Assembly (NCBI GenBank): GCA_016219175.1
Contig: JACRCD010000045.1
Coordinates: forward strand, 1-64,000
Source of the DNA: Deltaproteobacteria bacterium
GTDB taxonomy: Bacteria; Desulfobacterota; Desulfobulbia; Desulfobulbales; SURF-16
Reading direction: 5' to 3'
Length of the DNA: 64,000 bases
How positions within the stretch are numbered: position 1 is the first letter of the stretch; every line of letters starts with the position of its first letter. The notes under the pieces were generated by a model, which did not search any database, was not told where the DNA came from, and was given only the letters and a program-made list of their open reading frames with translations. Below are positions 1 to 64,000 of the stretch, one piece after another. A program made the position numbers and the translations under genes.

Positions 1-104
1 ATCTCATTGATTGCCATAATCATGGCGTCTTTATCGCTGCCTATGATTTTGTATAGCCAGATGCAGGGATATGCAACTTCCAGTTTTTGATCGATATGTT
101 TCAT
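1..104 (-). CDS. DUF493/YbeD-like protein, 5' end only
   Basis: A minus-strand reading frame starts at an ATG at 104 and runs open off the left edge (34 codons seen). The visible protein has the pattern YPC.WLYKIIG near residues 11-21, followed by an acidic, helical stretch. This matches the N-terminal strand-helix of the small DUF493 (YbeD) family, whose members are about 90 residues and are thought to be regulatory ACT-like domains. No strong ribosome binding site is seen before the start. Only a third of the gene is present, so the call rests on the N-terminus alone. Confidence 0.55.
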   Translation of the reverse strand, partial: MKHIDQKLEVAYPCIWLYKIIGSDKDAMIMAINE

Positions 105-321
105 GGGAAAGAGAGTATGGTAAAAATAGTTAAAAATAATTAATGTGTGATTTTAAACATATAGTAAGTAAAATACAACAGATGAAATGATGTTGAAAAG
201 AATTTTGCCAGAGTGGCCGATGGGGATACTGACTTCTCAGGAATTATTTAAGGTAGGGAAAAAGTTCTCGTCTTTTATCCGCTTAAGCGGCGGGACATGA
301 AGATGGCAGGAAAAACTTCAA

Positions 322-2046
322 GTGATTGATGATAAGATGAAAAAAATTGATTTTTTACCAACTACCGCGGCAGAGATGCGCGCTCGCGGCTGGGACAGGG
401 TAGACATCATCCTTGTCACGGGAGATGCCTATGTGGATCATCCCGCCTTTGGCGTGGCGTTGATTGGCAGACTGCTTGAGGCAAATGGGTACAGGGTGGC
501 CATCCTGCCCCAGCCGCGCCACGACTCGCCACAGGCATTCAGGGAATTCGGTCCTCCCCGTCTTTTCTGGGGCATAACAGCAGGAAATCTTGATTCCATC
601 GTCGCCAACTACTCCGGCAACGCCAAGGTTCGCGACGTTGATCAATATGCGCCAGACGGCAACCCCTATTTCGAAGAGCGCCGGATAAAAAGCGAGCGCC
701 GCCGGCCTGATCGCGCCGCGATCAGATATGCAAATCTTGCCAGGAACGCCTATGCCGGAATTCCCATCATCCTTGGCGGACTCGAGGCGTCCCTGCGCCG
801 TTTCGTGCATTATGATTACCAGCAGGGCAAGGTGCGCGCCTCTGTGCTGACAGATGCCAAGGCGGATCTGCTGGTGTATGGCATGGGAGAAAGGGCTGTC
901 CTCGAAATTGCCAAAAGACTTGATGCCGGGGGTGATCTTGGCGGGATAGACGGAACATGCCAACGGTTCACGGAAGCGCAGATGGAAAATGTTGCCAGGG
1001 AGGCTTGCGTTCCGCTGCCTTCCTGGACGGAGATCGAAGAGAACAAAGAATCTTTTTTGAGCGCGGAACTGCTTATTGATAAACACGCCAGGGAATTAAG
1101 CCGGTCCGTTCTCCTCCAGAAACAGCAGGCCATGTGGGTGATTCAATATCCCCCTGCCGCACCACTGACCACGGAAGAGCTGGACCAGCTTTATGGGCTT
1201 GCCTTTACCCGTAAACCCCACCCCGCTGCCGGGGATGTGCCCGCCTACAGGATGATTTGCCATTCCATCACCATTGTCAGAGGCTGCTTTGGCAACTGTT
1301 CGTTCTGCGCCATATCCCGACACCAGGGGCCTGTTGTTACTTCGAGAAGCGCGGAGTCAATTCTGGCCGAAGTTGTCCAGGTGACAAAAATGGCTGATTT
1401 CCGTGGCACGATCAGCGATTTGGGTGGGCCGACCGCTAATTTGTACGGGCTGGGCTGCCGGAGCAAAGGGTGTAAACGGCATGATTGTCTCTATGACGGA
1501 GTATGCCGTCATCTCAATATTGACGAGAACCCTTTCATTAATCTGCTGGATAAGGTGAGCAAGGTGCAAAAGGTGAAGAATGTCTTTATTTCGTCAGGTT
1601 TGCGGATGGAGCTCCTTCTTAACACGCCGAGGCTGTTAAAAAAAATATTGACCTCCCATACCCCCGGCGCCATGAAAATCGCCCCGGAACATACAGTTGA
1701 GCATGTGTTGCGTCTCATGCATAAACAGGGCGCCGATATTTTACCGGCCTTTCTGGCCTTGTGCCGGAAAATATCCCGTGAAACCGGGAGAAAAATCATT
1801 TTTACTCCTTATTTTATTTCAGCCCATCCCGGCTGCACCATGGATGACATGAGGGCGCTGGCTGGTGATTTGCGCAAGCTCGGGCTGTCCGTGCGTCAAT
1901 TTCAGGATTTTACTCCCACCCCGGGAACGATCTCCACGGCCATGTACGTCAGTGGACTTGACCGTTATAAACGTAAACCCGTTTATGTTGCATACCATTC
2001 CAAAGAGCGCATGAAACAGCGGCAGGTCCTGGAAGAAATGAAATAA
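322..2046 (+). CDS. ygiQ: YgiQ family radical SAM protein (UPF0313)
   Basis: Radical S-adenosylmethionine enzyme of the YgiQ family; its substrate is unknown. The cluster-binding motif CFGNCSFC (CxxxCxxC) lies at residues 322-329, preceded by a long N-terminal region with the family-typical [11 protein letters not shown] segment near residue 150, and ending in the conserved [13 protein letters not shown] tail. At 574 residues it is shorter than the E. coli protein, which has an extra C-terminal extension. The start could be GTG at 322 (a GCAGG lies 11 nt upstream) or ATG at 337; neither has an ideal ribosome site. It stands alone, with a weak hairpin after the stop. Confidence 0.9.
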
Positions 2047-2086
2047 TTTTGTTAGATAATACCCCCGGATTCGTGAATAAATATTG

Positions 2087-2108
2087 CGGCGGTGACAGCC
2101 GATTTTTT
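2087..2108 (+). terminator. weak hairpin plus T run after ygiQ
   Basis: A 4-bp CGGC/GCCG stem (2087-2090 with 2098-2101) is followed by six T residues at 2103-2108. The stem is short, so this is a weak intrinsic terminator at best; it does sit at the expected place between ygiQ and the next promoter. Confidence 0.3.
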
Positions 2109-2130
2109 GTAAAGATTCCCTTTAATTGTC

Positions 2131-2160
2131 TTGACATAGTTTTATATGCCATTGTATTAA
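2131..2160 (+). promoter_or_regulatory. sigma70-type promoter of the MamK-like cluster
   Basis: A perfect TTGACA box at 2131-2136 is followed after 18 nt by TATTAA at 2155-2160, giving a predicted transcription start near 2167 and a leader of about 85 nt before the GTG start at 2252. It is the only good promoter seen ahead of the actin-like cluster and suggests housekeeping expression. Confidence 0.6.
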
Positions 2161-2251
2161 AATCTATGACTTGCCCATGTTTTTTTCTATTTCATCTCTA
2201 TTCTGCTCTCAACTAAAGAGATACATCTTCCACAGGCAAAGGATGATCAGC

Positions 2252-3286
2252 GTGGAGCACACAAGAAAAAATAACGACGTCATACTTGTCGGCATTGATC
2301 TTGGCACATCACGAACGGCTGTGATGACAAACAGGGGATTTAAAGACATTATCCATTCGGTAGTCGGCTACCCCAAGGATGTCATCGGACTGAAACTCGT
2401 CGGTAAGAGCCAGGTTTTTGGCGAAGAGGCGTTGAGGCATCATTCCGCCCTGACCCTTTATCATCCCCTGGAAGACGGGGTTGTGCGCGAGGCAAGTAAA
2501 AGTGATTATAACGCCGCCTATGAACTGATAAAACATGTGATTGAACAGGCGCGCCAGGGAAGCGGAGATGAGGTGTGCGGCGTGATAGGCGTGCCTGCCC
2601 GGGCATCCATTATCAACAAGGAACTGCTGGTTAAACTTGCCCAGGATCTTATGTCGATTGCCGTTGTTGTTTCCGAGCCATTCATGGTTGCCTACTTTCT
2701 GGACAAACTCAGTAACTCAATCATCGTTGATATCGGGGCGGGAACAGTAGATATCTGCGGGATGAAGGGTACGATCCCTTCGCCAAAGGATCAGGTTACG
2801 CTTCTCAAGGCCGGAAATTATATCGATGAAAGATTTGAATCCGTTATCTTGCAGCGTTATCCCGAAGCGCAGGTTACCAAAAATTCCCTGCGAATCATCA
2901 AGGAACAATACGGATTTGTCGGTACTCCCCCGGAAACGGTCAAGGTTTCCATGCGTGTCGGCGGCAAGCCGTTGGAGCTTGATATCACCGAGGAGCTGCA
3001 GTTGGTATGTGAAAGCATTGTCCCTGATATCATAGAACATCTTGAAGCTATCATCAGAGGTTTTGACCCGGAAGATCAGCAGCAGGCCCTGTTAAACATT
3101 TATCTGGCTGGTGGGGGTTCAAAGATTAAAGGTATCGATTCCTTTATTGCCGGACACCTTCAGGAATACGGAGATGTGCGGGTGGCCTGTGTGGCTGATC
3201 CAGACTATATTGGCAGCGCTGGAGCATTGAAGATGGCAACTGAGGTGCCTCCGGAGTTATGGAATCAGGTTGGTTTCTTAAGTTGA
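2252..3286 (+). CDS. MamK-like actin-family ATPase, first paralogue
   Basis: Actin/Hsp70-fold filament-forming ATPase most like MamK, the protein that builds the filament holding magnetosomes in line. The phosphate-1 loop GIDLGTSRTAV is at residues 14-24, followed by SVVGYPKDVIG, the phosphate-2 region VDIGAGTVDIC (Asp160) and the adenosine motif LAGGGSKIKG. Glu142 and Asp160 sit where MamK has its catalytic Glu143 and Asp161. Length is 344 residues against about 347 for MamK. The GTG at 2252 is preferred because AAAGG lies 9 nt upstream; the ATG at 2243 abuts that site. It leads a co-directional cluster with a coiled-coil protein, a second paralogue and a stress protein. MreB and DnaK fit less well. 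No magnetosome genes are visible, so the cargo is unknown. Confidence 0.85.
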   Translation: MEHTRKNNDVILVGIDLGTSRTAVMTNRGFKDIIHSVVGYPKDVIGLKLVGKSQVFGEEALRHHSALTLYHPLEDGVVREASKSDYNAAYELIKHVIEQARQGSGDEVCGVIGVPARASIINKELLVKLAQDLMSIAVVVSEPFMVAYFLDKLSNSIIVDIGAGTVDICGMKGTIPSPKDQVTLLKAGNYIDERFESVILQRYPEAQVTKNSLRIIKEQYGFVGTPPETVKVSMRVGGKPLELDITEELQLVCESIVPDIIEHLEAIIRGFDPEDQQQALLNIYLAGGGSKIKGIDSFIAGHLQEYGDVRVACVADPDYIGSAGALKMATEVPPELWNQVGFLS

Positions 3287-3299
3287 CGAAGAGCGTGAT

Positions 3300-3788
3300 A
3301 TGGATTTATTCATCTGGTTTTTATTTCTCGCGTTAGGTGCCGCCATAGGGAGCGGAGTCGCTGCCTATTTTCTGCGTAACAGAGACAAGCAGGAAAGCGA
3401 ACAGGCTAAGAATGACTACGAAAATCAAGTAAACTCCCTGAACACTCAGCTCCGCGACGTGAAGGCAAAAATGGACAGCGTGCGTGATGAGGGGAAACGT
3501 TACTGGGATGAACTGCAGCTTGAAAAAAAGCTGCGAATAGAGGCCGAGGAAAAAATCAAGGTCATCCCGGGGCTTGAGGCCAGACTTCAGGAAAAGGAAC
3601 AAAACGTTAAAGGCCTGGTTGAAGAAAATGCAGGATTAAAAAATTCTCTGGCCGGAGTAGAAAAAGAGCTCAGCGATGAACGCCTCTATTTTAAGGATTG
3701 CCTCATATTTGTCCAGGGCAGCCATTATCTTCCCGCCGGTGTTGTTCGCAACATGATGCGCCAGCAAGAAGAATCCGATAAGTCATGA
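3300..3788 (+). CDS. small membrane-anchored coiled-coil protein between the two MamK-like actins
   Basis: I do not recognise a named family. The 162-residue protein has one N-terminal membrane helix (about residues 4-24), a short positive segment (RNRDK), then a charged, heptad-rich coiled coil from about 30 to 130, and a conserved-looking hydrophobic C-terminal patch around residues 135-152 (FVQGSHYLPAGVVRN). It starts 13 nt after the first actin-like gene and precedes the second, so all three are probably co-transcribed. By position and shape it could anchor the actin filaments to the inner membrane or act as a nucleator; this is inference only. Coiled-coil proteins also accompany mamK in deltaproteobacterial magnetosome clusters. 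Confidence 0.75.
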   Translation: MDLFIWFLFLALGAAIGSGVAAYFLRNRDKQESEQAKNDYENQVNSLNTQLRDVKAKMDSVRDEGKRYWDELQLEKKLRIEAEEKIKVIPGLEARLQEKEQNVKGLVEENAGLKNSLAGVEKELSDERLYFKDCLIFVQGSHYLPAGVVRNMMRQQEESDKS

Positions 3789-3897
3789 TATACTAGGTGC
3801 TTTCTCTCCGCCGGTTTCGTCCGGTACCGGCGCCGGCAAAACAAATTTTTTCTCAACTGCGCTATTTCAGAGAATTCTTTTTTAAAAGGTAAGCAAT

Positions 3898-4968
3898 ATG
3901 GAAATCCAGCAGCAACATTCCAGGGAAACAGGGCATCCTCTTCAACAGGGGCAACTTCTTGTTGGAATTGACCTTGGTACGTGCCGGACAGCTGTTATGT
4001 CCAGTCGAGGCGCGCGTTTTATGTGTAGATCGGTGGTGGGATATCCCAAGGATGTTATTAGTGAGAGGATGGTTGGCTCAGGGCCGATAATCGGCCAGGA
4101 TGCCATCAAAAAACGCAGTTTCCTTGATCTTTGCTATCCTTTGGCGGACGGCGTTATACGTGAGGCCAGCGAACGTGATTATGATGCAGCTTATGAACTG
4201 ATTAAACACGTGGTTGGGTTGGCGAAACAGGGAACGGATTCCCCGGTGAGCGGCATAATAGGGGTGCCGGCCAGGGCGTCAATCATGAACAAGGAGCTGT
4301 TGCTGGATATTGCCAAGGAAGTCATGTCAGTTGCCCTTGTTGTTTCGGAACCTTTCATGGTGGCCTATCAACTCGGGAAATTAAGCAACTGTATTGTCAT
4401 CGATATTGGCGCCGGTACCGTGGATATCTGCGGCATGAAGGGGACTGTTCCGGCCGCGGATGATCAGGTGACTTTTCTGAAAGGAGGAGATTTCATCGAT
4501 GGGCGCCTGGAGGCGGCGATTGCCCGCCATTATCCCGGGGTGCAGATAACTGACTCTGTAGCCTGCGCCATCAAGGAGGCCCATGCCTTTGTCGGTGAGG
4601 CAACCGCGCCGGTGATTGCTAAGCTGCGCATGGAAGGTAAACCCGTTGCCTTTGATGTGACAGAGGATGTGCGCGTGGTATGTGAAAGCATCGTCCCTGA
4701 TATCGTTGAGCAGCTTGAGACCTTAATCATGAAATTTGATCCGGAGGATCAGGAAGAGGCGCTGAAAAACATCATTCTGGCTGGGGGAGGCTCACGTATA
4801 CGAGGTCTTGACCGTATGATTGCCAGGCAGATGAAGGATTATGGCGAAATAGTGGTAACCTGTGTCGATGATCCGGAATTTGTCGGCAGCGCCGGCGCCT
4901 TGAGACTGGCAACAGAAATTCCTGCCGATAAATGGCCGGAAATCGGCGTGATGTTCGGGGCGGATTAG
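3898..4968 (+). CDS. MamK-like actin-family ATPase, second paralogue
   Basis: Second MamK-like actin, 356 residues, clearly paralogous to the one at 2252-3286: it repeats the phosphate-1 loop GIDLGTCRTAV (residues 23-33), the VGYPKDVI segment, GIIGVPARASIMNKELL, SEPFMVAY with Glu151, IDIGAGTVDIC with Asp169, and LAGGGSRIRGL. The putative catalytic Glu and Asp are both kept, so both paralogues should hydrolyse nucleotide. The ATG at 3898 follows AAAAGG with good spacing. The N-terminus is longer and glutamine-rich compared with the first copy. A 109-nt gap with GC-rich inverted repeats separates it from the coiled-coil gene. Two different actins may form a mixed filament or two separate ones. 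Confidence 0.85.
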   Translation: MEIQQQHSRETGHPLQQGQLLVGIDLGTCRTAVMSSRGARFMCRSVVGYPKDVISERMVGSGPIIGQDAIKKRSFLDLCYPLADGVIREASERDYDAAYELIKHVVGLAKQGTDSPVSGIIGVPARASIMNKELLLDIAKEVMSVALVVSEPFMVAYQLGKLSNCIVIDIGAGTVDICGMKGTVPAADDQVTFLKGGDFIDGRLEAAIARHYPGVQITDSVACAIKEAHAFVGEATAPVIAKLRMEGKPVAFDVTEDVRVVCESIVPDIVEQLETLIMKFDPEDQEEALKNIILAGGGSRIRGLDRMIARQMKDYGEIVVTCVDDPEFVGSAGALRLATEIPADKWPEIGVMFGAD

Positions 4969-5022
4969 CAGGGAAACCGGGCAGGGCTCCCATGGCTTGC
5001 CAAAAATGGTTATGAGAAGAAA

Positions 5023-5967
5023 TTGGGTCGACGAGTGAAAAAAAAGATACTTGTGGCTGTTGACGGTTCCTATTGCTCGCTTAATCAAATCCATTATTTA
5101 AGCCGATTGTTTGGTGGCTATAACGATATTGCCCTGCATCTTGTCTCCATTGCGCCCTCAAGTTCCCTGCCCCCTGATTTGCAATGGGCAACGGAGAAAG
5201 ATAAAATAGACCAGCTTCCTCCTGAGACGAAAAAGAAAACCTGCCTGATAGAAAAACATTTACGGGAGGAGGTCGTTTATCTTACCCATCATGGGTTTAC
5301 GGAAGAACAGGTCATATCTTCCTTGCGCGTCTCCCGGTTAGGGATAGCCAGTGATATCATTAATGAAATGCATAAGGGAAAGTATGATGCCCTGGTTATA
5401 GGCCGAAGGGGGCTTGGTAAACTGCAGGAACTTGTGCTGGGCAGCGTCACCACTGCTATTCTTGAAAAATGTTTCAATGTGCCGATCTGGATCGTTGATG
5501 GAGAGATTGCCTCCCGCGAATTTCTTGTGCCGATTGATGGCTCGTGGCGAACCTTGCGTGCCGTTGATCACTTGAGTTTTGTTCTTGAAAATGTTGCGGA
5601 TGTGGAAATTTCTCTTTTTCATTCCGCGGCATGGCTTGCGCCGAAAAAAAAGTTGGATTCCGTAAAATTCCATGAGATATGGGGCAAGGAGTGGTGTGAT
5701 GAACATCTTTGCCGTCCTGATTCCATATTCCACGGACCTGAACAGCTGTTGCGCGAAAGCGGTTTTAACATGCAGCATGTTAAGAGGATTGCCAAAAGCA
5801 AAGGGCCTGTTGCTGCTCTGGATATCGTGCATGAACTCGGTAACAAAAAATACGGGACTATCGTCATGGGCCGGCGTGGTCCGGATGAGCCGAAGGGTAT
5901 TTTCGGCGGGGTGTCAGGTACGGTGCTGCGCACGGTAAACGATGTGGCAGTGTGGTTGGTAAATTAA
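5023..5967 (+). CDS. tandem universal stress protein (two UspA domains)
   Basis: Two universal stress protein domains in one 314-residue chain. The first begins KKILVAVDGS near residue 6 and ends with the ATP-binding signature GRRG-9x-GS near residues 127-141; the second begins FLVPIDGS near residue 167 and ends with GRRG-9x-G near residues 289-303, where the last position is Val rather than Ser/Thr, so nucleotide binding may differ between domains. The start is TTG at 5023 or GTG at 5035; neither has a strong ribosome site. It lies 54 nt after the second MamK-like gene on the same strand, hinting at a link between a nucleotide- or stress-sensing protein and the filament system; that link is inferred. 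Confidence 0.85.
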   Translation: MGRRVKKKILVAVDGSYCSLNQIHYLSRLFGGYNDIALHLVSIAPSSSLPPDLQWATEKDKIDQLPPETKKKTCLIEKHLREEVVYLTHHGFTEEQVISSLRVSRLGIASDIINEMHKGKYDALVIGRRGLGKLQELVLGSVTTAILEKCFNVPIWIVDGEIASREFLVPIDGSWRTLRAVDHLSFVLENVADVEISLFHSAAWLAPKKKLDSVKFHEIWGKEWCDEHLCRPDSIFHGPEQLLRESGFNMQHVKRIAKSKGPVAALDIVHELGNKKYGTIVMGRRGPDEPKGIFGGVSGTVLRTVNDVAVWLVN

Positions 5968-5988
5968 CCAGCTGGTTTCCCTGATTTT

Positions 5989-7656
5989 TTACCCGCTACC
6001 TTGAACAAAAAAGACCTTATTCAACCGCATGACCGAGTTCTCCCTTTCGTTTAGAAAACAGAGAACTCCATCATTCCCATCGGTAAATCCTAATTCCTTA
6101 AGTAACTCCCCTGAAAATTCGACAAAAATTGCCTGTTTAAAGAAATTGCTTCTGCTCGTATTTGTGTAAAAAGGGAGGAAATTCTCGGGCATTTCCAGCC
6201 ATAATCGGCTTTTAAGCTCTTTTGATGTCATGGGATCGAGGTGTTCAGGCAGAAAGCGGTGACCGCTGCGCAACCAGTCGAAAATGAGAATTTCCTTCAT
6301 TAGCAAACTGTTTGAGGCGTGACTGGTAAAATCAAGCAGAATTTCACTCATCAAGAGCTGAGTTTTTGCCCTGCCGAAGAAATTCTTTTTCCTGCATGCC
6401 TGCAGAAGGTTCAGAAAAAGCTGAAAGGAATCCTGCCCGCTTTTCTGGATAAAAGCGAAGAAGGATCGGAAAAAACGGTTGTTGTAGAAAGCCTCCACAC
6501 ATTCGCCGAGCCAGAAAAGTTCCGTCAGCTCGCCGTGACTCAACCAGCCGGTTGAAAGGACCTCATAGGGTGGACGCCGGCAATGGAGAATGGAGAATTC
6601 CTTCACTTGTTCGCTGAGCCTGGTATGGGGGAGGACCTTCAACAACCCCATCTGAATGTAATGGGGACAGGTGGCAAAGACATCAGTAAAGGATTGGCCA
6701 AATGATTCAAATGTCTCGTGGGGTAAGCCAAGAATAAGATCTATGTGAAGATGGATGGTGTCAAGCTTGACAAGTCGTCTGATGTTTTCCAGGGAGGCCT
6801 CGCCCCGGTGTTTTCGGTTAATGGCGGCTAGGGTTTTGTCATGGGTGGATTGAATGCCGATTTCAAACTGAAAGAGTCCCGGGGGTATTGATTCGAGAAA
6901 GCTGAACATCTCTTCAGTGAAGAGATCGGGGGAAATTTCAAAATGAAAGGAGGTGTTCCCTGGTTCATCGGTTAGAAATTTCCAGATTGCCAGGGCTCTT
7001 TGGTCAGAGGCGTTGAATGTTCTGTCGACAAAGCGGATGGTTTTGGGATTATGGTCCTGAATGGCTTTCAGTTCCTCGCGGACCTGCCGCAGATTTTTAT
7101 TGCGGATTCCCGGCTCTATTGAAGATATGCAGTAACTGCACGAATAAGGACACCCCCTTGACGACTCATAGTAGATATGCCGGTTGGCGAGCTGTCCGTT
7201 AAAATCTTCAGCAATGAACGGTGAGGCAAAAGATGCCGATCTTCCGCCCTTATAGTGTGAGGCAAGGGCGCCGTGCCGGAGATCTCTATAAAAGGCCGGG
7301 TCTATGTCCTCAATTTCACCCCAGACAATGGTGCAGTTTGCCGGAAGTTCTTCGGCGGCCAGGGCCGAGGCTTGGGGGCCGCCAAGAATAAAAACGGCAA
7401 GAGGCTGAAGGACATGGAGATCATGTATGATTCTCGTGATGATATCTTCATTCCAGATATAAACGGAGAAGAAATAAATATGGGCCTTTAGTGTGCCGAT
7501 TTGCGTCAACGTAGCATAATATGGGTCATTAATGGTATACTGGCTGATGCATATATCTGCGTCAGGCATATTTTTCACCAACTCCTGTCTCAGATAGAAA
7601 AGGCTGAGGCAGGAGTGGGTGAAGCGGCAGTTGAAGCCAAGCAGGGCGTATTTCAT
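5989..7656 (-). CDS. B12-binding domain radical SAM protein with DUF4080 C-terminus
   Basis: Radical SAM protein of 555 residues. The N-terminal 130 residues form a cobalamin-binding-like Rossmann domain (VFILGGPQAS near residue 90); the iron-sulfur motif SRGCPYSCSYC follows near residues 165-175; then a radical SAM barrel with a HxxIGIQS-like GIQS strand; the last 180 residues fit the DUF4080 domain. Substrate is unknown for this family. It is convergent with the universal stress gene, 22 nt apart, and divergent from the Mla operon. It is the second radical SAM gene flanking the MamK-like cluster, which may be chance. Confidence 0.85.
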   Translation of the reverse strand: MKYALLGFNCRFTHSCLSLFYLRQELVKNMPDADICISQYTINDPYYATLTQIGTLKAHIYFFSVYIWNEDIITRIIHDLHVLQPLAVFILGGPQASALAAEELPANCTIVWGEIEDIDPAFYRDLRHGALASHYKGGRSASFASPFIAEDFNGQLANRHIYYESSRGCPYSCSYCISSIEPGIRNKNLRQVREELKAIQDHNPKTIRFVDRTFNASDQRALAIWKFLTDEPGNTSFHFEISPDLFTEEMFSFLESIPPGLFQFEIGIQSTHDKTLAAINRKHRGEASLENIRRLVKLDTIHLHIDLILGLPHETFESFGQSFTDVFATCPHYIQMGLLKVLPHTRLSEQVKEFSILHCRRPPYEVLSTGWLSHGELTELFWLGECVEAFYNNRFFRSFFAFIQKSGQDSFQLFLNLLQACRKKNFFGRAKTQLLMSEILLDFTSHASNSLLMKEILIFDWLRSGHRFLPEHLDPMTSKELKSRLWLEMPENFLPFYTNTSRSNFFKQAIFVEFSGELLKELGFTDGNDGVLCFLNERENSVMRLNKVFFVQGSG

Positions 7657-7738
7657 AAGCGGCGTTGATCCGATCTAAGTTTTTGATTTAAAGATGATTT
7701 GCCGGAACATGTCAAGCCCGCGGCAAAGGAAGAAATAC

Positions 7739-7767
7739 TTGACAGTTATTATTAAAACATCTTATGA
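7739..7767 (+). promoter_or_regulatory. promoter of the mla operon
   Basis: TTGACA at 7739-7744, a 17-nt spacer and TTATGA at 7762-7767, in the gap between the divergent radical SAM gene and mlaE. The -35 box is perfect and the -10 box is fair. The leader would be about 80 nt. Confidence 0.5.
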
Positions 7768-7855
7768 GAGTCTTACTCATTGCTGTTTAGCCGAATGGGT
7801 TGTTTCTGTCCGTGCAACCAGCCGTAAAAGTTAAATATATTTGCCGAAAAGAATA

Positions 7856-8644
7856 ATGATTTCTTTTGTAACCAGAATCGGTGATTCCTTTCTCTATTTA
7901 GTTCGCGATCAGGGACGCATGGGCATCTTTTTGATGTCAGCCGTCATGGGGATATTTGCGCGTCCTTTTCGATTTCGTGAGGTTGTGCGGCAGATTCGCA
8001 TTATCGGGGCAAATTCGTTTGCCGTCATCTTTTTTACCGCTATTTTTACCGGGATGGTTCTCGGTTTGCAAGGTTACTATACCCTGCGTAAATTCGGTTC
8101 GGAAGGGCTGCTCGGTTCAGCAGTCGCCTTAAGCCTTATCCGTGAACTTGGGCCCGTTCTCACCGCTCTTATGGTAACAGGCCGTGCCGGTTCGGCCATG
8201 TGCGCGGAAATCGGCATCATGCGCAATACGGAGCAGATAGACGCCTTGGAGTGCATGGCGGTCAATCCGTTTCGTTATCTCATTACCCCTAAATTTCTGG
8301 CCACCATTATCTCGATCCCGATTCTCACCCAATTCTTCAATGTCATCGGCATTGCCGGCGGCTACGTGGCCGGCGTTCTGCTCCTTGGGGTAAATCCCGG
8401 GGCTTATTATAACGGCATTGAGCAGAGCGTTGTCAATGAGGATATTAATCTCGGCATTGTTAAATCATTTGTCTTTGCCCTTCTGGTGGTTTGGATATGT
8501 ACAGGCCGGGGGTATTTCGTTCATATTCTTCGTAACGCAGGTTTTGGCGCCGAAGGCGTCAGCAGGGCCACGACCCAGGCTGTGGTGCTTTCCTCTATTT
8601 CCGTGCTGGTCTGGGACTATCTTATCACGGCAATCATGTTATGA
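7856..8644 (+). CDS. mlaE: MlaE, phospholipid ABC transporter permease
   Basis: Inner-membrane permease of the Mla system, which moves phospholipids between inner and outer membranes. The protein (262 residues) has five or six hydrophobic segments and the family hallmarks FTGMVLGLQGY near residue 60, the LSLIRELGPVLTALMVTGRAGSA block near residues 90-112, EIG.M..TEQIDAL, and an RATT motif near the C-terminus. The ATG at 7856 aligns best with E. coli MlaE; a TTG at 7841 would add five residues. It overlaps mlaF by four bases (ATGA). It heads an mlaEFDCA operon; no STAS-domain mlaB is present. Confidence 0.92.
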   Translation: MISFVTRIGDSFLYLVRDQGRMGIFLMSAVMGIFARPFRFREVVRQIRIIGANSFAVIFFTAIFTGMVLGLQGYYTLRKFGSEGLLGSAVALSLIRELGPVLTALMVTGRAGSAMCAEIGIMRNTEQIDALECMAVNPFRYLITPKFLATIISIPILTQFFNVIGIAGGYVAGVLLLGVNPGAYYNGIEQSVVNEDINLGIVKSFVFALLVVWICTGRGYFVHILRNAGFGAEGVSRATTQAVVLSSISVLVWDYLITAIML

Positions 8645-9417
8645 GCCCCCCGATTATCGAATTTCGTAATGTCGTGAAATGCTTCGGCCAACAACGTGTC
8701 CTTGATGGAGTATCGGTCTCTTTTGCGGCAGGGATGACAACGGTGATCGCCGGCGGCAGCGGTCAGGGTAAAAGCGTCACCCTGAAGCTCATTCTTGGTC
8801 TGATATCCCCTGATTCCGGAGAGATTCTGGTTAATGGACGTGATATTACCAAGATGAAACTCTCTGAATTAAATAGAATCCGGGAAAAATTCGGTGTGCT
8901 GTTTCAGGGTGCCGCGCTGCTTGATTCCATGACCGTCTTTGAGAATGTTTCCCTGCCGTTGCGGGAAAGAACGAATTACCGGTCTCAGGAAATTGTTGAC
9001 CGGGTCAAGAAAATGCTGGCCCAGTTTGATCTCGACGGTCATGAAGAAAAATACCCCGCTCAGCTCAGCGGGGGCATGAAAAAAAGGGTCGGTTTGGCCA
9101 GGGCTTTGATGCTGCAGCCTGAAATCATGCTTTTTGACGAGCCGACCACAGGGCTTGACCCGCAGATTACCATGGATATTTACCGTCTTTTTTTTCAAAT
9201 GCAAAAGCAGTTCGGATACACGTCGATTATTGTCAGCCATGATATTCCCAAGGTCTTTAATCTGGCTGACCAGGTAGTTTTGTTGAATAAGGGCAAAATG
9301 ATAACTTTTTTAAGCCCTGAAGATATTCCGCTCAGCATGGATCCGCGCATTGTTACCTTTGCCGCCGAAACCATGGGAAATATTTATTCAAGCAGAAAGA
9401 TGGAACAGAACATATGA
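8641..9417 (+). CDS. mlaF: MlaF, phospholipid ABC transporter ATPase
   Basis: ATP-binding subunit that powers the MlaE permease from the cytoplasmic face. Walker A GGSGQGKSV near residues 37-45, signature LSGGMKKRVGLARAL near 140, Walker B LFDEPTTGLDP near 163 and the switch histidine in VSHD near 200 are all intact, so it should be active. At 258 residues it has the usual length. Start overlaps the mlaE stop and its stop overlaps the mlaD start by four bases, indicating translational coupling. Confidence 0.94.
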   Translation: MSPPIIEFRNVVKCFGQQRVLDGVSVSFAAGMTTVIAGGSGQGKSVTLKLILGLISPDSGEILVNGRDITKMKLSELNRIREKFGVLFQGAALLDSMTVFENVSLPLRERTNYRSQEIVDRVKKMLAQFDLDGHEEKYPAQLSGGMKKRVGLARALMLQPEIMLFDEPTTGLDPQITMDIYRLFFQMQKQFGYTSIIVSHDIPKVFNLADQVVLLNKGKMITFLSPEDIPLSMDPRIVTFAAETMGNIYSSRKMEQNI

Positions 9418-9860
9418 AAAAAACGAATATTGAATTTGTTGTTGGGGTATTTTTAATAGTTGGGTTTCTGGCCTTTGCCTATATTTCCTTGCAGTTTGGC
9501 GAGTTTTCGATTTTTTCCAGGGCGGAGAATTATACAATTCTGGCTGATTTTGACAGTGCCGCGGGTTTGAAGAAAGGAGCGCTGGTTACTATTGCCGGCG
9601 TTAATGTGGGAAAGGTGTCAAGCATCAGACTGACAAAGGAACAGCAGGCCGAAGTCGCGCTCTATCTGGCCAATGATGTTCTGATTACCGATGATGCCAT
9701 AGCCTCCATCAAAACCCAGGGGATTATCGGGGACAAGTATATCCGCATCAGCCAAGGCGGCTCTGAAAACTATCTCAAGGAAGGGGGCGTGATCACCGAG
9801 ACGGAGTCCGCGGTTGATCTTGAAGAGTTGATCAGTAAGTATATCTTTGGGGGTGTATAA
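9414..9860 (+). CDS. mlaD: MlaD, MCE-domain membrane-anchored lipid-binding protein
   Basis: One N-terminal membrane helix (residues 8-28) followed by a single MCE domain (about residues 38-118) that projects into the periplasm, forms a hexameric ring on MlaE and passes lipid to MlaC. The MCE core pattern GL..GA.V...GV.VG.V is visible near residues 50-66 and IIGDKYI near 104. At 148 residues it is shorter than E. coli MlaD (183) and lacks most of the C-terminal tail. Start overlaps mlaF (ATGA). Confidence 0.92.
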   Translation: MKKTNIEFVVGVFLIVGFLAFAYISLQFGEFSIFSRAENYTILADFDSAAGLKKGALVTIAGVNVGKVSSIRLTKEQQAEVALYLANDVLITDDAIASIKTQGIIGDKYIRISQGGSENYLKEGGVITETESAVDLEELISKYIFGGV

Positions 9861-9915
9861 CCATAGTTCGCCATTTGTGTTTTTTAATAACTAATCGGGT
9901 TGAAAAGTCGTTTGC

Positions 9916-10563
9916 ATGAAGATGGATGGAAAGCGAAAAAAACTTAATTTTTTCTTTTTGATACCGCTGGTTGCCTTTACCGTGTTTTCAAGTATGCCTG
10001 CCCTTTGCGAAAGCTCAGGGGAAGCGCTTGAACAGTTGCGGGGGGCGGTTGAGCGAATTGTTGATATCTTAAGAAGAAACGAACCTGGCGAGCAATGGGT
10101 TGACAAAAAAGAAGAGATTGCCAAGATTGTTAAAAGCAGGTTTGATGCCGAAGAGCTCGCTCAGCGTGTTCTTGCCCGGAATTGGCGAGAAAGAACAGCT
10201 GAGGAAAAGAAAGAGTTTATCTCTCTTTTTTCAGAGATTCTGGAGACGACGTACATCAATAGGCTCAAATCATATTCCGATGAGGAAGTCGTCTTCGTAA
10301 AACAGATTGTCAAAGGCAATAATGCCGTTGTTTATAGTGAAATAATCAAAAACCAACAGGAAATCCCCATTGATTACCGGCTGCAGAATAATAATGGAAA
10401 TTGGTTGATTTATGATATCAGCATTGAAGGGGTCAGTCTTGTGCAGAACTACCGGCAACAGTTTGACCAGATATTGAACCGCGAAAACTACGCTGGTCTT
10501 GTCCTGAAAATGCTGGAAAAGATCAAGCAAAACAAAGAGAAAGACCTAGAGGAAAAAGAGTAG
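9916..10563 (+). CDS. mlaC: MlaC, periplasmic phospholipid-binding protein
   Basis: Soluble periplasmic carrier of the Mla pathway (also called Ttg2D family). A signal peptide is clear: positively charged start (KRKK), a hydrophobic run at about residues 11-30, and a likely cleavage after ALC/ES. The mature protein has the family's RFDAEELAQRVLARNWRE-like helix near residues 75-92, the LETTYINRLKSY helix and a C-terminal beta region ending near IEGVSLVQNYRQQF. Length (215) is typical. It lies 55 nt after mlaD in the same operon. Confidence 0.9.
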   Translation: MKMDGKRKKLNFFFLIPLVAFTVFSSMPALCESSGEALEQLRGAVERIVDILRRNEPGEQWVDKKEEIAKIVKSRFDAEELAQRVLARNWRERTAEEKKEFISLFSEILETTYINRLKSYSDEEVVFVKQIVKGNNAVVYSEIIKNQQEIPIDYRLQNNNGNWLIYDISIEGVSLVQNYRQQFDQILNRENYAGLVLKMLEKIKQNKEKDLEEKE

Positions 10564-10587
10564 GAAGTGCAAAAAAGAGGTATCATT

Positions 10588-11403
10588 GTGATAAAAACTA
10601 TTCAATACGCACAGCTGGGCAGGGTTTTTCTGTTTATGCTGTTTATTTTGTTTTCCACTGATTTCAGGCCCGATTCCCTCTGTTTTTCTTCTCTGCCTCC
10701 GGCCTTGGCGGCTGACGGGGATGTTCCGGACAATTCGTTTGATGACATGGATGAGCATGATTCCGGCAGGCAGATAAGTGACCCGCTTGAACCGGTAAAC
10801 CGCTTGTTTTTTCATTTTAACGATAAACTCTATTTCTGGGCATTAAAACCTGTTGCCCAAGCATACGGTAAGATTCTCCCTCAAGATTTTCGTATCTGTA
10901 TTCGCAACGCCTTTGATAATGCGTTATTTCCCGCACGGTTTGTTAATAATGTCCTGCAGGGGAAATTTAAAAACGCGGGAATTGAGCTGTCCCGTTTCGC
11001 CATCAATACCACTGCCGGTGCTGCCGGCTTCGGGGACCCGGCCAAGGATGTTTTCAGCCTGGACATGAAAGATGAGGATCTCGGGCAGACTTTTGGTTAC
11101 TGGGGGATAGGGAATGGAATATATTTCTGTTGGCCGATCCTGGGACCATCGACTTTACGGGATACTGTCGGATTTTCCGGAGATTCCTATTTGAGCCCCA
11201 TTACCTGGGTTATGCAGGGTAGCTTGGCGGATGGACTGGCATTATATACAGGTCAGCAGGTTAACGATACATCCCTGGTTATTGGTGATTATGAGGCTTT
11301 TCTCGAATCGTCATTTGACCCATATGTTTCTCTGCGGGATGCCTATGTCCAGCATCGGCAGAGCAAAATTGACGATTCAAAGCAAAATAATAAGGTGTAT
11401 TAG
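10588..11403 (+). CDS. mlaA: MlaA (VacJ), outer-membrane phospholipid-removing protein
   Basis: Outer-membrane component of the Mla pathway. The conserved block starts at DPLEPVNR and continues through FFHFNDKLYFWALKPVA, then NNVLQGK and the glycine-rich DFGQT-like segment (here EDLGQTFGYWGIGNG), and a PILGPS.LRD motif. GTG at 10588 is chosen because AGAGG stands 7 nt before it and it gives a proper signal peptide; a GTG at 10567 would add seven residues. I see no lipobox cysteine, so it is probably exported by an ordinary signal peptide rather than as a lipoprotein like the E. coli protein. Last gene of the mla operon. Confidence 0.9.
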   Translation: MIKTIQYAQLGRVFLFMLFILFSTDFRPDSLCFSSLPPALAADGDVPDNSFDDMDEHDSGRQISDPLEPVNRLFFHFNDKLYFWALKPVAQAYGKILPQDFRICIRNAFDNALFPARFVNNVLQGKFKNAGIELSRFAINTTAGAAGFGDPAKDVFSLDMKDEDLGQTFGYWGIGNGIYFCWPILGPSTLRDTVGFSGDSYLSPITWVMQGSLADGLALYTGQQVNDTSLVIGDYEAFLESSFDPYVSLRDAYVQHRQSKIDDSKQNNKVY

Positions 11404-11488
11404 TTTGCTGATCCCCTCATGACGACCGAGGCTATCAATTTTTACCTGCTGATTAACAAAATGTTGAAGAAATTGGTTCCGGAGAAGG

Positions 11489-11652
11489 TTGATAAAGCCG
11501 TAAAAAGTCGCTGATAAAGCCCAGATGGCTAAGTAACAAAATTCGATATACAAGGCGTAGGGTATTTTTGAGAGTGAGGCTATACATATGATATGCCGAA
11601 CGAACAAAAATGTGCTACAACGCAGTAGATCGAATTTTTTACGACGCCATCA
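11489..11652. repeat. MITE-like dispersed repeat, copy A
   Basis: About 164 bp that recurs, in the same orientation and with few changes, at 49689-49868. The ends are imperfect inverted repeats (TTGAT...CGTAAAAA at the left, complement of it at the right, TTTTTACG..GCCATCA), and inside them AAATTCGAT...GCGTAG pairs with CTACAACGCAGTAGATCGAA, so the whole unit can fold into one long hairpin. No open reading frame is inside. It lies between mlaA and the cyclic-nucleotide-fold gene, ending 15 nt before that gene's ATG. Confidence 0.75.
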
Positions 11653-11667
11653 AGGTTAAGAGCTCTC

Positions 11668-12144
11668 ATGGCAGATGTGCAAGAAAAAATACCCGAGATC
11701 CAGGTATCATCCCGGGCATTTCAGGAAACCTTCCCTGATTTTGCCGAAAATGATGTTGCCAGTCTTTGTCATTATCTGGAAATCCGCGAGTTTCCCGAGG
11801 GCGCTATTGTCTGGAAGCCAGGTGATCCCGCGCGGTTCATGGGCTTTCTGCTGCATGGCAAGCTGCTTGTCAAACGGGAGGGCCGATTTCCCGGGAAACT
11901 CATACTCCTTGCCATTCTGGAGAAAGGCACTTTTTTTGGTGAGACAGCCATTTCTCCTTTACAATGTCACACGGCCACGCTTACGGCTGCTGTCCATTCC
12001 CAGGCAGGTATCCTGAGCCAGGAAAACGCGCGGAAACTCTTTGAACAAGAACCTGCCCTGGGCATCAAGCTGCTGAAAAGAATTGTCATTGTCGGTAGCT
12101 TGAGATTGCAACATTCAGGATTGCGTCTTGCTGAACTTCTCTGA
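11668..12144 (+). CDS. cyclic-nucleotide-binding-fold protein without DNA-binding domain
   Basis: A 158-residue protein made almost wholly of a Crp/cNMP-binding beta-roll: REFPEGAIVWKPGD..RFMGFLLHGKLLV near residues 38-66, then the phosphate-binding cassette EKGTFFGETAISPLQCHTATL near 92-111. There is no helix-turn-helix. In cNMP binders the cassette ends with a conserved Arg that holds the cyclic phosphate; here His occupies that site, so classical ligand binding is doubtful. No clear promoter is seen between the MITE-like repeat and the start, so the repeat may supply it. Function unknown. Confidence 0.75.
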   Translation: MADVQEKIPEIQVSSRAFQETFPDFAENDVASLCHYLEIREFPEGAIVWKPGDPARFMGFLLHGKLLVKREGRFPGKLILLAILEKGTFFGETAISPLQCHTATLTAAVHSQAGILSQENARKLFEQEPALGIKLLKRIVIVGSLRLQHSGLRLAELL

Positions 12145-12203
12145 CAGTAGAATTCTTTTTCTAAATTCTTTCCTGCCTGTTTGCCTATTCTCCATGAAAG
12201 CTC

Positions 12204-12231
12204 TTGACAAGAAATTAATTTTATTTATAGT
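12204..12231 (+). promoter_or_regulatory. promoter of the yceD-rpmF-plsX operon
   Basis: TTGACA at 12204-12209, a 16-nt spacer and TATAGT at 12226-12231. Transcription would start near 12238, which rules out a TTG start at 12235 for yceD and supports the GTG at 12277. Confidence 0.6.
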
Positions 12232-12276
12232 TTCTTGTTCCATTGCGTGGAAAAAATCTTTTTTGGGGCTGAGCTG

Positions 12277-12783
12277 GTGAAGATTGATTTTTATGAAATT
12301 CCGGACTCGGGTTTATTTCTCTCCGTGGATGATGCACAATGGCTTCCGCCCGATCTTGAAAGGGCGGGCAGAGCTGAAGCATCCCTGCTGTTGAAAAAAC
12401 GGGGACAGCGGATTGCGGTTACCGGCAAATTGGCAGTGGCCTTTGTCTTTGTCTGTGACCGTTGTCTTGAGAAATTTACATTGCCGCTGGATTCTGATTT
12501 CAGCATTGAGTTGGAATTGCCGGGTGACGCCGTATCCGAGCAGGAAAAAGACCATTTCTGCCACGATGCTGAAATGGACATTGATATCCTGCATGATACT
12601 GAAATAAATATAGCCGATTTGTTGCAACAGCAGCTTTATCTTGCCTTGCCCATGAAGAAAATCTGCAATGAAAAGTGCCGTGGAATATGTGCGAACTGTG
12701 GGGCAAATCTGAATAATGACAAATGCCGGTGTGCGCCTGATAGGTCTAATCCATTCAGTGTACTGACCAAATTGAAGATTTGA
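12277..12783 (+). CDS. yceD: YceD/DUF177 family protein
   Basis: YceD (DUF177) protein, 168 residues, linked in many bacteria to rpmF and 23S rRNA metabolism. Visible features are the CDRCL motif near residue 61, an acidic middle, and a Cys-rich C-terminus (CNEKCRGICANCGANLN) that could bind zinc. The GTG at 12277 is used because the promoter just upstream places the transcript start beyond the TTG at 12235. It is directly followed by rpmF, the usual order. Confidence 0.88.
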   Translation: MKIDFYEIPDSGLFLSVDDAQWLPPDLERAGRAEASLLLKKRGQRIAVTGKLAVAFVFVCDRCLEKFTLPLDSDFSIELELPGDAVSEQEKDHFCHDAEMDIDILHDTEINIADLLQQQLYLALPMKKICNEKCRGICANCGANLNNDKCRCAPDRSNPFSVLTKLKI

Positions 12784-12847
12784 TGAGATTTATTATCCGT
12801 AATCAGTAAACTTTTTTAACATAAACTCGAAGGTTGGAGGAAAAATA

Positions 12848-13039
12848 ATGGCTTTACCAAAAAGAAGACATTCCCGTTCACGCACCAGAATTCGTCGTGC
12901 CCATGATGCTTTAACCGCTCCGAATGTAGTCAAGTGCGGTGAGTGTGGAGAGCCCAAACTGCCCCATAGGATTTGTTCAGGCTGCGGTTCCTACAAAGGC
13001 CGTAACGTCATTGATCTTGGCAATGAAGATCTGGATTAA
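12848..13039 (+). CDS. rpmF: 50S ribosomal protein L32, zinc-binding form
   Basis: Ribosomal protein L32, 63 residues. The basic N-terminus ALPKRRHSRSRTRIRR is typical and the two pairs CGEC and CSGC form the zinc knuckle of the C+ type. A strong ribosome site (TTGGAGG) lies 8 nt before the ATG. It sits between yceD and plsX. Confidence 0.97.
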   Translation: MALPKRRHSRSRTRIRRAHDALTAPNVVKCGECGEPKLPHRICSGCGSYKGRNVIDLGNEDLD

Positions 13040-13101
13040 CTCCCCGGCTGAATTTTGATGCAGTTGTAATCAAAAAAAATCTGCAATAAAACGAGATGGA
13101 T

Positions 13102-13125
13102 GAAACAGGCTTGATCCCCTGTTTC
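13102..13125 (+). other. stem-loop between rpmF and plsX
   Basis: A perfect 8-bp inverted repeat, GAAACAGG at 13102-13109 with CCTGTTTC at 13118-13125, closes an 8-nt loop. No T run follows, so it is more likely an mRNA processing or stability structure than a terminator; it could set the very different expression levels of L32 and PlsX. Confidence 0.35.
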
Positions 13126-13168
13126 CGAACACGATGAATTTTGCTCTTTTGGCCATTGGAGATGATGC

Positions 13169-14203
13169 GTGCGGATAGCTCTTGATGCTATGGGAAGTGA
13201 CCGTGGTCCTGCGGAGATGGTTGCAGGAGCAGCGATGGCTGTCCGTGAGGCAGATGTGCATATCACCCTGGTCGGAAGCGAGGAGCAGATTCAGCCGGCC
13301 CTGCGGAAAGAAGGAATTTCACACTTGGTGAACTTTGTGCCTACTTCGCAGGTCATCACCATGAACGACTCGCCAATCGAGGCGATTCGCAAAAAGAAGG
13401 ATTCTTCCATCGTCGTCGCTTTTGAACTTCTGAAAAAAAACGAGGTAGACGCTGTAGTCAGCCCTGGTAATTCAGGCGCGGTCATGGCTGCCGCCATCAA
13501 ATTTCTCGGCAGGTTAAAAGACATTTCCCGTCCGGGCATAGCAAGTGTATTTCCGACTCTGAAAAAACCCGTGGTGGTCATGGACGTTGGCGCGAATGTT
13601 GACTGCCGTCCGAAACATCTGGTTCAATTCGGCATCATGGCTTCCGCTTTTTCCCGCATCATGTTCGGCATAGAGACCCCCCGGGTTGGTCTGCTGAGCA
13701 TTGGGGAGGAGGGCGGCAAAGGGAACGCCCTGGTCAAGAGCGCCCATTTTCTTTTCCAGGACAGCGGCCTCAATTACATAGGCAATGTCGAAGGCAGGGA
13801 TACCTTTGTGGGAGATGTTGATGTCATTGTCTGTGATGGATTCGTCGGCAATGTCTGTTTGAAGCTCAGCGAAGGATTGGCTGAGGCGATTCTGTCCATG
13901 CTGAGGGAAGAAATCAGCAAAACACTGAAGGCAAGGATAGGTTATTTTTTCGCCAGGCAGGCATTCAGCAATTTTAAAAAACGGGTTGATTACGCGGAAT
14001 ATGGAGGAGCCCCCCTGCTTGGCTTTAATGGCACCGGTGTTATCTGCCACGGCCGTTCCAATCAGGTGGCAATTAAAAATGCACTTCTTGTGGCCGATGA
14101 ACTGGCTCGGAATAAAGTCAATGATCACATTCTTGCAATGCTTGAAACATCCAGACCTCTCCAGGATTTTGATGAAAACCCAGCGCCGTCCGGGGCAATC
14201 TAG
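13169..14203 (+). CDS. plsX: phosphate acyltransferase PlsX
   Basis: Converts acyl-ACP to acyl-phosphate, the acyl donor for PlsY in phospholipid synthesis. The protein (344 residues) opens with the diagnostic RIALDAMGSDRGP and carries SPGNSGA near residue 99, MDVGANVDCRP near 139, and the long VICDGFVGNV motif near 224. Start is GTG at 13169 with GGAG 8 nt upstream. It ends one base before fabH begins, so the two are coupled. Confidence 0.96.
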   Translation: MRIALDAMGSDRGPAEMVAGAAMAVREADVHITLVGSEEQIQPALRKEGISHLVNFVPTSQVITMNDSPIEAIRKKKDSSIVVAFELLKKNEVDAVVSPGNSGAVMAAAIKFLGRLKDISRPGIASVFPTLKKPVVVMDVGANVDCRPKHLVQFGIMASAFSRIMFGIETPRVGLLSIGEEGGKGNALVKSAHFLFQDSGLNYIGNVEGRDTFVGDVDVIVCDGFVGNVCLKLSEGLAEAILSMLREEISKTLKARIGYFFARQAFSNFKKRVDYAEYGGAPLLGFNGTGVICHGRSNQVAIKNALLVADELARNKVNDHILAMLETSRPLQDFDENPAPSGAI

Positions 14204-15181
14204 ATGAACAGGATGATGGTTATCGGCACTGGTTCAGCCCTGCCGGCGAGGGTTTTATCCAATGAAGACCTGGAAAAGATGGTTGACACCTCTGACGAGT
14301 GGATAACCACCAGGACAGGTATAAAAAATCGCCGCATTGCCCGGCTGGGTGAAGAAACATCCATGCTTGCCGCCAGCGCCGCCAGAAATGCCCTGGCAAT
14401 GGCCCGCCTTTCAGCAACCGATCTGGATATGATTATTGTCGGCACCATAACTTCCGACATGGGTATGCCCTCCTGTGCCTGTCTTGTCCAGAAAGAGCTG
14501 GGGGCGACAAACGCTTTTGCCTTTGACATCAATGCCGCCTGCTCCGGTTTTGTCTATTCGCTGGATCTGGCGGATAAATATGTGAAAGCAGATCCCGGTC
14601 TGAAAATTTTGGTGATCGGCGCCGAGACTTTGTCGACCCGCACCAAATGGGATGATCGCAACACCTGCGTTCTCTTTGGCGATGGCGCGGGCGCATGCAT
14701 TGTCACCGGGGCAGCCGGTAATCAAGGCCTGCTGGCCAGCAAACTTTTTTCAGACGGCAGCCTTTACAAGCTTCTTTATATGGACAGCGCCCCGAGCATG
14801 AACAAGGAACTGTTTCGCACGGAGAATGACGGTTCGTATATCAAGATGGCTGGCAAGGATGTTTTCAAATACGCGGTTCGATGCATGGAAGGGGCTGTAA
14901 TGACAGTGCTTGAGCGGGAGCAGGTTTCCATTCAAGATATTGCTCTCGTCATTCCCCATCAGGCGAATATTCGCATATTGAAAAGTCTTGCGGAAAGGCT
15001 CGGTGTCGCTGATGAAAAAATCTACATAAATCTGCACAAATATGGTAATACATCGGCGGCAAGCATCCCGATAGCTCTTGATGAAGCTAATCGTGAAGGA
15101 CGTATCAATCCCGGAGATTTTATTCTGCTCTGTGCCTTTGGCGGAGGATTTACCTGGGGCGCCGTTTTGTTTCGATGGTAG
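14204..15181 (+). CDS. fabH: beta-ketoacyl-ACP synthase III FabH
   Basis: Starts fatty acid chains by condensing an acyl-CoA primer with malonyl-ACP. The catalytic triad is visible: Cys113 in AACSGF, His252 in PHQANIRI and Asn282 in GNTSAASIP. Length 325 residues, as expected. It begins directly after the plsX stop. The next gene in this locus in related bacteria is often fabD; here it is an acyl-CoA dehydrogenase. Confidence 0.97.
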
Positions 15182-15218
15182 AAATTTATTCGAATTCAAT
15201 TATGTTGAGGAGCATGCA

Positions 15219-16367
15219 GTGGATTATTTTCTAACAGAAGAACAGCAGATGATAGTTGATCTCTCCAGGCAGATCACCGATGAATTGATTATTCCTCAAC
15301 GGGCGGCTCTTGATGAATCCGAAGATTTTCCCGGGGCGATTCTCGATGCGATTGCCAAGGCCGATCTTTTTGGTGTTTATATACCTGAAGAATATGGTGG
15401 TTTCGGAGCAGGCACCTTTGAGATAGTTTTAGCTCTGGAACAGTTCGGCCGTGGCTGTGTCGGCGTCGCGACGGCATTTGCCGCCAGCGCGCTTGGCGCT
15501 TTCCCCATCCTGGTTGCCGGCAGCGAGGAAATGAAGCAGAAATATCTGCCGGACATCGCCAGCGGCGCAAAAAAAGCCGCCTTTGCCCTTACGGAAGCCA
15601 ATGCCGGCAGCGATGCCTCCGGTATCCAGACTACGGCGGTTCTCGATGGGGAAGAATGGGTCCTGAACGGAACCAAGCAATGGATAACCAATGCCGGAGA
15701 AGCCAAAATATATACGGTAGTCGCCATGACGGACCGAGCCAAGGGGCCCCGGGGAGCTTCCATGTTTGTCGTCGAGGATTCCGATCCGGGCTTTTCCTAT
15801 GGGGTCAAGGAGAAAAAACTGGGAATCCGGGCCTCTTCCACCCGGGAACTTATCTTCAAGGATTGCCGGATACCCAAGGAACGGCTCATCGGCCGGCTGG
15901 GCACCGGATTCATAACCGTGATGAAGACCCTGGACAAGTCGCGGCCAGGAATTGCCGTGCTGGGCGTCGGACTTGGTCAGGCGGCCCTGGATGAGGCTGT
16001 CCGCTATGCCAAGCAGAGAGTACAGTTCGGCAAACCGATCATTTCCTTTCAGGCTGTGCAGCATATGCTTGCGGATATGGCCATTCAGGTTGAGGCAGCC
16101 CGGGCTATTGTTTATGCTGCCGCGAGGCATATCGATGCCCATCCCAAGGATATGTCCAAGGCATCCTCCATGTGTAAGGTCTTTGCCACGGATATGGCCA
16201 TGAAGGTTACTGTTGATGCAGTTCAGGTGCTAGGCGGTTATGGGTATATGCGCGATTATCCTGTTGAGAAAATGATGCGTGACGCCAAAATTCTGCAGAT
16301 CTATGAAGGGACCAACCAGATCCAGAGAAATGTGGTTGGCCAGGAGCTGAACAAGGAGTATACATAA
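15219..16367 (+). CDS. acyl-CoA dehydrogenase
   Basis: FAD-dependent acyl-CoA dehydrogenase of 382 residues. Seen: LTEANAGSD near residue 128 (FAD and substrate contact), WITNAG near 160, the [11 protein letters not shown] block near 200, [22 protein letters not shown] near 340, and the catalytic Glu in IYEGTNQIQ near 364. This placement of the base is that of short/medium-chain enzymes such as butyryl-CoA dehydrogenase. GTG at 15219 is chosen for its GAGGAG ribosome site; an ATG at 15078 in the same frame lies inside fabH. Immediately followed by etfB and etfA, which must be its electron partner. It may oxidise acyl-CoA or, running backwards, reduce enoyl thioesters. Confidence 0.93.
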
Positions 16368-16373
16368 ACGCTG

Positions 16374-17153
16374 ATGAAGATTATCGTCTGTATCAAGCAG
16401 GTTCCGGATGCCAAGGATGTCCGTTTGGATCCCAAGACCAATACCCTGGCCAGGGAAGGGGTGCAATCCATTATTAACCCCTATGACCGTCATGCCTTGG
16501 AAGAAGCTGTGCGCATTAAGGAAAATATGGGCGGCACAGTGACTGTTATGACAATGGGGCCGCCCCAGGCCGAGGAAATCCTGCGTGAAGCCGTTTCCTG
16601 TGGGGCGGATGAGGCGGTGCTGGTCTCTGACCGGGCCTTTGCCGGGGCTGATACCCTGGCGACAACCTATACCCTGTCCCAGGCCATCAAAAAAATCGGC
16701 GGCGCTGATCTGATCCTGTGCGGCAAGCAGGCGATCGATGGCGATACCGCCCAGGTTGGGCCGGGGCTAGCGGTCAGAATGGGAATGCCCTATGTCACCT
16801 GCGTCAGAAAGATCAGCGCAGCCAAGGACAAGCCTTTCATTGTCGAAAGACTGATGGATGACGGCTATGACGAGATCGAAATTGAACTTCCCGCGCTCTT
16901 TACGGTAGTCAAAGAAATAAATGAACCCCGTCTCCCTTCCTTAAAAGGGAAAATGAAGGCTAAAAAGCTTTCAGTAACGACTTTGACGGCTGCTGATATT
17001 AATGCTGACGCCTCCCAGCTGGGACTGAAGGGGTCACCTACATGGGTGGTCAGGGTTTTCGCCCCGCAGTTCAAGGGACAACGGACTATGATTCAAGGTA
17101 CTGTTCAGGAGCAGGTCGATCAGTTGGCTGAAAAAATCTTGGAATGGTGCTAG
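16374..17153 (+). CDS. etfB: electron transfer flavoprotein beta subunit, bifurcating-type sequence
   Basis: Small subunit of the electron transfer flavoprotein serving the acyl-CoA dehydrogenase just upstream. Features: KIIVCIKQVPD start, NPYDRHALEEAVRIKE, VMTMGPPQAEE, DRAFAGADTLATTYTL near residue 84, CGKQAIDGDTAQVGPGLA near 119. This pattern is that of the clostridial/bifurcating Etf group rather than the mitochondrial type, which has KQAIDDD. Length 259. It begins 6 nt after the dehydrogenase stop and ends 4 nt before etfA. Confidence 0.93.
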   Translation: MKIIVCIKQVPDAKDVRLDPKTNTLAREGVQSIINPYDRHALEEAVRIKENMGGTVTVMTMGPPQAEEILREAVSCGADEAVLVSDRAFAGADTLATTYTLSQAIKKIGGADLILCGKQAIDGDTAQVGPGLAVRMGMPYVTCVRKISAAKDKPFIVERLMDDGYDEIEIELPALFTVVKEINEPRLPSLKGKMKAKKLSVTTLTAADINADASQLGLKGSPTWVVRVFAPQFKGQRTMIQGTVQEQVDQLAEKILEWC

Positions 17154-17157
17154 TTTT

Positions 17158-18351
17158 ATGCTGCTGATTGATATTAATGCCTGTATTGGCTGTGGTCTCT
17201 GTGAAGCAAATTGTGCATTTGCCGCGATTCGCGTGGTTGATGGCATTGCCGAGGTTAACGAGAATTGCACCTTGTGCGGCGCGTGCGTTGATTTCTGCGA
17301 GGCCGGTGCTTTGCAGATTGAGGGCAGGGAAGAGGCGGTCAAGGATGATCTCTCGCAATGGACGGGAATCTGGGTGTTTACCGAGTATCGCCATGGCAGG
17401 GTTGCCCCGGTATCCTATGAGTTGCTTGGCGCCGGCCGCAAACTTGCTGACCGGAAAGGCGTATTATTGTCAGCCGTGCTGTTAACGGACAGTGCCGGAG
17501 AGGTGCCGGGGGAGCTTATTTCTTATGGCGCGGACCAAGTCTATGTTGTTGAAGATCAGGGTTTTGCGCAATTTACCGATGATGTTTACGGAAACGCATT
17601 GGAGGATCTCGCCCGTCAGTATAAACCGGAAGTTATTCTTGCCGGAGCAACGGCAATCGGCCGCTCGTTTATCCCCAGAGTGGCGACATCGCTTAAAACA
17701 GGCCTCACCGCGGACTGCACGCAGCTCGACATCCAGGAGGAGGATGGCGTTCTGCTGCAGACCCGTCCGGCCTTTGGCGGTAATATCATGGCTACCATTG
17801 CCTGCACCGGCAGGCGTCCGCAGATGGCGACGGTGCGCCCGCTGGTCATGAAGGCCAACGCACCTGATCCCGGGCGGCAAGGTAAGATCATGCGTTGTGC
17901 CATTGCCCCTGACCGGCTGCTGTCCCGCATCAAAGTCCGGAATTTTTTCCCGTTGGCGGGTGATCAGGTCAAGCTGAATGAAGCGGATATTGTCGTGGCC
18001 GGCGGCAGAGGCCTTGAAAGTGAAAAGGGCTTTCTGCTCATTGCTGAATTGGCCCAGGAACTCGGGGGCGCTGTAGCGGCATCCCGGGCAGCCGTTGACA
18101 GCGGCTGGATAGCCTATCCCCATCAGGTGGGACAGACCGGCAAAACAGTCAGTCCGAAGGTTTATATTGCCTGTGGAATTTCCGGGGCAATTCAGCATCT
18201 TGTAGGCATGCAGTCCTCCGATACAATCGTGGCCATCAACAGAGATGCCAACGCCCCGATTTTTGATGTGGCTGCCTACGGTGTTGTTGGCGATGTTTTT
18301 GAAATTCTGCCGAAATTGATTGATAAAATAAAAGAAACCCGCGCCTCATAA
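17158..18351 (+). CDS. etfA: electron transfer flavoprotein alpha subunit with N-terminal 2[4Fe-4S] ferredoxin domain
   Basis: Large Etf subunit preceded by a ferredoxin-like domain. The first 60 residues hold two cysteine sets, CIGCGLCEANC and CTLCGACVDFC, each suited to a [4Fe-4S] cluster. The Etf alpha part follows from about residue 70, with GRSFIPRVAT, LTADCTQLDI, TRPAFGGNIMATI and the FAD-binding C-terminal segment VAGGRGL...VGQTGKTVSPKVYIACGISGAIQH (near 280-345). Length 397. The fused clusters suggest electron exchange with ferredoxin or a membrane quinone oxidoreductase. Confidence 0.94.
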   Translation: MLLIDINACIGCGLCEANCAFAAIRVVDGIAEVNENCTLCGACVDFCEAGALQIEGREEAVKDDLSQWTGIWVFTEYRHGRVAPVSYELLGAGRKLADRKGVLLSAVLLTDSAGEVPGELISYGADQVYVVEDQGFAQFTDDVYGNALEDLARQYKPEVILAGATAIGRSFIPRVATSLKTGLTADCTQLDIQEEDGVLLQTRPAFGGNIMATIACTGRRPQMATVRPLVMKANAPDPGRQGKIMRCAIAPDRLLSRIKVRNFFPLAGDQVKLNEADIVVAGGRGLESEKGFLLIAELAQELGGAVAASRAAVDSGWIAYPHQVGQTGKTVSPKVYIACGISGAIQHLVGMQSSDTIVAINRDANAPIFDVAAYGVVGDVFEILPKLIDKIKETRAS

Positions 18352-18381
18352 ATACGTGGCAGTGAAGCCGAAACGACTGAA

Positions 18382-19137
18382 ATGAAGAATATGACATTGG
18401 AAGGAAAAATTGCCGTTGTTACAGGCGGCAGCCGGGGAATCGGCAGAGCCGTCTGTCTGCGCCTTGCCGGCATGGGCGCCACCGTGGTCGTCAATTATGT
18501 GAGCAGACCCGATGCCGCGGAATCGACTGTTGCTGAAATTATCAGCAATGGAGGCAAGGGTGCGGCCTATCAGTTTGATGTTTCAAGTTCCGATCAGGTG
18601 CAGTCGGCTTTCAAGCAGATATTGGCTGATTTCGGTCACATAGATATTCTTGTCAATAATGCCGGCATAACCCGCGATGGTCTCGTTGCCATGATGAAGG
18701 AACAGGCCTGGGATGAGGTTATTGACACGAATCTCAAAGGCGCTTTTCATTGCATCAAGGCCGTCAGCCGGCCGATGATGAAGCAGCGCTGGGGAAGGAT
18801 CGTCTCCATCGCCTCGGTAATCGGCTTTGCCGGAAATGCCGGACAGGCAAATTATGCGGCCGCCAAGGCGGGCATGGTGGGACTGACCCGTTCCGTGGCA
18901 AGGGAGCTTGCCTCCCGGGGGGTCACTGTGAATGGTGTTGCCCCCGGCTACATTGATACCGATATGACAAAAGAGTTGCCGCCGGAGGTAACTGAAAAAA
19001 TTAAAGCTGAAATACCCATGAATTCCTTGGGCACTGTTGAGGATGTGGCTGCGGCTGTTGCTTATCTGGTTTCAGATGAATCTCGATATGTCACCGGTCA
19101 GTTTATCCATGTCAATGGTGGCATGTTCATGGGATAG
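18382..19137 (+). CDS. fabG: 3-oxoacyl-ACP reductase FabG
   Basis: NADPH-dependent reductase of the elongation cycle, short-chain dehydrogenase fold, 251 residues. The nucleotide-binding TGGSRGIGRA is at about residues 14-23, NNAG near 92, the catalytic Ser in SIASVIG, and the YAAAK Tyr/Lys pair near 158-162; the C-terminus YVTGQFIHVNGG is typical. It stands after etfA and before acpP, restoring the standard fab order. Confidence 0.95.
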   Translation: MKNMTLEGKIAVVTGGSRGIGRAVCLRLAGMGATVVVNYVSRPDAAESTVAEIISNGGKGAAYQFDVSSSDQVQSAFKQILADFGHIDILVNNAGITRDGLVAMMKEQAWDEVIDTNLKGAFHCIKAVSRPMMKQRWGRIVSIASVIGFAGNAGQANYAAAKAGMVGLTRSVARELASRGVTVNGVAPGYIDTDMTKELPPEVTEKIKAEIPMNSLGTVEDVAAAVAYLVSDESRYVTGQFIHVNGGMFMG

Positions 19138-19217
19138 GGGAAGGGGCCTGAAGAAGAAGGTGATACGTGTTTCTTTCGGGCAATATGAGTGTTGTTAGGA
19201 TAAAGAAGGAGAAAATT

Positions 19218-19448
19218 ATGTCTAAAGAAGAAAAACTTATTGATATTATTGTTGAGCAGCTCAGTGTTGACAGAGCTAAAGTTATCCCTGCCGCCTCTTT
19301 TGTGGACGATCTTGGGGCTGACTCTCTGGATCTTGTTGAGCTGATTATGGCCATGGAAGAGGCCTTTGATACGGAGATTCCCGATGATGTTGCTGAAAAG
19401 ATCACAACTGTTCAGCATGCGATTGATCATATTAACTCGTTGAAGTAG
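19218..19448 (+). CDS. acpP: acyl carrier protein
   Basis: Acyl carrier protein of 76 residues, strongly acidic. Ser36 in the [10 protein letters not shown] motif takes the phosphopantetheine arm. The ATG at 19218 follows a good ribosome site (AAGGAG, 7 nt upstream); an ATG at 19167 in the same frame would add 17 untypical residues. Lies between fabG and fabF. Confidence 0.97.
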
Positions 19449-19579
19449 TTTTACGTCTGATTTGCTGTTTTTAGGCCTGATATTCATTGATGAGCTTTTT
19501 TGCATTATGAAATTTACCGCTGTATTTTTTTCGCCTAATGATTCAGGATATTGGCAAAGTGTAGCTGTCGAGGTTGCGA

Positions 19580-20821
19580 ATGGCTAGAAGAGTGGTTGTT
19601 ACCGGTTTGGGCTTGGTTACCCCTTTGGGTACCGGAGTTGAAAAAACATGGAATGGACTTTGCGCCGGGAAAAGCGGTGTCGCCCTGATTACCCGCTTTG
19701 ATACCAGCGATTACGCGGTGAAAATTGCCGCGGAAGTCAAGGATTTCAATGTTGAGGATTTCATTGACCCGAAAACGGCCAAGCATCTGGAACTCTTTGT
19801 GCAGTATGCCGTTGCCGCGGCAGAGATGGCGCTCAGCGACGCGGGGTTTGCCATAACGGAGGAAAACTCCGCCAGGGTTGGGGTCATCACCGGCTGTGGT
19901 CTCGGCGGCCTGCCGACCATTGAAAAATATCACCAGATCTGCCTGGAGAGGGGTCCGAAGCGAATTACCCCCTTTTTTATCCCCATGGTCATTCCCAACA
20001 TGGGCGCCGGCCAGATATCCATAGTGAAAAAGATCAAGGGTCCGAACATGTCGGTGACGACAGCATGCGCCGCCGGCACGCATGCTGTCGGCGAAGCATT
20101 CCGCATGATCAGTAATGGCAGCTGTGATGCTGCCCTGACAGGAGGAAGCGAATCTGTTGTCTGCCCGCTTGCCGTGGGTGGATTTAATGCCATGAAGGCT
20201 CTGTCAAAGCGCAATGACTGCCCGGAAAAGGCTTCGCGCCCCTTTGACCGCGATCGTGACGGGTTTATCATAGCCGAGGGAGCGGGAATTCTTCTCCTTG
20301 AGGAACTTGAGCACGCCAAAGCCCGCGGCGCCAAGATTTATGCGGAAATGGCAGGCTACGGTCTCTCCGGAGACGGCTTTCATATGGCCGCGCCTCCAGA
20401 GGACGGTGATGGGGCTGCGCGCTGCATGGCGATGGCCTTGAAGGATGCGGGCATGAATCCCGGGGCAATTGACTATATCAATGCCCATGGAACCTCAACG
20501 CCGTTAAATGATGTGGTCGAGACCCGGGCCATCAAGCGTGTTTTCGGCGATCATGCCCTGAAGCTTGCGGTGAGTTCAACAAAATCCATGACCGGTCATA
20601 TGCTTGGCGGCGCGGGAGGCATTGAATCCGTTTTTACGGCCCTATCTATTCATAAGCAGGTTATTCCTCCCACGGCTAATCTTGAAAATCCTGATCCGGA
20701 ATGTGATCTTGATTATGTGCCGGGTAGCGCCAGAGAGACAAAAATACGGGCGGCTATGTCCAATTCCTTTGGTTTTGGCGGAACAAATGCCGTGATTATC
20801 ATGAAGCGCTTTGAGGGCTGA
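19580..20821 (+). CDS. fabF: beta-ketoacyl-ACP synthase II FabF
   Basis: Chain-elongating condensing enzyme, 413 residues. The Cys-His-His triad is Cys163 in TACAAGTH, His303 in NAHGTSTP and His340 in TGHMLGGAGG. The ATG at 19580 has GAGG 6 nt upstream and is preferred to a TTG at 19574. A 131-nt gap separates it from acpP with nothing clear in it. Its stop lies 3 nt before the rpiB start. Confidence 0.97.
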   Translation: MARRVVVTGLGLVTPLGTGVEKTWNGLCAGKSGVALITRFDTSDYAVKIAAEVKDFNVEDFIDPKTAKHLELFVQYAVAAAEMALSDAGFAITEENSARVGVITGCGLGGLPTIEKYHQICLERGPKRITPFFIPMVIPNMGAGQISIVKKIKGPNMSVTTACAAGTHAVGEAFRMISNGSCDAALTGGSESVVCPLAVGGFNAMKALSKRNDCPEKASRPFDRDRDGFIIAEGAGILLLEELEHAKARGAKIYAEMAGYGLSGDGFHMAAPPEDGDGAARCMAMALKDAGMNPGAIDYINAHGTSTPLNDVVETRAIKRVFGDHALKLAVSSTKSMTGHMLGGAGGIESVFTALSIHKQVIPPTANLENPDPECDLDYVPGSARETKIRAAMSNSFGFGGTNAVIIMKRFEG

Positions 20822-20824
20822 GAC

Positions 20825-21247
20825 GTGAAGATAGCAATAGGATGTGATCACGGCGGTATCGCCTTAAAAAATGTCATCCTTTCTCTGCTTTCGGAATTGG
20901 GACATGAGATTTCCGATCAGGGAACGGATTCAGAAATATCCGTTGATTACCCGCGCTATGCTAAATCCGTATGTGATCTGGTGGCAGCCAATGCGTGTGA
21001 TTGCGGGATCCTGATCTGCGGCACCGGTATCGGCATGTCAATGGCTGCCAATCGCAATAACAAGATCAGAGCGGCATTATGCGGTGATCTGTATACCGCC
21101 AGGTTGAGTCGTGAACATAACAATGCTAATGTGTTATGTCTCGGAGCCAGGGTGACCGGACCCGGACTGGCTGAAGAAATCGTCCGCGTCTGGCTCTCCA
21201 CGGAATTTGCCGGGGATCGTCATCTGCGGCGGATAGAGATGTTTTAA
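20825..21247 (+). CDS. rpiB: ribose 5-phosphate isomerase B
   Basis: RpiB/LacAB-family sugar-phosphate isomerase, 140 residues, interconverting ribose 5-phosphate and ribulose 5-phosphate. Seen: GCDHGG at residues 6-11, the CGTGIGMSMAANR active-site loop near residues 65-77 with Cys65, and the NDANVLCLGAR-like segment (here NNANVLCLGAR). GTG start just after fabF. This fabF-rpiB-glyA order is common in deltaproteobacteria. Confidence 0.93.
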   Translation: MKIAIGCDHGGIALKNVILSLLSELGHEISDQGTDSEISVDYPRYAKSVCDLVAANACDCGILICGTGIGMSMAANRNNKIRAALCGDLYTARLSREHNNANVLCLGARVTGPGLAEEIVRVWLSTEFAGDRHLRRIEMF

Positions 21248-21318
21248 CAGTTATTTAAACTATATTCCAAAATGATACAAAATCTGAGTACTGATTTCTC
21301 AGACCAAAAGAGCAGAGC

Positions 21319-22575
21319 ATGTCATTTTTAAAGCATACAGACCCGGCAGTGTATCGTGCTATCAGATATGAACTTGAAAGGCAGACCAATCAGCTGGAGC
21401 TGATCGCCTCTGAAAATATTGTCAGCACCGCGGTGCTTGAGGCGCAGGGATCCATTTTCACCAACAAATACGCTGAAGGCTATCCCGGCAAAAGGTATTA
21501 CGGCGGTTGTGAGTATGCTGATGAGGTAGAGTTGCTCGCCATAAACCGGGCCATGGAACTCTTCGGAGCGGAATATGCCAATGTGCAGCCCCATTCCGGC
21601 AGTCAGGCCAATATGGCTGTCTATTTTGCCAGCCTTGAACCAGGCGATAAGGTTCTTGGCATGGATCTGGCCCATGGCGGTCATCTGACCCATGGCAGCA
21701 GTGTTAATTTTTCCGGCCAGCTTTTTCATTTTGTCTCCTATGGGGTAAAAAAGGAAACCGGTCAGATTGATATGAATGAGGTTGAGCGTATCGCTCTTGC
21801 CGAAAGACCGAAGATGATAGTGGCCGGGGCCAGCGCCTACCCGAGGATTATCGATTTTGAGGGATTCCGCCGGATTGCGGATAAAATCAATGCCCTGTTC
21901 ATGGTTGATATGGCCCATATCGCGGGACTTGTGGCGGCAGGCCTCCATCCATCCCCGATTCCTCATGCCCATTTTGTGACGACCACTACCCATAAAACCA
22001 TGCGTGGCCCCCGCGGTGGGTTGATCCTGGCCAAGGAAGAGTTCGGGAAAAAGCTGAACAGCAAAATTTTTCCGGGTATCCAGGGAGGGCCATTGGTGCA
22101 CGTCATTGCCGCCAAGGCAGTAAGCTTCAAGGAGGCCATGGGCGAGGAATTTAAAAAGTATCAGCAGCAGGTGGTAATCAATGCCAGGGCATTGGGCGAA
22201 AATCTGAAACAATTCGGATTCCGGCTGGTGAGCAACGGCACGGATAATCATCTTCTGCTGGTGGATTTAAATAACAAGAATATCACCGGCAAACTCGCGG
22301 AAAAAGCACTGGAAGATGCAGGGCTCACAGTCAATAAAAACGCCATACCCTTTGACACCCAGAGCCGGTTTGTCACCGGCGGCATCAGAATCGGTACTCC
22401 GGCTGTAACCACCAGGGGGTTGAAGGAGCCGGAAATGGCGCGTATCGCTGACTGGATCAACCGGGCGATTGTCAATCGGGACAACAAGGAAGAACTGGCG
22501 GCCATTCGTCTTGAAGTGCGGATGCTTTGCGCCGCCTTTCCTCTGTATCCTGATTTAGTACGCGATGATGATTGA
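21319..22575 (+). CDS. glyA: serine hydroxymethyltransferase
   Basis: PLP enzyme converting serine and tetrahydrofolate to glycine and methylene-tetrahydrofolate. 418 residues. The PLP lysine is in [14 protein letters not shown] near residue 227; other marks are [24 protein letters not shown] and MAHIAGLVA. Its last bases overlap the dCMP deaminase start, so those genes are coupled, linking one-carbon supply with deoxynucleotide metabolism. Confidence 0.97.
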
Positions 22576-23032
22576 TGTCACCCAGCGACCGTCATGGTCA
22601 GAATATTTTCTTGCCATTACCGAGCTTGTCGCCCAGCGTTCCACCTGTACGCGGCGGAAGGTCGGAGCAATACTGGTGCGTGATAGACGGATTATCGCCA
22701 CGGGGTACAACGGCGCCCCGACCAAGGTGAGACATTGCCTTGAGGTAGGATGTCTGCGTGACCAGCAGAATATCCCTTCAGGTGAGCGGCATGAGCTGTG
22801 CCGGGGGCTGCATGCCGAACAGAATGCTATTATTCAGGCTGCTCTTCATGGTGTAAGTGTTGAAAATTCCACTGTTTATTGCACTAACATGCCATGCTCG
22901 ATATGCAGCAAGATGCTGATTAATGCCCGAGTCAAAGCCATTTACTACCGGGACGGATATGCCGATATGCTCGCTGCATCCATGCTGGCCGAGGCAGGCG
23001 TTCCCCTTATCCAGATGGAGAAAACCGGCTGA
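22565..23032 (+). CDS. comEB: dCMP deaminase (ComEB family)
   Basis: Zinc deaminase making dUMP from dCMP; 155 residues. The zinc site is HAEQNAI (His-Ala-Glu) near residues 80-86 and PCSICSKML (Cys..Cys) near 108-116. Starts with tandem ATGs at 22565 and 22568, overlapping the end of glyA by 11 nt. Lies before nrdR, in keeping with a nucleotide-metabolism group. Confidence 0.93.
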
Positions 23033-23141
23033 TCGGCCGCCCATATTTTCATTAAACAAGCGCCCAGGCAGCGGCCACGGAGACTTTTTATTCTCTTTGT
23101 GGCCTTTGTTACATTTAAAAGATTATCGCAGGCAAAAAAAG

Positions 23142-23621
23142 ATGAAATGTCCTTACTGTGGCCATCTTGAAAACAAGGTGGTTGATTCCCGCCTCAATAA
23201 AGACTACACCATTACCCGCCGCCGCCGTTTGTGCGACTCCTGTGGCAGACGTTTCACCACCTATGAAAGGCTGGAGGTGACGATGCCCATGCTCATAAAA
23301 AAAGATGACCGTCGTGAGGCCTGGGATCGTGACAAGGTTGTTGCCGGGCTCAAGAAAGCCTGTGAAAAACGCCCTGTCAGCATGACTCAGCTGGAAGAAT
23401 TTGTTGATAATCTCGAAAGAGAATTGCAGGACATGGGAGAAAAGGAGATACCGGTGCGAATTGTAGGGGCGCGGGTTATGGATGCCCTGCGCAGTATCGA
23501 TGAGGTGGCCTATGTCCGCTTTGCCTCGGTTTACCGGCAATTCAAGGATTTAAATGAGTTCATGGAAGAACTAAAGGGGCTGCTTGGCGGCCGGGAAAAT
23601 GAAAAGAGCGACGGATCCTGA
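23142..23621 (+). CDS. nrdR: transcriptional repressor NrdR
   Basis: ATP/dATP-sensing repressor of ribonucleotide reductase genes, 159 residues. The N-terminal zinc ribbon is MKCPYCG...CDSCGRRFTTYER (Cys3, Cys6, then a pair near residues 31 and 34), followed by an ATP-cone domain from about residue 46 (VIKKDDRRE-like: LIKKDDRREAWDRDKV). The ATG at 23142 gives the exact family N-terminus; the open frame upstream is not coding. It overlaps the start region of ribD. Confidence 0.96.
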   Translation: MKCPYCGHLENKVVDSRLNKDYTITRRRRLCDSCGRRFTTYERLEVTMPMLIKKDDRREAWDRDKVVAGLKKACEKRPVSMTQLEEFVDNLERELQDMGEKEIPVRIVGARVMDALRSIDEVAYVRFASVYRQFKDLNEFMEELKGLLGGRENEKSDGS

Positions 23622-24753
23622 CGCTGCCTTTATGAAAATGGCCCTGCGCGAGGCTCGCAAAGGGTTGGGGAGAACCTCCCCTAATCCCGCTGTGGGCGCT
23701 GTCGTGGTAAAAAATGGCAAGTTTATTGCCAGCGGCTACCATAAAAAAGCCGGCACCCCCCATGCGGAAATTCACGCCCTGCAAGCGGCTGGGGAGAAGG
23801 CCAGAGGGGCGACACTCTATGTCACTCTGGAACCATGTAATCATACAGGACGGACCCCCCCGTGCACCCAGACCATCATGGCCAGCGGCATCAGCAGGGT
23901 AGTGGTCGGCATGATCGACCCTAATCCTCTTGTCGCTGGTTCTGGCTGCGCTTTTCTGCAAAATAAGGGGATTGCGGTAAGAACGGATGTGCTGGCTGAG
24001 CAATGCCGGGCAATCAACTATCCTTTTATCAAGCATATCACAACCGGGTTGCCTTGGGTTATCATGAAGGCGGGCTGCAGTCTGGATGGACGAATTGCCG
24101 CGGCAAACGACAGAGGGGGCTGGATTACCTGCGAAAAGTCGAGGCATGAGGCGCATCGTTTGCGCAACCTCGTTGACGCGATCTTGATCGGCGCGGATAC
24201 GGCCATCACGGATAATCCTTCTCTGACCACCAGATTAAAGGGAAGAAAGGGAAAAGATCCCTTGCGCATTATCCTGGACAGCAAGCTGCGCCTTTCCCCC
24301 ACGGCAAGGATGCTTGGGCAGGACTCCGCAGCGCCAACCTGGATTTTCTGTTCCCGGGAAGCGGATATGGAAAAGGCAAAAAATCTGGAGAAGGCGGGGG
24401 CCAAAATCATCCGGGTGGCAAAAGGTCGAAACGGTTATCTCGATCTGCCAAGGATATTAAAAATTCTGGGTGACGCCCAGGTAAACAGCCTTCTGGTGGA
24501 GGGCGGCGGCCGGGTGCATGGTTCTTTTTTACGCGCCGGTCTGGTTGATCAGGTAACACTCTTTCTGGCCCCTCTTTTTTTGGGCGGCGATGCCGTTCCC
24601 GTAGTCGACAACTTCAGGCTGGCCGGTGCGCAAGAGGGCAGAAGATTTGTGCCCCAACGCATCAGACGTTTTGATGATGATGTGCTGATCGATGGCTTGT
24701 TCACCAGTGAATACGGATGGTCTGATCAACGTTTAAACGGTAAAACTCTTTAA
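23599..24753 (+). CDS. ribD: bifunctional riboflavin deaminase/reductase RibD
   Basis: Second and third steps of riboflavin synthesis in one protein of 384 residues. N-terminal deaminase: HAEIHAL and PCNHTGRTPPC hold the zinc ligands (about residues 54-93). C-terminal reductase from about 150: KAGCSLDGRIA, LIGADTAI.DNPSLTTR and VEGGGRVHGSFL. The ATG at 23599 is within nrdR; a TTG at 23584 is possible. It leads ribD-ribE-ribBA-ribH. No FMN riboswitch is seen upstream. Confidence 0.95.
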   Translation: MKRATDPDAAFMKMALREARKGLGRTSPNPAVGAVVVKNGKFIASGYHKKAGTPHAEIHALQAAGEKARGATLYVTLEPCNHTGRTPPCTQTIMASGISRVVVGMIDPNPLVAGSGCAFLQNKGIAVRTDVLAEQCRAINYPFIKHITTGLPWVIMKAGCSLDGRIAAANDRGGWITCEKSRHEAHRLRNLVDAILIGADTAITDNPSLTTRLKGRKGKDPLRIILDSKLRLSPTARMLGQDSAAPTWIFCSREADMEKAKNLEKAGAKIIRVAKGRNGYLDLPRILKILGDAQVNSLLVEGGGRVHGSFLRAGLVDQVTLFLAPLFLGGDAVPVVDNFRLAGAQEGRRFVPQRIRRFDDDVLIDGLFTSEYGWSDQRLNGKTL

Positions 24754-24761
24754 GTCTGCCC

Positions 24762-25421
24762 ATGTTTACAGGAATCATACAGGGAAAAGGCAAACTCCTG
24801 GAAAAGAGACCGTCAGGCGGCGGGATGGTTTTCGCGGTGGAGGCCGATTTCGATCTCACGGACCCGGTGGAAGGAGAGTCCATAGCCTGCAACGGCGTAT
24901 GTCTCACGGCCAAGAAGATTACAGGCCGCCGTTTCGAGGTTGATATTTCCCCTGAAAGCCTTTCCCGTACCAATCTCGGCACTGTTGCCGCCGGCATGAA
25001 AATGAATCTTGAACGGGCCTTGCGCTTAAGCGACCGGCTTGGCGGACATCTTGTCAGCGGCCACGTCGATGCCTGTGCAACCGTTCAGGAAAAAAGGCAT
25101 GAAGGAGACTTTGTCCGCTTCCATTTTGCTGTCCCGAAAGGACTGGGGCGCTATATCATTGAAAAGGGTTCCATCACCATTAACGGCATCAGTCTTACAG
25201 TCAATCACTGTGATGACCGCGCCTTTTCTGTCGCCATTATTCCCCATACCCTGCAGGTGACAACGCTGGGGGCGCTGAAACAGGGTGATCAGGTGAACAT
25301 CGAGGTTGATCTGATAGGAAAATACGTGGAAAAACTGCTGCAGGTTAAGGAAAAAGAGGGGGAGACCCGCCCCTCACGGATCAATCCTGCCTTCCTGGCG
25401 GAACACGGTTTTCTGAAATAG
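24762..25421 (+). CDS. ribE: riboflavin synthase alpha chain
   Basis: Dismutates two 6,7-dimethyl-8-ribityllumazines to riboflavin. 219 residues with the duplicated lumazine-binding barrel: first repeat begins MFTGII and contains GESIACNGVCLT; second contains GLGRYIIEKGSITINGISLT near residue 127-146. Eight nt after ribD. Confidence 0.96.
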   Translation: MFTGIIQGKGKLLEKRPSGGGMVFAVEADFDLTDPVEGESIACNGVCLTAKKITGRRFEVDISPESLSRTNLGTVAAGMKMNLERALRLSDRLGGHLVSGHVDACATVQEKRHEGDFVRFHFAVPKGLGRYIIEKGSITINGISLTVNHCDDRAFSVAIIPHTLQVTTLGALKQGDQVNIEVDLIGKYVEKLLQVKEKEGETRPSRINPAFLAEHGFLK

Positions 25422-25524
25422 CTGAAACAAAGACAGAAGACGGAATAACTGATTTTCTTGCTTTGCGTGTTCATTGTGGCTCCTGGGAAGTTATAATCTA
25501 ATATCGTTATTTTTAATTCTTATC

Positions 25525-25541
25525 ATCCGGCCCGGCCGGAT
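25525..25541 (+). promoter_or_regulatory. palindrome next to the ribBA ribosome binding site
   Basis: ATCCGGCC (25525-25532) and GGCCGGAT (25534-25541) form a perfect inverted repeat around one base, directly before the AGGTG ribosome site of ribBA. As RNA it could fold into a 6-bp stem with a 5-nt loop near the start codon; as DNA it is a two-fold symmetric site. Either could tune ribBA. Not a known FMN riboswitch. Confidence 0.35.
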
Positions 25542-25553
25542 CAGGTGAAAAAT

Positions 25554-26777
25554 ATGCCGGTAAGCAGTATCGAAGAAGTTATCGAAGACATCAGAGCAGG
25601 AAAAATGATCATTCTTGTTGATGATGAGGACAGGGAAAATGAAGGGGATCTGTACATGGCGGCTCAGATGGCAACCCCGGAGTCCATCAATTTCATGGCC
25701 ACGCACGGCAGGGGGCTGATCTGTCTGACCTTGACCCCCGAGCATCTGGAAAAGTTGCAGCTGCCCATGATGGTGCAGAACAACCAGTCGCCCTATCAGA
25801 CCGCCTTTACTGTAAGTATTGAGGCCCGTCATGGCGTCACCACCGGCATATCAGCCGCGGACCGGGCGCGAACCATTCAGACTGCCGTAGCACAGGATGT
25901 GAAGCCCGAAGACCTGGTCAGCCCAGGGCATATCTTTCCCTTACGGGCCAGGAGAGGCGGAGTGCTGGTCCGTACCGGACAGACCGAGGGGTCGGTTGAT
26001 ATTTCCAGGCTCGCCGGGCTTGCGCCCGCGGGGGTTATCTGTGAAATTATGAAAAATGACGGGACCATGGCCAGGATGCCGGATTTGCAGGTGTTTGCCA
26101 GGGAACATGGCTTAAAAATCGCCACTATTGCCGACCTGGTCGCCTACAGGATGAAAAAGGATAAGCTTGTTCACCGTGCCGCTGAAACAAAAATGCCCAC
26201 CCGTTATGGCGGGGAATTCCGGGCCGTTGTCTACACCAATGATGTCGATGACTATGAACACCTGGCCTTGGTCAAAGGGGATATCACCCCGGACAAGGAC
26301 GTGCTGGTCCGGGTCCATTCGGAATGTTTGACCGGCGATGTCTTCGGGTCCATGCGTTGCGATTGCGGAGGACAGCTTCAGGCTGCCATGCGCATGGTGA
26401 GCAAGGAGGGCTGCGGAGTCATTCTTTATATGCATCAGGAAGGCAGGGGAATCGGCCTGGTCAATAAGATCAAGGCCTATGCCCTGCAGGACAGCGGCCT
26501 GGATACCGTTGAGGCAAACCTCAAACTGGGTTTCAAGGCTGATCTGCGTGATTACGGCATCGGCGCCCAGATTCTTCGTGATCTGGGTGTCAGTAGAATG
26601 AAACTGATGACCAATAATCCCAAAAAAATCGTGGGACTTGAAGGATACGGTTTGCAGGTCGTGGACCGGGTGAAGATCGAGATGGATCCCGTTCCTGAAA
26701 ACCTGGGTTATCTGCGCTGTAAAAAGGATAAAATGGGCCATCTTCTTGAACTGAATGGTTCGGAAAGCGAGGGGTAA
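25554..26777 (+). CDS. ribBA: bifunctional DHBP synthase / GTP cyclohydrolase II RibBA
   Basis: Fused enzyme of 407 residues that makes both riboflavin precursors. RibB part: [11 protein letters not shown] near residue 25-35, THGRGLICL and [13 protein letters not shown]. RibA part from about 205: [19 protein letters not shown] with the zinc cysteines, HQEGRGIGL and the TNNPKK loop. ATG at 25554 has AGGTG 5 nt upstream; a GTG at 25545 would add three residues. The RibA active-site residues are present, so both halves look functional. Confidence 0.95.
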
Positions 26778-26854
26778 CCCGGCACTGTATAGATCTGCAG
26801 GATAATTTCTCAAGCTTAAAGTGTAAGAATCGAATAGACATGTGGAGCGGGTAA

Positions 26855-27322
26855 ATGGCAAAATATTTTGAAGGAAACTTTCAGGCTGAAGGCAAAAAAA
26901 TCGGGATCGTACTGGCCCGTTTCAACTCATTTATTGCGGAACGGCTTCTTGAAGGCGCGCTGGACACCTTGCTTCGTTTCGGAGCCTCGGGTGATGATAT
27001 CGAGGTTGCCCGTGTCCCCGGCGCCTTTGAAATACCCCTTGTTGCCCAGAAAATGGCAAAATCAGGGCGCTATGATGCGGTGATCTGTCTTGGCGCCGTC
27101 ATCCGCGGCGCCACGCCTCATTTTGATTTCGTGGCCAATGAAGCCGCTAAAGGCATTGCCCAGGCCAGCATGGAAAGCGAAGTGCCGATTATATTCGGAG
27201 TTCTGACCACGGATACAATTGAGCAGGCCATTGAAAGAGCCGGATCCAAAGCTGGGAATAAAGGATCGGAATGCGCCGCCGCTGCAATCGAGATGGTGAA
27301 CCTGTTGAACACTTTAGTATGA
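26855..27322 (+). CDS. ribH: 6,7-dimethyl-8-ribityllumazine synthase
   Basis: Penultimate enzyme of riboflavin synthesis, 155 residues, forming icosahedral or pentameric shells. Motifs: ARFNSFI near residue 22, VPGAFEIPL near 54, [12 protein letters not shown] near 79 (catalytic His) and [11 protein letters not shown] near 112. Its TGA overlaps the nusB ATG (ATGA), so they are translationally coupled. Confidence 0.96.
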
Positions 27323-27753
27323 GCATTCGTCGAAAATCAAGGGAACTGGCCCTCCAGTGTCTCTATCAGATCGATCAGGGCGGCAATCAGCAACCGGATA
27401 TTGCCGGCATGAAGGAATATTTTGATGTGAACCAGAAGGCGGTTTCTTATGCCCAGGAACTTGTCAGCGGTATCCAGTTGCACTGGGAGGTTCTGAACCG
27501 CATGGTCGAGGATCATGCAAAAAATTGGCGTTTGAGCCGCATGGCTGTCATTGACCGGAATATCCTGCGTATTGCCGCCTATGAAATTGCCTATATGAAT
27601 GATGTGCCGTCCTCTGTCATTTTAAACGAGGCAATTGAGATTGCCAAGCGTTTCAGTTCCGATGATGCCGCCCCCTTTATTAACGGCATTCTGGATTCCA
27701 TCTGCCGCAGCATAAGGAAGGAAGAAAACGAGACAAATTCTGGGCATGATTGA
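27319..27753 (+). CDS. nusB: transcription antitermination factor NusB
   Basis: All-helical NusB, 144 residues, partner of NusE in rRNA antitermination. [15 protein letters not shown] at the N-terminus and the C-terminal block [19 protein letters not shown] / FINGILD are diagnostic. ATG at 27319 overlaps ribH's stop. The ribH-nusB pairing is widely conserved. Confidence 0.95.
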
Positions 27754-27778
27754 CGGATTCGACTTCCACAATTGATCT

Positions 27779-29923
27779 ATGGTAAATGTGTCAACAAGCC
27801 AATCCCTCCAACCTACTCCCGCCCAAGAGGTTGCCGCAGTTCTGGCCATAGTCTCCGGCGTTTTTCTGCTTCTCTCCTTTGTGAGTTTTGTGCCCCCGGC
27901 CGGGGCGTTTTCTCCTGCCGCCGCAAACTGGTGCGGAACAGTAGGGAACCTGCTGGCAACCCTGTTTATGAGTTTTCTCGGGCTCAGTTCCTTCTGGGTG
28001 CCTTTTCTTTTTATATTTTTCGGGATTTCCATTTTTTTCGGCAGATTTTCTCTGCAACGCCTGCCGATTATCTGCGGTGGCTGCACGGGACTGCTGCTGG
28101 CCAGCAGTGCCCTGCTGGCCTCTTTTCCCTGGCCTGCCCTGACTTTTTTCGGCCGTGGTTTTCCTCTGGCCGGCCGGGCCGGCGACATCCTTTTTGACTT
28201 TACGAGCAATTATTTCGGCTGGGCCGGAGCTTTTCTCTTTTATGCCACCATACTTCTGCTTTCTCTTATGGCTACGGTGCAATTTTCTCCTTTTTTTATG
28301 GGCCGGAGCGTGGTAAACGGCTGCGGCCGTCTTAATGAGAAAATAAAGGAACGTAAAAGAAGCAAAGCAAACAAGGGGAAAGCGCCTCCCGCCCATGATG
28401 ATGCGGAAATCCGGGAAAAAGATAATGATGAACCACAACTTTCCTTACCTCATCTCCATGCCCCTGTTGCCCTGGAGACCGTTTCGCCGCCGGAGGAGTT
28501 CGAGCCTGTACCGGTGAAGACAGGAAATTATCAATTGCCGACCCTTTCTCTGCTTGATAATCCCGAAGAGGATGAGGTTGTGGTCGAAAGGGATCACTAT
28601 CTGTCCGTCAGTCGCGCCCTTGAGTTGAAACTTGCGGATTTCGGGGTCAAGGGCAAGGTCACGGGCATTTCTCCGGGCCCGGTGATCACGACCTATGAAT
28701 TTGCTCCCGCCCCGGGGGTTAAGATAAACAGGATCGTTTCCCTGGCGGATGATCTGGCCCTCGGGCTGCAGGCGGAAAGCGTGCGCATTATCGGTTCCAT
28801 CCCGGGGAAGGCGGCGGTTGGCATCGAGATTCCCAACCCGCGCCGGAAAACCGTTTTCATCAGGGAAATTCTGGCCACGGAACGGTTTCTCAATGCCGGG
28901 CCAAAGCTTACCATAGCGCTTGGCATGGATGTGGTTGGCCGTCCGGTCTGCGCCGATCTGACCCGCATGCCGCATCTGCTCATTGCCGGGGCGACCGGTG
29001 CGGGCAAAAGCGTGGCCATTAATACCATTATCTGCAGTCTGCTTTTTAAAGCCACGCCGGATGAGGTGCGGCTGCTCATGGTTGATCCGAAGCGCATTGA
29101 GCTTTCCACCTATGAGGCGATTCCTCATCTGCTTCATCCTGTAGTGGTAGATCCCAAGATGGCGAGCCGCGCCTTGCAGTGGGCGGTCAGAGAGATGGAG
29201 CGGCGGTACATCCTCATGGAGGGCATGCGGGTCAAGGGGTTCGCCAGCTACAATGAAATAGCCGAGGAGAAACTGCCGTATATCGTTATCATCATCGACG
29301 AGCTGGCGGACCTGATGATGGTTTCCTCCAACGAGGTGGAAAATGCCGTGGCTCGGCTGGCCCAGATGGCCAGGGCATCGGGTATGCATCTTATCCTTGC
29401 CACCCAACGGCCTTCCGTTGATGTTCTTACCGGACTCATCAAGGCGAATTTCCCCACCAGGATGTCTTTCAAGGTTTCCTCAAAGATCGATTCACGCACC
29501 ATCCTGGACACAAGCGGCGCCGAACATCTTCTCGGCGCGGGCGACATGCTCTTCCTGCCCCCGGGCACAGCCCGTCTGCAACGTATTCACGGAGCGTATA
29601 TCTCGGAACAGGAATCTGAGAGAATCGTCAATTTTCTCAAGGAACAGGGCAGCGCCCGTTATGATGAATCCGTCATCCAGAGCGTGGAAAAGGAAGAGGA
29701 TCCCCAGGATAACGAGGTGGACGGCGATCTTGATGATAAATATGATGAGGCCGTGGCCATTGTCTGTGAATCGGGACAGGCCTCCATCTCCATGATTCAA
29801 CGGCGTTTACGGGTGGGGTACAACAGGGCGGCCAGGATGATTGAAACCATGGAGAAGGAAGGAGTGATAGGCCCGGCTGATGGGGCCAAACCCAGGGAAG
29901 TCCTGACCAGGAAAAGCTACTGA
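27779..29923 (+). CDS. ftsK: DNA translocase FtsK
   Basis: Septal DNA pump that helps resolve chromosome ends at division, 714 residues. Four membrane helices in about residues 20-180, a short charged linker (about 185-270), the alpha/beta motor with Walker A GATGAGKS near 404-411, Walker B IIIIDELADLM near 510 and the C-terminal gamma winged helix ISMIQRRLRVGYNRAARMIE near 665-690 that reads KOPS sites. The linker is far shorter than in E. coli. No strong ribosome site precedes the ATG at 27779. Confidence 0.95.
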   Translation: MVNVSTSQSLQPTPAQEVAAVLAIVSGVFLLLSFVSFVPPAGAFSPAAANWCGTVGNLLATLFMSFLGLSSFWVPFLFIFFGISIFFGRFSLQRLPIICGGCTGLLLASSALLASFPWPALTFFGRGFPLAGRAGDILFDFTSNYFGWAGAFLFYATILLLSLMATVQFSPFFMGRSVVNGCGRLNEKIKERKRSKANKGKAPPAHDDAEIREKDNDEPQLSLPHLHAPVALETVSPPEEFEPVPVKTGNYQLPTLSLLDNPEEDEVVVERDHYLSVSRALELKLADFGVKGKVTGISPGPVITTYEFAPAPGVKINRIVSLADDLALGLQAESVRIIGSIPGKAAVGIEIPNPRRKTVFIREILATERFLNAGPKLTIALGMDVVGRPVCADLTRMPHLLIAGATGAGKSVAINTIICSLLFKATPDEVRLLMVDPKRIELSTYEAIPHLLHPVVVDPKMASRALQWAVREMERRYILMEGMRVKGFASYNEIAEEKLPYIVIIIDELADLMMVSSNEVENAVARLAQMARASGMHLILATQRPSVDVLTGLIKANFPTRMSFKVSSKIDSRTILDTSGAEHLLGAGDMLFLPPGTARLQRIHGAYISEQESERIVNFLKEQGSARYDESVIQSVEKEEDPQDNEVDGDLDDKYDEAVAIVCESGQASISMIQRRLRVGYNRAARMIETMEKEGVIGPADGAKPREVLTRKSY

Positions 29924-29958
29924 AAAGCGGAACCTGTTTCTTTAAATGAGATGAATTT

Positions 29959-30741
29959 ATGATATCACCCTCTGCCGCAATCGATATCAGCGTTGACAAC
30001 CATGTCCACAGCCGGCTCTGCCACCATGCCATGGGTGAGATGGAAGAGTACGTTCTGGCCGGGCTTGGCGCGGGGTTAAAAAAAATCATTTTTCTTGAGC
30101 ACTTTGAGATAGAAATCAAGTACTTTGAATCAACCTGGCTTAGGGAAGATGAATTTGCCGGGTATCATCGGGAAGGTTGTCGTCTGTCGGAAAAATATCA
30201 AGGGAAAATTGAGATAGGCACCGGGGTTGAGGTGGGAGTAAACCCGGATCGTTTGCCGGAAACCATTGATTTTCTCATTAAATTTAAGTGGGACCGTATC
30301 GGACTCTCCTATCATTATCTGGATACAGGGGACGGACACGTCAATATGGTGAGCCGCAGGCCGGAAAACATTGCCTTGATGGAAAAGATAGGGGTTGAAA
30401 AGGTCGCTGCTGCGTATTTTACGGGTCTGCAAAAAGCCCTTGCCATCATACCCGCTGATGTCGTCTGCCATCTTGACGCAGTGCTGCGCCACTGTCCCTC
30501 TTTTTCCTTTTCGCAGGAGCACTTTGAAAAAGTGCATGAAATTCTGATGGTCATGGGGGCCAAGGATATCGCCCTTGAGGTGAATACTTCGGGATTTGTC
30601 TTGAGAAATGAACCTTTTCCTGCTGTCAGGATTCTTAAACAGGCGCAAAAAATGGGGGTCGGACTGCTGGCCGGTTCCGATGCCCATCGTCCCGAGGATG
30701 TTGGCCGCTATTTTGACAGGCTGCCGCTTTTGCTGGATTGA
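29959..30741 (+). CDS. PHP-domain histidinol-phosphatase-like protein
   Basis: Metal-dependent phosphoesterase of the PHP superfamily, HisJ/HisK type, 260 residues. The metal-binding signatures DNHVHSRLCHHA (residues 13-24), the EHFEI segment near 55, GVEVGVNP near 96, SYHYLD near 116, CHLDAV near 171 and GSDAHRPEDVGRYF near 240 are all present. Histidinol phosphatase is likely but the family also holds other phosphatases. Lies 35 nt after ftsK. Confidence 0.85.
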   Translation: MISPSAAIDISVDNHVHSRLCHHAMGEMEEYVLAGLGAGLKKIIFLEHFEIEIKYFESTWLREDEFAGYHREGCRLSEKYQGKIEIGTGVEVGVNPDRLPETIDFLIKFKWDRIGLSYHYLDTGDGHVNMVSRRPENIALMEKIGVEKVAAAYFTGLQKALAIIPADVVCHLDAVLRHCPSFSFSQEHFEKVHEILMVMGAKDIALEVNTSGFVLRNEPFPAVRILKQAQKMGVGLLAGSDAHRPEDVGRYFDRLPLLLD

Positions 30742-30756
30742 AAACCGCTCACAAGT

Positions 30757-31152
30757 TTACTCTGTTTTGATCACCAGGGGAATAACGTGGAGGGCGCTGG
30801 AAATTGACTGGGTGCTTTTCAAGGACCAATCCTGGCATTGCAATGGTACGCTGCCGAGCAATTTATTGATTTCTTCCACCAACCCTTTGATATTGATAAC
30901 CGGATGGCGTGAAAAAACATCGGGAAGCCCATAGGTCAGATTGCAGGCGAGGCATCTGCCGGGACGTTGATTGAGGTGGAGTTCAAAATACATTTTTTTC
31001 TCTTCCGGTACATACATGACAAATTTCAGTGAGATGTTATAAGCCCCTTCTCTGGCATCCCCGAACAAGGCTTCAAAAAAATCGTCAGCCCGGCCGGCCG
31101 GGAAAAGTTTCCGGAGTGTCTCATCGGTAAAAATATCGTGCAGTTCCGCCAT
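30757..31152 (-). CDS. conserved protein of unknown function, Desulfobacterota type
   Basis: A 131-residue soluble protein. Visible are an N-terminal FT.ETLRKLFPAGRADDFFEALFGDA pattern split across residues 9-31, a central strand-rich half, an RPGRCLACNLTYGLPDVF segment near 75-92 with two cysteines (CxxC), and HPVINIKGLVEEIN. I remember similar small proteins in sulfate reducers, where some database entries carry a misleading homeobox name. ATG at 31152 follows GAGG with 8 nt spacing; the upstream TTG is not needed. It is convergent with the PHP gene. Function unknown. Confidence 0.75.
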   Translation of the reverse strand: MAELHDIFTDETLRKLFPAGRADDFFEALFGDAREGAYNISLKFVMYVPEEKKMYFELHLNQRPGRCLACNLTYGLPDVFSRHPVINIKGLVEEINKLLGSVPLQCQDWSLKSTQSISSALHVIPLVIKTE

Positions 31153-31268
31153 TTCAGAAAACCTCAACTATCGGTAATTGTACGGTAGTATTTCAATATT
31201 ACTTGTAAAAAGGTATACTACTGTTTTTACAAGGCAAGGTCAAACCAAAAAAAACTATAGTTTATTCC

Positions 31269-33527
31269 ATGAAACAACCAAGTCTCTTTCCTGCCAATAC
31301 AGACTCCGGCCGCCACCGGCAGTCCCGAATCAAACCAACCGATCTGAATCCGTCCCAGCTCGAGGCTGCCACCACCGTGGATGGTCCGGTTCTTGTCATC
31401 GCAGGGGCTGGTAGCGGCAAGACCCGCACCCTCGTCTACCGGCTTGTTCATCTGGTGGAACAAGGTGTTCCCCCGGATGATATCCTGCTGCTGACCTTTA
31501 CCCGCAAGGCTGCCCAGGAAATGGTGGGCAGGGCGGTTCATTTACTTGACGGCTCCTGTCAGAAGGTAATGGGGGGCACCTTCCATGCCATTGCCAATCT
31601 CCTCCTGCGCCGGTACGCTCATTATGCAGGCTATGCCTCAAATTTCACCATCATAGACCGGGGGGATGCCGAGGGCATCATCAATCTTATCAAGTCGTCG
31701 CTTGATTTAGGCGGGGCAGGCAAGCGGTTTCCCTCAAAGCGGGTGATTGTCAATATCATCAGCGGGGCTGTCAATAAATCGCAGCCCTTTGACGAACTGG
31801 TCGCCAGCCAGCACATCCACTTGTTGGAATTCATAACCGATCTGCACCGCATACGGGATCATTATCATCAGTTCAAGCGTGATCACGGTCTCATGGACTA
31901 TGACGATCTGCTGGTTCATTTACGCAATGTGCTGGCGGATCATGAGGCGGTCCGTCATGAAATATCCGCCCGGTTCCGCTACCTCATGGTTGATGAATAT
32001 CAGGATACCAACCACCTCCAGGCTGAAATTGTCCGCCTTATCGCCACGGATCACGATAATGTCATGGTGGTTGGTGACGACAGCCAATCCATTTACAGTT
32101 TTCGCGGCGCTGATTTTAGAAATATCATGGATTTCCCGAAAATTTTCCCGGGCACAAAAATTATCCGGCTGGAGGAGAATTACCGGAGCAGCCAGAAGAT
32201 TCTGGAAACCACCAATGCCATCATCGAACATGCCAGGGAGAAATATACAAAAAAGCTTTTCAGCAATATCGCAGGCGGCGAAAAACCTGCCCTTTTTGCG
32301 GCCAGGGATGAGGGCGAACAGGCACGCTATGTGGCCGGCAAAATAGCCGAACTCCACCAACAAGGGGCGCCGTATCATGACATGGCGGTTCTTTTCCGCT
32401 CCGGCTACCATTCCTACAAGCTTGAGCTTGAGCTGACAAACAGGCAGATCTCATTTGAGAAAAGAGGGGGATTGAAGCTGACGGAAACAGCCCATGTCAA
32501 GGATATCATCTCCTATTTACGTCTGGTGGTCAACATGCAGGATACCCTGTCCTGGAACAGAATATTGCTGCACCTGCCGAAGGTCGGCCCCCGAACCGCC
32601 CAGAAGATCGTGGCCGCCGTGAGTGGGGCAGAGGATCCTCTTACCGGCCTGGAAGGGTTCCAGGCCGCCCCGGCCTGGCGGGACGAGTTTCAGGAGCTGG
32701 TCAAAATGATGCATGATCTCCGGGGCAGCACGGACCCCGTCGCGCAGTTTGAAAGGATCATGGCCTACTATCAGCCGGTTTTTGAACGCCTTTATCACGA
32801 TGATTATCCTGTTCGGGGTCGGGATCTGGAACAGCTCAAGACGATCATCGGCGACTACAAGAATCTGAGGGACTTTCTTGATGATGCCTCGCTGGATCCG
32901 CCGGACCTCACGGCTGACCCTGTTCTGGCGCCCGAACAGGGCAAACTTGTTCTCTCCACCGTCCACTCGGCCAAAGGTCTTGAATGGGACACGGTCTTTA
33001 TCATCGATCTGGCGGATGGGAAATTCCCCTCAGCCCATTCCATCGCCTTCCCTGATCAATTTGAAGAGGAAAGACGGCTGCTCTACGTGGCCGCCACCCG
33101 GGCGAAATCCCGTCTTTTTCTCACCTATCCCCGTGAAACCATCTCTCCGGACCGGTCACGCCATTACGCCACCATTTCGCCTTTCCTGGCCCAACTCTCC
33201 GCCGGTCTTATCAATAATGTCTCCGGGGGAAGCGGATTTTATGGGGCATATGGTTCTTCTTCACTGAAGTTTTCTTCCTCGGCAATGAACCATGGGGGTG
33301 ATCCGGACCAGGCCTGCACGGTTAACGTCCAAGAACGGCAACAGGTTGCGGCCGGGGAAAAAATCACCACTACCGAAATGCTGGCGCCGGGCATGACAGT
33401 GAAGCATGGTTTTTTTGGCAGCGGGCAGGTAAAAAAAATAGTGGGGGATAAGGCTGTTGATGTCTTCTTTCCCCGTTATGGCATGAAAACACTCAGGCTT
33501 GACTATGCAAAACTGGAATTGGCATAA
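31269..33527 (+). CDS. UvrD/PcrA-type superfamily 1 DNA helicase
   Basis: ATP-dependent 3'-5' helicase of 752 residues, related to UvrD, PcrA and Rep. In order: Q-motif LNPSQLEA near residue 27, Walker A AGAGSGKT near 45-52, TFTRKAAQEM, motif II DEYQDTN near 243, GDDSQSIYSFRGAD, LEENYRSS near 298, HSAKGLEWDTVFI near 562 and VAATRAKSRLFL near 607. The C-terminal tail has a KHGFFGSGQVKKI segment like the PcrA Tudor-type domain. A DNA repair or replication-restart role is likely. Confidence 0.92.
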   Translation: MKQPSLFPANTDSGRHRQSRIKPTDLNPSQLEAATTVDGPVLVIAGAGSGKTRTLVYRLVHLVEQGVPPDDILLLTFTRKAAQEMVGRAVHLLDGSCQKVMGGTFHAIANLLLRRYAHYAGYASNFTIIDRGDAEGIINLIKSSLDLGGAGKRFPSKRVIVNIISGAVNKSQPFDELVASQHIHLLEFITDLHRIRDHYHQFKRDHGLMDYDDLLVHLRNVLADHEAVRHEISARFRYLMVDEYQDTNHLQAEIVRLIATDHDNVMVVGDDSQSIYSFRGADFRNIMDFPKIFPGTKIIRLEENYRSSQKILETTNAIIEHAREKYTKKLFSNIAGGEKPALFAARDEGEQARYVAGKIAELHQQGAPYHDMAVLFRSGYHSYKLELELTNRQISFEKRGGLKLTETAHVKDIISYLRLVVNMQDTLSWNRILLHLPKVGPRTAQKIVAAVSGAEDPLTGLEGFQAAPAWRDEFQELVKMMHDLRGSTDPVAQFERIMAYYQPVFERLYHDDYPVRGRDLEQLKTIIGDYKNLRDFLDDASLDPPDLTADPVLAPEQGKLVLSTVHSAKGLEWDTVFIIDLADGKFPSAHSIAFPDQFEEERRLLYVAATRAKSRLFLTYPRETISPDRSRHYATISPFLAQLSAGLINNVSGGSGFYGAYGSSSLKFSSSAMNHGGDPDQACTVNVQERQQVAAGEKITTTEMLAPGMTVKHGFFGSGQVKKIVGDKAVDVFFPRYGMKTLRLDYAKLELA

Positions 33528-33581
33528 CCGCCCGGGTGATAGACGGAAAATTTTTCAGACTGAAAAACAAAAGGATTGACT

Positions 33582-34928
33582 ATGCAATACCAGGAGGCCT
33601 GGTCCTATCTGGATCAGCTGCAGTTCTTCAAGATAAAACTCGGCCTCGACAGCATGGCCGGTTTTCTTGACGGCGTGAATCACCCGCAGCGTGATTTGAA
33701 GTTCATCCATGTGGCGGGGACAAACGGCAAGGGTTCCGTGTCTGTCACCCTGCTCACCCTGCTTGGTGAGGCAGGCTATAAAGCCGGTCTCTATACCTCG
33801 CCCCATCTCTGCTCCGTGCGGGAACGTTTCCGGATTAATGATCGCTATATCAGTAAAGATGACTTTGCCGGTATAGCCACAATGATTCGTAACGGTCTGG
33901 GAGAGCGCCAGATTACCTATTTTGAATTCACCACAGCCTTGGCCCTCCTCTGGTTTGCCCAGGAAAAGGTCGATATCGTTATCCTTGAGACAGGACTCGG
34001 CGGCAGGCTCGATGCCACCAACGTCATCAGCCCCTTGGTCAGCGTCATTACCAATGTGTCCATGGACCATGAGGCGCATCTCGGCACAACCCTGGAGCAG
34101 ATTGCCGCCGAAAAGGCGGGGATTATCAAGCAAGATATCCCTGTAGTTTCCGGGGTGGCCGCTGATGGTGGGCTTACGGTGGTCAGCCGCGCCTGCCAGG
34201 AGAAAAACGCGCCGCTTTTTCTCCTGGGGCGAGATTTTACCGCGCAACGTCATGGCGATGGCTCGTGGGATTATGCCGGGGTGAACGGCTTGCGGCTGCA
34301 TGATCTTCCGCTGCGGATGAAGGGAGACCATCAGCTTGATAATGCCGCCCTGGCCCTCGCCGTGCTTGATTGTCTGCGACCCCATGGTTTCATGGTGAAT
34401 GAGCAGTCTGTCGCCCAGGGACTAGCCGGGGTCCGCTGGCCGGGCCGGCTGGAATATTTCTGTATTGACCGGGATACGGGCAGGATAATGGAAGATTTTG
34501 ATCAAGACCACTCAACAGAAAATAACAACGTCCGCCGCTATCTGCTCGACGGCGCGCATAATCCGGCCGGCATATCCTCGCTTATCCGGAGTCTCAAGTC
34601 GGATTTTGCTTACGGACGGCTGATCTGCGTCTGGGCCAGCATGTCTGACAAGGATATTGCCAAAACCCTTAATCCCATTGCCCCATACTGCCAGATCATT
34701 ATCTTTACCCGCCCGGAATCCGAACGTTCGGCCACCCCTGAAAAACTCACGGAAATCCTCCCTGATGAGCTGAAAAAACGGGCCGTCAGCCGGGTGGATG
34801 TCAGCGAGGCTGTGCGCTATGCCGAAAAAGAGGCAGGGCCGCGGGATTTGATCTGTATCGCCGGTTCTCTTTATCTGGTGGGCGCGGCCAGAAAAATTCT
34901 CCTTGGTGATATTGTTGAGGGAGACTGA
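33582..34928 (+). CDS. folC: folylpolyglutamate/dihydrofolate synthase FolC
   Basis: Mur-ligase-family enzyme that adds glutamate to folates (and may also act on dihydropteroate); 448 residues. Seen: the P-loop VAGTNGKGSVS near residues 45-55, YTSPHLCSVRERFRIN, ETGLGGRLDATN near 137, and the C-terminal LDGAHNPAG near 323. ATG at 33582 follows AAAGGA. A short HNH gene follows 14 nt downstream. Confidence 0.95.
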   Translation: MQYQEAWSYLDQLQFFKIKLGLDSMAGFLDGVNHPQRDLKFIHVAGTNGKGSVSVTLLTLLGEAGYKAGLYTSPHLCSVRERFRINDRYISKDDFAGIATMIRNGLGERQITYFEFTTALALLWFAQEKVDIVILETGLGGRLDATNVISPLVSVITNVSMDHEAHLGTTLEQIAAEKAGIIKQDIPVVSGVAADGGLTVVSRACQEKNAPLFLLGRDFTAQRHGDGSWDYAGVNGLRLHDLPLRMKGDHQLDNAALALAVLDCLRPHGFMVNEQSVAQGLAGVRWPGRLEYFCIDRDTGRIMEDFDQDHSTENNNVRRYLLDGAHNPAGISSLIRSLKSDFAYGRLICVWASMSDKDIAKTLNPIAPYCQIIIFTRPESERSATPEKLTEILPDELKKRAVSRVDVSEAVRYAEKEAGPRDLICIAGSLYLVGAARKILLGDIVEGD

Positions 34929-34942
34929 CAGGGGAGATGAAA

Positions 34943-35251
34943 ATGGTGATGGATGATTTTGTTTTTACCGGCGTTGATGAAGCGGCCATCAATAGGGAGA
35001 AGGCAAAGGCCAGGGAACTGCGGAAAAGTTCCTGGTGGAAAAACAGGATTGCCGCTGGAATCTGTTATTACTGCGGCGGGAAATTTTTAGCCAAGGAGCT
35101 GACCATGGATCATCTTATCCCGCTTGCCCGTGGAGGGACAAGCAGCAAAGGGAACCTGGTTCCAGCCTGCAAGGGTTGCAATAACAAGAAAAAAACGCTG
35201 TTACCTCTTGAGTGGGAAGAATATATGGCCACTCTTGACCGCCGTGCATAA
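34943..35251 (+). CDS. small HNH endonuclease-fold protein
   Basis: HNH-family protein of 102 residues. The zinc and catalytic frame is clear: CYYCGG, MDHLIPLARGG with the first His, GNLVPAC with the Asn, and CNNKKK closing the CxxC pair. ATG at 34943 has GGGGAG at a 6-nt distance; ATG at 34937 is too close. No partner methylase, phage or transposon gene is nearby, so a restriction or homing role is not supported; DNA repair or RNA processing is possible. Confidence 0.85.
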   Translation: MVMDDFVFTGVDEAAINREKAKARELRKSSWWKNRIAAGICYYCGGKFLAKELTMDHLIPLARGGTSSKGNLVPACKGCNNKKKTLLPLEWEEYMATLDRRA

Positions 35252-35454
35252 CGGGTAAGAAATCCTCAAAATATCCCGCCTCGCCTCGCCTTTTTTGCTG
35301 TTTTTCAAAAAACATTTTTTTCCAGCAGGTGGATATGATAGTATTATTCTTAATATAATTGTGGAGTTGCGTTTGTGTCAGGTTTTTTTTGGTCTGTTTT
35401 CATAGTTGGAAACATATCGTTTTCATTTATTAATTACTTTTGGCAGGGGTGGAT

Positions 35455-37236
35455 ATGAAATTTTCTGATATGAAAATAGGTTACAAAATTATTTCCGGAT
35501 ATCTTGCCGTCTGCCTGATGATTGTTGTGGCCGGCATCACCGGTTACCAGGGCATGAATGAGGAGAAGAAAAACTCCTCCGTCGCCGATGCGAGTCAGCA
35601 GATGATACTGCAGGTGCGCACTGATATGCAGATGGTCATGGAATTGCTTGTATCGCCGTCCCCCCAGGATCTGGAAAAAGTGTGGCAGGAGCACCTGAAG
35701 GCGGTTGAGGAATTTGAACTGTATCTGGCCGCTATTGCTAAGGGGGCTGAAACCGACCTGGGCACTGTTTCCGCCTCCGCTAATCCCCGCTTACTGGAAA
35801 AAATTACCGATGCCGACAATTTTCATAACGATAAATTCCTGCCTGCCGTTCAAAAAATTTACGAGTTTAAAAAGAAGGGTTTTACCACAACGGAGAAGAG
35901 CCTTGATGAGATAAAGCAGTTGGAAACCGCCTTAGGCAGCATGGACGAGCAGGCTGACGAGTATGGCAATAAAATGATGGAGATATTGCTGACCTCGGCC
36001 CTGATCGCCAAGAAAGACATGGATAATGCCGTTAAAAAAGCCAAGCGCAATATTGTTATCGCCATCATCGTCGGGGTTGTTTTTGCATTACTGTTGGGGC
36101 TTTTGTTGAGCAGAAAAATAACCGCGCCCCTGCAAAATGCCGTGCACCTTGCCGACGTCTTGTCAGCCGGCGATTTGACCGCCACCATTGCTCTTGACCA
36201 GCAGGATGAGGTGGGCCTGATGGTCAAGGCCTTAAACAAGATGGTGCTCAGCCTGCAGGATGTTATGAACCGGATTGGTCAGGGCGTGAAAAATCTCTCC
36301 GCCGCTTCAACACAACTGTCAGGGGCTTCCCAGGGGATGGCCTCGGGGGCGGAAGAACTCACGGCCCAGGCATCAACCACTGCCGCGGCCACGGAACAGA
36401 TCAGCGCCAATCTGAATATGGTTAACACCACCTCTGAAACGATGGCCAGGCAAAGCCAGAACGTAGCCCACTCGGCCGAGGAGATCAGTACAAATGTCAA
36501 TTCCATCGCCGCGGCGGTAGAGGAGATGTCCGCCTCCATCCAGGAGGTTTCCCAGAACTGCGCCCAGGCCCAACAGATGGCGGAGAACGCCAGTGGGGCA
36601 AGCAATGACGCCAAGGAAAAAATGACCCTTCTTGACCAGGCGGCCAGGGATATCGGCAAGGTCATTGATGTCATTACGGAAATCACGGAGCAGACCAAGC
36701 TGCTGGCCTTGAATGCCACCATTGAGGCGGCCAGGGCTGGTGAAGCAGGAAAGGGTTTCGCCGTGGTGGCCAGCGAGGTGAAGGAGCTGGCAAAACAGAC
36801 GGCGGATGCCACGGAAAAAATCGCCAGTCAGATTCGGGACATGCAGGGCAGGACAACAGGGGTTGTCAACGATATCCAGAAGGTGACCGAGATCAACAAA
36901 AAGGTACATGAATATACCTATACTATTGCCGCGGCGGTTGAGGAACAGACGGCAACGGCGGGCGAGATTGCCCGGACCATAGCCGGAGTGGCCCAGAGAA
37001 CGTCGGAGGTATCAAATCTTTCCCGAGGGTTTTCCGTGGCTATCGAACAGGAGCTGGTCAGCGCCATCCGGGAGGCATCCACCGGGGTCGCCGAGGTTTC
37101 CCGCAATATTCACGGCGTCAACGATGTCGCCAAGGAATCGGCGCGATCGGCCAGCGCAATCAATGACTCATCAAACGAGCTGGCGCAGCTGGCCAATGAA
37201 CTTCAGGCCCAGGTTGACAAGTTTAAAACCAGATAA
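35455..37236 (+). CDS. methyl-accepting chemotaxis protein
   Basis: Transmembrane chemoreceptor of 593 residues. Membrane helix about 11-32, a periplasmic four-helix-bundle-like sensor of about 165 residues, second helix about 199-221, HAMP linker about 222-275, then a cytoplasmic signalling hairpin whose CheA/CheW-contact tip ([17 protein letters not shown]) lies near residues 414-430. No C-terminal CheR-docking pentapeptide is present. ATG at 35455 has GGGGTGG 5 nt upstream. The ligand is unknown. A TATAAT box at 35354-35359 could belong to its promoter but lacks a good -35. Confidence 0.93.
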
Positions 37237-37248
37237 GAGAATGCCCAA

Positions 37249-37305
37249 AAGCGCCTAGGGCTAACACTTCTTTCTGTGCAGAAAACACACTGCCTTCAGG
37301 CGCTT
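37249..37305. terminator. inverted repeat between convergent chemoreceptor and valS genes
   Basis: AAGCGCCT at 37249-37256 pairs with AGGCGCTT at 37298-37305, with a smaller TTCTGTGCAGAA hairpin inside. It lies exactly between two genes that end facing each other, the place for a bidirectional terminator, but it lacks T runs. Confidence 0.35.
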
Positions 37306-37334
37306 AAGTGCGCTTGGAGTACTTTAGAGACTTC

Positions 37335-40028
37335 CTATTGAATATCCCGCAGCCTTTTTTTGCTGTCGTCTATTTTCAGTAAGGTGGCGGAAAGGATTTC
37401 CACCTTCTCTTTTTCCTTATTCACCACATCCTCCGGGGCATTGGCCAGGAATTTTTCATTCGTGATCTTTCCCTGGCTCTGCTGCAGCTGTTTTTCGAGC
37501 TTGGCCTGCTCTTTGGCTAATTTTTCCAGTTCCTTTTGCACATCAATAAGCCCTTCCAAAGGAACACAGATTTCCACATCCTCAAATATTGCGGATGCCG
37601 CCCCTTTCGGACCATGCCCCTCATGAAGCAGAGCGAGGGTGTTGGCCCGGGTCAGACCTTGGATGGCAGCGCGATGTTGATCTATTAATGCTGCCCTGCC
37701 CTGGTTGTGGCAGATGACAATCACCTCAATCCGGGCGGAGGGGTGAATCTGCATCTCGCTGCGAATATTGCGGATGGCCCCGATGAGGCCCATGACAAGT
37801 TGCGCGGTTGTTTCCGCCTCAGGATCATCCCAGCCGGGATTTTGTTCGGGATAGGGCGCATTCATGATGCTTTCCCTTTCTCCGGGCAGGGCATGCCAGA
37901 TCTCTTCGGTGACAAAGGGGATCACCGGGTGAAGCAATTTGATAACAGATTCCAGCACGGCGAAAAGCACACCCTTGACCATTTGTTTGTGGACTTCAGC
38001 ATCACTGAAGAGTTCCGGCTTGATGAGTTCGAGATACCAGTCGCAGAATTCATGCCAGATGAACTGATACATGGCGGATGCGGCATCATTGAATCGGTAA
38101 TCATGCAGGGCTCTGTGCACTTCGGCTATGGTGCGGTTGAGGCGGCTTAAAATCCAGCGGTGAGAAAGACCAAGACCGGCCGCCGTTACTTTGCTGGTGA
38201 CGGAGGGCTCACAATCACTTATGTGCATGAGGGCAAACCTGCTGGCATTCCATATTTTATTGATGAAATACCGGTAGCCCTCGATCCTTTCTTCTGAAAG
38301 CCGGATATCCCTGCCTTGGGCGGCAAAGGCGGTCATGGTGAAACGAAGGGCGTCCGTACCGAACTTGTCCATGACCAGCAGGGGGTCCATGACGTTGCCT
38401 TTTGATTTGCTCATCTTTTGCCCTTCGCTATCGCGGACCAGGGCGTGCAGATAGACATCCTTGAAAGGAACCTCTCCCATGAAGTGCAGCCCCATCATCA
38501 TCATGCGCGAAACCCAGAAAAACAAAATGTCAAAGCTGGTAATAAGCACTGAGGTGGGATAAAAAAACTTGAGCTCCTGGGTTTTGTCCGGCCAGCCCAG
38601 GGTGGAAAAAGGCCACAGGGCTGAACTGAACCAAGTATCGAGTACATCCGTTTCCTGCAGAAGCTGTCTGGATTTGCATTTGGGACAGTGATCCGGTTCG
38701 CTTTCGCTGACCGTCAGCTCCCCGCAGGCCTCACAGGTCCAGGCTGGAATCTGATGACCCCACCAGATCTGCCTGGAAATACACCAGTCCCGGATATTAT
38801 ACATCCAGTCAAAGAAGGTAGCCTCCCAGGATTTCGGATGAATTTTGATTTCCCCGTTTTTCACCGCGTTAATGGCTTTCATTGCCAGAGGTTTAACCGA
38901 AACAAACCATTGTTTTGATAATGAGGGCTCGACAACGGTTGAGCATCGGTAGCAGTGGCCAACGCCATGCTGATAATCTTCGATACCGTCCAAAAAGCCG
39001 TTCGCCCGCAGATCCTCAACAATCTGTTTGCGGCAGGCGAAGCGATCGAGTCCGGCATAAGGTCCGGCTTCAACATTCATGTGGCCATCGTCATCCATCA
39101 CCTTGATAGCGGGAAGATCATGACGACGGGCCATTTCAAAATCATTCAGATCATGGGCCGGGGTAACCTTCAAAGCGCCCGTGCCGAATTCCCTTTCGAC
39201 CTGTTCATCAAAAACAACCGGTATTTTCCGGTTGACAAGGGGAAGGATCACGGATTTCTCCGGCAAGGAGCTGTATCTCTCATCCTCGGGATGAACCGCG
39301 ACCCCTGTGTCGCCGAGCATGGTCTCGGGACGTGTTGTGGCGACCACGATGTATCCTTCCCCATTGGCAAAAGGATATCTGATCCGATAAAGCTTTCCAG
39401 CAGTGGGTTCGTGCTCGACCTCCAGATCAGCCAAGGCGGTATGGCAACGTGGACACCAGTTTATGATATAGTCGCCCCGGTAAATCAATCCTTCCCGGTA
39501 CAGACGGGTAAAAACAGTGCGCACCGCCCGGGATAAGCCCTCATCCATGGTGAAACGCTCCCTGTCCCAGTCGCAGGAGCAGCCGAGTCTTTTCAGCTGG
39601 TTGATAATCTGCCCGCCTGACTGAGCTTTCCACTGCCAGACCCGTTCAATGAATTTGTCCCGGCCCACATCGTGCCGGGTGAGATCCTCGGCCGCCAGCT
39701 GCCGCTCAACCACGTTCTGGGTGGCTATGCCGGCATGGTCGGTTCCCGGAACCCACAGGGTATTGAAGCCCTGCATGCGCTTGTATCGCACCAGGATATC
39801 CTGCATGGTATTGTTCAAGGCATGTCCAACATGGAGAACCCCGGTTACATTAGGAGGGGGGATGACAATGGAGAAAGAGGGCCGCGACTCATCCATTGTC
39901 GCCCTGAATTTTTTTTGTTCCTGCCAGACCAGATACCACTTTTTTTCAACATCGGAAAATTCGTAGGCCTTGGCAAGCAGCTTTTCTGTATTCATGTTGT
40001 CTTCGTTCGTTGTCATGCTCGTACTCAT
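37335..40028 (-). CDS. valS: valyl-tRNA synthetase
   Basis: Class I aminoacyl-tRNA synthetase charging tRNA-Val. The HIGH motif appears as HVGH in PPNVTGVLHVGHALN near residue 63, and KMSKSKGN carries the second signature near 540; the editing domain has TRPETMLGDT near 270; the end is a coiled coil (KELEKLAKEQAKLEKQL). Possible starts are ATG at 40028, 40016 or 39995, none with a strong ribosome site; 40028 gives 897 residues. The frame stays open further upstream, but those residues look non-coding. Convergent with the chemoreceptor. Confidence 0.96.
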   Translation of the reverse strand: MSTSMTTNEDNMNTEKLLAKAYEFSDVEKKWYLVWQEQKKFRATMDESRPSFSIVIPPPNVTGVLHVGHALNNTMQDILVRYKRMQGFNTLWVPGTDHAGIATQNVVERQLAAEDLTRHDVGRDKFIERVWQWKAQSGGQIINQLKRLGCSCDWDRERFTMDEGLSRAVRTVFTRLYREGLIYRGDYIINWCPRCHTALADLEVEHEPTAGKLYRIRYPFANGEGYIVVATTRPETMLGDTGVAVHPEDERYSSLPEKSVILPLVNRKIPVVFDEQVEREFGTGALKVTPAHDLNDFEMARRHDLPAIKVMDDDGHMNVEAGPYAGLDRFACRKQIVEDLRANGFLDGIEDYQHGVGHCYRCSTVVEPSLSKQWFVSVKPLAMKAINAVKNGEIKIHPKSWEATFFDWMYNIRDWCISRQIWWGHQIPAWTCEACGELTVSESEPDHCPKCKSRQLLQETDVLDTWFSSALWPFSTLGWPDKTQELKFFYPTSVLITSFDILFFWVSRMMMMGLHFMGEVPFKDVYLHALVRDSEGQKMSKSKGNVMDPLLVMDKFGTDALRFTMTAFAAQGRDIRLSEERIEGYRYFINKIWNASRFALMHISDCEPSVTSKVTAAGLGLSHRWILSRLNRTIAEVHRALHDYRFNDAASAMYQFIWHEFCDWYLELIKPELFSDAEVHKQMVKGVLFAVLESVIKLLHPVIPFVTEEIWHALPGERESIMNAPYPEQNPGWDDPEAETTAQLVMGLIGAIRNIRSEMQIHPSARIEVIVICHNQGRAALIDQHRAAIQGLTRANTLALLHEGHGPKGAASAIFEDVEICVPLEGLIDVQKELEKLAKEQAKLEKQLQQSQGKITNEKFLANAPEDVVNKEKEKVEILSATLLKIDDSKKRLRDIQ

Positions 40029-40131
40029 TTCAAGTATTGCGATATCACAGTGATTTTTTTTACAATGGCTTAGGCCGGAACGTGCGATTAGAGGACATGC
40101 GGCAAGACCATCAAAACAATTCCGCACCAAT

Positions 40132-41196
40132 CTACAGCACACTCCATCGTTTGGGAAAGAAAATATTGGTGTAGAGATCCAGGGCGTACCGATCGGTCAT
40201 GCCGGAGATGAAATCACAGACCTTTCTGGGACGCTCCGTCTCCTCGCCGTAAGCTGTTTCAGCTTTCCAGATAGCGCCTCCCGGCAGTTTAATATCTTCT
40301 TCCATGAAATAATGGTACAACTCACGTATAATTTTCATGGCCTTAATGAATTCACGATGCACGCAGTTGGTCTGGTAAACATTTTCAAACAAAAAGGTGC
40401 GTAAATCGCCAGTTGCCTGCAGAATTCCAGGACTCATTACCAGCCGCGCACCACCTGATTCTATTGTTTTCATGATGAGGTCATTGACCATGGCGCTAAT
40501 TCGTTGTGAATTTGTTGCACCCAAATCCGCGCTGAAATAAGCAAGCACATCCTTTTCCGCAACGAGGCCTGCCCGCACGGCATCGTCAAGGTCGTGATTC
40601 ACGTAGGCGAAAATATCCGCCACCCTTACCACCTGGCCTTCCAGGGTTTCAGGGAGTTGCGAAAGATCGTCAGGTAAAATGGCTTTTCGTCCCTTGGAGT
40701 GTCTAAGAATGCCGTCACGCACTTCATAGCTCAGGTTCAGCCCCTTGCCCTTGTTCTCAAGGACATCAACGACGCGCAAACTCTGTTCATAATGTTTGAA
40801 ACCACCTGGATGCACCTCGTTTAATACTGATTCACCCGCATGGCCGAAAGGGGTATGCCCCAAGTCATGGCCAAGGGCGATGGCCTCAATGAGATGGCCG
40901 TTCAGACCCAGGGCAACGCCGATCGTTCTGGCTATCTGCGCGACTTCCAGGGCGTGGGTCAGTCTGGTGCGGTAATGATCGCCGGTCGGGGCAAGGAAAA
41001 CCTGGGTTTTGTGGGTCAGACGACGAAAGGTCTTGGAGTGAATGATCCTGTCTCTGTCACGCTGAAAGGCAAGCCTGACAGGACACTCTTCTTCTTCCCG
41101 TACTCTTCCCTTACTGTTTTTGGTGTGAAGGGCAAACGGGGAAAGGTTTCTTGCCTCCCGGTCTTCAAGTTCATGGCGAAGGCAGCGTGTTATCAT
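40132..41196 (-). CDS. dGTPase-like HD-domain triphosphohydrolase
   Basis: Deoxyguanosinetriphosphate triphosphohydrolase-like protein of 354 residues. The HD metal site is RRLTHKTQVF with the first His, TRLTHALEVAQIAR with the second, and IALGHDLGHTPFGHAGE with the His-Asp pair (near residues 60-118); the DDAVRAGL helix provides the last Asp. It hydrolyses dNTPs to deoxynucleoside and triphosphate in known members and may control dNTP pools. Lies 103 nt upstream of valS on the same strand. Confidence 0.92.
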   Translation of the reverse strand: MITRCLRHELEDREARNLSPFALHTKNSKGRVREEEECPVRLAFQRDRDRIIHSKTFRRLTHKTQVFLAPTGDHYRTRLTHALEVAQIARTIGVALGLNGHLIEAIALGHDLGHTPFGHAGESVLNEVHPGGFKHYEQSLRVVDVLENKGKGLNLSYEVRDGILRHSKGRKAILPDDLSQLPETLEGQVVRVADIFAYVNHDLDDAVRAGLVAEKDVLAYFSADLGATNSQRISAMVNDLIMKTIESGGARLVMSPGILQATGDLRTFLFENVYQTNCVHREFIKAMKIIRELYHYFMEEDIKLPGGAIWKAETAYGEETERPRKVCDFISGMTDRYALDLYTNIFFPKRWSVL

Positions 41197-41413
41197 GTTG
41201 GCGCTCGATCAAAAAAGGACCCGCAAAGAGATCGTTTTGACTCCGCGGGTGTTTTTCAGCGGACCGCCTAAAAATGCTGCAGCCCTATTTCGGAAAACTC
41301 TTGGGACCTTACTGGTAAATTCCATGGTGGTCAAGAAGTTGTCGGCAAATTAATAAAGAAAATGAATATCCGTTCAAATGACAATCGATAAAAAACGGGC
41401 CATGGGCTTGCCA

Positions 41414-43384
41414 TTATGAAAGCGAATTTTCAACTTTTTCCATTTTTTCCTGATTTTCTTCCCATTGCTGATAAAGACGGGATAGTCTGCGCTCAACAGA
41501 TGCATATTCCTTGCTCTTCTCAGTAAAGGCCTCCTGGTCTTTGTACAATTCGGGATCAGCCAGTTTTGTTTCGAGATCCGCTTTTAATGATTCCAATCTG
41601 CTTATTTCTATTTCCGCTTCCTTTATTTTTAAAAGAAAAGGCCGCAAGAGGGTATTTTTTCCCTCCCGTATTTTTGCCTGCTCCTGTCTGGCCTTTTTTC
41701 CCCGCGCCGCTGTTTGCGACTCTCCCTGCAGGGCGGGGACAGGTTCGGATTTGGGCTCGATTGCGGCTGTCTGCCTTTCTTTTGCCGTTTTTTCTAGGTA
41801 ATAAGCTAAATTTCCATCATAAAGGGTGGCGCGTCCATTTTTTATCTCCAGCACCTTATTGACAAAATGATCCAGAAAATAGCGGTTGTGGCTGACAATA
41901 ATGATTGAGCCGTCATACTGGGCCAGGGCATCCTGCAGGATATCCTGAGACATCATGTCAAGATGGTTTGTCGGTTCATCCATTATGAGAAGATTAGCCG
42001 GGGTGGCAATCATTTTGGCTAGCGCCAGTCTGCTTTTCTCCCCTCCGGATAAAACCTGCACCTTTTTATCAACATCATCGCCCTTGAACAAAAATGCGCC
42101 CAGCAGCGATCTGGTCTGGGTTATGGTCTTTTCAGCCTCAATATGGGTTACGGTTTCAAGCACTGTATAAAGGGGAGAAAGTTCTTGGGCCTGGTGCTGG
42201 CCAAAGTAAGAAAGGGATATGTTATGCCCTAAACGGATGGAGCCGGAATCGGGAGGAATAAGACCGGCAAGTATTTTCACCAGGGTTGATTTGCCCGCCC
42301 CGTTGACGCCGACAATCGCTATTTTATCCCCGCGCTGCAGCTCAAAATTGATTTTCTTGAAAACGTCTTTCCCGGCAAACCCTTTACACAGGCCGGTCAC
42401 GGCAATTGCCAGCCTGCCGCTGGCAGGTGCGGGCGGGAAACGGAAAGAGATTTTTTGTTCAGTATCTTCAAGCTCGATGATTTCCATTTTTTCGAGTTGT
42501 TTTACCCGGCTCTGCACCTGCTTGGCCTTGGTTGATTTTGACCGGAACCTGTCAACAAAACGTTTGGTCTGATCAATCCTGGCCTGTTGATTGGTGTAAG
42601 CGGCCCGCTGGATCTGTAACCTGAGCTCCTTTTCTTTGACATAAGTGGAATAATTTCCTTTGTAAATCGTGAGATTGCCAAGACTTAATTCCCAGGTCGA
42701 AGTGGTCATGTTATCGAGAAAGGTTCGATCGTGGGAGACGATGATCAACGCCCCCGGGTAAGCGGATAAGAATTCTTCAAGCCAGGTCAGGGATTCAATA
42801 TCCAGATGGTTAGTCGGCTCATCAAGAAAAAGAAAGGAAGGAGAGGCAAGCAGCTGCTTGGCCAGCATCAGACGCATCAACCATCCGCCGCTGAATGTAT
42901 GACAGTTCCGGCCCAGGTCGCTTTCGTGAAAGCCGAGGCCCAGGAGAACTTTTTCTATTGTTGCCTTGATGCGGAATACATTGGAGTGGTCGAGCTCATG
43001 CTGCAACTCCCCTTGCCGCTTAAGAAGTTCGTCGATACGGGCTTCCTTGTTATCGGCGTCGGCAAGCTGACTATTTATTTCATCAAGTTCTTTCTGCTTG
43101 GCCAGCAGAGGAGAAAAGGCGCTTTCCGCTTCATCGTAAAGCGTCCTGCCCAGTTCCAAACCCACTATTTCCTGGGGAAGGTAACCGCAGGTAACTTGTT
43201 TTGATCTGGTGACCACCCCAGGGTCCGCTTCTGAAATTCCGGCAAGAATCTTTAACAGCGTTGACTTTCCCGCTCCGTTGACCCCCACAAGGCCGATTCT
43301 GTCCTTGATGTTAATGCGACCGGAAATATTTTTGAATAAGTGTTTGGCCCCATATTGAATGGAGAGGTTATTAATGGTAATCAT
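41414..43384 (-). CDS. ABC-F family ATPase (YheS/Uup type)
   Basis: Soluble protein with two ABC ATPase domains and no membrane part; ABC-F proteins bind the ribosome E site. Domain 1: GVNGAGKSTLL near residue 34-44, FSGGWLMR, FLDEPTNHLD. Domain 2: GVNGAGKSTLV near 357, LSGGEKSRLALA, IMDEPTNHLD. Between them is the charged P-site tRNA-interaction linker (about 240-310). The C-terminal 120 residues form a lysine- and glutamate-rich coiled coil, as in YheS and Uup. 656 residues. Translation rescue or ribosome assembly is likely; antibiotic resistance is possible but less so. Confidence 0.93.
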   Translation of the reverse strand: MITINNLSIQYGAKHLFKNISGRINIKDRIGLVGVNGAGKSTLLKILAGISEADPGVVTRSKQVTCGYLPQEIVGLELGRTLYDEAESAFSPLLAKQKELDEINSQLADADNKEARIDELLKRQGELQHELDHSNVFRIKATIEKVLLGLGFHESDLGRNCHTFSGGWLMRLMLAKQLLASPSFLFLDEPTNHLDIESLTWLEEFLSAYPGALIIVSHDRTFLDNMTTSTWELSLGNLTIYKGNYSTYVKEKELRLQIQRAAYTNQQARIDQTKRFVDRFRSKSTKAKQVQSRVKQLEKMEIIELEDTEQKISFRFPPAPASGRLAIAVTGLCKGFAGKDVFKKINFELQRGDKIAIVGVNGAGKSTLVKILAGLIPPDSGSIRLGHNISLSYFGQHQAQELSPLYTVLETVTHIEAEKTITQTRSLLGAFLFKGDDVDKKVQVLSGGEKSRLALAKMIATPANLLIMDEPTNHLDMMSQDILQDALAQYDGSIIIVSHNRYFLDHFVNKVLEIKNGRATLYDGNLAYYLEKTAKERQTAAIEPKSEPVPALQGESQTAARGKKARQEQAKIREGKNTLLRPFLLKIKEAEIEISRLESLKADLETKLADPELYKDQEAFTEKSKEYASVERRLSRLYQQWEENQEKMEKVENSLS

Positions 43385-43486
43385 AGGAAATCAGGTTGGA
43401 ATCTTGCTCTTTTGGTTTGACAAATTATCTCTAATAGCGGGAATGATTGCCCCCCGCAATGTGGAGCCGCAACGTAACCGGTTGAC

Positions 43487-43786
43487 ATGCAAATATCAGA
43501 AAAGCTCAAAAAAGGCACTGTTTTTTCCATGGAATACGATACATGGCATGTTGTTGCAGAGCTCGGCTATACGGGGCTGGCCAGAAGAAAAAATGTAGCC
43601 TTGGCGGATTTAAACGATGAAAAGTGCATCGTGCTGAAAAATGAAAAATGTGCAAGATTTCCGGAAACCTTTCTTCACTCCCTGCCGTTTGACAGCTTTC
43701 TCCTGTCTGTCCCTGTTTTGAAGGTCCATAGTCTGGCAGGAGTAACCCTCACCATGAAAAACATAATGGGGGGCAGCCCCGCCTGA
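43487..43786 (+). pseudogene. DUF362-domain fragment
   Basis: A 99-codon open frame reads as the middle of a DUF362 protein: ELGYTGLARRKNVALADLND resembles the family's Gly-Tyr...Asp-Leu-Asn block, and PVLKVHSLAGVTLTMKNIMG is its best-known core. The N-terminal third and the whole C-terminal part (with its usual cysteine/histidine region) are absent, and the neighbouring genes ppsR and the ABC-F gene leave no room. No good ribosome site precedes the ATG. It is therefore most likely a decayed remnant; a functional small protein cannot be excluded. Confidence 0.6.
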
Positions 43787-43846
43787 ACACTATCAACAGG
43801 TGGCTCACGGAATCCTGGGCCCCGCGGATTTTACAGAAATCAGCGG

Positions 43847-44674
43847 CTAGGGACGAAGGGTAAGTTTTTTCTTCGGCAGATGCACGACCTGGCAGATCTG
43901 GGTGGCAATTTCCTCAATGGATTTTCCTGATGATGAAATAATCGGAATACCATGGCGTCGATATATTTCTTCAGCCTGCTGAATTTCCTGCCTGCAGGTG
44001 ATGATCTTGGCATATTGACTGCCGGGGTATCGTTTTTCCCTGACGCTGCTGAGTAATTCGGGAGATGTGGTTAGCCCTACCAACCGTTTTGTTATGCCCT
44101 TTAATGAGCTTGGCAGTTGGTATTGATTCAGATATTCACTGGTCAGTGGGAAATTGGCGGATTTATATCCCATCTGGGTGGCCAGATAAACACTCACCGG
44201 GGTTTTTCCCGCCCTGGAAACCCCCAGAAGAATAATATCGGCTTCGTTATACTCGTAAGTTTTGGTGCCGTCGTCATGTTCAAGACAGTAATGAATGGCC
44301 TCAACACGCCTGCCCATTTCCAGCCCATCCGTGTGGTGAGAAAATCCAGGCACCCGTAATGCTTTCGTTTCCAGTGACAGCTCCAGATTGTCAAGCAACG
44401 CGCCGAAAATGTCAAAAAATTCAACCTCGGGGTTGTCAAAAATCTGGCGAATCTCCTGGTCCATAATGGAGATGAAGACAAGAGGTCTTCTGCCGCAGGA
44501 TCGTTTCAGGATCGTTTTAATGATCTCCCTTGCCTCCGCCACGGTGCGGATAAAAGGGTAGCTTTCTTCAACAAAGTTGATTTCCGGGAATTGACAGGTA
44601 AGGGCCTGGCCAAGATTGGTCACAAGTATCCCGGTGCTGTCTGAAATATAATAGACATCTTTTGATTTCCACAT
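43847..44674 (-). CDS. ppsR: PEP synthase regulatory kinase/pyrophosphorylase (PSRP, DUF299)
   Basis: Bifunctional regulator that switches phosphoenolpyruvate synthase (or pyruvate phosphate dikinase) off by ADP-dependent phosphorylation and on by phosphate-dependent removal. 275 residues. YYISDSTGI at residues 8-16, the P-loop GVSRAGKTP at 151-159 and the C-terminal GLT.SPE.L...R / YA or YPGSQYA segment are typical. No PEP synthase gene is in this window. Confidence 0.92.
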   Translation of the reverse strand: MWKSKDVYYISDSTGILVTNLGQALTCQFPEINFVEESYPFIRTVAEAREIIKTILKRSCGRRPLVFISIMDQEIRQIFDNPEVEFFDIFGALLDNLELSLETKALRVPGFSHHTDGLEMGRRVEAIHYCLEHDDGTKTYEYNEADIILLGVSRAGKTPVSVYLATQMGYKSANFPLTSEYLNQYQLPSSLKGITKRLVGLTTSPELLSSVREKRYPGSQYAKIITCRQEIQQAEEIYRRHGIPIISSSGKSIEEIATQICQVVHLPKKKLTLRP

Positions 44675-44769
44675 GATGACGAATATAAAGAATCATCCGG
44701 AAAAAGTCAAAAGTAGTTACGGCAAGGAGCTAACGAATTGGATACTTGGACCTTATCTGTTATTTCAGA

Positions 44770-45675
44770 TCAAACTGAATACATCCAGTTATTGAATTCC
44801 TGCAGAAAATTTTCTTTCAGCGTATTTTTTTGGTTAAAAAGCGCGGGATGCTGCATATTCTCCGTTTTTGTGTCAATGGCCTCGTGAACCAGAGGAAGAC
44901 TGAAGGGCGCAAGCCTGGGATGTTTAGCAATCGTTTCCTGCAATTTATTCATCATCTGACGAGCCGCGGGAATCTCCTGCGTTTCCCCGGGGGCGGCAGT
45001 TCCCTGTGACGGCTGGTCCGGCTTGATCCCATCGAGGTACTCCTTAATCTGCTGCCATTGGGCCTGTAACATCTCGGCATATTTTATTTCATCAGTGCGC
45101 GCCTGATCAATGACTTCGGGAAGTTGAGCAAATAAATCCTCCAGTGGGGTTTCAAAATTTTCCGAGGCGGGAAGAGGATGATAATCAGTCATCTGCGATG
45201 TTGCCGACCATTGGGCCTGATAGCTGAAAGAGGCGGACAATTGCACAATGGAACCCATGTCGCCTATGTTCATCGCCTCATCCATCGCCTTGGTCATATC
45301 GCCGCTGAAAAAATGGTCGGCAATGGCTGAGAGATCGGTCAGCAGGTTCTGTATATCGGCAAGCTCCTCTTCGTTGAGATCGCCGGCAATGGAAAGATTG
45401 AACGAGTTGGCGCTCAGGGAGGAAGCTGTAAAATTCATGCCCTGCTGCAGGGGGGTTTTCCAGTTTTCCGAGGCAAGGGAATAGGCCTCTTCCTGATAAT
45501 GGGAGATGGTTACCACATCTCCTTCGGCGGTGGTGAGAGATATGTTGGCGTCACTGCGTTGAGCCAGCGTCTCGGTGTAGCTTGCGTGCCCCTTCTGCGG
45601 CAACGGGGTAGAAAAGCGGGAAACTGCCTGTTGATAAGGAAGAACATTGCTCTGCTGGATAGAATTTGTCATCAT
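44770..45675 (-). CDS. hypothetical protein with DUF5610-like features
   Basis: Not recognised with certainty. 301 residues, no signal peptide or membrane helix, acidic and Gln/Ser-rich. It has two short strand patterns, SLTTAEGDVVTISHY (about residues 46-60) and SFNLSIAGDLNEEELADIQNLL (split across about 90-111), then a helical region and a Pro-rich linker. I recall similar proteins in Geobacter and sulfate reducers but know no function. ATG at 45675 or 45672 follows GGAG closely. It lies downstream of the glycogen phosphorylase gene on the same strand. Confidence 0.7.
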   Translation of the reverse strand: MMTNSIQQSNVLPYQQAVSRFSTPLPQKGHASYTETLAQRSDANISLTTAEGDVVTISHYQEEAYSLASENWKTPLQQGMNFTASSLSANSFNLSIAGDLNEEELADIQNLLTDLSAIADHFFSGDMTKAMDEAMNIGDMGSIVQLSASFSYQAQWSATSQMTDYHPLPASENFETPLEDLFAQLPEVIDQARTDEIKYAEMLQAQWQQIKEYLDGIKPDQPSQGTAAPGETQEIPAARQMMNKLQETIAKHPRLAPFSLPLVHEAIDTKTENMQHPALFNQKNTLKENFLQEFNNWMYSV

Positions 45676-45775
45676 TTTTCTCCGGTATTACACGTTGGCC
45701 TATTGTCTTTTAGTTTTACGGTTATAAAAGACAAATCGGTTTTTCCGGAGATAACTTTAATACTTTTCAACCCCC

Positions 45776-47941
45776 TTATAGGTCACTTTGATAAATTCTT
45801 CTCAGTTTCTGCAGTCTCTTGGCCACAGGATCGGGTAAATGCATGTTGTAGCGATCAGCATACTCGGCGGCCATGCGATGGGTGTTGAAGATGGGGCAGT
45901 TTAACTGCAGGTTATAAATGCATTTATCGATATACTGAGCATGCAGCTGAACATCATAAAATGTTTCAAGTATCTTAGGGAAAATTTCGTAAAACGATGT
46001 TGAGTCCTGTTCATAAAGGAGGGTGGATGGTGCTTCGCTCAAGCATGCCGTATCAATATCGGCTTCATAACCGAATTTCCAGCCGGTTTTTCCCTCATGG
46101 TATCCCTCGACCCACCACCCATCTAATGTACTGATATTCGGGACCCCATTCATGGCTGCTTTCATACCGCTGGTACCGCTTGCCTCAAGCGGCCTTTTGG
46201 GACTGTTCAGCCAGGCATGAACACCGGAAACCATCATTTTGGCGATATTCATATCGTATCCGGGAATAAATATGAGTTTTGCCAAGCCGTTTGTTTTAAT
46301 ATACAAATCATCCTGCAGGTCAAGGACAAGCTTTATGATGGATTTGCCGGGTTCATCCGAGGGATGGGCCTTGCCCGCATAGATGAAATTGACCGGAAAA
46401 TTATTGCTGACAATAATGTCTGCCAACCTGTCCATATCATCAAAAATCAGATCTGCCCGTTTATAGGTGGAAAACCTTCTGGCAAAACCTATTGTGTAGA
46501 CATCGGGCCGCAGTTCCTGCGCTCCACCGTCAAGGTTTGAAAGATAGTTGGGTGGATCAATCCAGGTCTCATGCATCTGTTTCCGATGCAGGGAAAGCAT
46601 GTCGTTGATGTAGTCAATTAATCTTTTGGTATCTTCCTTCCAGGCCCGCTCAAGATTTTCACGAAAATCCTCAGAGGTAAAGAGCAGCCCTGCATTAACA
46701 AACACAGCAGGATCTTCCCGCCAGTTCTTCAGTTCTGAAAAACTGTCATAAAGGGCTGCTTTTGCATCACTGATCCATGTCAGATGATGCACCCCGTTTG
46801 TAATGGCGGTTATTTTCCTGGCGAATTGGGGGAACTGTTTCTGGGTGACCTCCTTATGCAGTCTGCTGACGCTGTTGACAGAGCGGTTCACATGCATGGC
46901 AAGCTTGGTAAAATTGAACTGGTTGGGATTTTCTTCATCTTGGGCAAGAAGATGCAGTATCCTGCCACAGAAAGCATGGCCAATCCGGCTGATAATACTT
47001 TTATTGAACCGGTCGTGACCCGCCTTTACCGGAGTATGTATGGTAAATACGATATGTTTTGCCACGGCATCCGCGGCATCCAGAATGTCCTTATCCGTAG
47101 CCTTAATCTGATAATTGTCGCCGATTTGCGTCTCGAGCCATTCCGCGATCAGGTTTAAGACAACAACAACGCCATGCTGTTCATTGAGGTGAATGGTTTG
47201 CGATGTCAGGCCAAGAGTTTTTTTGATAGTGATAATTGAGGCGCCCAGCAGCCGGCGTTGAACTGCCTTGGCCTGGTCTGAAATGCTGTCATAGAGCCTC
47301 TGGGAAACCTGACGGATCCATTCTGGCGAGGAAGGGATGCTGTAATCAAGGAGAATCTCGGGAATAAAAAAATCCAGATTAGAACTGACCTCCATCTTTA
47401 ACCAGAGACGCGCCCGCGCAAGTATTTCCCTGTCCTCTTCGTCGTAAAAAGGAACCTCGATTTCCAAGGGCAGCTCAGGGAAATCAGGATTTTTCATTAA
47501 ATAAAGCGAAGGCGTGTTTTCAGGTGTCCAATCGGCTGCCGTGGAAATTTGTCCAAGCCTTGAATCCACCAGCTGAGAGAAATATCCTTTACGGTAAAGT
47601 AAGGAAACGGCAATGGCGGGAATTTTTAAATCGGCAAAACTCTTCAGCGTATCACCGGCCAGAATTCCGAGCCCGCCTCCGTAATTGGGTATTTTTTCCG
47701 GGCCATTCAAAAATAATTTTGAATAATGACGGAGAAGATTAGTGGAATTTTTATCAATATCGGAATGCTGGAGCCTCGATTTGATCGGATGATAAACGTC
47801 CCGGTCAGCGCCGATTTCCATGGAAATATAGATAACCGACGCACCGTTGGGGCTCGTGAGATTATTCCATACGGTATCCAGTGTTTTTTGGGTAACGCCG
47901 AAAAAAGTGCCCCATCTGTTTGTTGCTATATATTTGTTCAT
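45776..47941 (-). CDS. glgP: alpha-glucan (glycogen) phosphorylase
   Basis: PLP-dependent GT35 phosphorylase releasing glucose 1-phosphate from glycogen or maltodextrins. Seen: GGGLGILAGDTLKSFADL near residue 83-100 (family entry motif), HLNEQHGVVVVLN, HTPVKAGHDRF, NGVHHLTWISD, and the PLP lysine in EASGTSGMKAAMNG near 605. 721 residues from ATG 47941; the frame continues upstream through a repeat element but that part is not phosphorylase-like. No clear ribosome site. This is the shorter bacterial branch (PF00343 related), without the N-terminal DUF3417. Confidence 0.93.
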   Translation of the reverse strand: MNKYIATNRWGTFFGVTQKTLDTVWNNLTSPNGASVIYISMEIGADRDVYHPIKSRLQHSDIDKNSTNLLRHYSKLFLNGPEKIPNYGGGLGILAGDTLKSFADLKIPAIAVSLLYRKGYFSQLVDSRLGQISTAADWTPENTPSLYLMKNPDFPELPLEIEVPFYDEEDREILARARLWLKMEVSSNLDFFIPEILLDYSIPSSPEWIRQVSQRLYDSISDQAKAVQRRLLGASIITIKKTLGLTSQTIHLNEQHGVVVVLNLIAEWLETQIGDNYQIKATDKDILDAADAVAKHIVFTIHTPVKAGHDRFNKSIISRIGHAFCGRILHLLAQDEENPNQFNFTKLAMHVNRSVNSVSRLHKEVTQKQFPQFARKITAITNGVHHLTWISDAKAALYDSFSELKNWREDPAVFVNAGLLFTSEDFRENLERAWKEDTKRLIDYINDMLSLHRKQMHETWIDPPNYLSNLDGGAQELRPDVYTIGFARRFSTYKRADLIFDDMDRLADIIVSNNFPVNFIYAGKAHPSDEPGKSIIKLVLDLQDDLYIKTNGLAKLIFIPGYDMNIAKMMVSGVHAWLNSPKRPLEASGTSGMKAAMNGVPNISTLDGWWVEGYHEGKTGWKFGYEADIDTACLSEAPSTLLYEQDSTSFYEIFPKILETFYDVQLHAQYIDKCIYNLQLNCPIFNTHRMAAEYADRYNMHLPDPVAKRLQKLRRIYQSDL

Positions 47942-47973
47942 TTTTTTTTCGAATAAGGTTATAATAATAAGAT

Positions 47974-48104
47974 GAGGCTCTTGCAAAAAAAGCAAAAGAG
48001 TGCCTCCTGTCCTTTCGGCCGAAGAGAGAAATCTAATAAAATCAAGGCAATTAAAGATTCCTCGCTGCGTTCGGAATGACATAAGCTCATTTTGCAAGAG
48101 CCTC
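47974..48104. repeat. 131-bp element with perfect 15-bp terminal inverted repeats
   Basis: GAGGCTCTTGCAAAA at 47974-47988 is repeated exactly as its complement at 48090-48104. Inside are no genes, but the segment AGATTCCTCGCTGCGTTCGGAATGACA-like (near 48055-48081) resembles dispersed elements of many bacterial genomes. It begins 32 bp upstream of the glgP start, so it may contribute its promoter. A non-autonomous mobile element is the simplest reading. Confidence 0.6.
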
Positions 48105-48363
48105 AGATGTAATAAATTTTATACAAACTATATTTTACTCAATTGATAAATTTTGCAAGTAAATAGATCAAAGGGGGGCAATAGTGCTAAAAAATATTCA
48201 ACAATTTTCTGGACAGGGAGGTATGTGATAAGAATATTAAGGTTAAGAAAAAAATATATTGAATTTGTAAGCGGTATTCTTTAATGTATGAAGATGTATG
48301 ATTTTTAAGCCCTATTAGGGTATTAGTGAGATGGGAGTTTTTTGTCGAGAAAGGAGACAAGTA
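48105..48363. other. intergenic leader of pal
   Basis: AT-rich stretch between the inverted-repeat element and pal (gene-free 47942-48363 in total). It holds a small palindrome CCCTATTAGGG at 48310-48320 and the pal ribosome site AAAGGAGA before 48364. I see no convincing promoter or reading frame; one is expected here for pal. Confidence 0.4.
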
Positions 48364-48927
48364 ATGAAAGGTGATTTTGTAAAAATGTTGGTAGTGGCGT
48401 CCCTGGTGGTTTCTGCTTCATTTCTGGCTACAGGCTGTAGCAAGAAAGCTGTTCCGCCCGAAGGAAAACCTGCGGCTGAAGTAGCCCCAATTGAAAAACA
48501 GAAGCCGGATATCGGGGATAAAATGGGCAAGACGGAATCCTTGGATTCCAATCCCTATACCGCAGCGAATGCAAAAATTTCCGAGGGCAGAACCCACGGT
48601 CCCATGCTTCCTGTGTATTTTGATTTTGATAAATCAGATATTCGCGGTGACCAGAAGGCAAGAATTGAGGGAAATGGTGATTTCCTGAGAGCAAACGCCA
48701 AGGTGCAGATTGCGGTTGAAGGCAACTGCGATGAGCGTGGCACAAACGACTACAATATGGCCCTGGGGGAAAGAAGGGCTCAGCAGGCCAAGAAATATCT
48801 GGTTAATCTCGGTATCGCGGATACCAGACTGGATACGGTGAGCTACGGCGAAGAGAAGCCTCTGCTGTACGGACACGATGAATTATCATGGGCACAGAAC
48901 AGGCGTGATGATTTTGTAATCCGGTAA
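48364..48927 (+). CDS. pal: peptidoglycan-associated lipoprotein Pal
   Basis: Outer-membrane lipoprotein with a C-terminal OmpA-like peptidoglycan-binding domain, part of the Tol-Pal envelope system. Signal peptide and lipobox LATGC (Cys25, followed by Ser, i.e. outer membrane), Pro/Lys-rich linker, then YFDFDKSDIR near residue 84, NCDERGTNDYNMALGERRA near 120 and the closing YGEE.P. 187 residues. ATG at 48364 has AAAGGAG upstream. No tol genes are adjacent; a strong terminator follows, so it is transcribed alone. Confidence 0.93.
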   Translation: MKGDFVKMLVVASLVVSASFLATGCSKKAVPPEGKPAAEVAPIEKQKPDIGDKMGKTESLDSNPYTAANAKISEGRTHGPMLPVYFDFDKSDIRGDQKARIEGNGDFLRANAKVQIAVEGNCDERGTNDYNMALGERRAQQAKKYLVNLGIADTRLDTVSYGEEKPLLYGHDELSWAQNRRDDFVIR

Positions 48928-48952
48928 TACTTTTTTAAGTAAGATAACACTA

Positions 48953-48990
48953 AAAAGCCGGTAAAGACTCTTTTGTCTTTACCGGCTTTT
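48953..48990 (+). terminator. strong intrinsic terminator after pal
   Basis: AAAAGCCGGTAAAGAC at 48953-48968 pairs perfectly with GTCTTTACCGGCTTTT at 48975-48990 over a 6-nt loop, ending in a T run. The A run on the other side makes it usable from both directions. It separates pal from skp. Confidence 0.92.
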
Positions 48991-49045
48991 TTCTATTGCT
49001 ATAAGCCTGGAAAGCAGGCAGACCCACCATGGATGAGGAAATGTC

Positions 49046-49603
49046 ATGAAATTCAAACAACCAGATAAATTTATTTTGCTCATGAGCCTGTTTTTTCTTC
49101 TTGTTTCCCCTCTGCAGGCTTTATCAGCCGGATTAAAAGTTGGAACGATCAGTTTGCAGGATGTTCTGGCCCAGTCCAATATAGGCAAGGAAGCCCAAAA
49201 GCAGCTTGAGGGAAAGGTGCAGGAGTTTCAGCAGAAATTCAGCAAAGAACAGGAAGGACTCGAGGCCCTGGGAGCTGAGGTTGAAAAGAAACGCTCAGTA
49301 TGGAGCAAGGACATACTTGAAGAAAAGGAACGAGATTATCAGATGAAAATGAGAGAGTTCAAGCTCAAAACAGATGATGCTCAGTTCGAATTGAAGCAGC
49401 TCGAGAAAAAGGTGATGGAGCCGATTTTAAAAGATCTTCATGAATTAATTGCGGAATATGGCAAAAAAGAAGGCTATACCATGATTTTTGAAAACACGCG
49501 GAAAGGCTTGACTTCCCGGACCGGACTTCTTTATGCCGCCGAAGAAATTGATATTACCAAGGAAATCCTCAAACTTCTGGATGCGCGGACCAATAAAAAA
49601 TAA
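49046..49603 (+). CDS. skp: OmpH/Skp-family periplasmic chaperone
   Basis: Periplasmic holdase for outer-membrane proteins. Signal peptide (hydrophobic run residues 10-22, cleavage after LSA), then the start VGTISLQDVLAQS, long amphipathic helices (about 45-130) forming the tentacles, and the returning YTMIFENTRKGL strand near 145. 185 residues. ATG at 49046 has GAGG 7 nt upstream. Not next to bamA or lpxD here, unlike in many bacteria. Confidence 0.88.
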   Translation: MKFKQPDKFILLMSLFFLLVSPLQALSAGLKVGTISLQDVLAQSNIGKEAQKQLEGKVQEFQQKFSKEQEGLEALGAEVEKKRSVWSKDILEEKERDYQMKMREFKLKTDDAQFELKQLEKKVMEPILKDLHELIAEYGKKEGYTMIFENTRKGLTSRTGLLYAAEEIDITKEILKLLDARTNKK

Positions 49604-49688
49604 TGCACTATCAGGTGCCGAGGCTGGAGGCCGAAGGTTGCGGGGTTGCCGTGTTTCATGCCACACCATGCAAGTCTGTTCAGCAGTC

Positions 49689-49868
49689 TTGATGAATCCG
49701 TAAAAAGTCGGCGACAAAGCCCGGATGGCTAAGTAACAAAATTCGATATACAAGGCGTAGTGTATTTTGAGAGTGAGGCTATACATGTGGCATGCCGAAC
49801 GAACAAAAATGCGCTACAACGCAGTAGATCGAATTTATGCCCTTCAGGGTATTTTTACGACGCCATCA
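49689..49868. repeat. MITE-like dispersed repeat, copy B
   Basis: Second copy, same strand, of the element at 11489-11652, about 180 bp. Most positions agree; copy B has an extra hairpin of about 18 nt (GCCCTTCAGGGT core) near its right end. Terminal inverted repeats TGATG....CGTAAAAA are clearer here: left TGATGAATCCGTAAAAA at 49691-49707, and the right-end complement matches 13 of 17 positions. Sits between skp and the transporter gene. Confidence 0.75.
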
Positions 49869-49894
49869 GTCTTCAGCCCAACCACTTGAAGAGT

Positions 49895-51361
49895 TTAAGA
49901 ATTTTTCACTTCCAGCCAGGGCAGAAAATAAATGAGCGCCATGCCTGGAAGTGAAAAGCAAAAACTGATCCCGAACAGAAAGGCGTATCCGAACCATTCA
50001 ACGAGAAATCCGCTGAATGAGCCGGCGTACACCCCTGCCACGCTCATCAGCCCTGTCCCTATGGCATAATGAGCCGCCTTGTAATTTTCTTTGCATAAAC
50101 CCATCAGAAAAGTCATCAGTACAGCAGTGCCCAGTCCGCCGGCCCAGGAATCAAACGCCGTCACGCCGCAAGCCAGGATGATATCCTGCTGGGAAACCGT
50201 TTGTATGCCATCCGGCACTTTATTCCCGTGAGCGAGTAAATGTGAGGCGAAAAACATGTATACTAAATTTGTCAGGTTTTGCGCCAGCAGGAAAGGCCAT
50301 ATCATTTTTTTCAAGCCTTTTCTGGCGATGAGCCAGCCGCCGGACATGGCCCCTATGATGGAACAGGGCAGGCCGACGGCGCCGGTGATCCAACCGTAAT
50401 GCTCCTTGAGGCCAACATCAATAAAGAAAGGACCTACCATGGAGGAAAGCATGAATTCCCCGACACGTACGGAAATGATGAATAAAATGATGGCGGAAAT
50501 CTTTTCACGATCAATAAAAGAAAGAAACGATTTGGCAAAAATGGAATCAGGACGTTTTTTGATGTGATCAAGAAGTCTGGCGCGAAGAAGAATAAGCAGA
50601 ATAAGTGAGAACAAAAGCAGCGTCCCGACAAGATCTGAAAAACCGAGCTGGAAGGGCAGGGTCTTGTTTTTCAGCCAGCTGAGCGACAAGGAAAAAAGCG
50701 TGGCAACTATGAGCAAAAACACAACAAAACGGTAGGTGAAAATATGAAAAATAAGTTTTTTGATTTTCTCTTTTTCATTTTCACAAGAGGGCAAAAAGGT
50801 GAAATGGAAAAGATAAAGAAGGGTGAGAACAGCGGCTGACAACCCGAAAGCCCACAGCCACCCCGCTCTGGAGCCAAGGGTGACAATCACCCCACTGCCG
50901 AACATCATGGCGATTCGATATGCCATGACTCGATAACCGACAAATTGCGCCTGCCCATCGGGCGTTAATGCTTCGAGATAGTAGCCGTCAATGGCAGTGT
51001 CGTGGGTTGAGGCAATAAAGCTGGCAACAAAAAAAAGGATGGCAATGGGAGGAATTGCCCAGGGAAATTGACTCAACAGGGCAATGAGGATAAAAAAGCA
51101 GGCAAGAATGCCTTGGGAGATTAAAAGCCACCTGCGCTTGGTCCCGAAGGAATCCAGATATGGAGCCCAAAGAAATTTAACGATCCAGGCAATTCCGTAG
51201 AGAGAGGTTAGTCCCGTGGCTTCAACGCTCACGCCACTGGCCCGGAAAAAAAATGTGGAGATGCTCCTGATGAAAATATACGGTAATCCTTCCGTAAAGT
51301 AGGTCGTGAAAACCCAGATAAGGGAAGGGGCTGATTTCCTGTTTGGCGAATCCTTAGTCAC
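49895..51361 (-). CDS. AmpG-like major facilitator transporter
   Basis: Membrane transporter of 488 residues with about 12 hydrophobic helices. The N-terminus ([12 protein letters not shown] near residue 23, [16 protein letters not shown] near 50) and the [11 protein letters not shown] loop near 120 are those of the AmpG/PAT family, which imports anhydromuropeptides in E. coli and acetyl-CoA in eukaryotes. Start is GTG at 51361, overlapping the dxs stop by four bases, so it belongs to the dxs operon. The actual substrate is unknown; a muropeptide role would match the NamZ gene further on. Confidence 0.8.
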
Positions 51362-53244
51362 TTGCCGACAATTTCCATGGCGCAATTGATTATGGCTGGA
51401 ACATTTATTTTTGTATTGTGACGCAGAATTTCCTGGCTGCCATGTTCAATAAATCGATCAGGAATACCAAGAATGCGAACGGGTATTTGCAAAAGTCCTC
51501 GTTTGGACAGGAGCTCCAGAACGGCACTGCCGAACCCCCCTTTTTTTACATTGTCTTCAACCGTAATAACCTTGCCTGTTTTTATAGCCCACTCGCAGAT
51601 AAGATCCGTGTCAAGGGGGTTAATAAACCTGGGATTGATGACCGCGGCGCTGATGCCGATCTTCATTAAACCATCGGCTGCTTCCAGCGCGGGATAAACG
51701 CGATTGCCGACAGGCAGAAGCAATACATCGCTTCCTTCACGCAAAAGCTCCCCTTTACCAAACGGTATTTTACGCAGGTCGGCGGTCATGTCTACCCCTT
51801 GTCCATGGCCGCGGCTGTAACGGACGGCAACAGGACAAGGCATGAAGATAGCCGTATACAGCATATGGCGTAGCTCCTCTTCATCCTTAGGAGACATGAT
51901 GACCATATTGGGGATGAATCGTAAAAAGGAGAGATCGAAAACCCCATGGTGGGTCGGCCCGTCATCGCCGACAAGGCCACCCCGGTCGATGGCGAAGGTA
52001 ACGGGGAGATTGGGAAGGCATACATCGTGGATGATCTGGTCAAGGGCGCGCTGCATGAAGGTGGAATATATCGCCACAACCGGCAGAATACCTTCGGTGG
52101 CAAGACCGGCGGCAAAGGTCACGGCATGCTGCTCGGCAATACCCACATCAAAAAATCTGTCCGGAAATTCCTCGGAAAACCTGGTCAGCCCGGTTCCGGC
52201 AGGCATGGCTGCGGTGATGGCTGTTATGCGCGGATCTTTTCTGGCGATGTCCAGGATGGTGTCGCCAAAAACCTTCGTATAGGTTGGGGCCTTTGAGGCC
52301 GCGGGCAAAGGGGCGCCTGTCTCTATGGAAAAAGGTCCGACGCCGTGATAAGCGCCCGGGTTTTTTTCCGCCGGAGTATATCCTTTCCCCTTTGTTGTTA
52401 TGACATGAATCAGAACCGGACCCGAGGTGAAATCCCGTACGTTTTTAAATGTTTCCAGCAGATTTTCCAGTTTGTGTCCGGGGATAGGTCCGATGTATTC
52501 GAATTTCAACGCCTCGAAAAGCATGCCGGGGGTAAAAAAACCTTTCAGACTTTCCTCGCTTTTTTTCAGAACCTGCAAAATATTTTCACCGACATTGGCA
52601 AAATGTTTTAAAAACTGGCTCAGATCCTGCTTGGCTCGTATCATGGCCCGGCCGGTAAGTTTTCTGCTCAAAAAGCTGGATAGTGCTCCCACATTGGGAG
52701 AGATGGACATCTCATTGTCATTCAGAACGACAATAAGGTCCTTGTCAAGGTGGCCTGCCTGGTTTAACGCCTCAAAGGCCATCCCGCCGGTCATGGAGCC
52801 ATCACCGATAACAACGATCGTTTTGTTTGCCTCACCCTTCAGGTTATGGGCGATACTGATGCCAAGACCCGCGGAAATGGATGTGCTGCTGTGTCCAGTG
52901 TCAAAGGTGTCATAAATGCTTTCCGCCCGCTTGGGAAAACCGCTGATGCCCTGATACTGGCGCAGAGTGTGAAAAACTTCCCGGCGGCCGGTTAGCAGCT
53001 TATGGGCGTAAGTCTGATGCCCGACATCCCAGATCAGTTTATCTTCCGGGGTGTTGAAAACATGGTGCAGAGCCAGGGTAAGCTCCACCACGCCAAGACA
53101 TGGGGCAAGATGACCGCCTACTCGGGAAACAGTCTGGATGATTTCCTGGCGAATCTCCCGAGCAAGAAGATGCAGGTCTTGTTCCGGAATTTTTCTGAGG
53201 TCTTGCGGTGAGTCAATGGTCGGGAGAAAGCTGGTTTCTTTCAT
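51358..53244 (-). CDS. dxs: 1-deoxy-D-xylulose-5-phosphate synthase
   Basis: First enzyme of the MEP isoprenoid pathway, thiamine-diphosphate dependent, 628 residues. Seen: [12 protein letters not shown] near residue 45, the thiamine motif [18 protein letters not shown] near 145-162 with the closing [16 protein letters not shown] near 390, and [15 protein letters not shown] near 425. ATG at 53244 is the family start; the longer upstream frame enters ispA. It follows ispA by 7 nt and precedes the AmpG-like gene. Confidence 0.96.
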
Positions 53245-53251
53245 GGTATTA

Positions 53252-54142
53252 TTATCTTTTTCTGTAATAAATATACTTGGCCAGTTCCCGGAGAGGTTCA
53301 GCCTGATCATCAAAACCAGTCAGGGATTCCAAAGCTCCCTTGACCGCGTCTTGAGCCATCTCCCGCGTTTTCTCAATCCCGAAAAAGGACGGATAGGTAG
53401 CCTTGTTATGTTTGGCGTCGGAGCCAACCGCCTTGCCAAGTTGTTCCGCTGTTCCCTCGACGTTCAGCATATCGTCGACAATCTGGAAAGCGAGGCCGAT
53501 CTTGTTGCCATAGTTGGTGAGAGATGAAAACTGGTCATTGTTGGCTTTACCGATAATAGCCCCTGTTTGCACGGCAGCAGTAATCAATGCTCCTGTTTTA
53601 CAGCTGTGGAGATACTTCAAAGTGTCGAAGCTAATTGATTTGCCCTCGGCTTCGATGTCAAGGGATTGCCCACCAACCATTCCCGTCGGCCCAATCGCTT
53701 TAGCAATTGTCTGGGTGATGCGGAGTCTGTCTTCACTGCTTAATTTATCAGCCAGCTCTGGAGATGACAGCAATTCAAAGGCATAGGTGAGAAGGCTGTC
53801 TCCTGCCAGAATTGCTTGCGCCTCTCCGAAAACCTTATGATTTGTCGGCTTGCCCCTTCGTAAATCATCATTGTCCATGGCCGGCAGATCATCGTGAATA
53901 AGCGAATAGGTATTGATGCATTCCAAGCCGCAGGCTATTTGCATATATGGTAGGGGATCAACATGCAAAGCCTCACTCACGGCCATGCAGATAACGGGAC
54001 GAATACGTTTTCCCCCGGCAAAAAGGGAATAGCGCATCGCATTAATATGACCTGCGAGAAGTCCTTGCGGCTTCAAGGTGAAAATTTCAAGCGCTTCTTC
54101 AACCTGGAGTCGTTTTTTTTCCAGGTAAGCTTTCAGATCCAT
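53252..54142 (-). CDS. ispA: polyprenyl (farnesyl) diphosphate synthase
   Basis: Head-to-tail prenyl transferase of 296 residues making farnesyl (or geranylgeranyl) diphosphate from the products of the MEP pathway. The first Asp-rich motif is DDLPAMD near residue 84-90; the second reads DDMLN where most relatives have DDxxD, so its last Asp is Asn. AGGKRIRP near 43 and [11 protein letters not shown] near 157 are also typical. Order xseB-ispA-dxs is as in E. coli. Two identical 50-bp repeats lie before its start. Confidence 0.93.
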
Positions 54143-54192
54143 TTAGATTCTTACCCATTTCATCTGAGAAATTGCCCCTCAAATTTACATCT
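54143..54192. repeat. 50-bp direct repeat, copy 1
   Basis: Starts TTAGATTCTTACCC and ends AATTTACATCT; identical over 50 bp to 54249-54298, giving a period of 106 bp. It begins one base before the ispA start codon (minus strand), in the gap after xseB. The 56 bp between copies are unrelated to the repeat. Confidence 0.9.
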
Positions 54193-54248
54193 GATTGAAA
54201 CTATGAACAGAATTTCTACTCAAAGAATCTTATCCAGCTCCGCTGCGG

Positions 54249-54298
54249 TTAGATTCTTACCCATTTCATCTGAGAAATTGCCCCTCAAATTTACATCT
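54249..54298. repeat. 50-bp direct repeat, copy 2
   Basis: Exact second copy of 54143-54192, same strand. Two copies only, with no repeat-spacer array and no cas genes, so not a CRISPR. Hairpins TACCCC/GGGGTA (54340-54355) and a CCCC/GGGG pair follow to the right, before xseB. Confidence 0.9.
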
Positions 54299-54382
54299 TG
54301 CTGAATTTATTAACATGAGTCATCCCCCCAGGAATCCTATACCCCTCAAGGGGTAGTGAAAAGAATCCAGCCCCGTTGGGGG

Positions 54383-54628
54383 TTAACTGTTTTCTTCAGG
54401 GAGATGGATTTCAGACTGGAATGGAACCGGCTGCAGAGAACCATTTTTTTTCATTAAAATATCAATCTGTTGTTGCGACTCATCAAGCTTGTCATTGCAA
54501 AATTGAACAAGCTTCATGCCTTCATCGAATTTTTTCAGAGACATTTCCAGGGGAAGATCCCCGGCCTCAAGCTCTCTGGCAATCTGTTCGAGGCGTGACA
54601 AGGCGGTTTCAAAATTTTTTTTAGCCAT
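54383..54628 (-). CDS. xseB: exodeoxyribonuclease VII small subunit
   Basis: Small helical subunit of exonuclease VII, 81 residues. FETALSRLEQIARELEAGDLPLEMSL (split across residues 6-31) and FDEGMKLVQFCNDKLDE are the family core. The tail after residue 62 is extra. The large subunit xseA is not in this window. First gene of xseB-ispA-dxs, on the minus strand. Confidence 0.93.
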   Translation of the reverse strand: MAKKNFETALSRLEQIARELEAGDLPLEMSLKKFDEGMKLVQFCNDKLDESQQQIDILMKKNGSLQPVPFQSEIHLPEENS

Positions 54629-54703
54629 AGTATCCTGAAAGTGTTATTTACAGAATGGAGATAAGATTTAGAAACTTAACATCCTATTGCTCATTACGCA
54701 AGA

Positions 54704-55651
54704 ATGACCGCCAGCTTTCATAAAAAACCAGCAAATAATGATTACTATCTTAGCCACTTTGTCGAATGGCTCGATGTTGAGAAAGGGTACTCTCCCCATA
54801 CCCTGAGCAATTATCAGCGGGATATTGAGGATTTTTTTTCCTTTGCCAAGGAGCCTCTCACTCTTTCATCTCTTGATTTGAGTCTGGTCCGTTCCTATGT
54901 CTATCACCTTAATTCACGATGCAAGAGCTCTTCTGTCGCTCGTAAGCTGTCAGCATTACGCACTTTCTTCCGGTTCCTCTTAAAGGAGCAAATTGTTTTT
55001 CATGATCCTTTTGCCAATATTTCCATGCCGAAACAAGGGAAATATATACCTGTTTTTCTTACGGTGGATGAGGTATTTTCTCTGCTGGAGGAGCCGCGCG
55101 GAAATGATGCTTTTGCCAATCGTGACAGGGCTATTCTGGAGCTTCTCTATGCCACGGGAGTTCGAGTGGCTGAACTGGCGGCATTAAATATCGACAGGCT
55201 TGATTTTCAATCAGAAATGGTTAGGGTAACCGGCAAAGGGAACAAAGAGCGTATTGTGCCCATGGGGTATCCGGCTATTGATATGATAAAAAAATATCTG
55301 CCCCAGCGGGAGGAGCTGACAGCTGACCGGGTGAAACGAGGACATAAACCTGAAGCCCATGCTCTTTTTTTGAATGGCAGGGGAGGGCGGCTTACAACGC
55401 GGAGCGTGGAGAGGCTTGTCAGTTTTTATGCCGCCAGGGCAGGATTAGCCGCAAAAGTTACACCCCACGCCCTTCGTCATTCATTTGCCACCCATCTGCT
55501 GGAGATGGGCGCGGATCTGCGGGTCGTACAGGAACTTCTGGGGCATGCCAGTCTGTCAACAACCCAAAGATATACGCATTTAACTATTGACCACCTCATG
55601 GAAGTGTATGACGCTTCGCATCCCAAGGCCAAACGTTGTGAACAACAATAA
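54704..55651 (+). CDS. xerC: tyrosine recombinase XerC
   Basis: Site-specific recombinase that unlinks chromosome dimers at dif, working with FtsK (encoded at 27.8 kb). 315 residues: SAM-like N-terminal domain to about 110, catalytic domain with Arg154 in ATGVRVAEL, His255 and Arg258 in HALRHSFATH, His281 in LLGHAS and nucleophile Tyr290 in TTQRYTHL. Housekeeping, not a mobile-element integrase: no phage or att context, and hslVU follows as in other genomes. Confidence 0.92.
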   Translation: MTASFHKKPANNDYYLSHFVEWLDVEKGYSPHTLSNYQRDIEDFFSFAKEPLTLSSLDLSLVRSYVYHLNSRCKSSSVARKLSALRTFFRFLLKEQIVFHDPFANISMPKQGKYIPVFLTVDEVFSLLEEPRGNDAFANRDRAILELLYATGVRVAELAALNIDRLDFQSEMVRVTGKGNKERIVPMGYPAIDMIKKYLPQREELTADRVKRGHKPEAHALFLNGRGGRLTTRSVERLVSFYAARAGLAAKVTPHALRHSFATHLLEMGADLRVVQELLGHASLSTTQRYTHLTIDHLMEVYDASHPKAKRCEQQ

Positions 55652-55811
55652 ACCGACGGTTAACAGCTTAACCCGAACCCGGCGGAGCCGGACGCTGTTC
55701 AGACATGCCCTCTTGAGGGGGATGAAATTCTTATGTCTTTTTTTAACCCATAATTTCAATAAGATATAAACATGAGAGATACTCTCTTAATGTTTGCTCA
55801 GGAAGAATTTA

Positions 55812-56363
55812 ATGAAAAATGAACATCAGAAACCGGTTGTCAGATCAACCACCATTATCTGCGTTCGCCATAAAAATGAGGTTGTTGTGGCGGGAGATGG
55901 CCAGGTGACATTGGGAAACACCATCATGAAGCATCAGGCAAAAAAGGTGAGACGTCTTTATCAAAATAAGGTAATCACCGGCTTTGCCGGGGCCACGGCG
56001 GACGCCTTCACCCTTTTTGATAAACTCGAAAACAAGCTTGAACAGTATAACGGCAATCTTACCCGGGCCTGCGTGGAGTTGGCAAAGGATTGGCGCACCG
56101 ACAAGATGCTGAGAAGACTTGAAGCAATGCTTATTGCCGCTGACCGGGAATGTTCCTTTATTTTGTCCGGTTCGGGAGATGTCATTGAGTCTGATGACGG
56201 CATTCTGGCCATCGGTTCCGGAGGGCCTTTTGCCCAGGCAGCCGCCAAGGCGCTGATCACGCACAGCAGCCTGGGCGCCGAGGAGATTTGCCGGGCAGCC
56301 ATGGCGATTGCCGCGCAGATCTGCATTTATACAAATACAAACCTTGTTGTGGAAAAAATATGA
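55812..56363 (+). CDS. hslV: ATP-dependent protease peptidase subunit HslV
   Basis: Proteasome-like peptidase of the HslUV (ClpQY) complex. The catalytic Thr is the first or second of the STTIICVRH segment near residue 13, followed by [16 protein letters not shown]. About 12 residues precede it, more than the single Met of E. coli, so a short propeptide is expected. 183 residues from ATG 55812 (AGGAAG upstream). Overlaps hslU by four bases. Confidence 0.95.
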
Positions 56364-57739
56364 TACCAGCCCATTCCTTGACTCCGAAAGAAATCGTCAT
56401 GAAACTTGATCAATTCATCATCGGCCAGGATGATGCCAAGCGTTTTGTTGCCGTAGCCCTGAGGAATCGCTGGCGGCGCCAGCAGGTTGCTCCGCCGCTG
56501 CGTGATGAAATTGCCCCGAAAAATATTATCATGATTGGCCCGACCGGTGTGGGCAAGACGGAAATCGCCAGAAGGCTCGCCAACCTCGCCCAGTCTCCCT
56601 TTCTAAAAATCGAGGCGTCAAAATTCACGGAAGTCGGCTACGTGGGCCGCGATGTGGAATCAATGATCCGTGATCTCACCCAGCTTGCCGTCAATATGGT
56701 AAAAAAGGAAGAGGCGGCAAAGGTGAAGGAAAAAGCCGCTGTAATGGCGGAAGAAAGACTCCTTGACCTGCTGGTTCCACCTTCCTCTCTCACCATGGCC
56801 AGCAAGACGATGGGTATGTCCGCCACGGAAGCGGGCGTCCCTGTCCACGAAAGCGACAGCACCAGGGAAAAATTCCGGCAGATGCTGCGGGAAGGTAAAC
56901 TTGATGGCAGGCTGGTTGAGATGAACATTGATCAACCCCAGAATCTGCCGATTGTCGAAATCTTCTCCAATAGCGGCATGGATGACATGGGCTCCGGCAT
57001 GAAGGATATGTTTGGTAAGATGTTTCCGCAGAAAAGAGAGCGCCGCAAACTCTACGTCACCGAAGCCAGGGAAATCCTTGAAAAAGAGGAAGCAGAAAAG
57101 CTGATCGAGATGGACAAGGTTACCAAGCTTGCCATCCAGAGAACAGAGCAGTCCGGAATTATCTTCCTTGACGAGATCGACAAAATCGCTTCCCGTCAGG
57201 GCGGGGTTCAGGGTGCTGAAGTTTCCCGTGAAGGAGTACAGCGAGACCTGCTGCCCATTGTTGAGGGGGCAACCGTGACAACGAAATACGGCATGGTGAA
57301 AACAGATCATATCCTTTTCATTGCCAGCGGGGCTTTTCATTTGTGTAAACCATCGGATCTGGTTCCTGAACTTCAGGGCCGTTTCCCCATCCGGGTTGAA
57401 CTGCATCCTCTGGGGGAGGAAGATTTTTACCGCATCCTGACAGAGCCGAAAAATGCCCTGATAAAGCAATACATTGCCTTAATGTCTACGGAGGATATTG
57501 ACCTTGCCTTTGAAGAGGACGCCATTCGAGAGATGGCGAAGATCGCCACGGAAGTGAACCAGAAGACGGAAAATATCGGGGCCAGAAGGCTTCATACCAT
57601 CATGGAAAGACTGCTGGAGGATGTGTCCTTCAATGCCACTGATTTTGCCGGGCAGAAATTTACCGTTACCGCCGAATATGTGAAAAAACAGCTCAGGAAA
57701 ATTTCCGAAAGTGAAGACCTCAGCAGATATATTTTGTAA
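56360..57739 (+). CDS. hslU: HslU, AAA+ unfoldase of HslUV
   Basis: ATPase ring that unfolds substrates for Hsl[23 protein letters not shown] near residue 15, Walker A GPTGVGKT near 60, an inserted I-domain (about 110-240, with [13 protein letters not shown]), Walker [11 protein letters not shown] near 268 and the closing tail DLSRYIL, which inserts into HslV. 459 residues. ATG at 56360 overlaps hslV; the upstream frame is not coding. Confidence 0.97.
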
Positions 57740-57779
57740 TTTTTCCCCAGAACAGAAACTTATGTGAGGTGATGAGAGA

Positions 57780-58301
57780 ATGATGATAGATCCGGAATTA
57801 AAATATTGTCAGAAGTGCCAGGATGAATATCGAGCTGATATTGAAATTTGTGCTGAATGCGGATCGCCTTTGCTGACCGGTTCCGAAATGCTTGCTGCGG
57901 CCAGACGTGGCAATGAGAGGAGGGATGCCGGGGATAGCGGCCTTGGCCAGGGCGAAGAACTTGTAGCGATCCACAAGGGACAGCTCAACGAAATAAAGGC
58001 CATTGAAAAAGAGCTTAAGGCAGAAAATATTGATGCGATCATTACAGGCGATGAAAAATCATGCCAGAAAAACTGCTGTCCCTCCACCTTTTATCTGCAG
58101 GTGCGCAGAGTTGACGCCATGGATGCCTCGGCCGTTGTTCAGTCCTATATTGATAAGACAACGGCATTAAGCCAGCACGATATGTCACACTGCGACGCGG
58201 TTTTTAATCCGGAGGCCAGACAGGCCGTATGCCCGGCCTGTGGTTTTAAATTCCAGACAACGACCACCACATGTCCGGATTGCGGCTTGTGTTTCGGTTA
58301 A
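57780..58301 (+). CDS. zinc-ribbon protein with DUF2007-like core
   Basis: Soluble protein of 173 residues with two zinc ribbons. N-terminal: CQKCQDEY...CAECGSPL (about residues 9-30). C-terminal: CPACGFKF...CPDCGLCFG. The middle (about 58-125) has the LVAIHKGQLNEIKAIEKELKAENIDA pattern (split across 58-84) of DUF2007, a putative signalling domain, plus a CQKNCC motif. A near-perfect ribosome site GAGGTGAT precedes the ATG. It follows hslU by 40 nt and may be co-transcribed. Function unknown. Confidence 0.8.
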   Translation: MMIDPELKYCQKCQDEYRADIEICAECGSPLLTGSEMLAAARRGNERRDAGDSGLGQGEELVAIHKGQLNEIKAIEKELKAENIDAIITGDEKSCQKNCCPSTFYLQVRRVDAMDASAVVQSYIDKTTALSQHDMSHCDAVFNPEARQAVCPACGFKFQTTTTTCPDCGLCFG

Positions 58302-58375
58302 CCAGTCGGAACACTCAGTTGAAAAACTGGACAAAGGTCCTGCGCAAGCATAAAAAAAACGGATCAGAAATTTCG

Positions 58376-59134
58376 TCAAATCGATTCGGCCAAGCTGGCC
58401 AGCAGCTGAGAGGCAAGCTCGTTCATCTGTTCATCAGCGCTGGCCGCGGGGATTCCTGAGCGTTCAGCTTTTCTGATTTTATCGGAATGAGGGAAAAACA
58501 CGACAGGCCTCTCTCCGAGTCCGTTGGTTAGAAATAAGGTGTCCTCTTCATCTTCTACCAAATTGCCGATAAAAAACACGCGTGGAATACCAGACTCCTT
58601 GGCAAGTTTATGGATTTTATGGGCGGTTCTTACGCTTGACTTCGTTGGGATAACGACGATGAGCAGCGCATCAACGCCGGCAACGGTGCCCCGGCCAAGA
58701 TGCTCAATCCCTGCCTCCATATCGAGCAGAACTGTCTGCGAGGGGGTAAGAAGCAGCTTGGTGAGCAATCGTTTCAAGACCGTGTTTTCCGGGCAGGCGC
58801 ATCCTCCCTTGGCCGTCTGTATGGCCCCTAGAACCATCAGTTTTACCCCGTCTTTTTCAACCATGAATTGTGAGGGCAGGTCATCAACCTTGGGGTTGAT
58901 ATTATAAAAGGGGGAGCCTTCAACCTTTCCCGCACGGTCTGAAAGCATTCTTTTCATGTCGGCGATGGGGGTGATGCCATCTATATTTTCCACCCCCAGG
59001 GTTTGGGCCATGTGCGGGCTGGGATCTGCATCAATCACCAGAACTTCCCTGCCGCTCTTTTGGGTCTGCCTGGCAAGAAGCGCCATAATTGTTGTCTTGC
59101 CAACACCGCCCTTGCCGCTGATCGCTATTTTCAT
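58376..59134 (-). CDS. CooC-type nickel-insertion ATPase
   Basis: ParA/MinD-like P-loop ATPase of 252 residues. Walker A GKGGVGKTT at 7-15, Walker A' DADPSP near 35, and the CxC pair Cys112/Cys114 in GGCACPEN, matching the metal-binding cysteines of CooC, which inserts nickel into carbon monoxide dehydrogenase. No CODH (cooS/cdhA) gene is in this window, so its client is encoded elsewhere or differs. Convergent with the zinc-ribbon gene, divergent from the NamZ-like gene. Confidence 0.9.
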   Translation of the reverse strand: MKIAISGKGGVGKTTIMALLARQTQKSGREVLVIDADPSPHMAQTLGVENIDGITPIADMKRMLSDRAGKVEGSPFYNINPKVDDLPSQFMVEKDGVKLMVLGAIQTAKGGCACPENTVLKRLLTKLLLTPSQTVLLDMEAGIEHLGRGTVAGVDALLIVVIPTKSSVRTAHKIHKLAKESGIPRVFFIGNLVEDEEDTLFLTNGLGERPVVFFPHSDKIRKAERSGIPAASADEQMNELASQLLASLAESI

Positions 59135-59184
59135 TATAGTGTTCCTGTTCCTTTACTGTTGGATATTCGTTGATACTTTACCCG

Positions 59185-60369
59185 ATGAACCTTTTGAAAT
59201 CAAAGATTATGGTAACACTTGGCATTGAAGAGCTTGTTGTCAACCCGCCGGCCTGGCTGCAAAATAAAAGAATCGGTCTGCTTTGTAATCAGGCCTCAAC
59301 GGACCGCTTTTTCAGGCATAGCCGGGATCTCATTGCCGCCGCCTTTCCCGGGCAGCTGCGTTGTCTTTTTACTCCGCAGCATGGTTTTTTCTGTGAAAAA
59401 CAGGACAACATGATCGAGTCGGATCATATGCATGATGCTGGTCTTCCTGTTTTCAGCCTTTACGGAGAGACGAGAAGGCCCACGGAAAGCATGTATGATC
59501 ATCTCGATGTGTTGCTGGTCGATCTGCAGGATGTGGGGACCAGGGTTTATACCTTCATGTCCACCCTGGCCTATTGCCTTGAAGAGGCTGCCCGCCTGGG
59601 GAAGAAGGTGGTGGTGCTGGATCGCCCGAACCCTTTGGGCGGTGAGCGGATTGAGGGCAATCTTGTTGAGAACGGACTGCAGTCGTTTGTCGGCTTGTAT
59701 CCGATCCCCATGCGTCACGGCCTGACCTTTGGCGAACTTGGTCTGCTTTTTAACAACCATTATGGCATCCATGCCGATTATCAGGTCATAAAAATGCAGG
59801 GCTGGACGCGCTCCATGACATTTGCCCAAACAGGGCTGCCATGGCTTTTCCCTTCTCCCAACATGCCCACAACCGCGGCGGCGGCTGTGTACCCCGGACA
59901 GGTCCTATGGGAAGGAACAAATATCTCGGAGGGCAGGGGAACAACCCTGCCGTTCGAACTCTTCGGCGCCCCTTTCCTGAACATCGGGGATATCATCGGA
60001 TTTCTTGACAAATCCTTGCTCTCCGGTTGTTCGCTGCGTCCTCTCATGTTCCAGCCGACCTCCAACAAATGGGCAAACGTTAACTGTCTCGGTTTTCAGC
60101 TGCATGTCAGCGATCCGGTGTCTTTTATGCCTTATCGCGTTTCACTTGCCTTACTGCAGGCCATCATCAGGCTCTATCCCTTGGATTTTGCCTTTAAACA
60201 ACCCCCCTATGAATACGAATTTGAAAAGTTGCCGATTGATCTTATTCTCGGTTCACAGAAGGTGAGAAAGGCAGCGGCTGATGGGGCGGATATCCGTAAT
60301 CTCGAAGAACACTGGCGGGATGACTTGCGGGATTTTAACGACATTCGCGCAGGATATTTTTTGTATTAA
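59185..60369 (+). CDS. NamZ-like exo-beta-N-acetylmuramidase (DUF1343)
   Basis: DUF1343 protein of about 394 residues; the characterised member NamZ removes N-acetylmuramic acid from peptidoglycan fragments. Seen: LLCNQAS near residue 27, FTPQHGFF near 58, DVLLVDLQDVGTRVYTF near 110-126, LDRPNPLGG near 146, PMRHGLTFGELG near 176, and EGTNISEGRGTTLPFELFGAP near 245. Start is ATG at 59185 or 59209, neither with a good ribosome site. No signal peptide, unlike many secreted members, so it may act in the cytoplasm on recycled muropeptides. Followed 27 nt on by manC. Confidence 0.87.
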   Translation: MNLLKSKIMVTLGIEELVVNPPAWLQNKRIGLLCNQASTDRFFRHSRDLIAAAFPGQLRCLFTPQHGFFCEKQDNMIESDHMHDAGLPVFSLYGETRRPTESMYDHLDVLLVDLQDVGTRVYTFMSTLAYCLEEAARLGKKVVVLDRPNPLGGERIEGNLVENGLQSFVGLYPIPMRHGLTFGELGLLFNNHYGIHADYQVIKMQGWTRSMTFAQTGLPWLFPSPNMPTTAAAAVYPGQVLWEGTNISEGRGTTLPFELFGAPFLNIGDIIGFLDKSLLSGCSLRPLMFQPTSNKWANVNCLGFQLHVSDPVSFMPYRVSLALLQAIIRLYPLDFAFKQPPYEYEFEKLPIDLILGSQKVRKAAADGADIRNLEEHWRDDLRDFNDIRAGYFLY

Positions 60370-60395
60370 AAGAGATCTTTCATTTTTAGGAGAAC

Positions 60396-61817
60396 ATGAT
60401 GCCCCTCATTCAACCGATTATTCTTGCCGGGGGTTCCGGCTCCAGACTTTGGCCGTTGTCCAGAGAGCTTTATCCAAAGCAGCTGTTGAATTTAACGGAA
60501 GAATGTTCCCTGCTGCAAAGCACCCTTAAGCGGTTGGCGGAATTACCAAATTCTCTGGCCCCGGTGGTTGTTGTCGGTGAAGCACACAGATTTCTGACCT
60601 TAAATCAGATAAAGGAACTGGGTCTTAATACACGGATTGAAATTATTCTTGAACCTGTCGGCAAAAACACGGCCCCGGCCGTCTGTGGCGCGGCTTTGTT
60701 TTGCCGTGCCAGGTCAGATGAGGAAATGATCCTGCTGATTCTCCCGGCTGATCATCTCATCCGCAAACAGCAGGCCTTTCATGATGCCGTCGCAGAGGCG
60801 GTTGATCTGGCATCACGGGGCCGCCTTGTCACCTTCGGCATTACCCCCTCTTCCCCTGAAACAGGCTATGGCTACATAGAAAAAGGGGAGGGTAACCAGG
60901 TAAAATCATTTGTTGAAAAACCCGATCTGCTTAAGGCAAAACAATATCTGGCCGCGGGAAATTATTTCTGGAACAGCGGGATGTTCGCCTTTTCAGAGGC
61001 CACCCTCCTTGCTGAAATGGAAAAATTATCGCCGGATATTTTTTCGGCCATGTCCGCCGCGGTTGAAAACGGGAGCCAGGATAAGGAATTTTTCAGGCTG
61101 GACAGGACAAGCATGACGGGATGCCGCGACGATTCCATTGATTACGCCATCATGGAAAAATCCGGCCTTGTTTCAGTTATCCCCGCTGATCTTGGCTGGA
61201 GTGATATCGGGTCCTGGCAGGCTTTCTGGGAAGTGGCTGATAAAGACACGCATGGCAATGTGCTGCATGGTGATGTGATAGCTGAAGAGGTGGAAAACAG
61301 TTTTATCCGTTCCGAAAATCGACTGGTTGCCGCTGTCGGACTAAAAAACATGCTGGTGGTTGAAACAGCCGATGCCATACTGGTTGCGCCGGTAGATCGC
61401 TCCCAGGACGTCAAGAAGATTGTCTCCCGCTTGAAGAAAGAAGGGAGAGAGGAGCATCTGCTGCACAGAACTGTTTACCGGCCCTGGGGCAGTTACACAA
61501 TTCTTGAAGAGCAAACCGCCTTTAAAATTAAAAGAATCACCGTTAACCCCGGGGTGAAATTATCCCTGCAGATGCATCATCACCGGTCCGAGCATTGGGT
61601 GGTCGTGCGAGGCACGGCCCGGGTCACCTGTGGGGAAAAAGTTTATCTGGTCCTGGAGAATCAGTCAACGTACATCCCCTGCGGCGAAAAACACCGTCTG
61701 GAGAATCCCGGGGTCATTCCCCTTGAACTCATTGAGGTACAAAACGGCAGCTATCTCGGGGAGGACGACATCGTACGTTTTGATGATGATTTCGGCAGAG
61801 AGGGGACCAAGGCCTGA
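60396..61817 (+). CDS. manC: mannose-1-phosphate guanylyltransferase / mannose-6-phosphate isomerase
   Basis: Bifunctional enzyme making GDP-mannose for surface polysaccharides. 473 residues. Pyrophosphorylase part: AGGSGSRLWPLSRELYPKQ near residues 8-26, FVEKPD near 172 and DIGSWQAFW near 270. Isomerase (cupin) part from about 350: RPWGSY, LSLQMHHHRSEHWVVV with the metal histidines and IPCGEKHRLENPG. AGGAGAAC precedes the tandem ATGs at 60396/60399. Confidence 0.94.
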   Translation: MMPLIQPIILAGGSGSRLWPLSRELYPKQLLNLTEECSLLQSTLKRLAELPNSLAPVVVVGEAHRFLTLNQIKELGLNTRIEIILEPVGKNTAPAVCGAALFCRARSDEEMILLILPADHLIRKQQAFHDAVAEAVDLASRGRLVTFGITPSSPETGYGYIEKGEGNQVKSFVEKPDLLKAKQYLAAGNYFWNSGMFAFSEATLLAEMEKLSPDIFSAMSAAVENGSQDKEFFRLDRTSMTGCRDDSIDYAIMEKSGLVSVIPADLGWSDIGSWQAFWEVADKDTHGNVLHGDVIAEEVENSFIRSENRLVAAVGLKNMLVVETADAILVAPVDRSQDVKKIVSRLKKEGREEHLLHRTVYRPWGSYTILEEQTAFKIKRITVNPGVKLSLQMHHHRSEHWVVVRGTARVTCGEKVYLVLENQSTYIPCGEKHRLENPGVIPLELIEVQNGSYLGEDDIVRFDDDFGREGTKA

Positions 61818-61884
61818 AAAAGTTTCGCGGGCCAGAGGGACTGCCAACCCTTATTTTCTCTCTTGTTTTTTTCTTGTAAATTAA

Positions 61885-62631
61885 ATGCAGCAATCCGAAA
61901 TGTCTATTAAAAGCCGTAATGCAATAACCTACTCCATAGATCAATATCTTCAGTATTTTTACGATATTGCCGTGGAGTGTCCCTATAATTTACCCCAGAA
62001 GGCGGTTTATCGGCAACAGCAGTTCGTCTCGTTGCCGGATGATCTGTTCGGTAAATTTCTGGAGGCAGGATTCCGGAGAAACGGCAATACCATCTACACC
62101 ATGGTCTGCCCGAACTGCAGCAGATGCATACCCATCAGAATCGAGGCGGATCTGTTCATTCCTAACAGAAATCAGAAGAGGGTTCTCCGGCGCAACGAAG
62201 ACCTGACGATTTCCATGGGGTCTCTGAAAATCACGGAGGAAAAGCTTTTTTTATGTGGAAGATTTCTTGAGCAACGTTATCCGCTTAAAGGAAACTCTCC
62301 AGTGGGATACTACGGTAGTTTTTTTGCCAATTCAGTTACCAGTACGGTTGAGATTGAGTATCGGTGCGCAGGGAAACTTGTCGGGGTGGCCATTGTCGAC
62401 ATAGGCTGCAACTGGGCAAACGCGGTTTATTTTTATTTTGATCCGAGTGAAAGCGGCAGGAGTCCCGGGACTTTTAATATCTTGCATCTCGTGGATCTCT
62501 GCCGGAAGAACAACATCAAATACGTTTATCTCGGCTACCTGATCCGCGAAGTCAGGGCCATGAAATATAAAGAAAATTTCAATCCCCATTTTCTGCTGCA
62601 AAAGGGGGATTGGGTAACCAGTAAGAAATGA
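61885..62631 (+). CDS. bpt: Bpt-type aminoacyl-tRNA protein transferase
   Basis: Aspartate/glutamate leucyl- or arginyl-transferase, which marks N-terminal acidic residues for degradation by the N-end rule (ClpS/ClpAP). 248 residues. The family marks CPNCSRCIPIRI near 72-83, RVLRRNEDL near 99, YYGSF near 138, VDIG near 172 and PGTFNILHL followed by YLGYLIRE near 215 are seen. It lacks the long extra N-terminus of eukaryotic ATE1. Its stop overlaps the ispH start (ATGA). Confidence 0.88.
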   Translation: MQQSEMSIKSRNAITYSIDQYLQYFYDIAVECPYNLPQKAVYRQQQFVSLPDDLFGKFLEAGFRRNGNTIYTMVCPNCSRCIPIRIEADLFIPNRNQKRVLRRNEDLTISMGSLKITEEKLFLCGRFLEQRYPLKGNSPVGYYGSFFANSVTSTVEIEYRCAGKLVGVAIVDIGCNWANAVYFYFDPSESGRSPGTFNILHLVDLCRKNNIKYVYLGYLIREVRAMKYKENFNPHFLLQKGDWVTSKK

Positions 62632-64000
62632 AGGTTATTTTAGCAAAAAAAGCAGGATTTTGCATGGGGGTGCGCCGTGCCGTTGAAACAACCCTGGAGA
62701 CCGTGCACAAGGAAGACGGCAAAATTGTGACCTTTGGCCCTCTTATCCATAATCCGCAGGTGCTTGGTCTTCTCAAGGAACAGGGGGTCGATATTCTTAA
62801 TGAAATTCCTGAGAAATTGTCCGGCACTGTTATTATTCGGGCCCATGGTGTACCACCCTCCCAGAAGCAGCGGCTTGTTTCAGCCGGGGCCAACGTAAAG
62901 GATGCCACCTGTCCTCGGGTAATGAAGGTACAGGCTATCATCAAGAAATTCAAGGACCAGGATTATACCACCATTATCATAGGCGATAAAAATCATGCCG
63001 AGGTGGTTGGTCTCATGGGCTACGCCGAGCCGAATGTCTGCGTGGTCAGCAACGAAAACGATGTGGATACTCTTCATATAACAGGCCCCTATATCATCGT
63101 CAGCCAGACAACCCAGGATGAAATGGCATTTAAAAGACTCAGTAATTTAATTGTAGAGCGTTTCCCTGACGGCAAGGTCTTTAATACCATCTGTGACTCC
63201 ACCCACAAGCGACAGGAAGAGGTGAGGAATCTCTGTAGAAAAGTACAGGCCCTGGTAGTGGTCGGAGGAAGCAGCAGCGCAAATACCCAGCGGCTGGGGA
63301 AGATCGCCGAGGAAATGGGCTGTCAAGTGTTCATGGCTGAAACCCAGGAGGATCTTGATTTTGAAGTGATTGCAAAATTTGATTGCGTCGGGGTAACAGC
63401 CGGGGCCTCAACCCCAACCTGGATGATAAATCGTATTGTCAGGGCTCTTGAGTCTTGTCCGGGAAAGGCTGACGGAATTTTTACCATTTTGTTTTTTAAA
63501 TTTCTTCGCTCCATGATGGCCTCGAATTTTTTCGTCAGTCTGGCCGGCGGGCTCTTGGCGCTGATCTGTAGCATTCTGCAGGAATTTCCTCCTGATACCA
63601 GGGATTTTTTCGTTGCCTTTGGTTATCTTTTCGCGATTCACAACATGAACCGTTATGCGGATTATAAGACCAAAAAGCTCAATGACCCCCTCCAGGAATC
63701 TTTTTGGCACAGCTATTCCATCCCCTTGATTGTTCTGTCCGGACTGGCCCTGTCGCTTTCCATGTTTTCCGCCTTGCAGCAGGGAATGCTTCAGTTCGGA
63801 CTTCTTCTTGTTATGAGCGTGCTCGGCATTTTGTATAATGTCCCCATTATCCCCAAGGTTATTACCGGTATTATCAAGGTAAGAAAACTCAAGGAGATTC
63901 CCGGTTCGAAAACATTCTTCGTCGCCCTGGCCTGGTCCTTTGTCACGGTGTTGATTCCTGCCCTGAAAAGAAACGCATCCTCTTCGGAAACCATTTCCGT
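62628..64000 (+). CDS. ispH: IspH fused to a UbiA-like membrane domain, 3' end cut by window
   Basis: 4-hydroxy-3-methylbut-2-enyl diphosphate reductase, last MEP step giving IPP and DMAPP. The cluster cysteines are Cys12 (GFCMGV), Cys95 (ATCP) and Cys189 (ICDST); His in LIHN and RAHG and the NHAEV...G segment are present, ending at VTAGASTP near 260. Instead of stopping near residue 285 the frame runs on into several hydrophobic helices from about residue 300. N339-to-D353 is a weak form of the UbiA Asp-rich motif, and LYNVP and a KEIPGSKTFFVALAW segment resemble UbiA prenyltransferases. The protein continues past the window (457 codons seen). ATG at 62628 overlaps the bpt stop. Confidence 0.85.
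   Translation, partial: MKVILAKKAGFCMGVRRAVETTLETVHKEDGKIVTFGPLIHNPQVLGLLKEQGVDILNEIPEKLSGTVIIRAHGVPPSQKQRLVSAGANVKDATCPRVMKVQAIIKKFKDQDYTTIIIGDKNHAEVVGLMGYAEPNVCVVSNENDVDTLHITGPYIIVSQTTQDEMAFKRLSNLIVERFPDGKVFNTICDSTHKRQEEVRNLCRKVQALVVVGGSSSANTQRLGKIAEEMGCQVFMAETQEDLDFEVIAKFDCVGVTAGASTPTWMINRIVRALESCPGKADGIFTILFFKFLRSMMASNFFVSLAGGLLALICSILQEFPPDTRDFFVAFGYLFAIHNMNRYADYKTKKLNDPLQESFWHSYSIPLIVLSGLALSLSMFSALQQGMLQFGLLLVMSVLGILYNVPIIPKVITGIIKVRKLKEIPGSKTFFVALAWSFVTVLIPALKRNASSSETIS

Follow-up and report, generated by a model that had tools for sequence, protein, structure and literature searches.

What would two MamK-like actins do in a bacterium in which no other magnetosome gene stands beside them? 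The question is raised by a locus in a 64,000-nucleotide stretch of DNA from a Deltaproteobacteria bacterium (the window), which an initial annotation read as four genes facing one way: two MamK-like actins around a small membrane protein with a long coiled coil, followed by a universal stress protein (Usp). All four open reading frames, here actin A, the coiled-coil protein CC, actin B and Usp, were confirmed on the same strand of the window (Table 1), with intergenic gaps of 13 bp (A-CC), 109 bp (CC-B) and 54 bp (B-Usp). The YgiQ-type gene upstream is a neighbour shared within the window's family and lies outside the module.

Table 1. Features of the locus and their positions in the window
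Feature	Position	Strand	Description
YgiQ-type radical SAM protein	322..2046	+	Upstream; Pfam Radical_SAM_N in the window, L007 and L054
Possible promoter, TTGACA-18-tgTATTAA	2131..2160	+	Read by eye; weak
Actin A	2252..3286	+	GTG start, 344 aa, MamK family; NF040964 match; tree position on the A side
CC	3300..3788	+	Bitopic membrane coiled-coil protein, 162 aa; alignment of 23–25 relatives
G+C-rich inverted repeat, possible attenuator	3798..3843	+	18-nt arms, 72% complementary (repeat search); between CC and B
Actin B	3898..4968	+	356 aa, MamK family; more conserved, catalytically intact paralogue
Tandem Usp protein	5023..5967	+	314 aa; Pfam Usp in two stretches; lineage-specific neighbour

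Against the NCBIfam MamK model NF040964, for which the curated cut-off is 400 bits, A scored 484.3 bits and B 482.1 bits, compared with only 34–64 bits against MreB models; the two are therefore distinct MamK-like actins and not MreB, as had been proposed. The nearest PDB entry to A was MamK (5JYG/5LJW, 405 bits). An AlphaFold2 model of B (pLDDT 90) had the MamK filament 5LJV as its best Foldseek match (TM (target) 0.96), with approximately 53% identity to magnetosome MamK in the structure alignment. The putative catalytic Glu and Asp described at the outset were found in both proteins by residue alignment, as the window's A and B each retain the connecting-1 Glu and the phosphate-2 Asp; residues E143 and D161 are required for MamK filament dynamics (PMC5059902). 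Across the proteins compared, B has the Glu and both Asp positions intact (16/16). In genus g2 the connecting-1 Glu of A is replaced by Lys (E to K) in each of the four genomes, and two g52 genomes have an A in which Lys stands at the phosphate-1 Asp (D to K) and Thr at the second phosphate-2 Asp (D to T). Since B keeps the key catalytic residues and A lacks some of them in these two lineages, a split of roles between A and B is suggested.

CC has an N-terminal hydrophobic segment and then a 132-residue predicted helix with a heptad periodicity of 3.50, which was equally strong in 18 of 2000 shuffles; together these bear out its description as a one-helix membrane protein with a long coiled coil. 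The coiled coil is most likely cytoplasmic. In the AlphaFold2 model (pTM 0.38) a helix spans residues 2–133, followed by strands at 135–138 and 142–145 and a helix at 146–161; a fold search of the PDB with CC returned no match. The end of the protein carries a conserved motif, H-[YL]-L-P-G-x-V-V-R-N-L/M across the aligned relatives and G-S-H-Y-L-P-A-G-V-V-R-N-M-M (residues 140–153) in the window. This tail is conserved although the coiled coil diverges, its motif is restricted to the CC proteins of the module, and a CC model gave strong full-length matches solely in module-bearing genomes. Six weak matches outside the Desulfobulbales in the phylum sample (44–57 bits) fall within ORFs of 490–540 aa and stop before the tail, and similar matches inside the order (G032 and G033) look RmuC-like by eye and are without the tail motif; both sets were rejected.

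Transcription from one good promoter, as had been suggested for the locus, is less secure. The promoter-like sequence seen by eye was unlisted by a consensus scan, which returned 8 sites in total versus 4.7 ± 2.1 expected by chance, i.e. near chance. Expression of the module as one transcript is only a candidate, because the gap between CC and B holds the G+C-rich inverted repeat.

The neighbourhood is conserved in related genomes, the order A-CC-B being present in 17 of 258 Desulfobulbales genomes and in several chromosomal settings, a recurrence that exceeds chance. Adjoining genes vary by family (ygiQ; a histidine kinase; rlmL/RACo; an aminotransferase plus atpI) and no cargo gene is common to the module neighbourhoods. 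Usp follows B only in the window's genome (G000) and in G005, G020 and G021, and with four close genomes among 17 it is probably not part of the core. The two-domain character of Usp was borne out by its two Pfam stretches; the four-gene unit was not, and is better described as a three-gene core, A-CC-B, with Usp as a local neighbour. Approximately 10 further Desulfobulbales genomes have a two-gene actin-CC form (type II), and because this form lacks B, a filament of two actins is not required in every genome.

A, CC and B are inherited as a unit that is under purifying selection and is acquired or lost as a whole. In the family to which the window belongs, 11 genomes carry the complete set and 11 carry none of the three (Fisher p 2.8e-6, relatedness ignored), with changes between the two states inside genera g1, g6 and g7. 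By comparison with G020, dN/dS (NG86) was 0.06 for A, 0.03 for B and 0.03 for CC (approximately 0.08 by YN00); Usp was less constrained at 0.11. These values speak against a suggestion of the initial annotation, that the cluster might be a relic; on such a reading mamK and a neighbour would be the decaying remainder of a lost magnetosome gene cluster. Decay does occur, since G209 retains the module only as a single 230-aa remnant, and a relic would suit the grouping of A and B with alpha-type magnetosome MamK. However, a dN/dS of 0.03–0.08 for A, CC and B indicates strong purifying selection on the module in the window, and the module is intact in 17 genomes; the CC tail motif is absent from all magnetosome loci compared; and one f15 genome (G252) has, in addition to an actin-CC pair, a distinct magnetosome-type cluster that encodes a distant MamK of its own. 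We therefore regard a relic as very unlikely.

The absence of other magnetosome genes was followed genome-wide for MamB and MamP and was borne out for these two in the window's genome: neither was found in magnetosome-type form there or in seven relatives, all module-bearing. The best MamB scores in these eight genomes were 82–122 bits, versus 236–438 bits in genomes with magnetosome genes, and module bearers are mostly without magnetosome genes. It could be argued that the module does organise magnetosomes and that their genes were missed, given that A and B belong to the MamK family and that the window's genome is 98.4% complete, leaving a few per cent unseen. The eight genomes, however, include one assembled as a single contig (G208; 3,097,763 bp), and we consider this explanation highly improbable.

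Two trees were used, one rooted with BeeR and a second, more careful one; the comparison with MreB was by model score. A and B grouped with MamK rather than BeeR, the B clade had a support of 100/100 in the careful tree, and the stand-alone actins fell with alpha-type magnetosome MamK; the position of the root is uncertain, as is that of one magnetosome MamK (L089). Neither outcome named beforehand as refuting the reading, placement of both actins within MreB or DnaK or a cluster not conserved in relatives, was observed. A precursor, the other suggestion made for the cluster at the outset, is a candidate. On the direction of evolution, the AU test gave p 0.165 for the module as one clade without L089 and L083, and p 0.066 for alpha-type magnetosome MamK including L089 as one clade. 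At a separate locus (L102) an actin lies beside an FG-GAP propeller protein and is a possible Bbp relative.

Two other functions for the module were weighed. The first is a structural or cell-shape skeleton, in which a membrane-bound actin supports the envelope or large cells in the manner of MreB or as proposed for Bbp, the MamK-like actin of Ca. Electrothrix gigas (PMC10580974). The predicted membrane anchor of CC is compatible with this, as is the distant MamK-like gene that adjoins an N-acetylmuramoyl-alanine amidase gene in families f6 and f7; yet the amidase-linked actins fall on the opposite side of the tree, MreB-type genes are also present, and the Bbp operon as published encodes a Kelch protein instead of a CC protein. 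A skeleton is unlikely on balance, while deserving more weight than the other alternatives. The second is DNA segregation by a ParM-like or AlfA-like cassette, the outline of which, an actin with a small partner, the module shares. Here the partner carries a membrane helix, the actins are of the MamK family rather than ParM, the module is chromosomal and beside housekeeping genes, the intergenic gaps hold no parC-like direct repeats, and a search of 72,556 plasmids gave no match, so that a partition role seems highly unlikely.

We give slightly better than an even chance to the locus being a non-magnetosomal MamK-type cytoskeletal module, in which a membrane-tethered filament, together with an accessory actin, would serve to position or segregate a non-magnetosome cargo. 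B would be the ATP-hydrolysing subunit and would polymerise like MamK, and A would be a paralogue that co-assembles with B or regulates it. CC would be anchored to the inner membrane through the helix at its N-terminus, its coiled coil reaching up to approximately 15–20 nm into the cytoplasm, and may contact the filament through the conserved C-terminal hairpin-helix; Usp would be an optional neighbour. Because no indication of magnetic particles is seen in these sulfur bacteria, the filaments probably retain or transport some other structure, the candidates being inclusions, internal membranes and polar complexes. A more specific version is plausible at somewhat under even chances: an organelle-positioning system of MamK type that sulfur bacteria lacking magnetosomes dedicate to other cargo, with a membrane adaptor of its own (its conserved C-terminal tail hooking the filament) and an accessory actin on its way to becoming a pseudo-ATPase. 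Such a system would be either the source from which magnetosome MamK was drawn or a stable re-use of MamK.

A published survey recommends MamK above other proteins as the marker for detecting magnetotactic bacteria in openly available genomes, and saw no homologues from outside magnetosomes within the MamK clades (PMC7449369). The module actins pass the MamK cut-off in genomes without magnetosome-type MamB or MamP, which weakens MamK as a magnetotaxis marker and is a warning against MamK-only surveys. The module also makes a role for MamK outside magnetism worth looking for, and is relevant to the question of whether an older system supplied the magnetosome cytoskeleton.

A-CC-B is a new variant within the known MamK-type actin systems; no description of it was found in the literature on MamK or on the cytoskeleton in Desulfurivibrio and Desulfurivibrio alkaliphilus. 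With the alpha-type magnetosome MamK of AMB-1 and MSR-1 its actins share the family cut-off, the fold and the catalytic residues, but the module has two paralogues around a CC gene and no magnetosome genes nearby. In AMB-1, too, a single cell has a divergent pair of MamK-family actins, MamK and MamK-like, which interact (PMC13052382), although both of their genes lie within magnetosome loci among other mam genes. In Desulfovibrio magneticus RS-1, MamK and Mad28 also combine two interacting actins with coiled-coil partners (the Mad proteins) in organising an organelle, but those coiled-coil proteins are without membrane helices; Mad28 has a Ser at the phosphate-2 Asp and is 15–17% identical to MamK (PMC10653835), whereas the window's actins keep this Asp and have >50% identity to MamK. 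Bbp, of Ca. Electrothrix gigas and other large bacteria, is similarly a MamK-like actin in non-magnetic Desulfobulbales; by the published description its operon encodes a hypothetical protein and the Kelch protein, whereas the module's neighbours are CC and Usp, and the published tree puts Bbp between MamK and MreB (PMC10580974). By reading, CC lacks both motifs of MamJ, the N-terminal DXWX2LLEXSPWS and the C-terminal VPVEX4GXFX2AXSA (PMC2818848). It compares better, in architecture alone, with McaB of AMB-1, in which four residues precede a membrane helix and then a coiled coil, and which binds MamK filaments directly (PMC13170167): McaB is longer (219 aa) and sits on magnetosomes, but CC has the same predicted plan of a short N-terminus, one membrane helix and a cytoplasmic coiled coil.

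All four ORFs claimed for this locus by the initial annotation are present as described, and its assignment of two of them as MamK-like actins was upheld. A and B, which share 56% identity, are members of the MamK family, scoring above the model cut-off and reaching only 34–64 bits against MreB models. Their closest solved structures are MamK 5JYG and 5LJV/5LJW; and a structure model of B (pLDDT 90) matches the MamK filament 5LJV with a TM score of 0.96 (target length). The coiled coil of CC, the membrane protein encoded between them, has a periodicity of 3.5 residues, and the basic residues directly behind the membrane helix make it most likely that the remainder of the protein is cytoplasmic.

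Features of the module and neighbouring genes in the window
Feature	Position	Product	Evidence or description
A	2252-3286	MamK-family actin	NCBIfam NF040964, 484 bits (cut-off 400)
CC	between A and B	162 aa	extreme N-terminal membrane helix, basic residues after, then coiled coil
B	3898-4968	MamK-family actin	NCBIfam NF040964, 482 bits (cut-off 400)
Usp protein	downstream of B		tandem Usp domains
mlaE-mlaF-mlaD-mlaC-mlaA	7841-11403	complete lipid-transport operon, one run	Pfam; MlaF as generic ABC ATPase

The A-CC-B module was not found to belong to a magnetosome system. The lack of magnetosome genes reported initially was borne out for MamB and MamP, the two mam genes that the genome-wide search covered: in the window's genome, 98.4% complete, and in seven module-bearing relatives, no MamB-like protein rises above the ordinary cation-efflux level (82–122 bits; 236–438 bits where magnetosome genes are present) and MamP is absent. 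As G208 is a single contig, the absence there does not stem from gaps. In genome G252 (loci L082 and L081) contig C2 carries a magnetosome-type cluster that includes a MamK of its own, and contig C17 a stand-alone actin-CC pair; the MamKs of the two contigs fall on opposite sides of the tree. G242 (L089) also encodes MamB, MamM and a MamP-like protein. Both are likely magnetotactic members of the order.

MamK-family genes were found in 56 of the 258 Desulfobulbales genomes searched, and three arrangements were defined from reading their loci. The first, A-CC-B, occurs in the window's family (f1; 11 genomes), in genus g52 of f8 (two genomes) and in f14 (four genomes, two of them with contig breaks inside the module); the second, a single A-like actin with CC, in approximately 10 f15 genomes, some cut by contig ends; and the third comprises lone MamK-like genes in f6 and f7 plus CC-less tandem pairs. 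Upstream lies a YgiQ-type gene in those f1 loci that were checked; the f14 loci have a hybrid histidine kinase there, rlmL and RACo genes are found close to the G208 copy, and the f15 loci have an aminotransferase together with an atpI-like gene. Since upstream neighbours differ between families and the order is the same, the module held its gene order while its setting changed.

The tandem pairs (L076 in G207, L127 in G460) are divergent MamK-like actins; in L076 an FtsA-like protein of 392 aa comes next. Where checked, the lone f6/f7 genes lie immediately downstream of an N-acetylmuramoyl-alanine amidase. Such distant MamK-like actins in other families lie directly 3' of an N-acetylmuramoyl-L-alanine amidase (Amidase_3 confirmed for L084, L087 and L103; L125 by position only), and could possibly be tied to cell-wall cleavage. 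At L102:4458-7152 (G101) a long-branch MamK-like actin adjoins an FG-GAP propeller protein; the locus is possibly a relative of the Bbp/Kelch operon that giant cable bacteria carry.

Within f1, all three genes occur in 11 genomes and none in 11 (Fisher p 2.8e-6, relatedness ignored), with genera g1, g6 and g7 each holding genomes of both kinds. Strong full-length matches to the CC profile were limited to module-bearing genomes; other matches were weak or partial, mostly inside ORFs of ~500 aa, two of which were inspected, looked RmuC-like and had no tail. In G209, a congener of G208, a 230-aa ORF (L164:6795-7487, contig C18) is pieced together from fragments of MamK-A, the CC tail and MamK-B; unless an assembly artefact, this is a module decaying as one block.

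Against G020, dN/dS was ~0.06 for A, 0.03 for B and 0.03–0.08 for CC, similar to or below that of neighbouring ygiQ, these ratios being rough because dS is high. B changes more slowly (mean identity in f1 75%; A 62%) and retains the tested Glu and Asp residues in 16/16 sequences, one adenosine-site Gly being gone from two. The connecting-1 Glu is gone from A in all four g2 genomes and two Asp residues from A in G208 and G210; the window's own A is intact at these residues. As E143 (Glu) and D161 (Asp) of MamK are required for filament dynamics (PMC5059902), A seems to be an accessory subunit that can, in some lineages, do without ATP hydrolysis.

Identity within the coil falls to ~22% across 25 CC proteins, but the end is conserved as G-S-H-Y-L-P-G-x-V-V-R-N-L/M, with H142 and P145 invariant; among all ORFs of the loci retrieved up to that comparison, magnetosome loci included, this motif occurs only in these proteins. 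Conservation of so short a tail, on a coil anchored in the membrane, suggests a fixed partner, which we infer to be the actin, the sole partner present in every case. McaB binds MamK directly and is built of a single membrane helix and a coiled coil (PMC13170167); CC resembles it in architecture, with its membrane helix followed by a coiled coil. Paired actins that interact are known from MamK/Mad28 (PMC10653835) and MamK/MamK-like (PMC13052382). By analogy, B would build a membrane-tethered MamK-type filament, held by CC and modified by A. None of the module's neighbour genes hints at what such a filament positions.

In a careful tree the module actins group as one clade (97/98). It is close to the alpha-type MamK of magnetosomes (Magnetococcia, Nitrospinota, AMB-1) and distant both from the amidase-linked actins and from the magnetosome MamK of Desulfobacterota. 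B is a single clade (100/100); the A side (93/86) tentatively takes in L089, the MamK of the G242 magnetosome cluster with MamM beside it, and L083, which has no magnetosome genes as neighbours. AU tests allow these two to lie either inside or outside the A side, so magnetosome MamK may derive from the module, or the module from magnetosome MamK.

The literature searched contained no paper describing this module. MamK has been used as a marker for magnetosome clusters, with no foreign homologues reported inside MamK clades (PMC7449369), and the module looks like a counter-example. It is less surprising given Bbp, since MamK-like actins without magnetosomes were already known in the order (PMC10580974).
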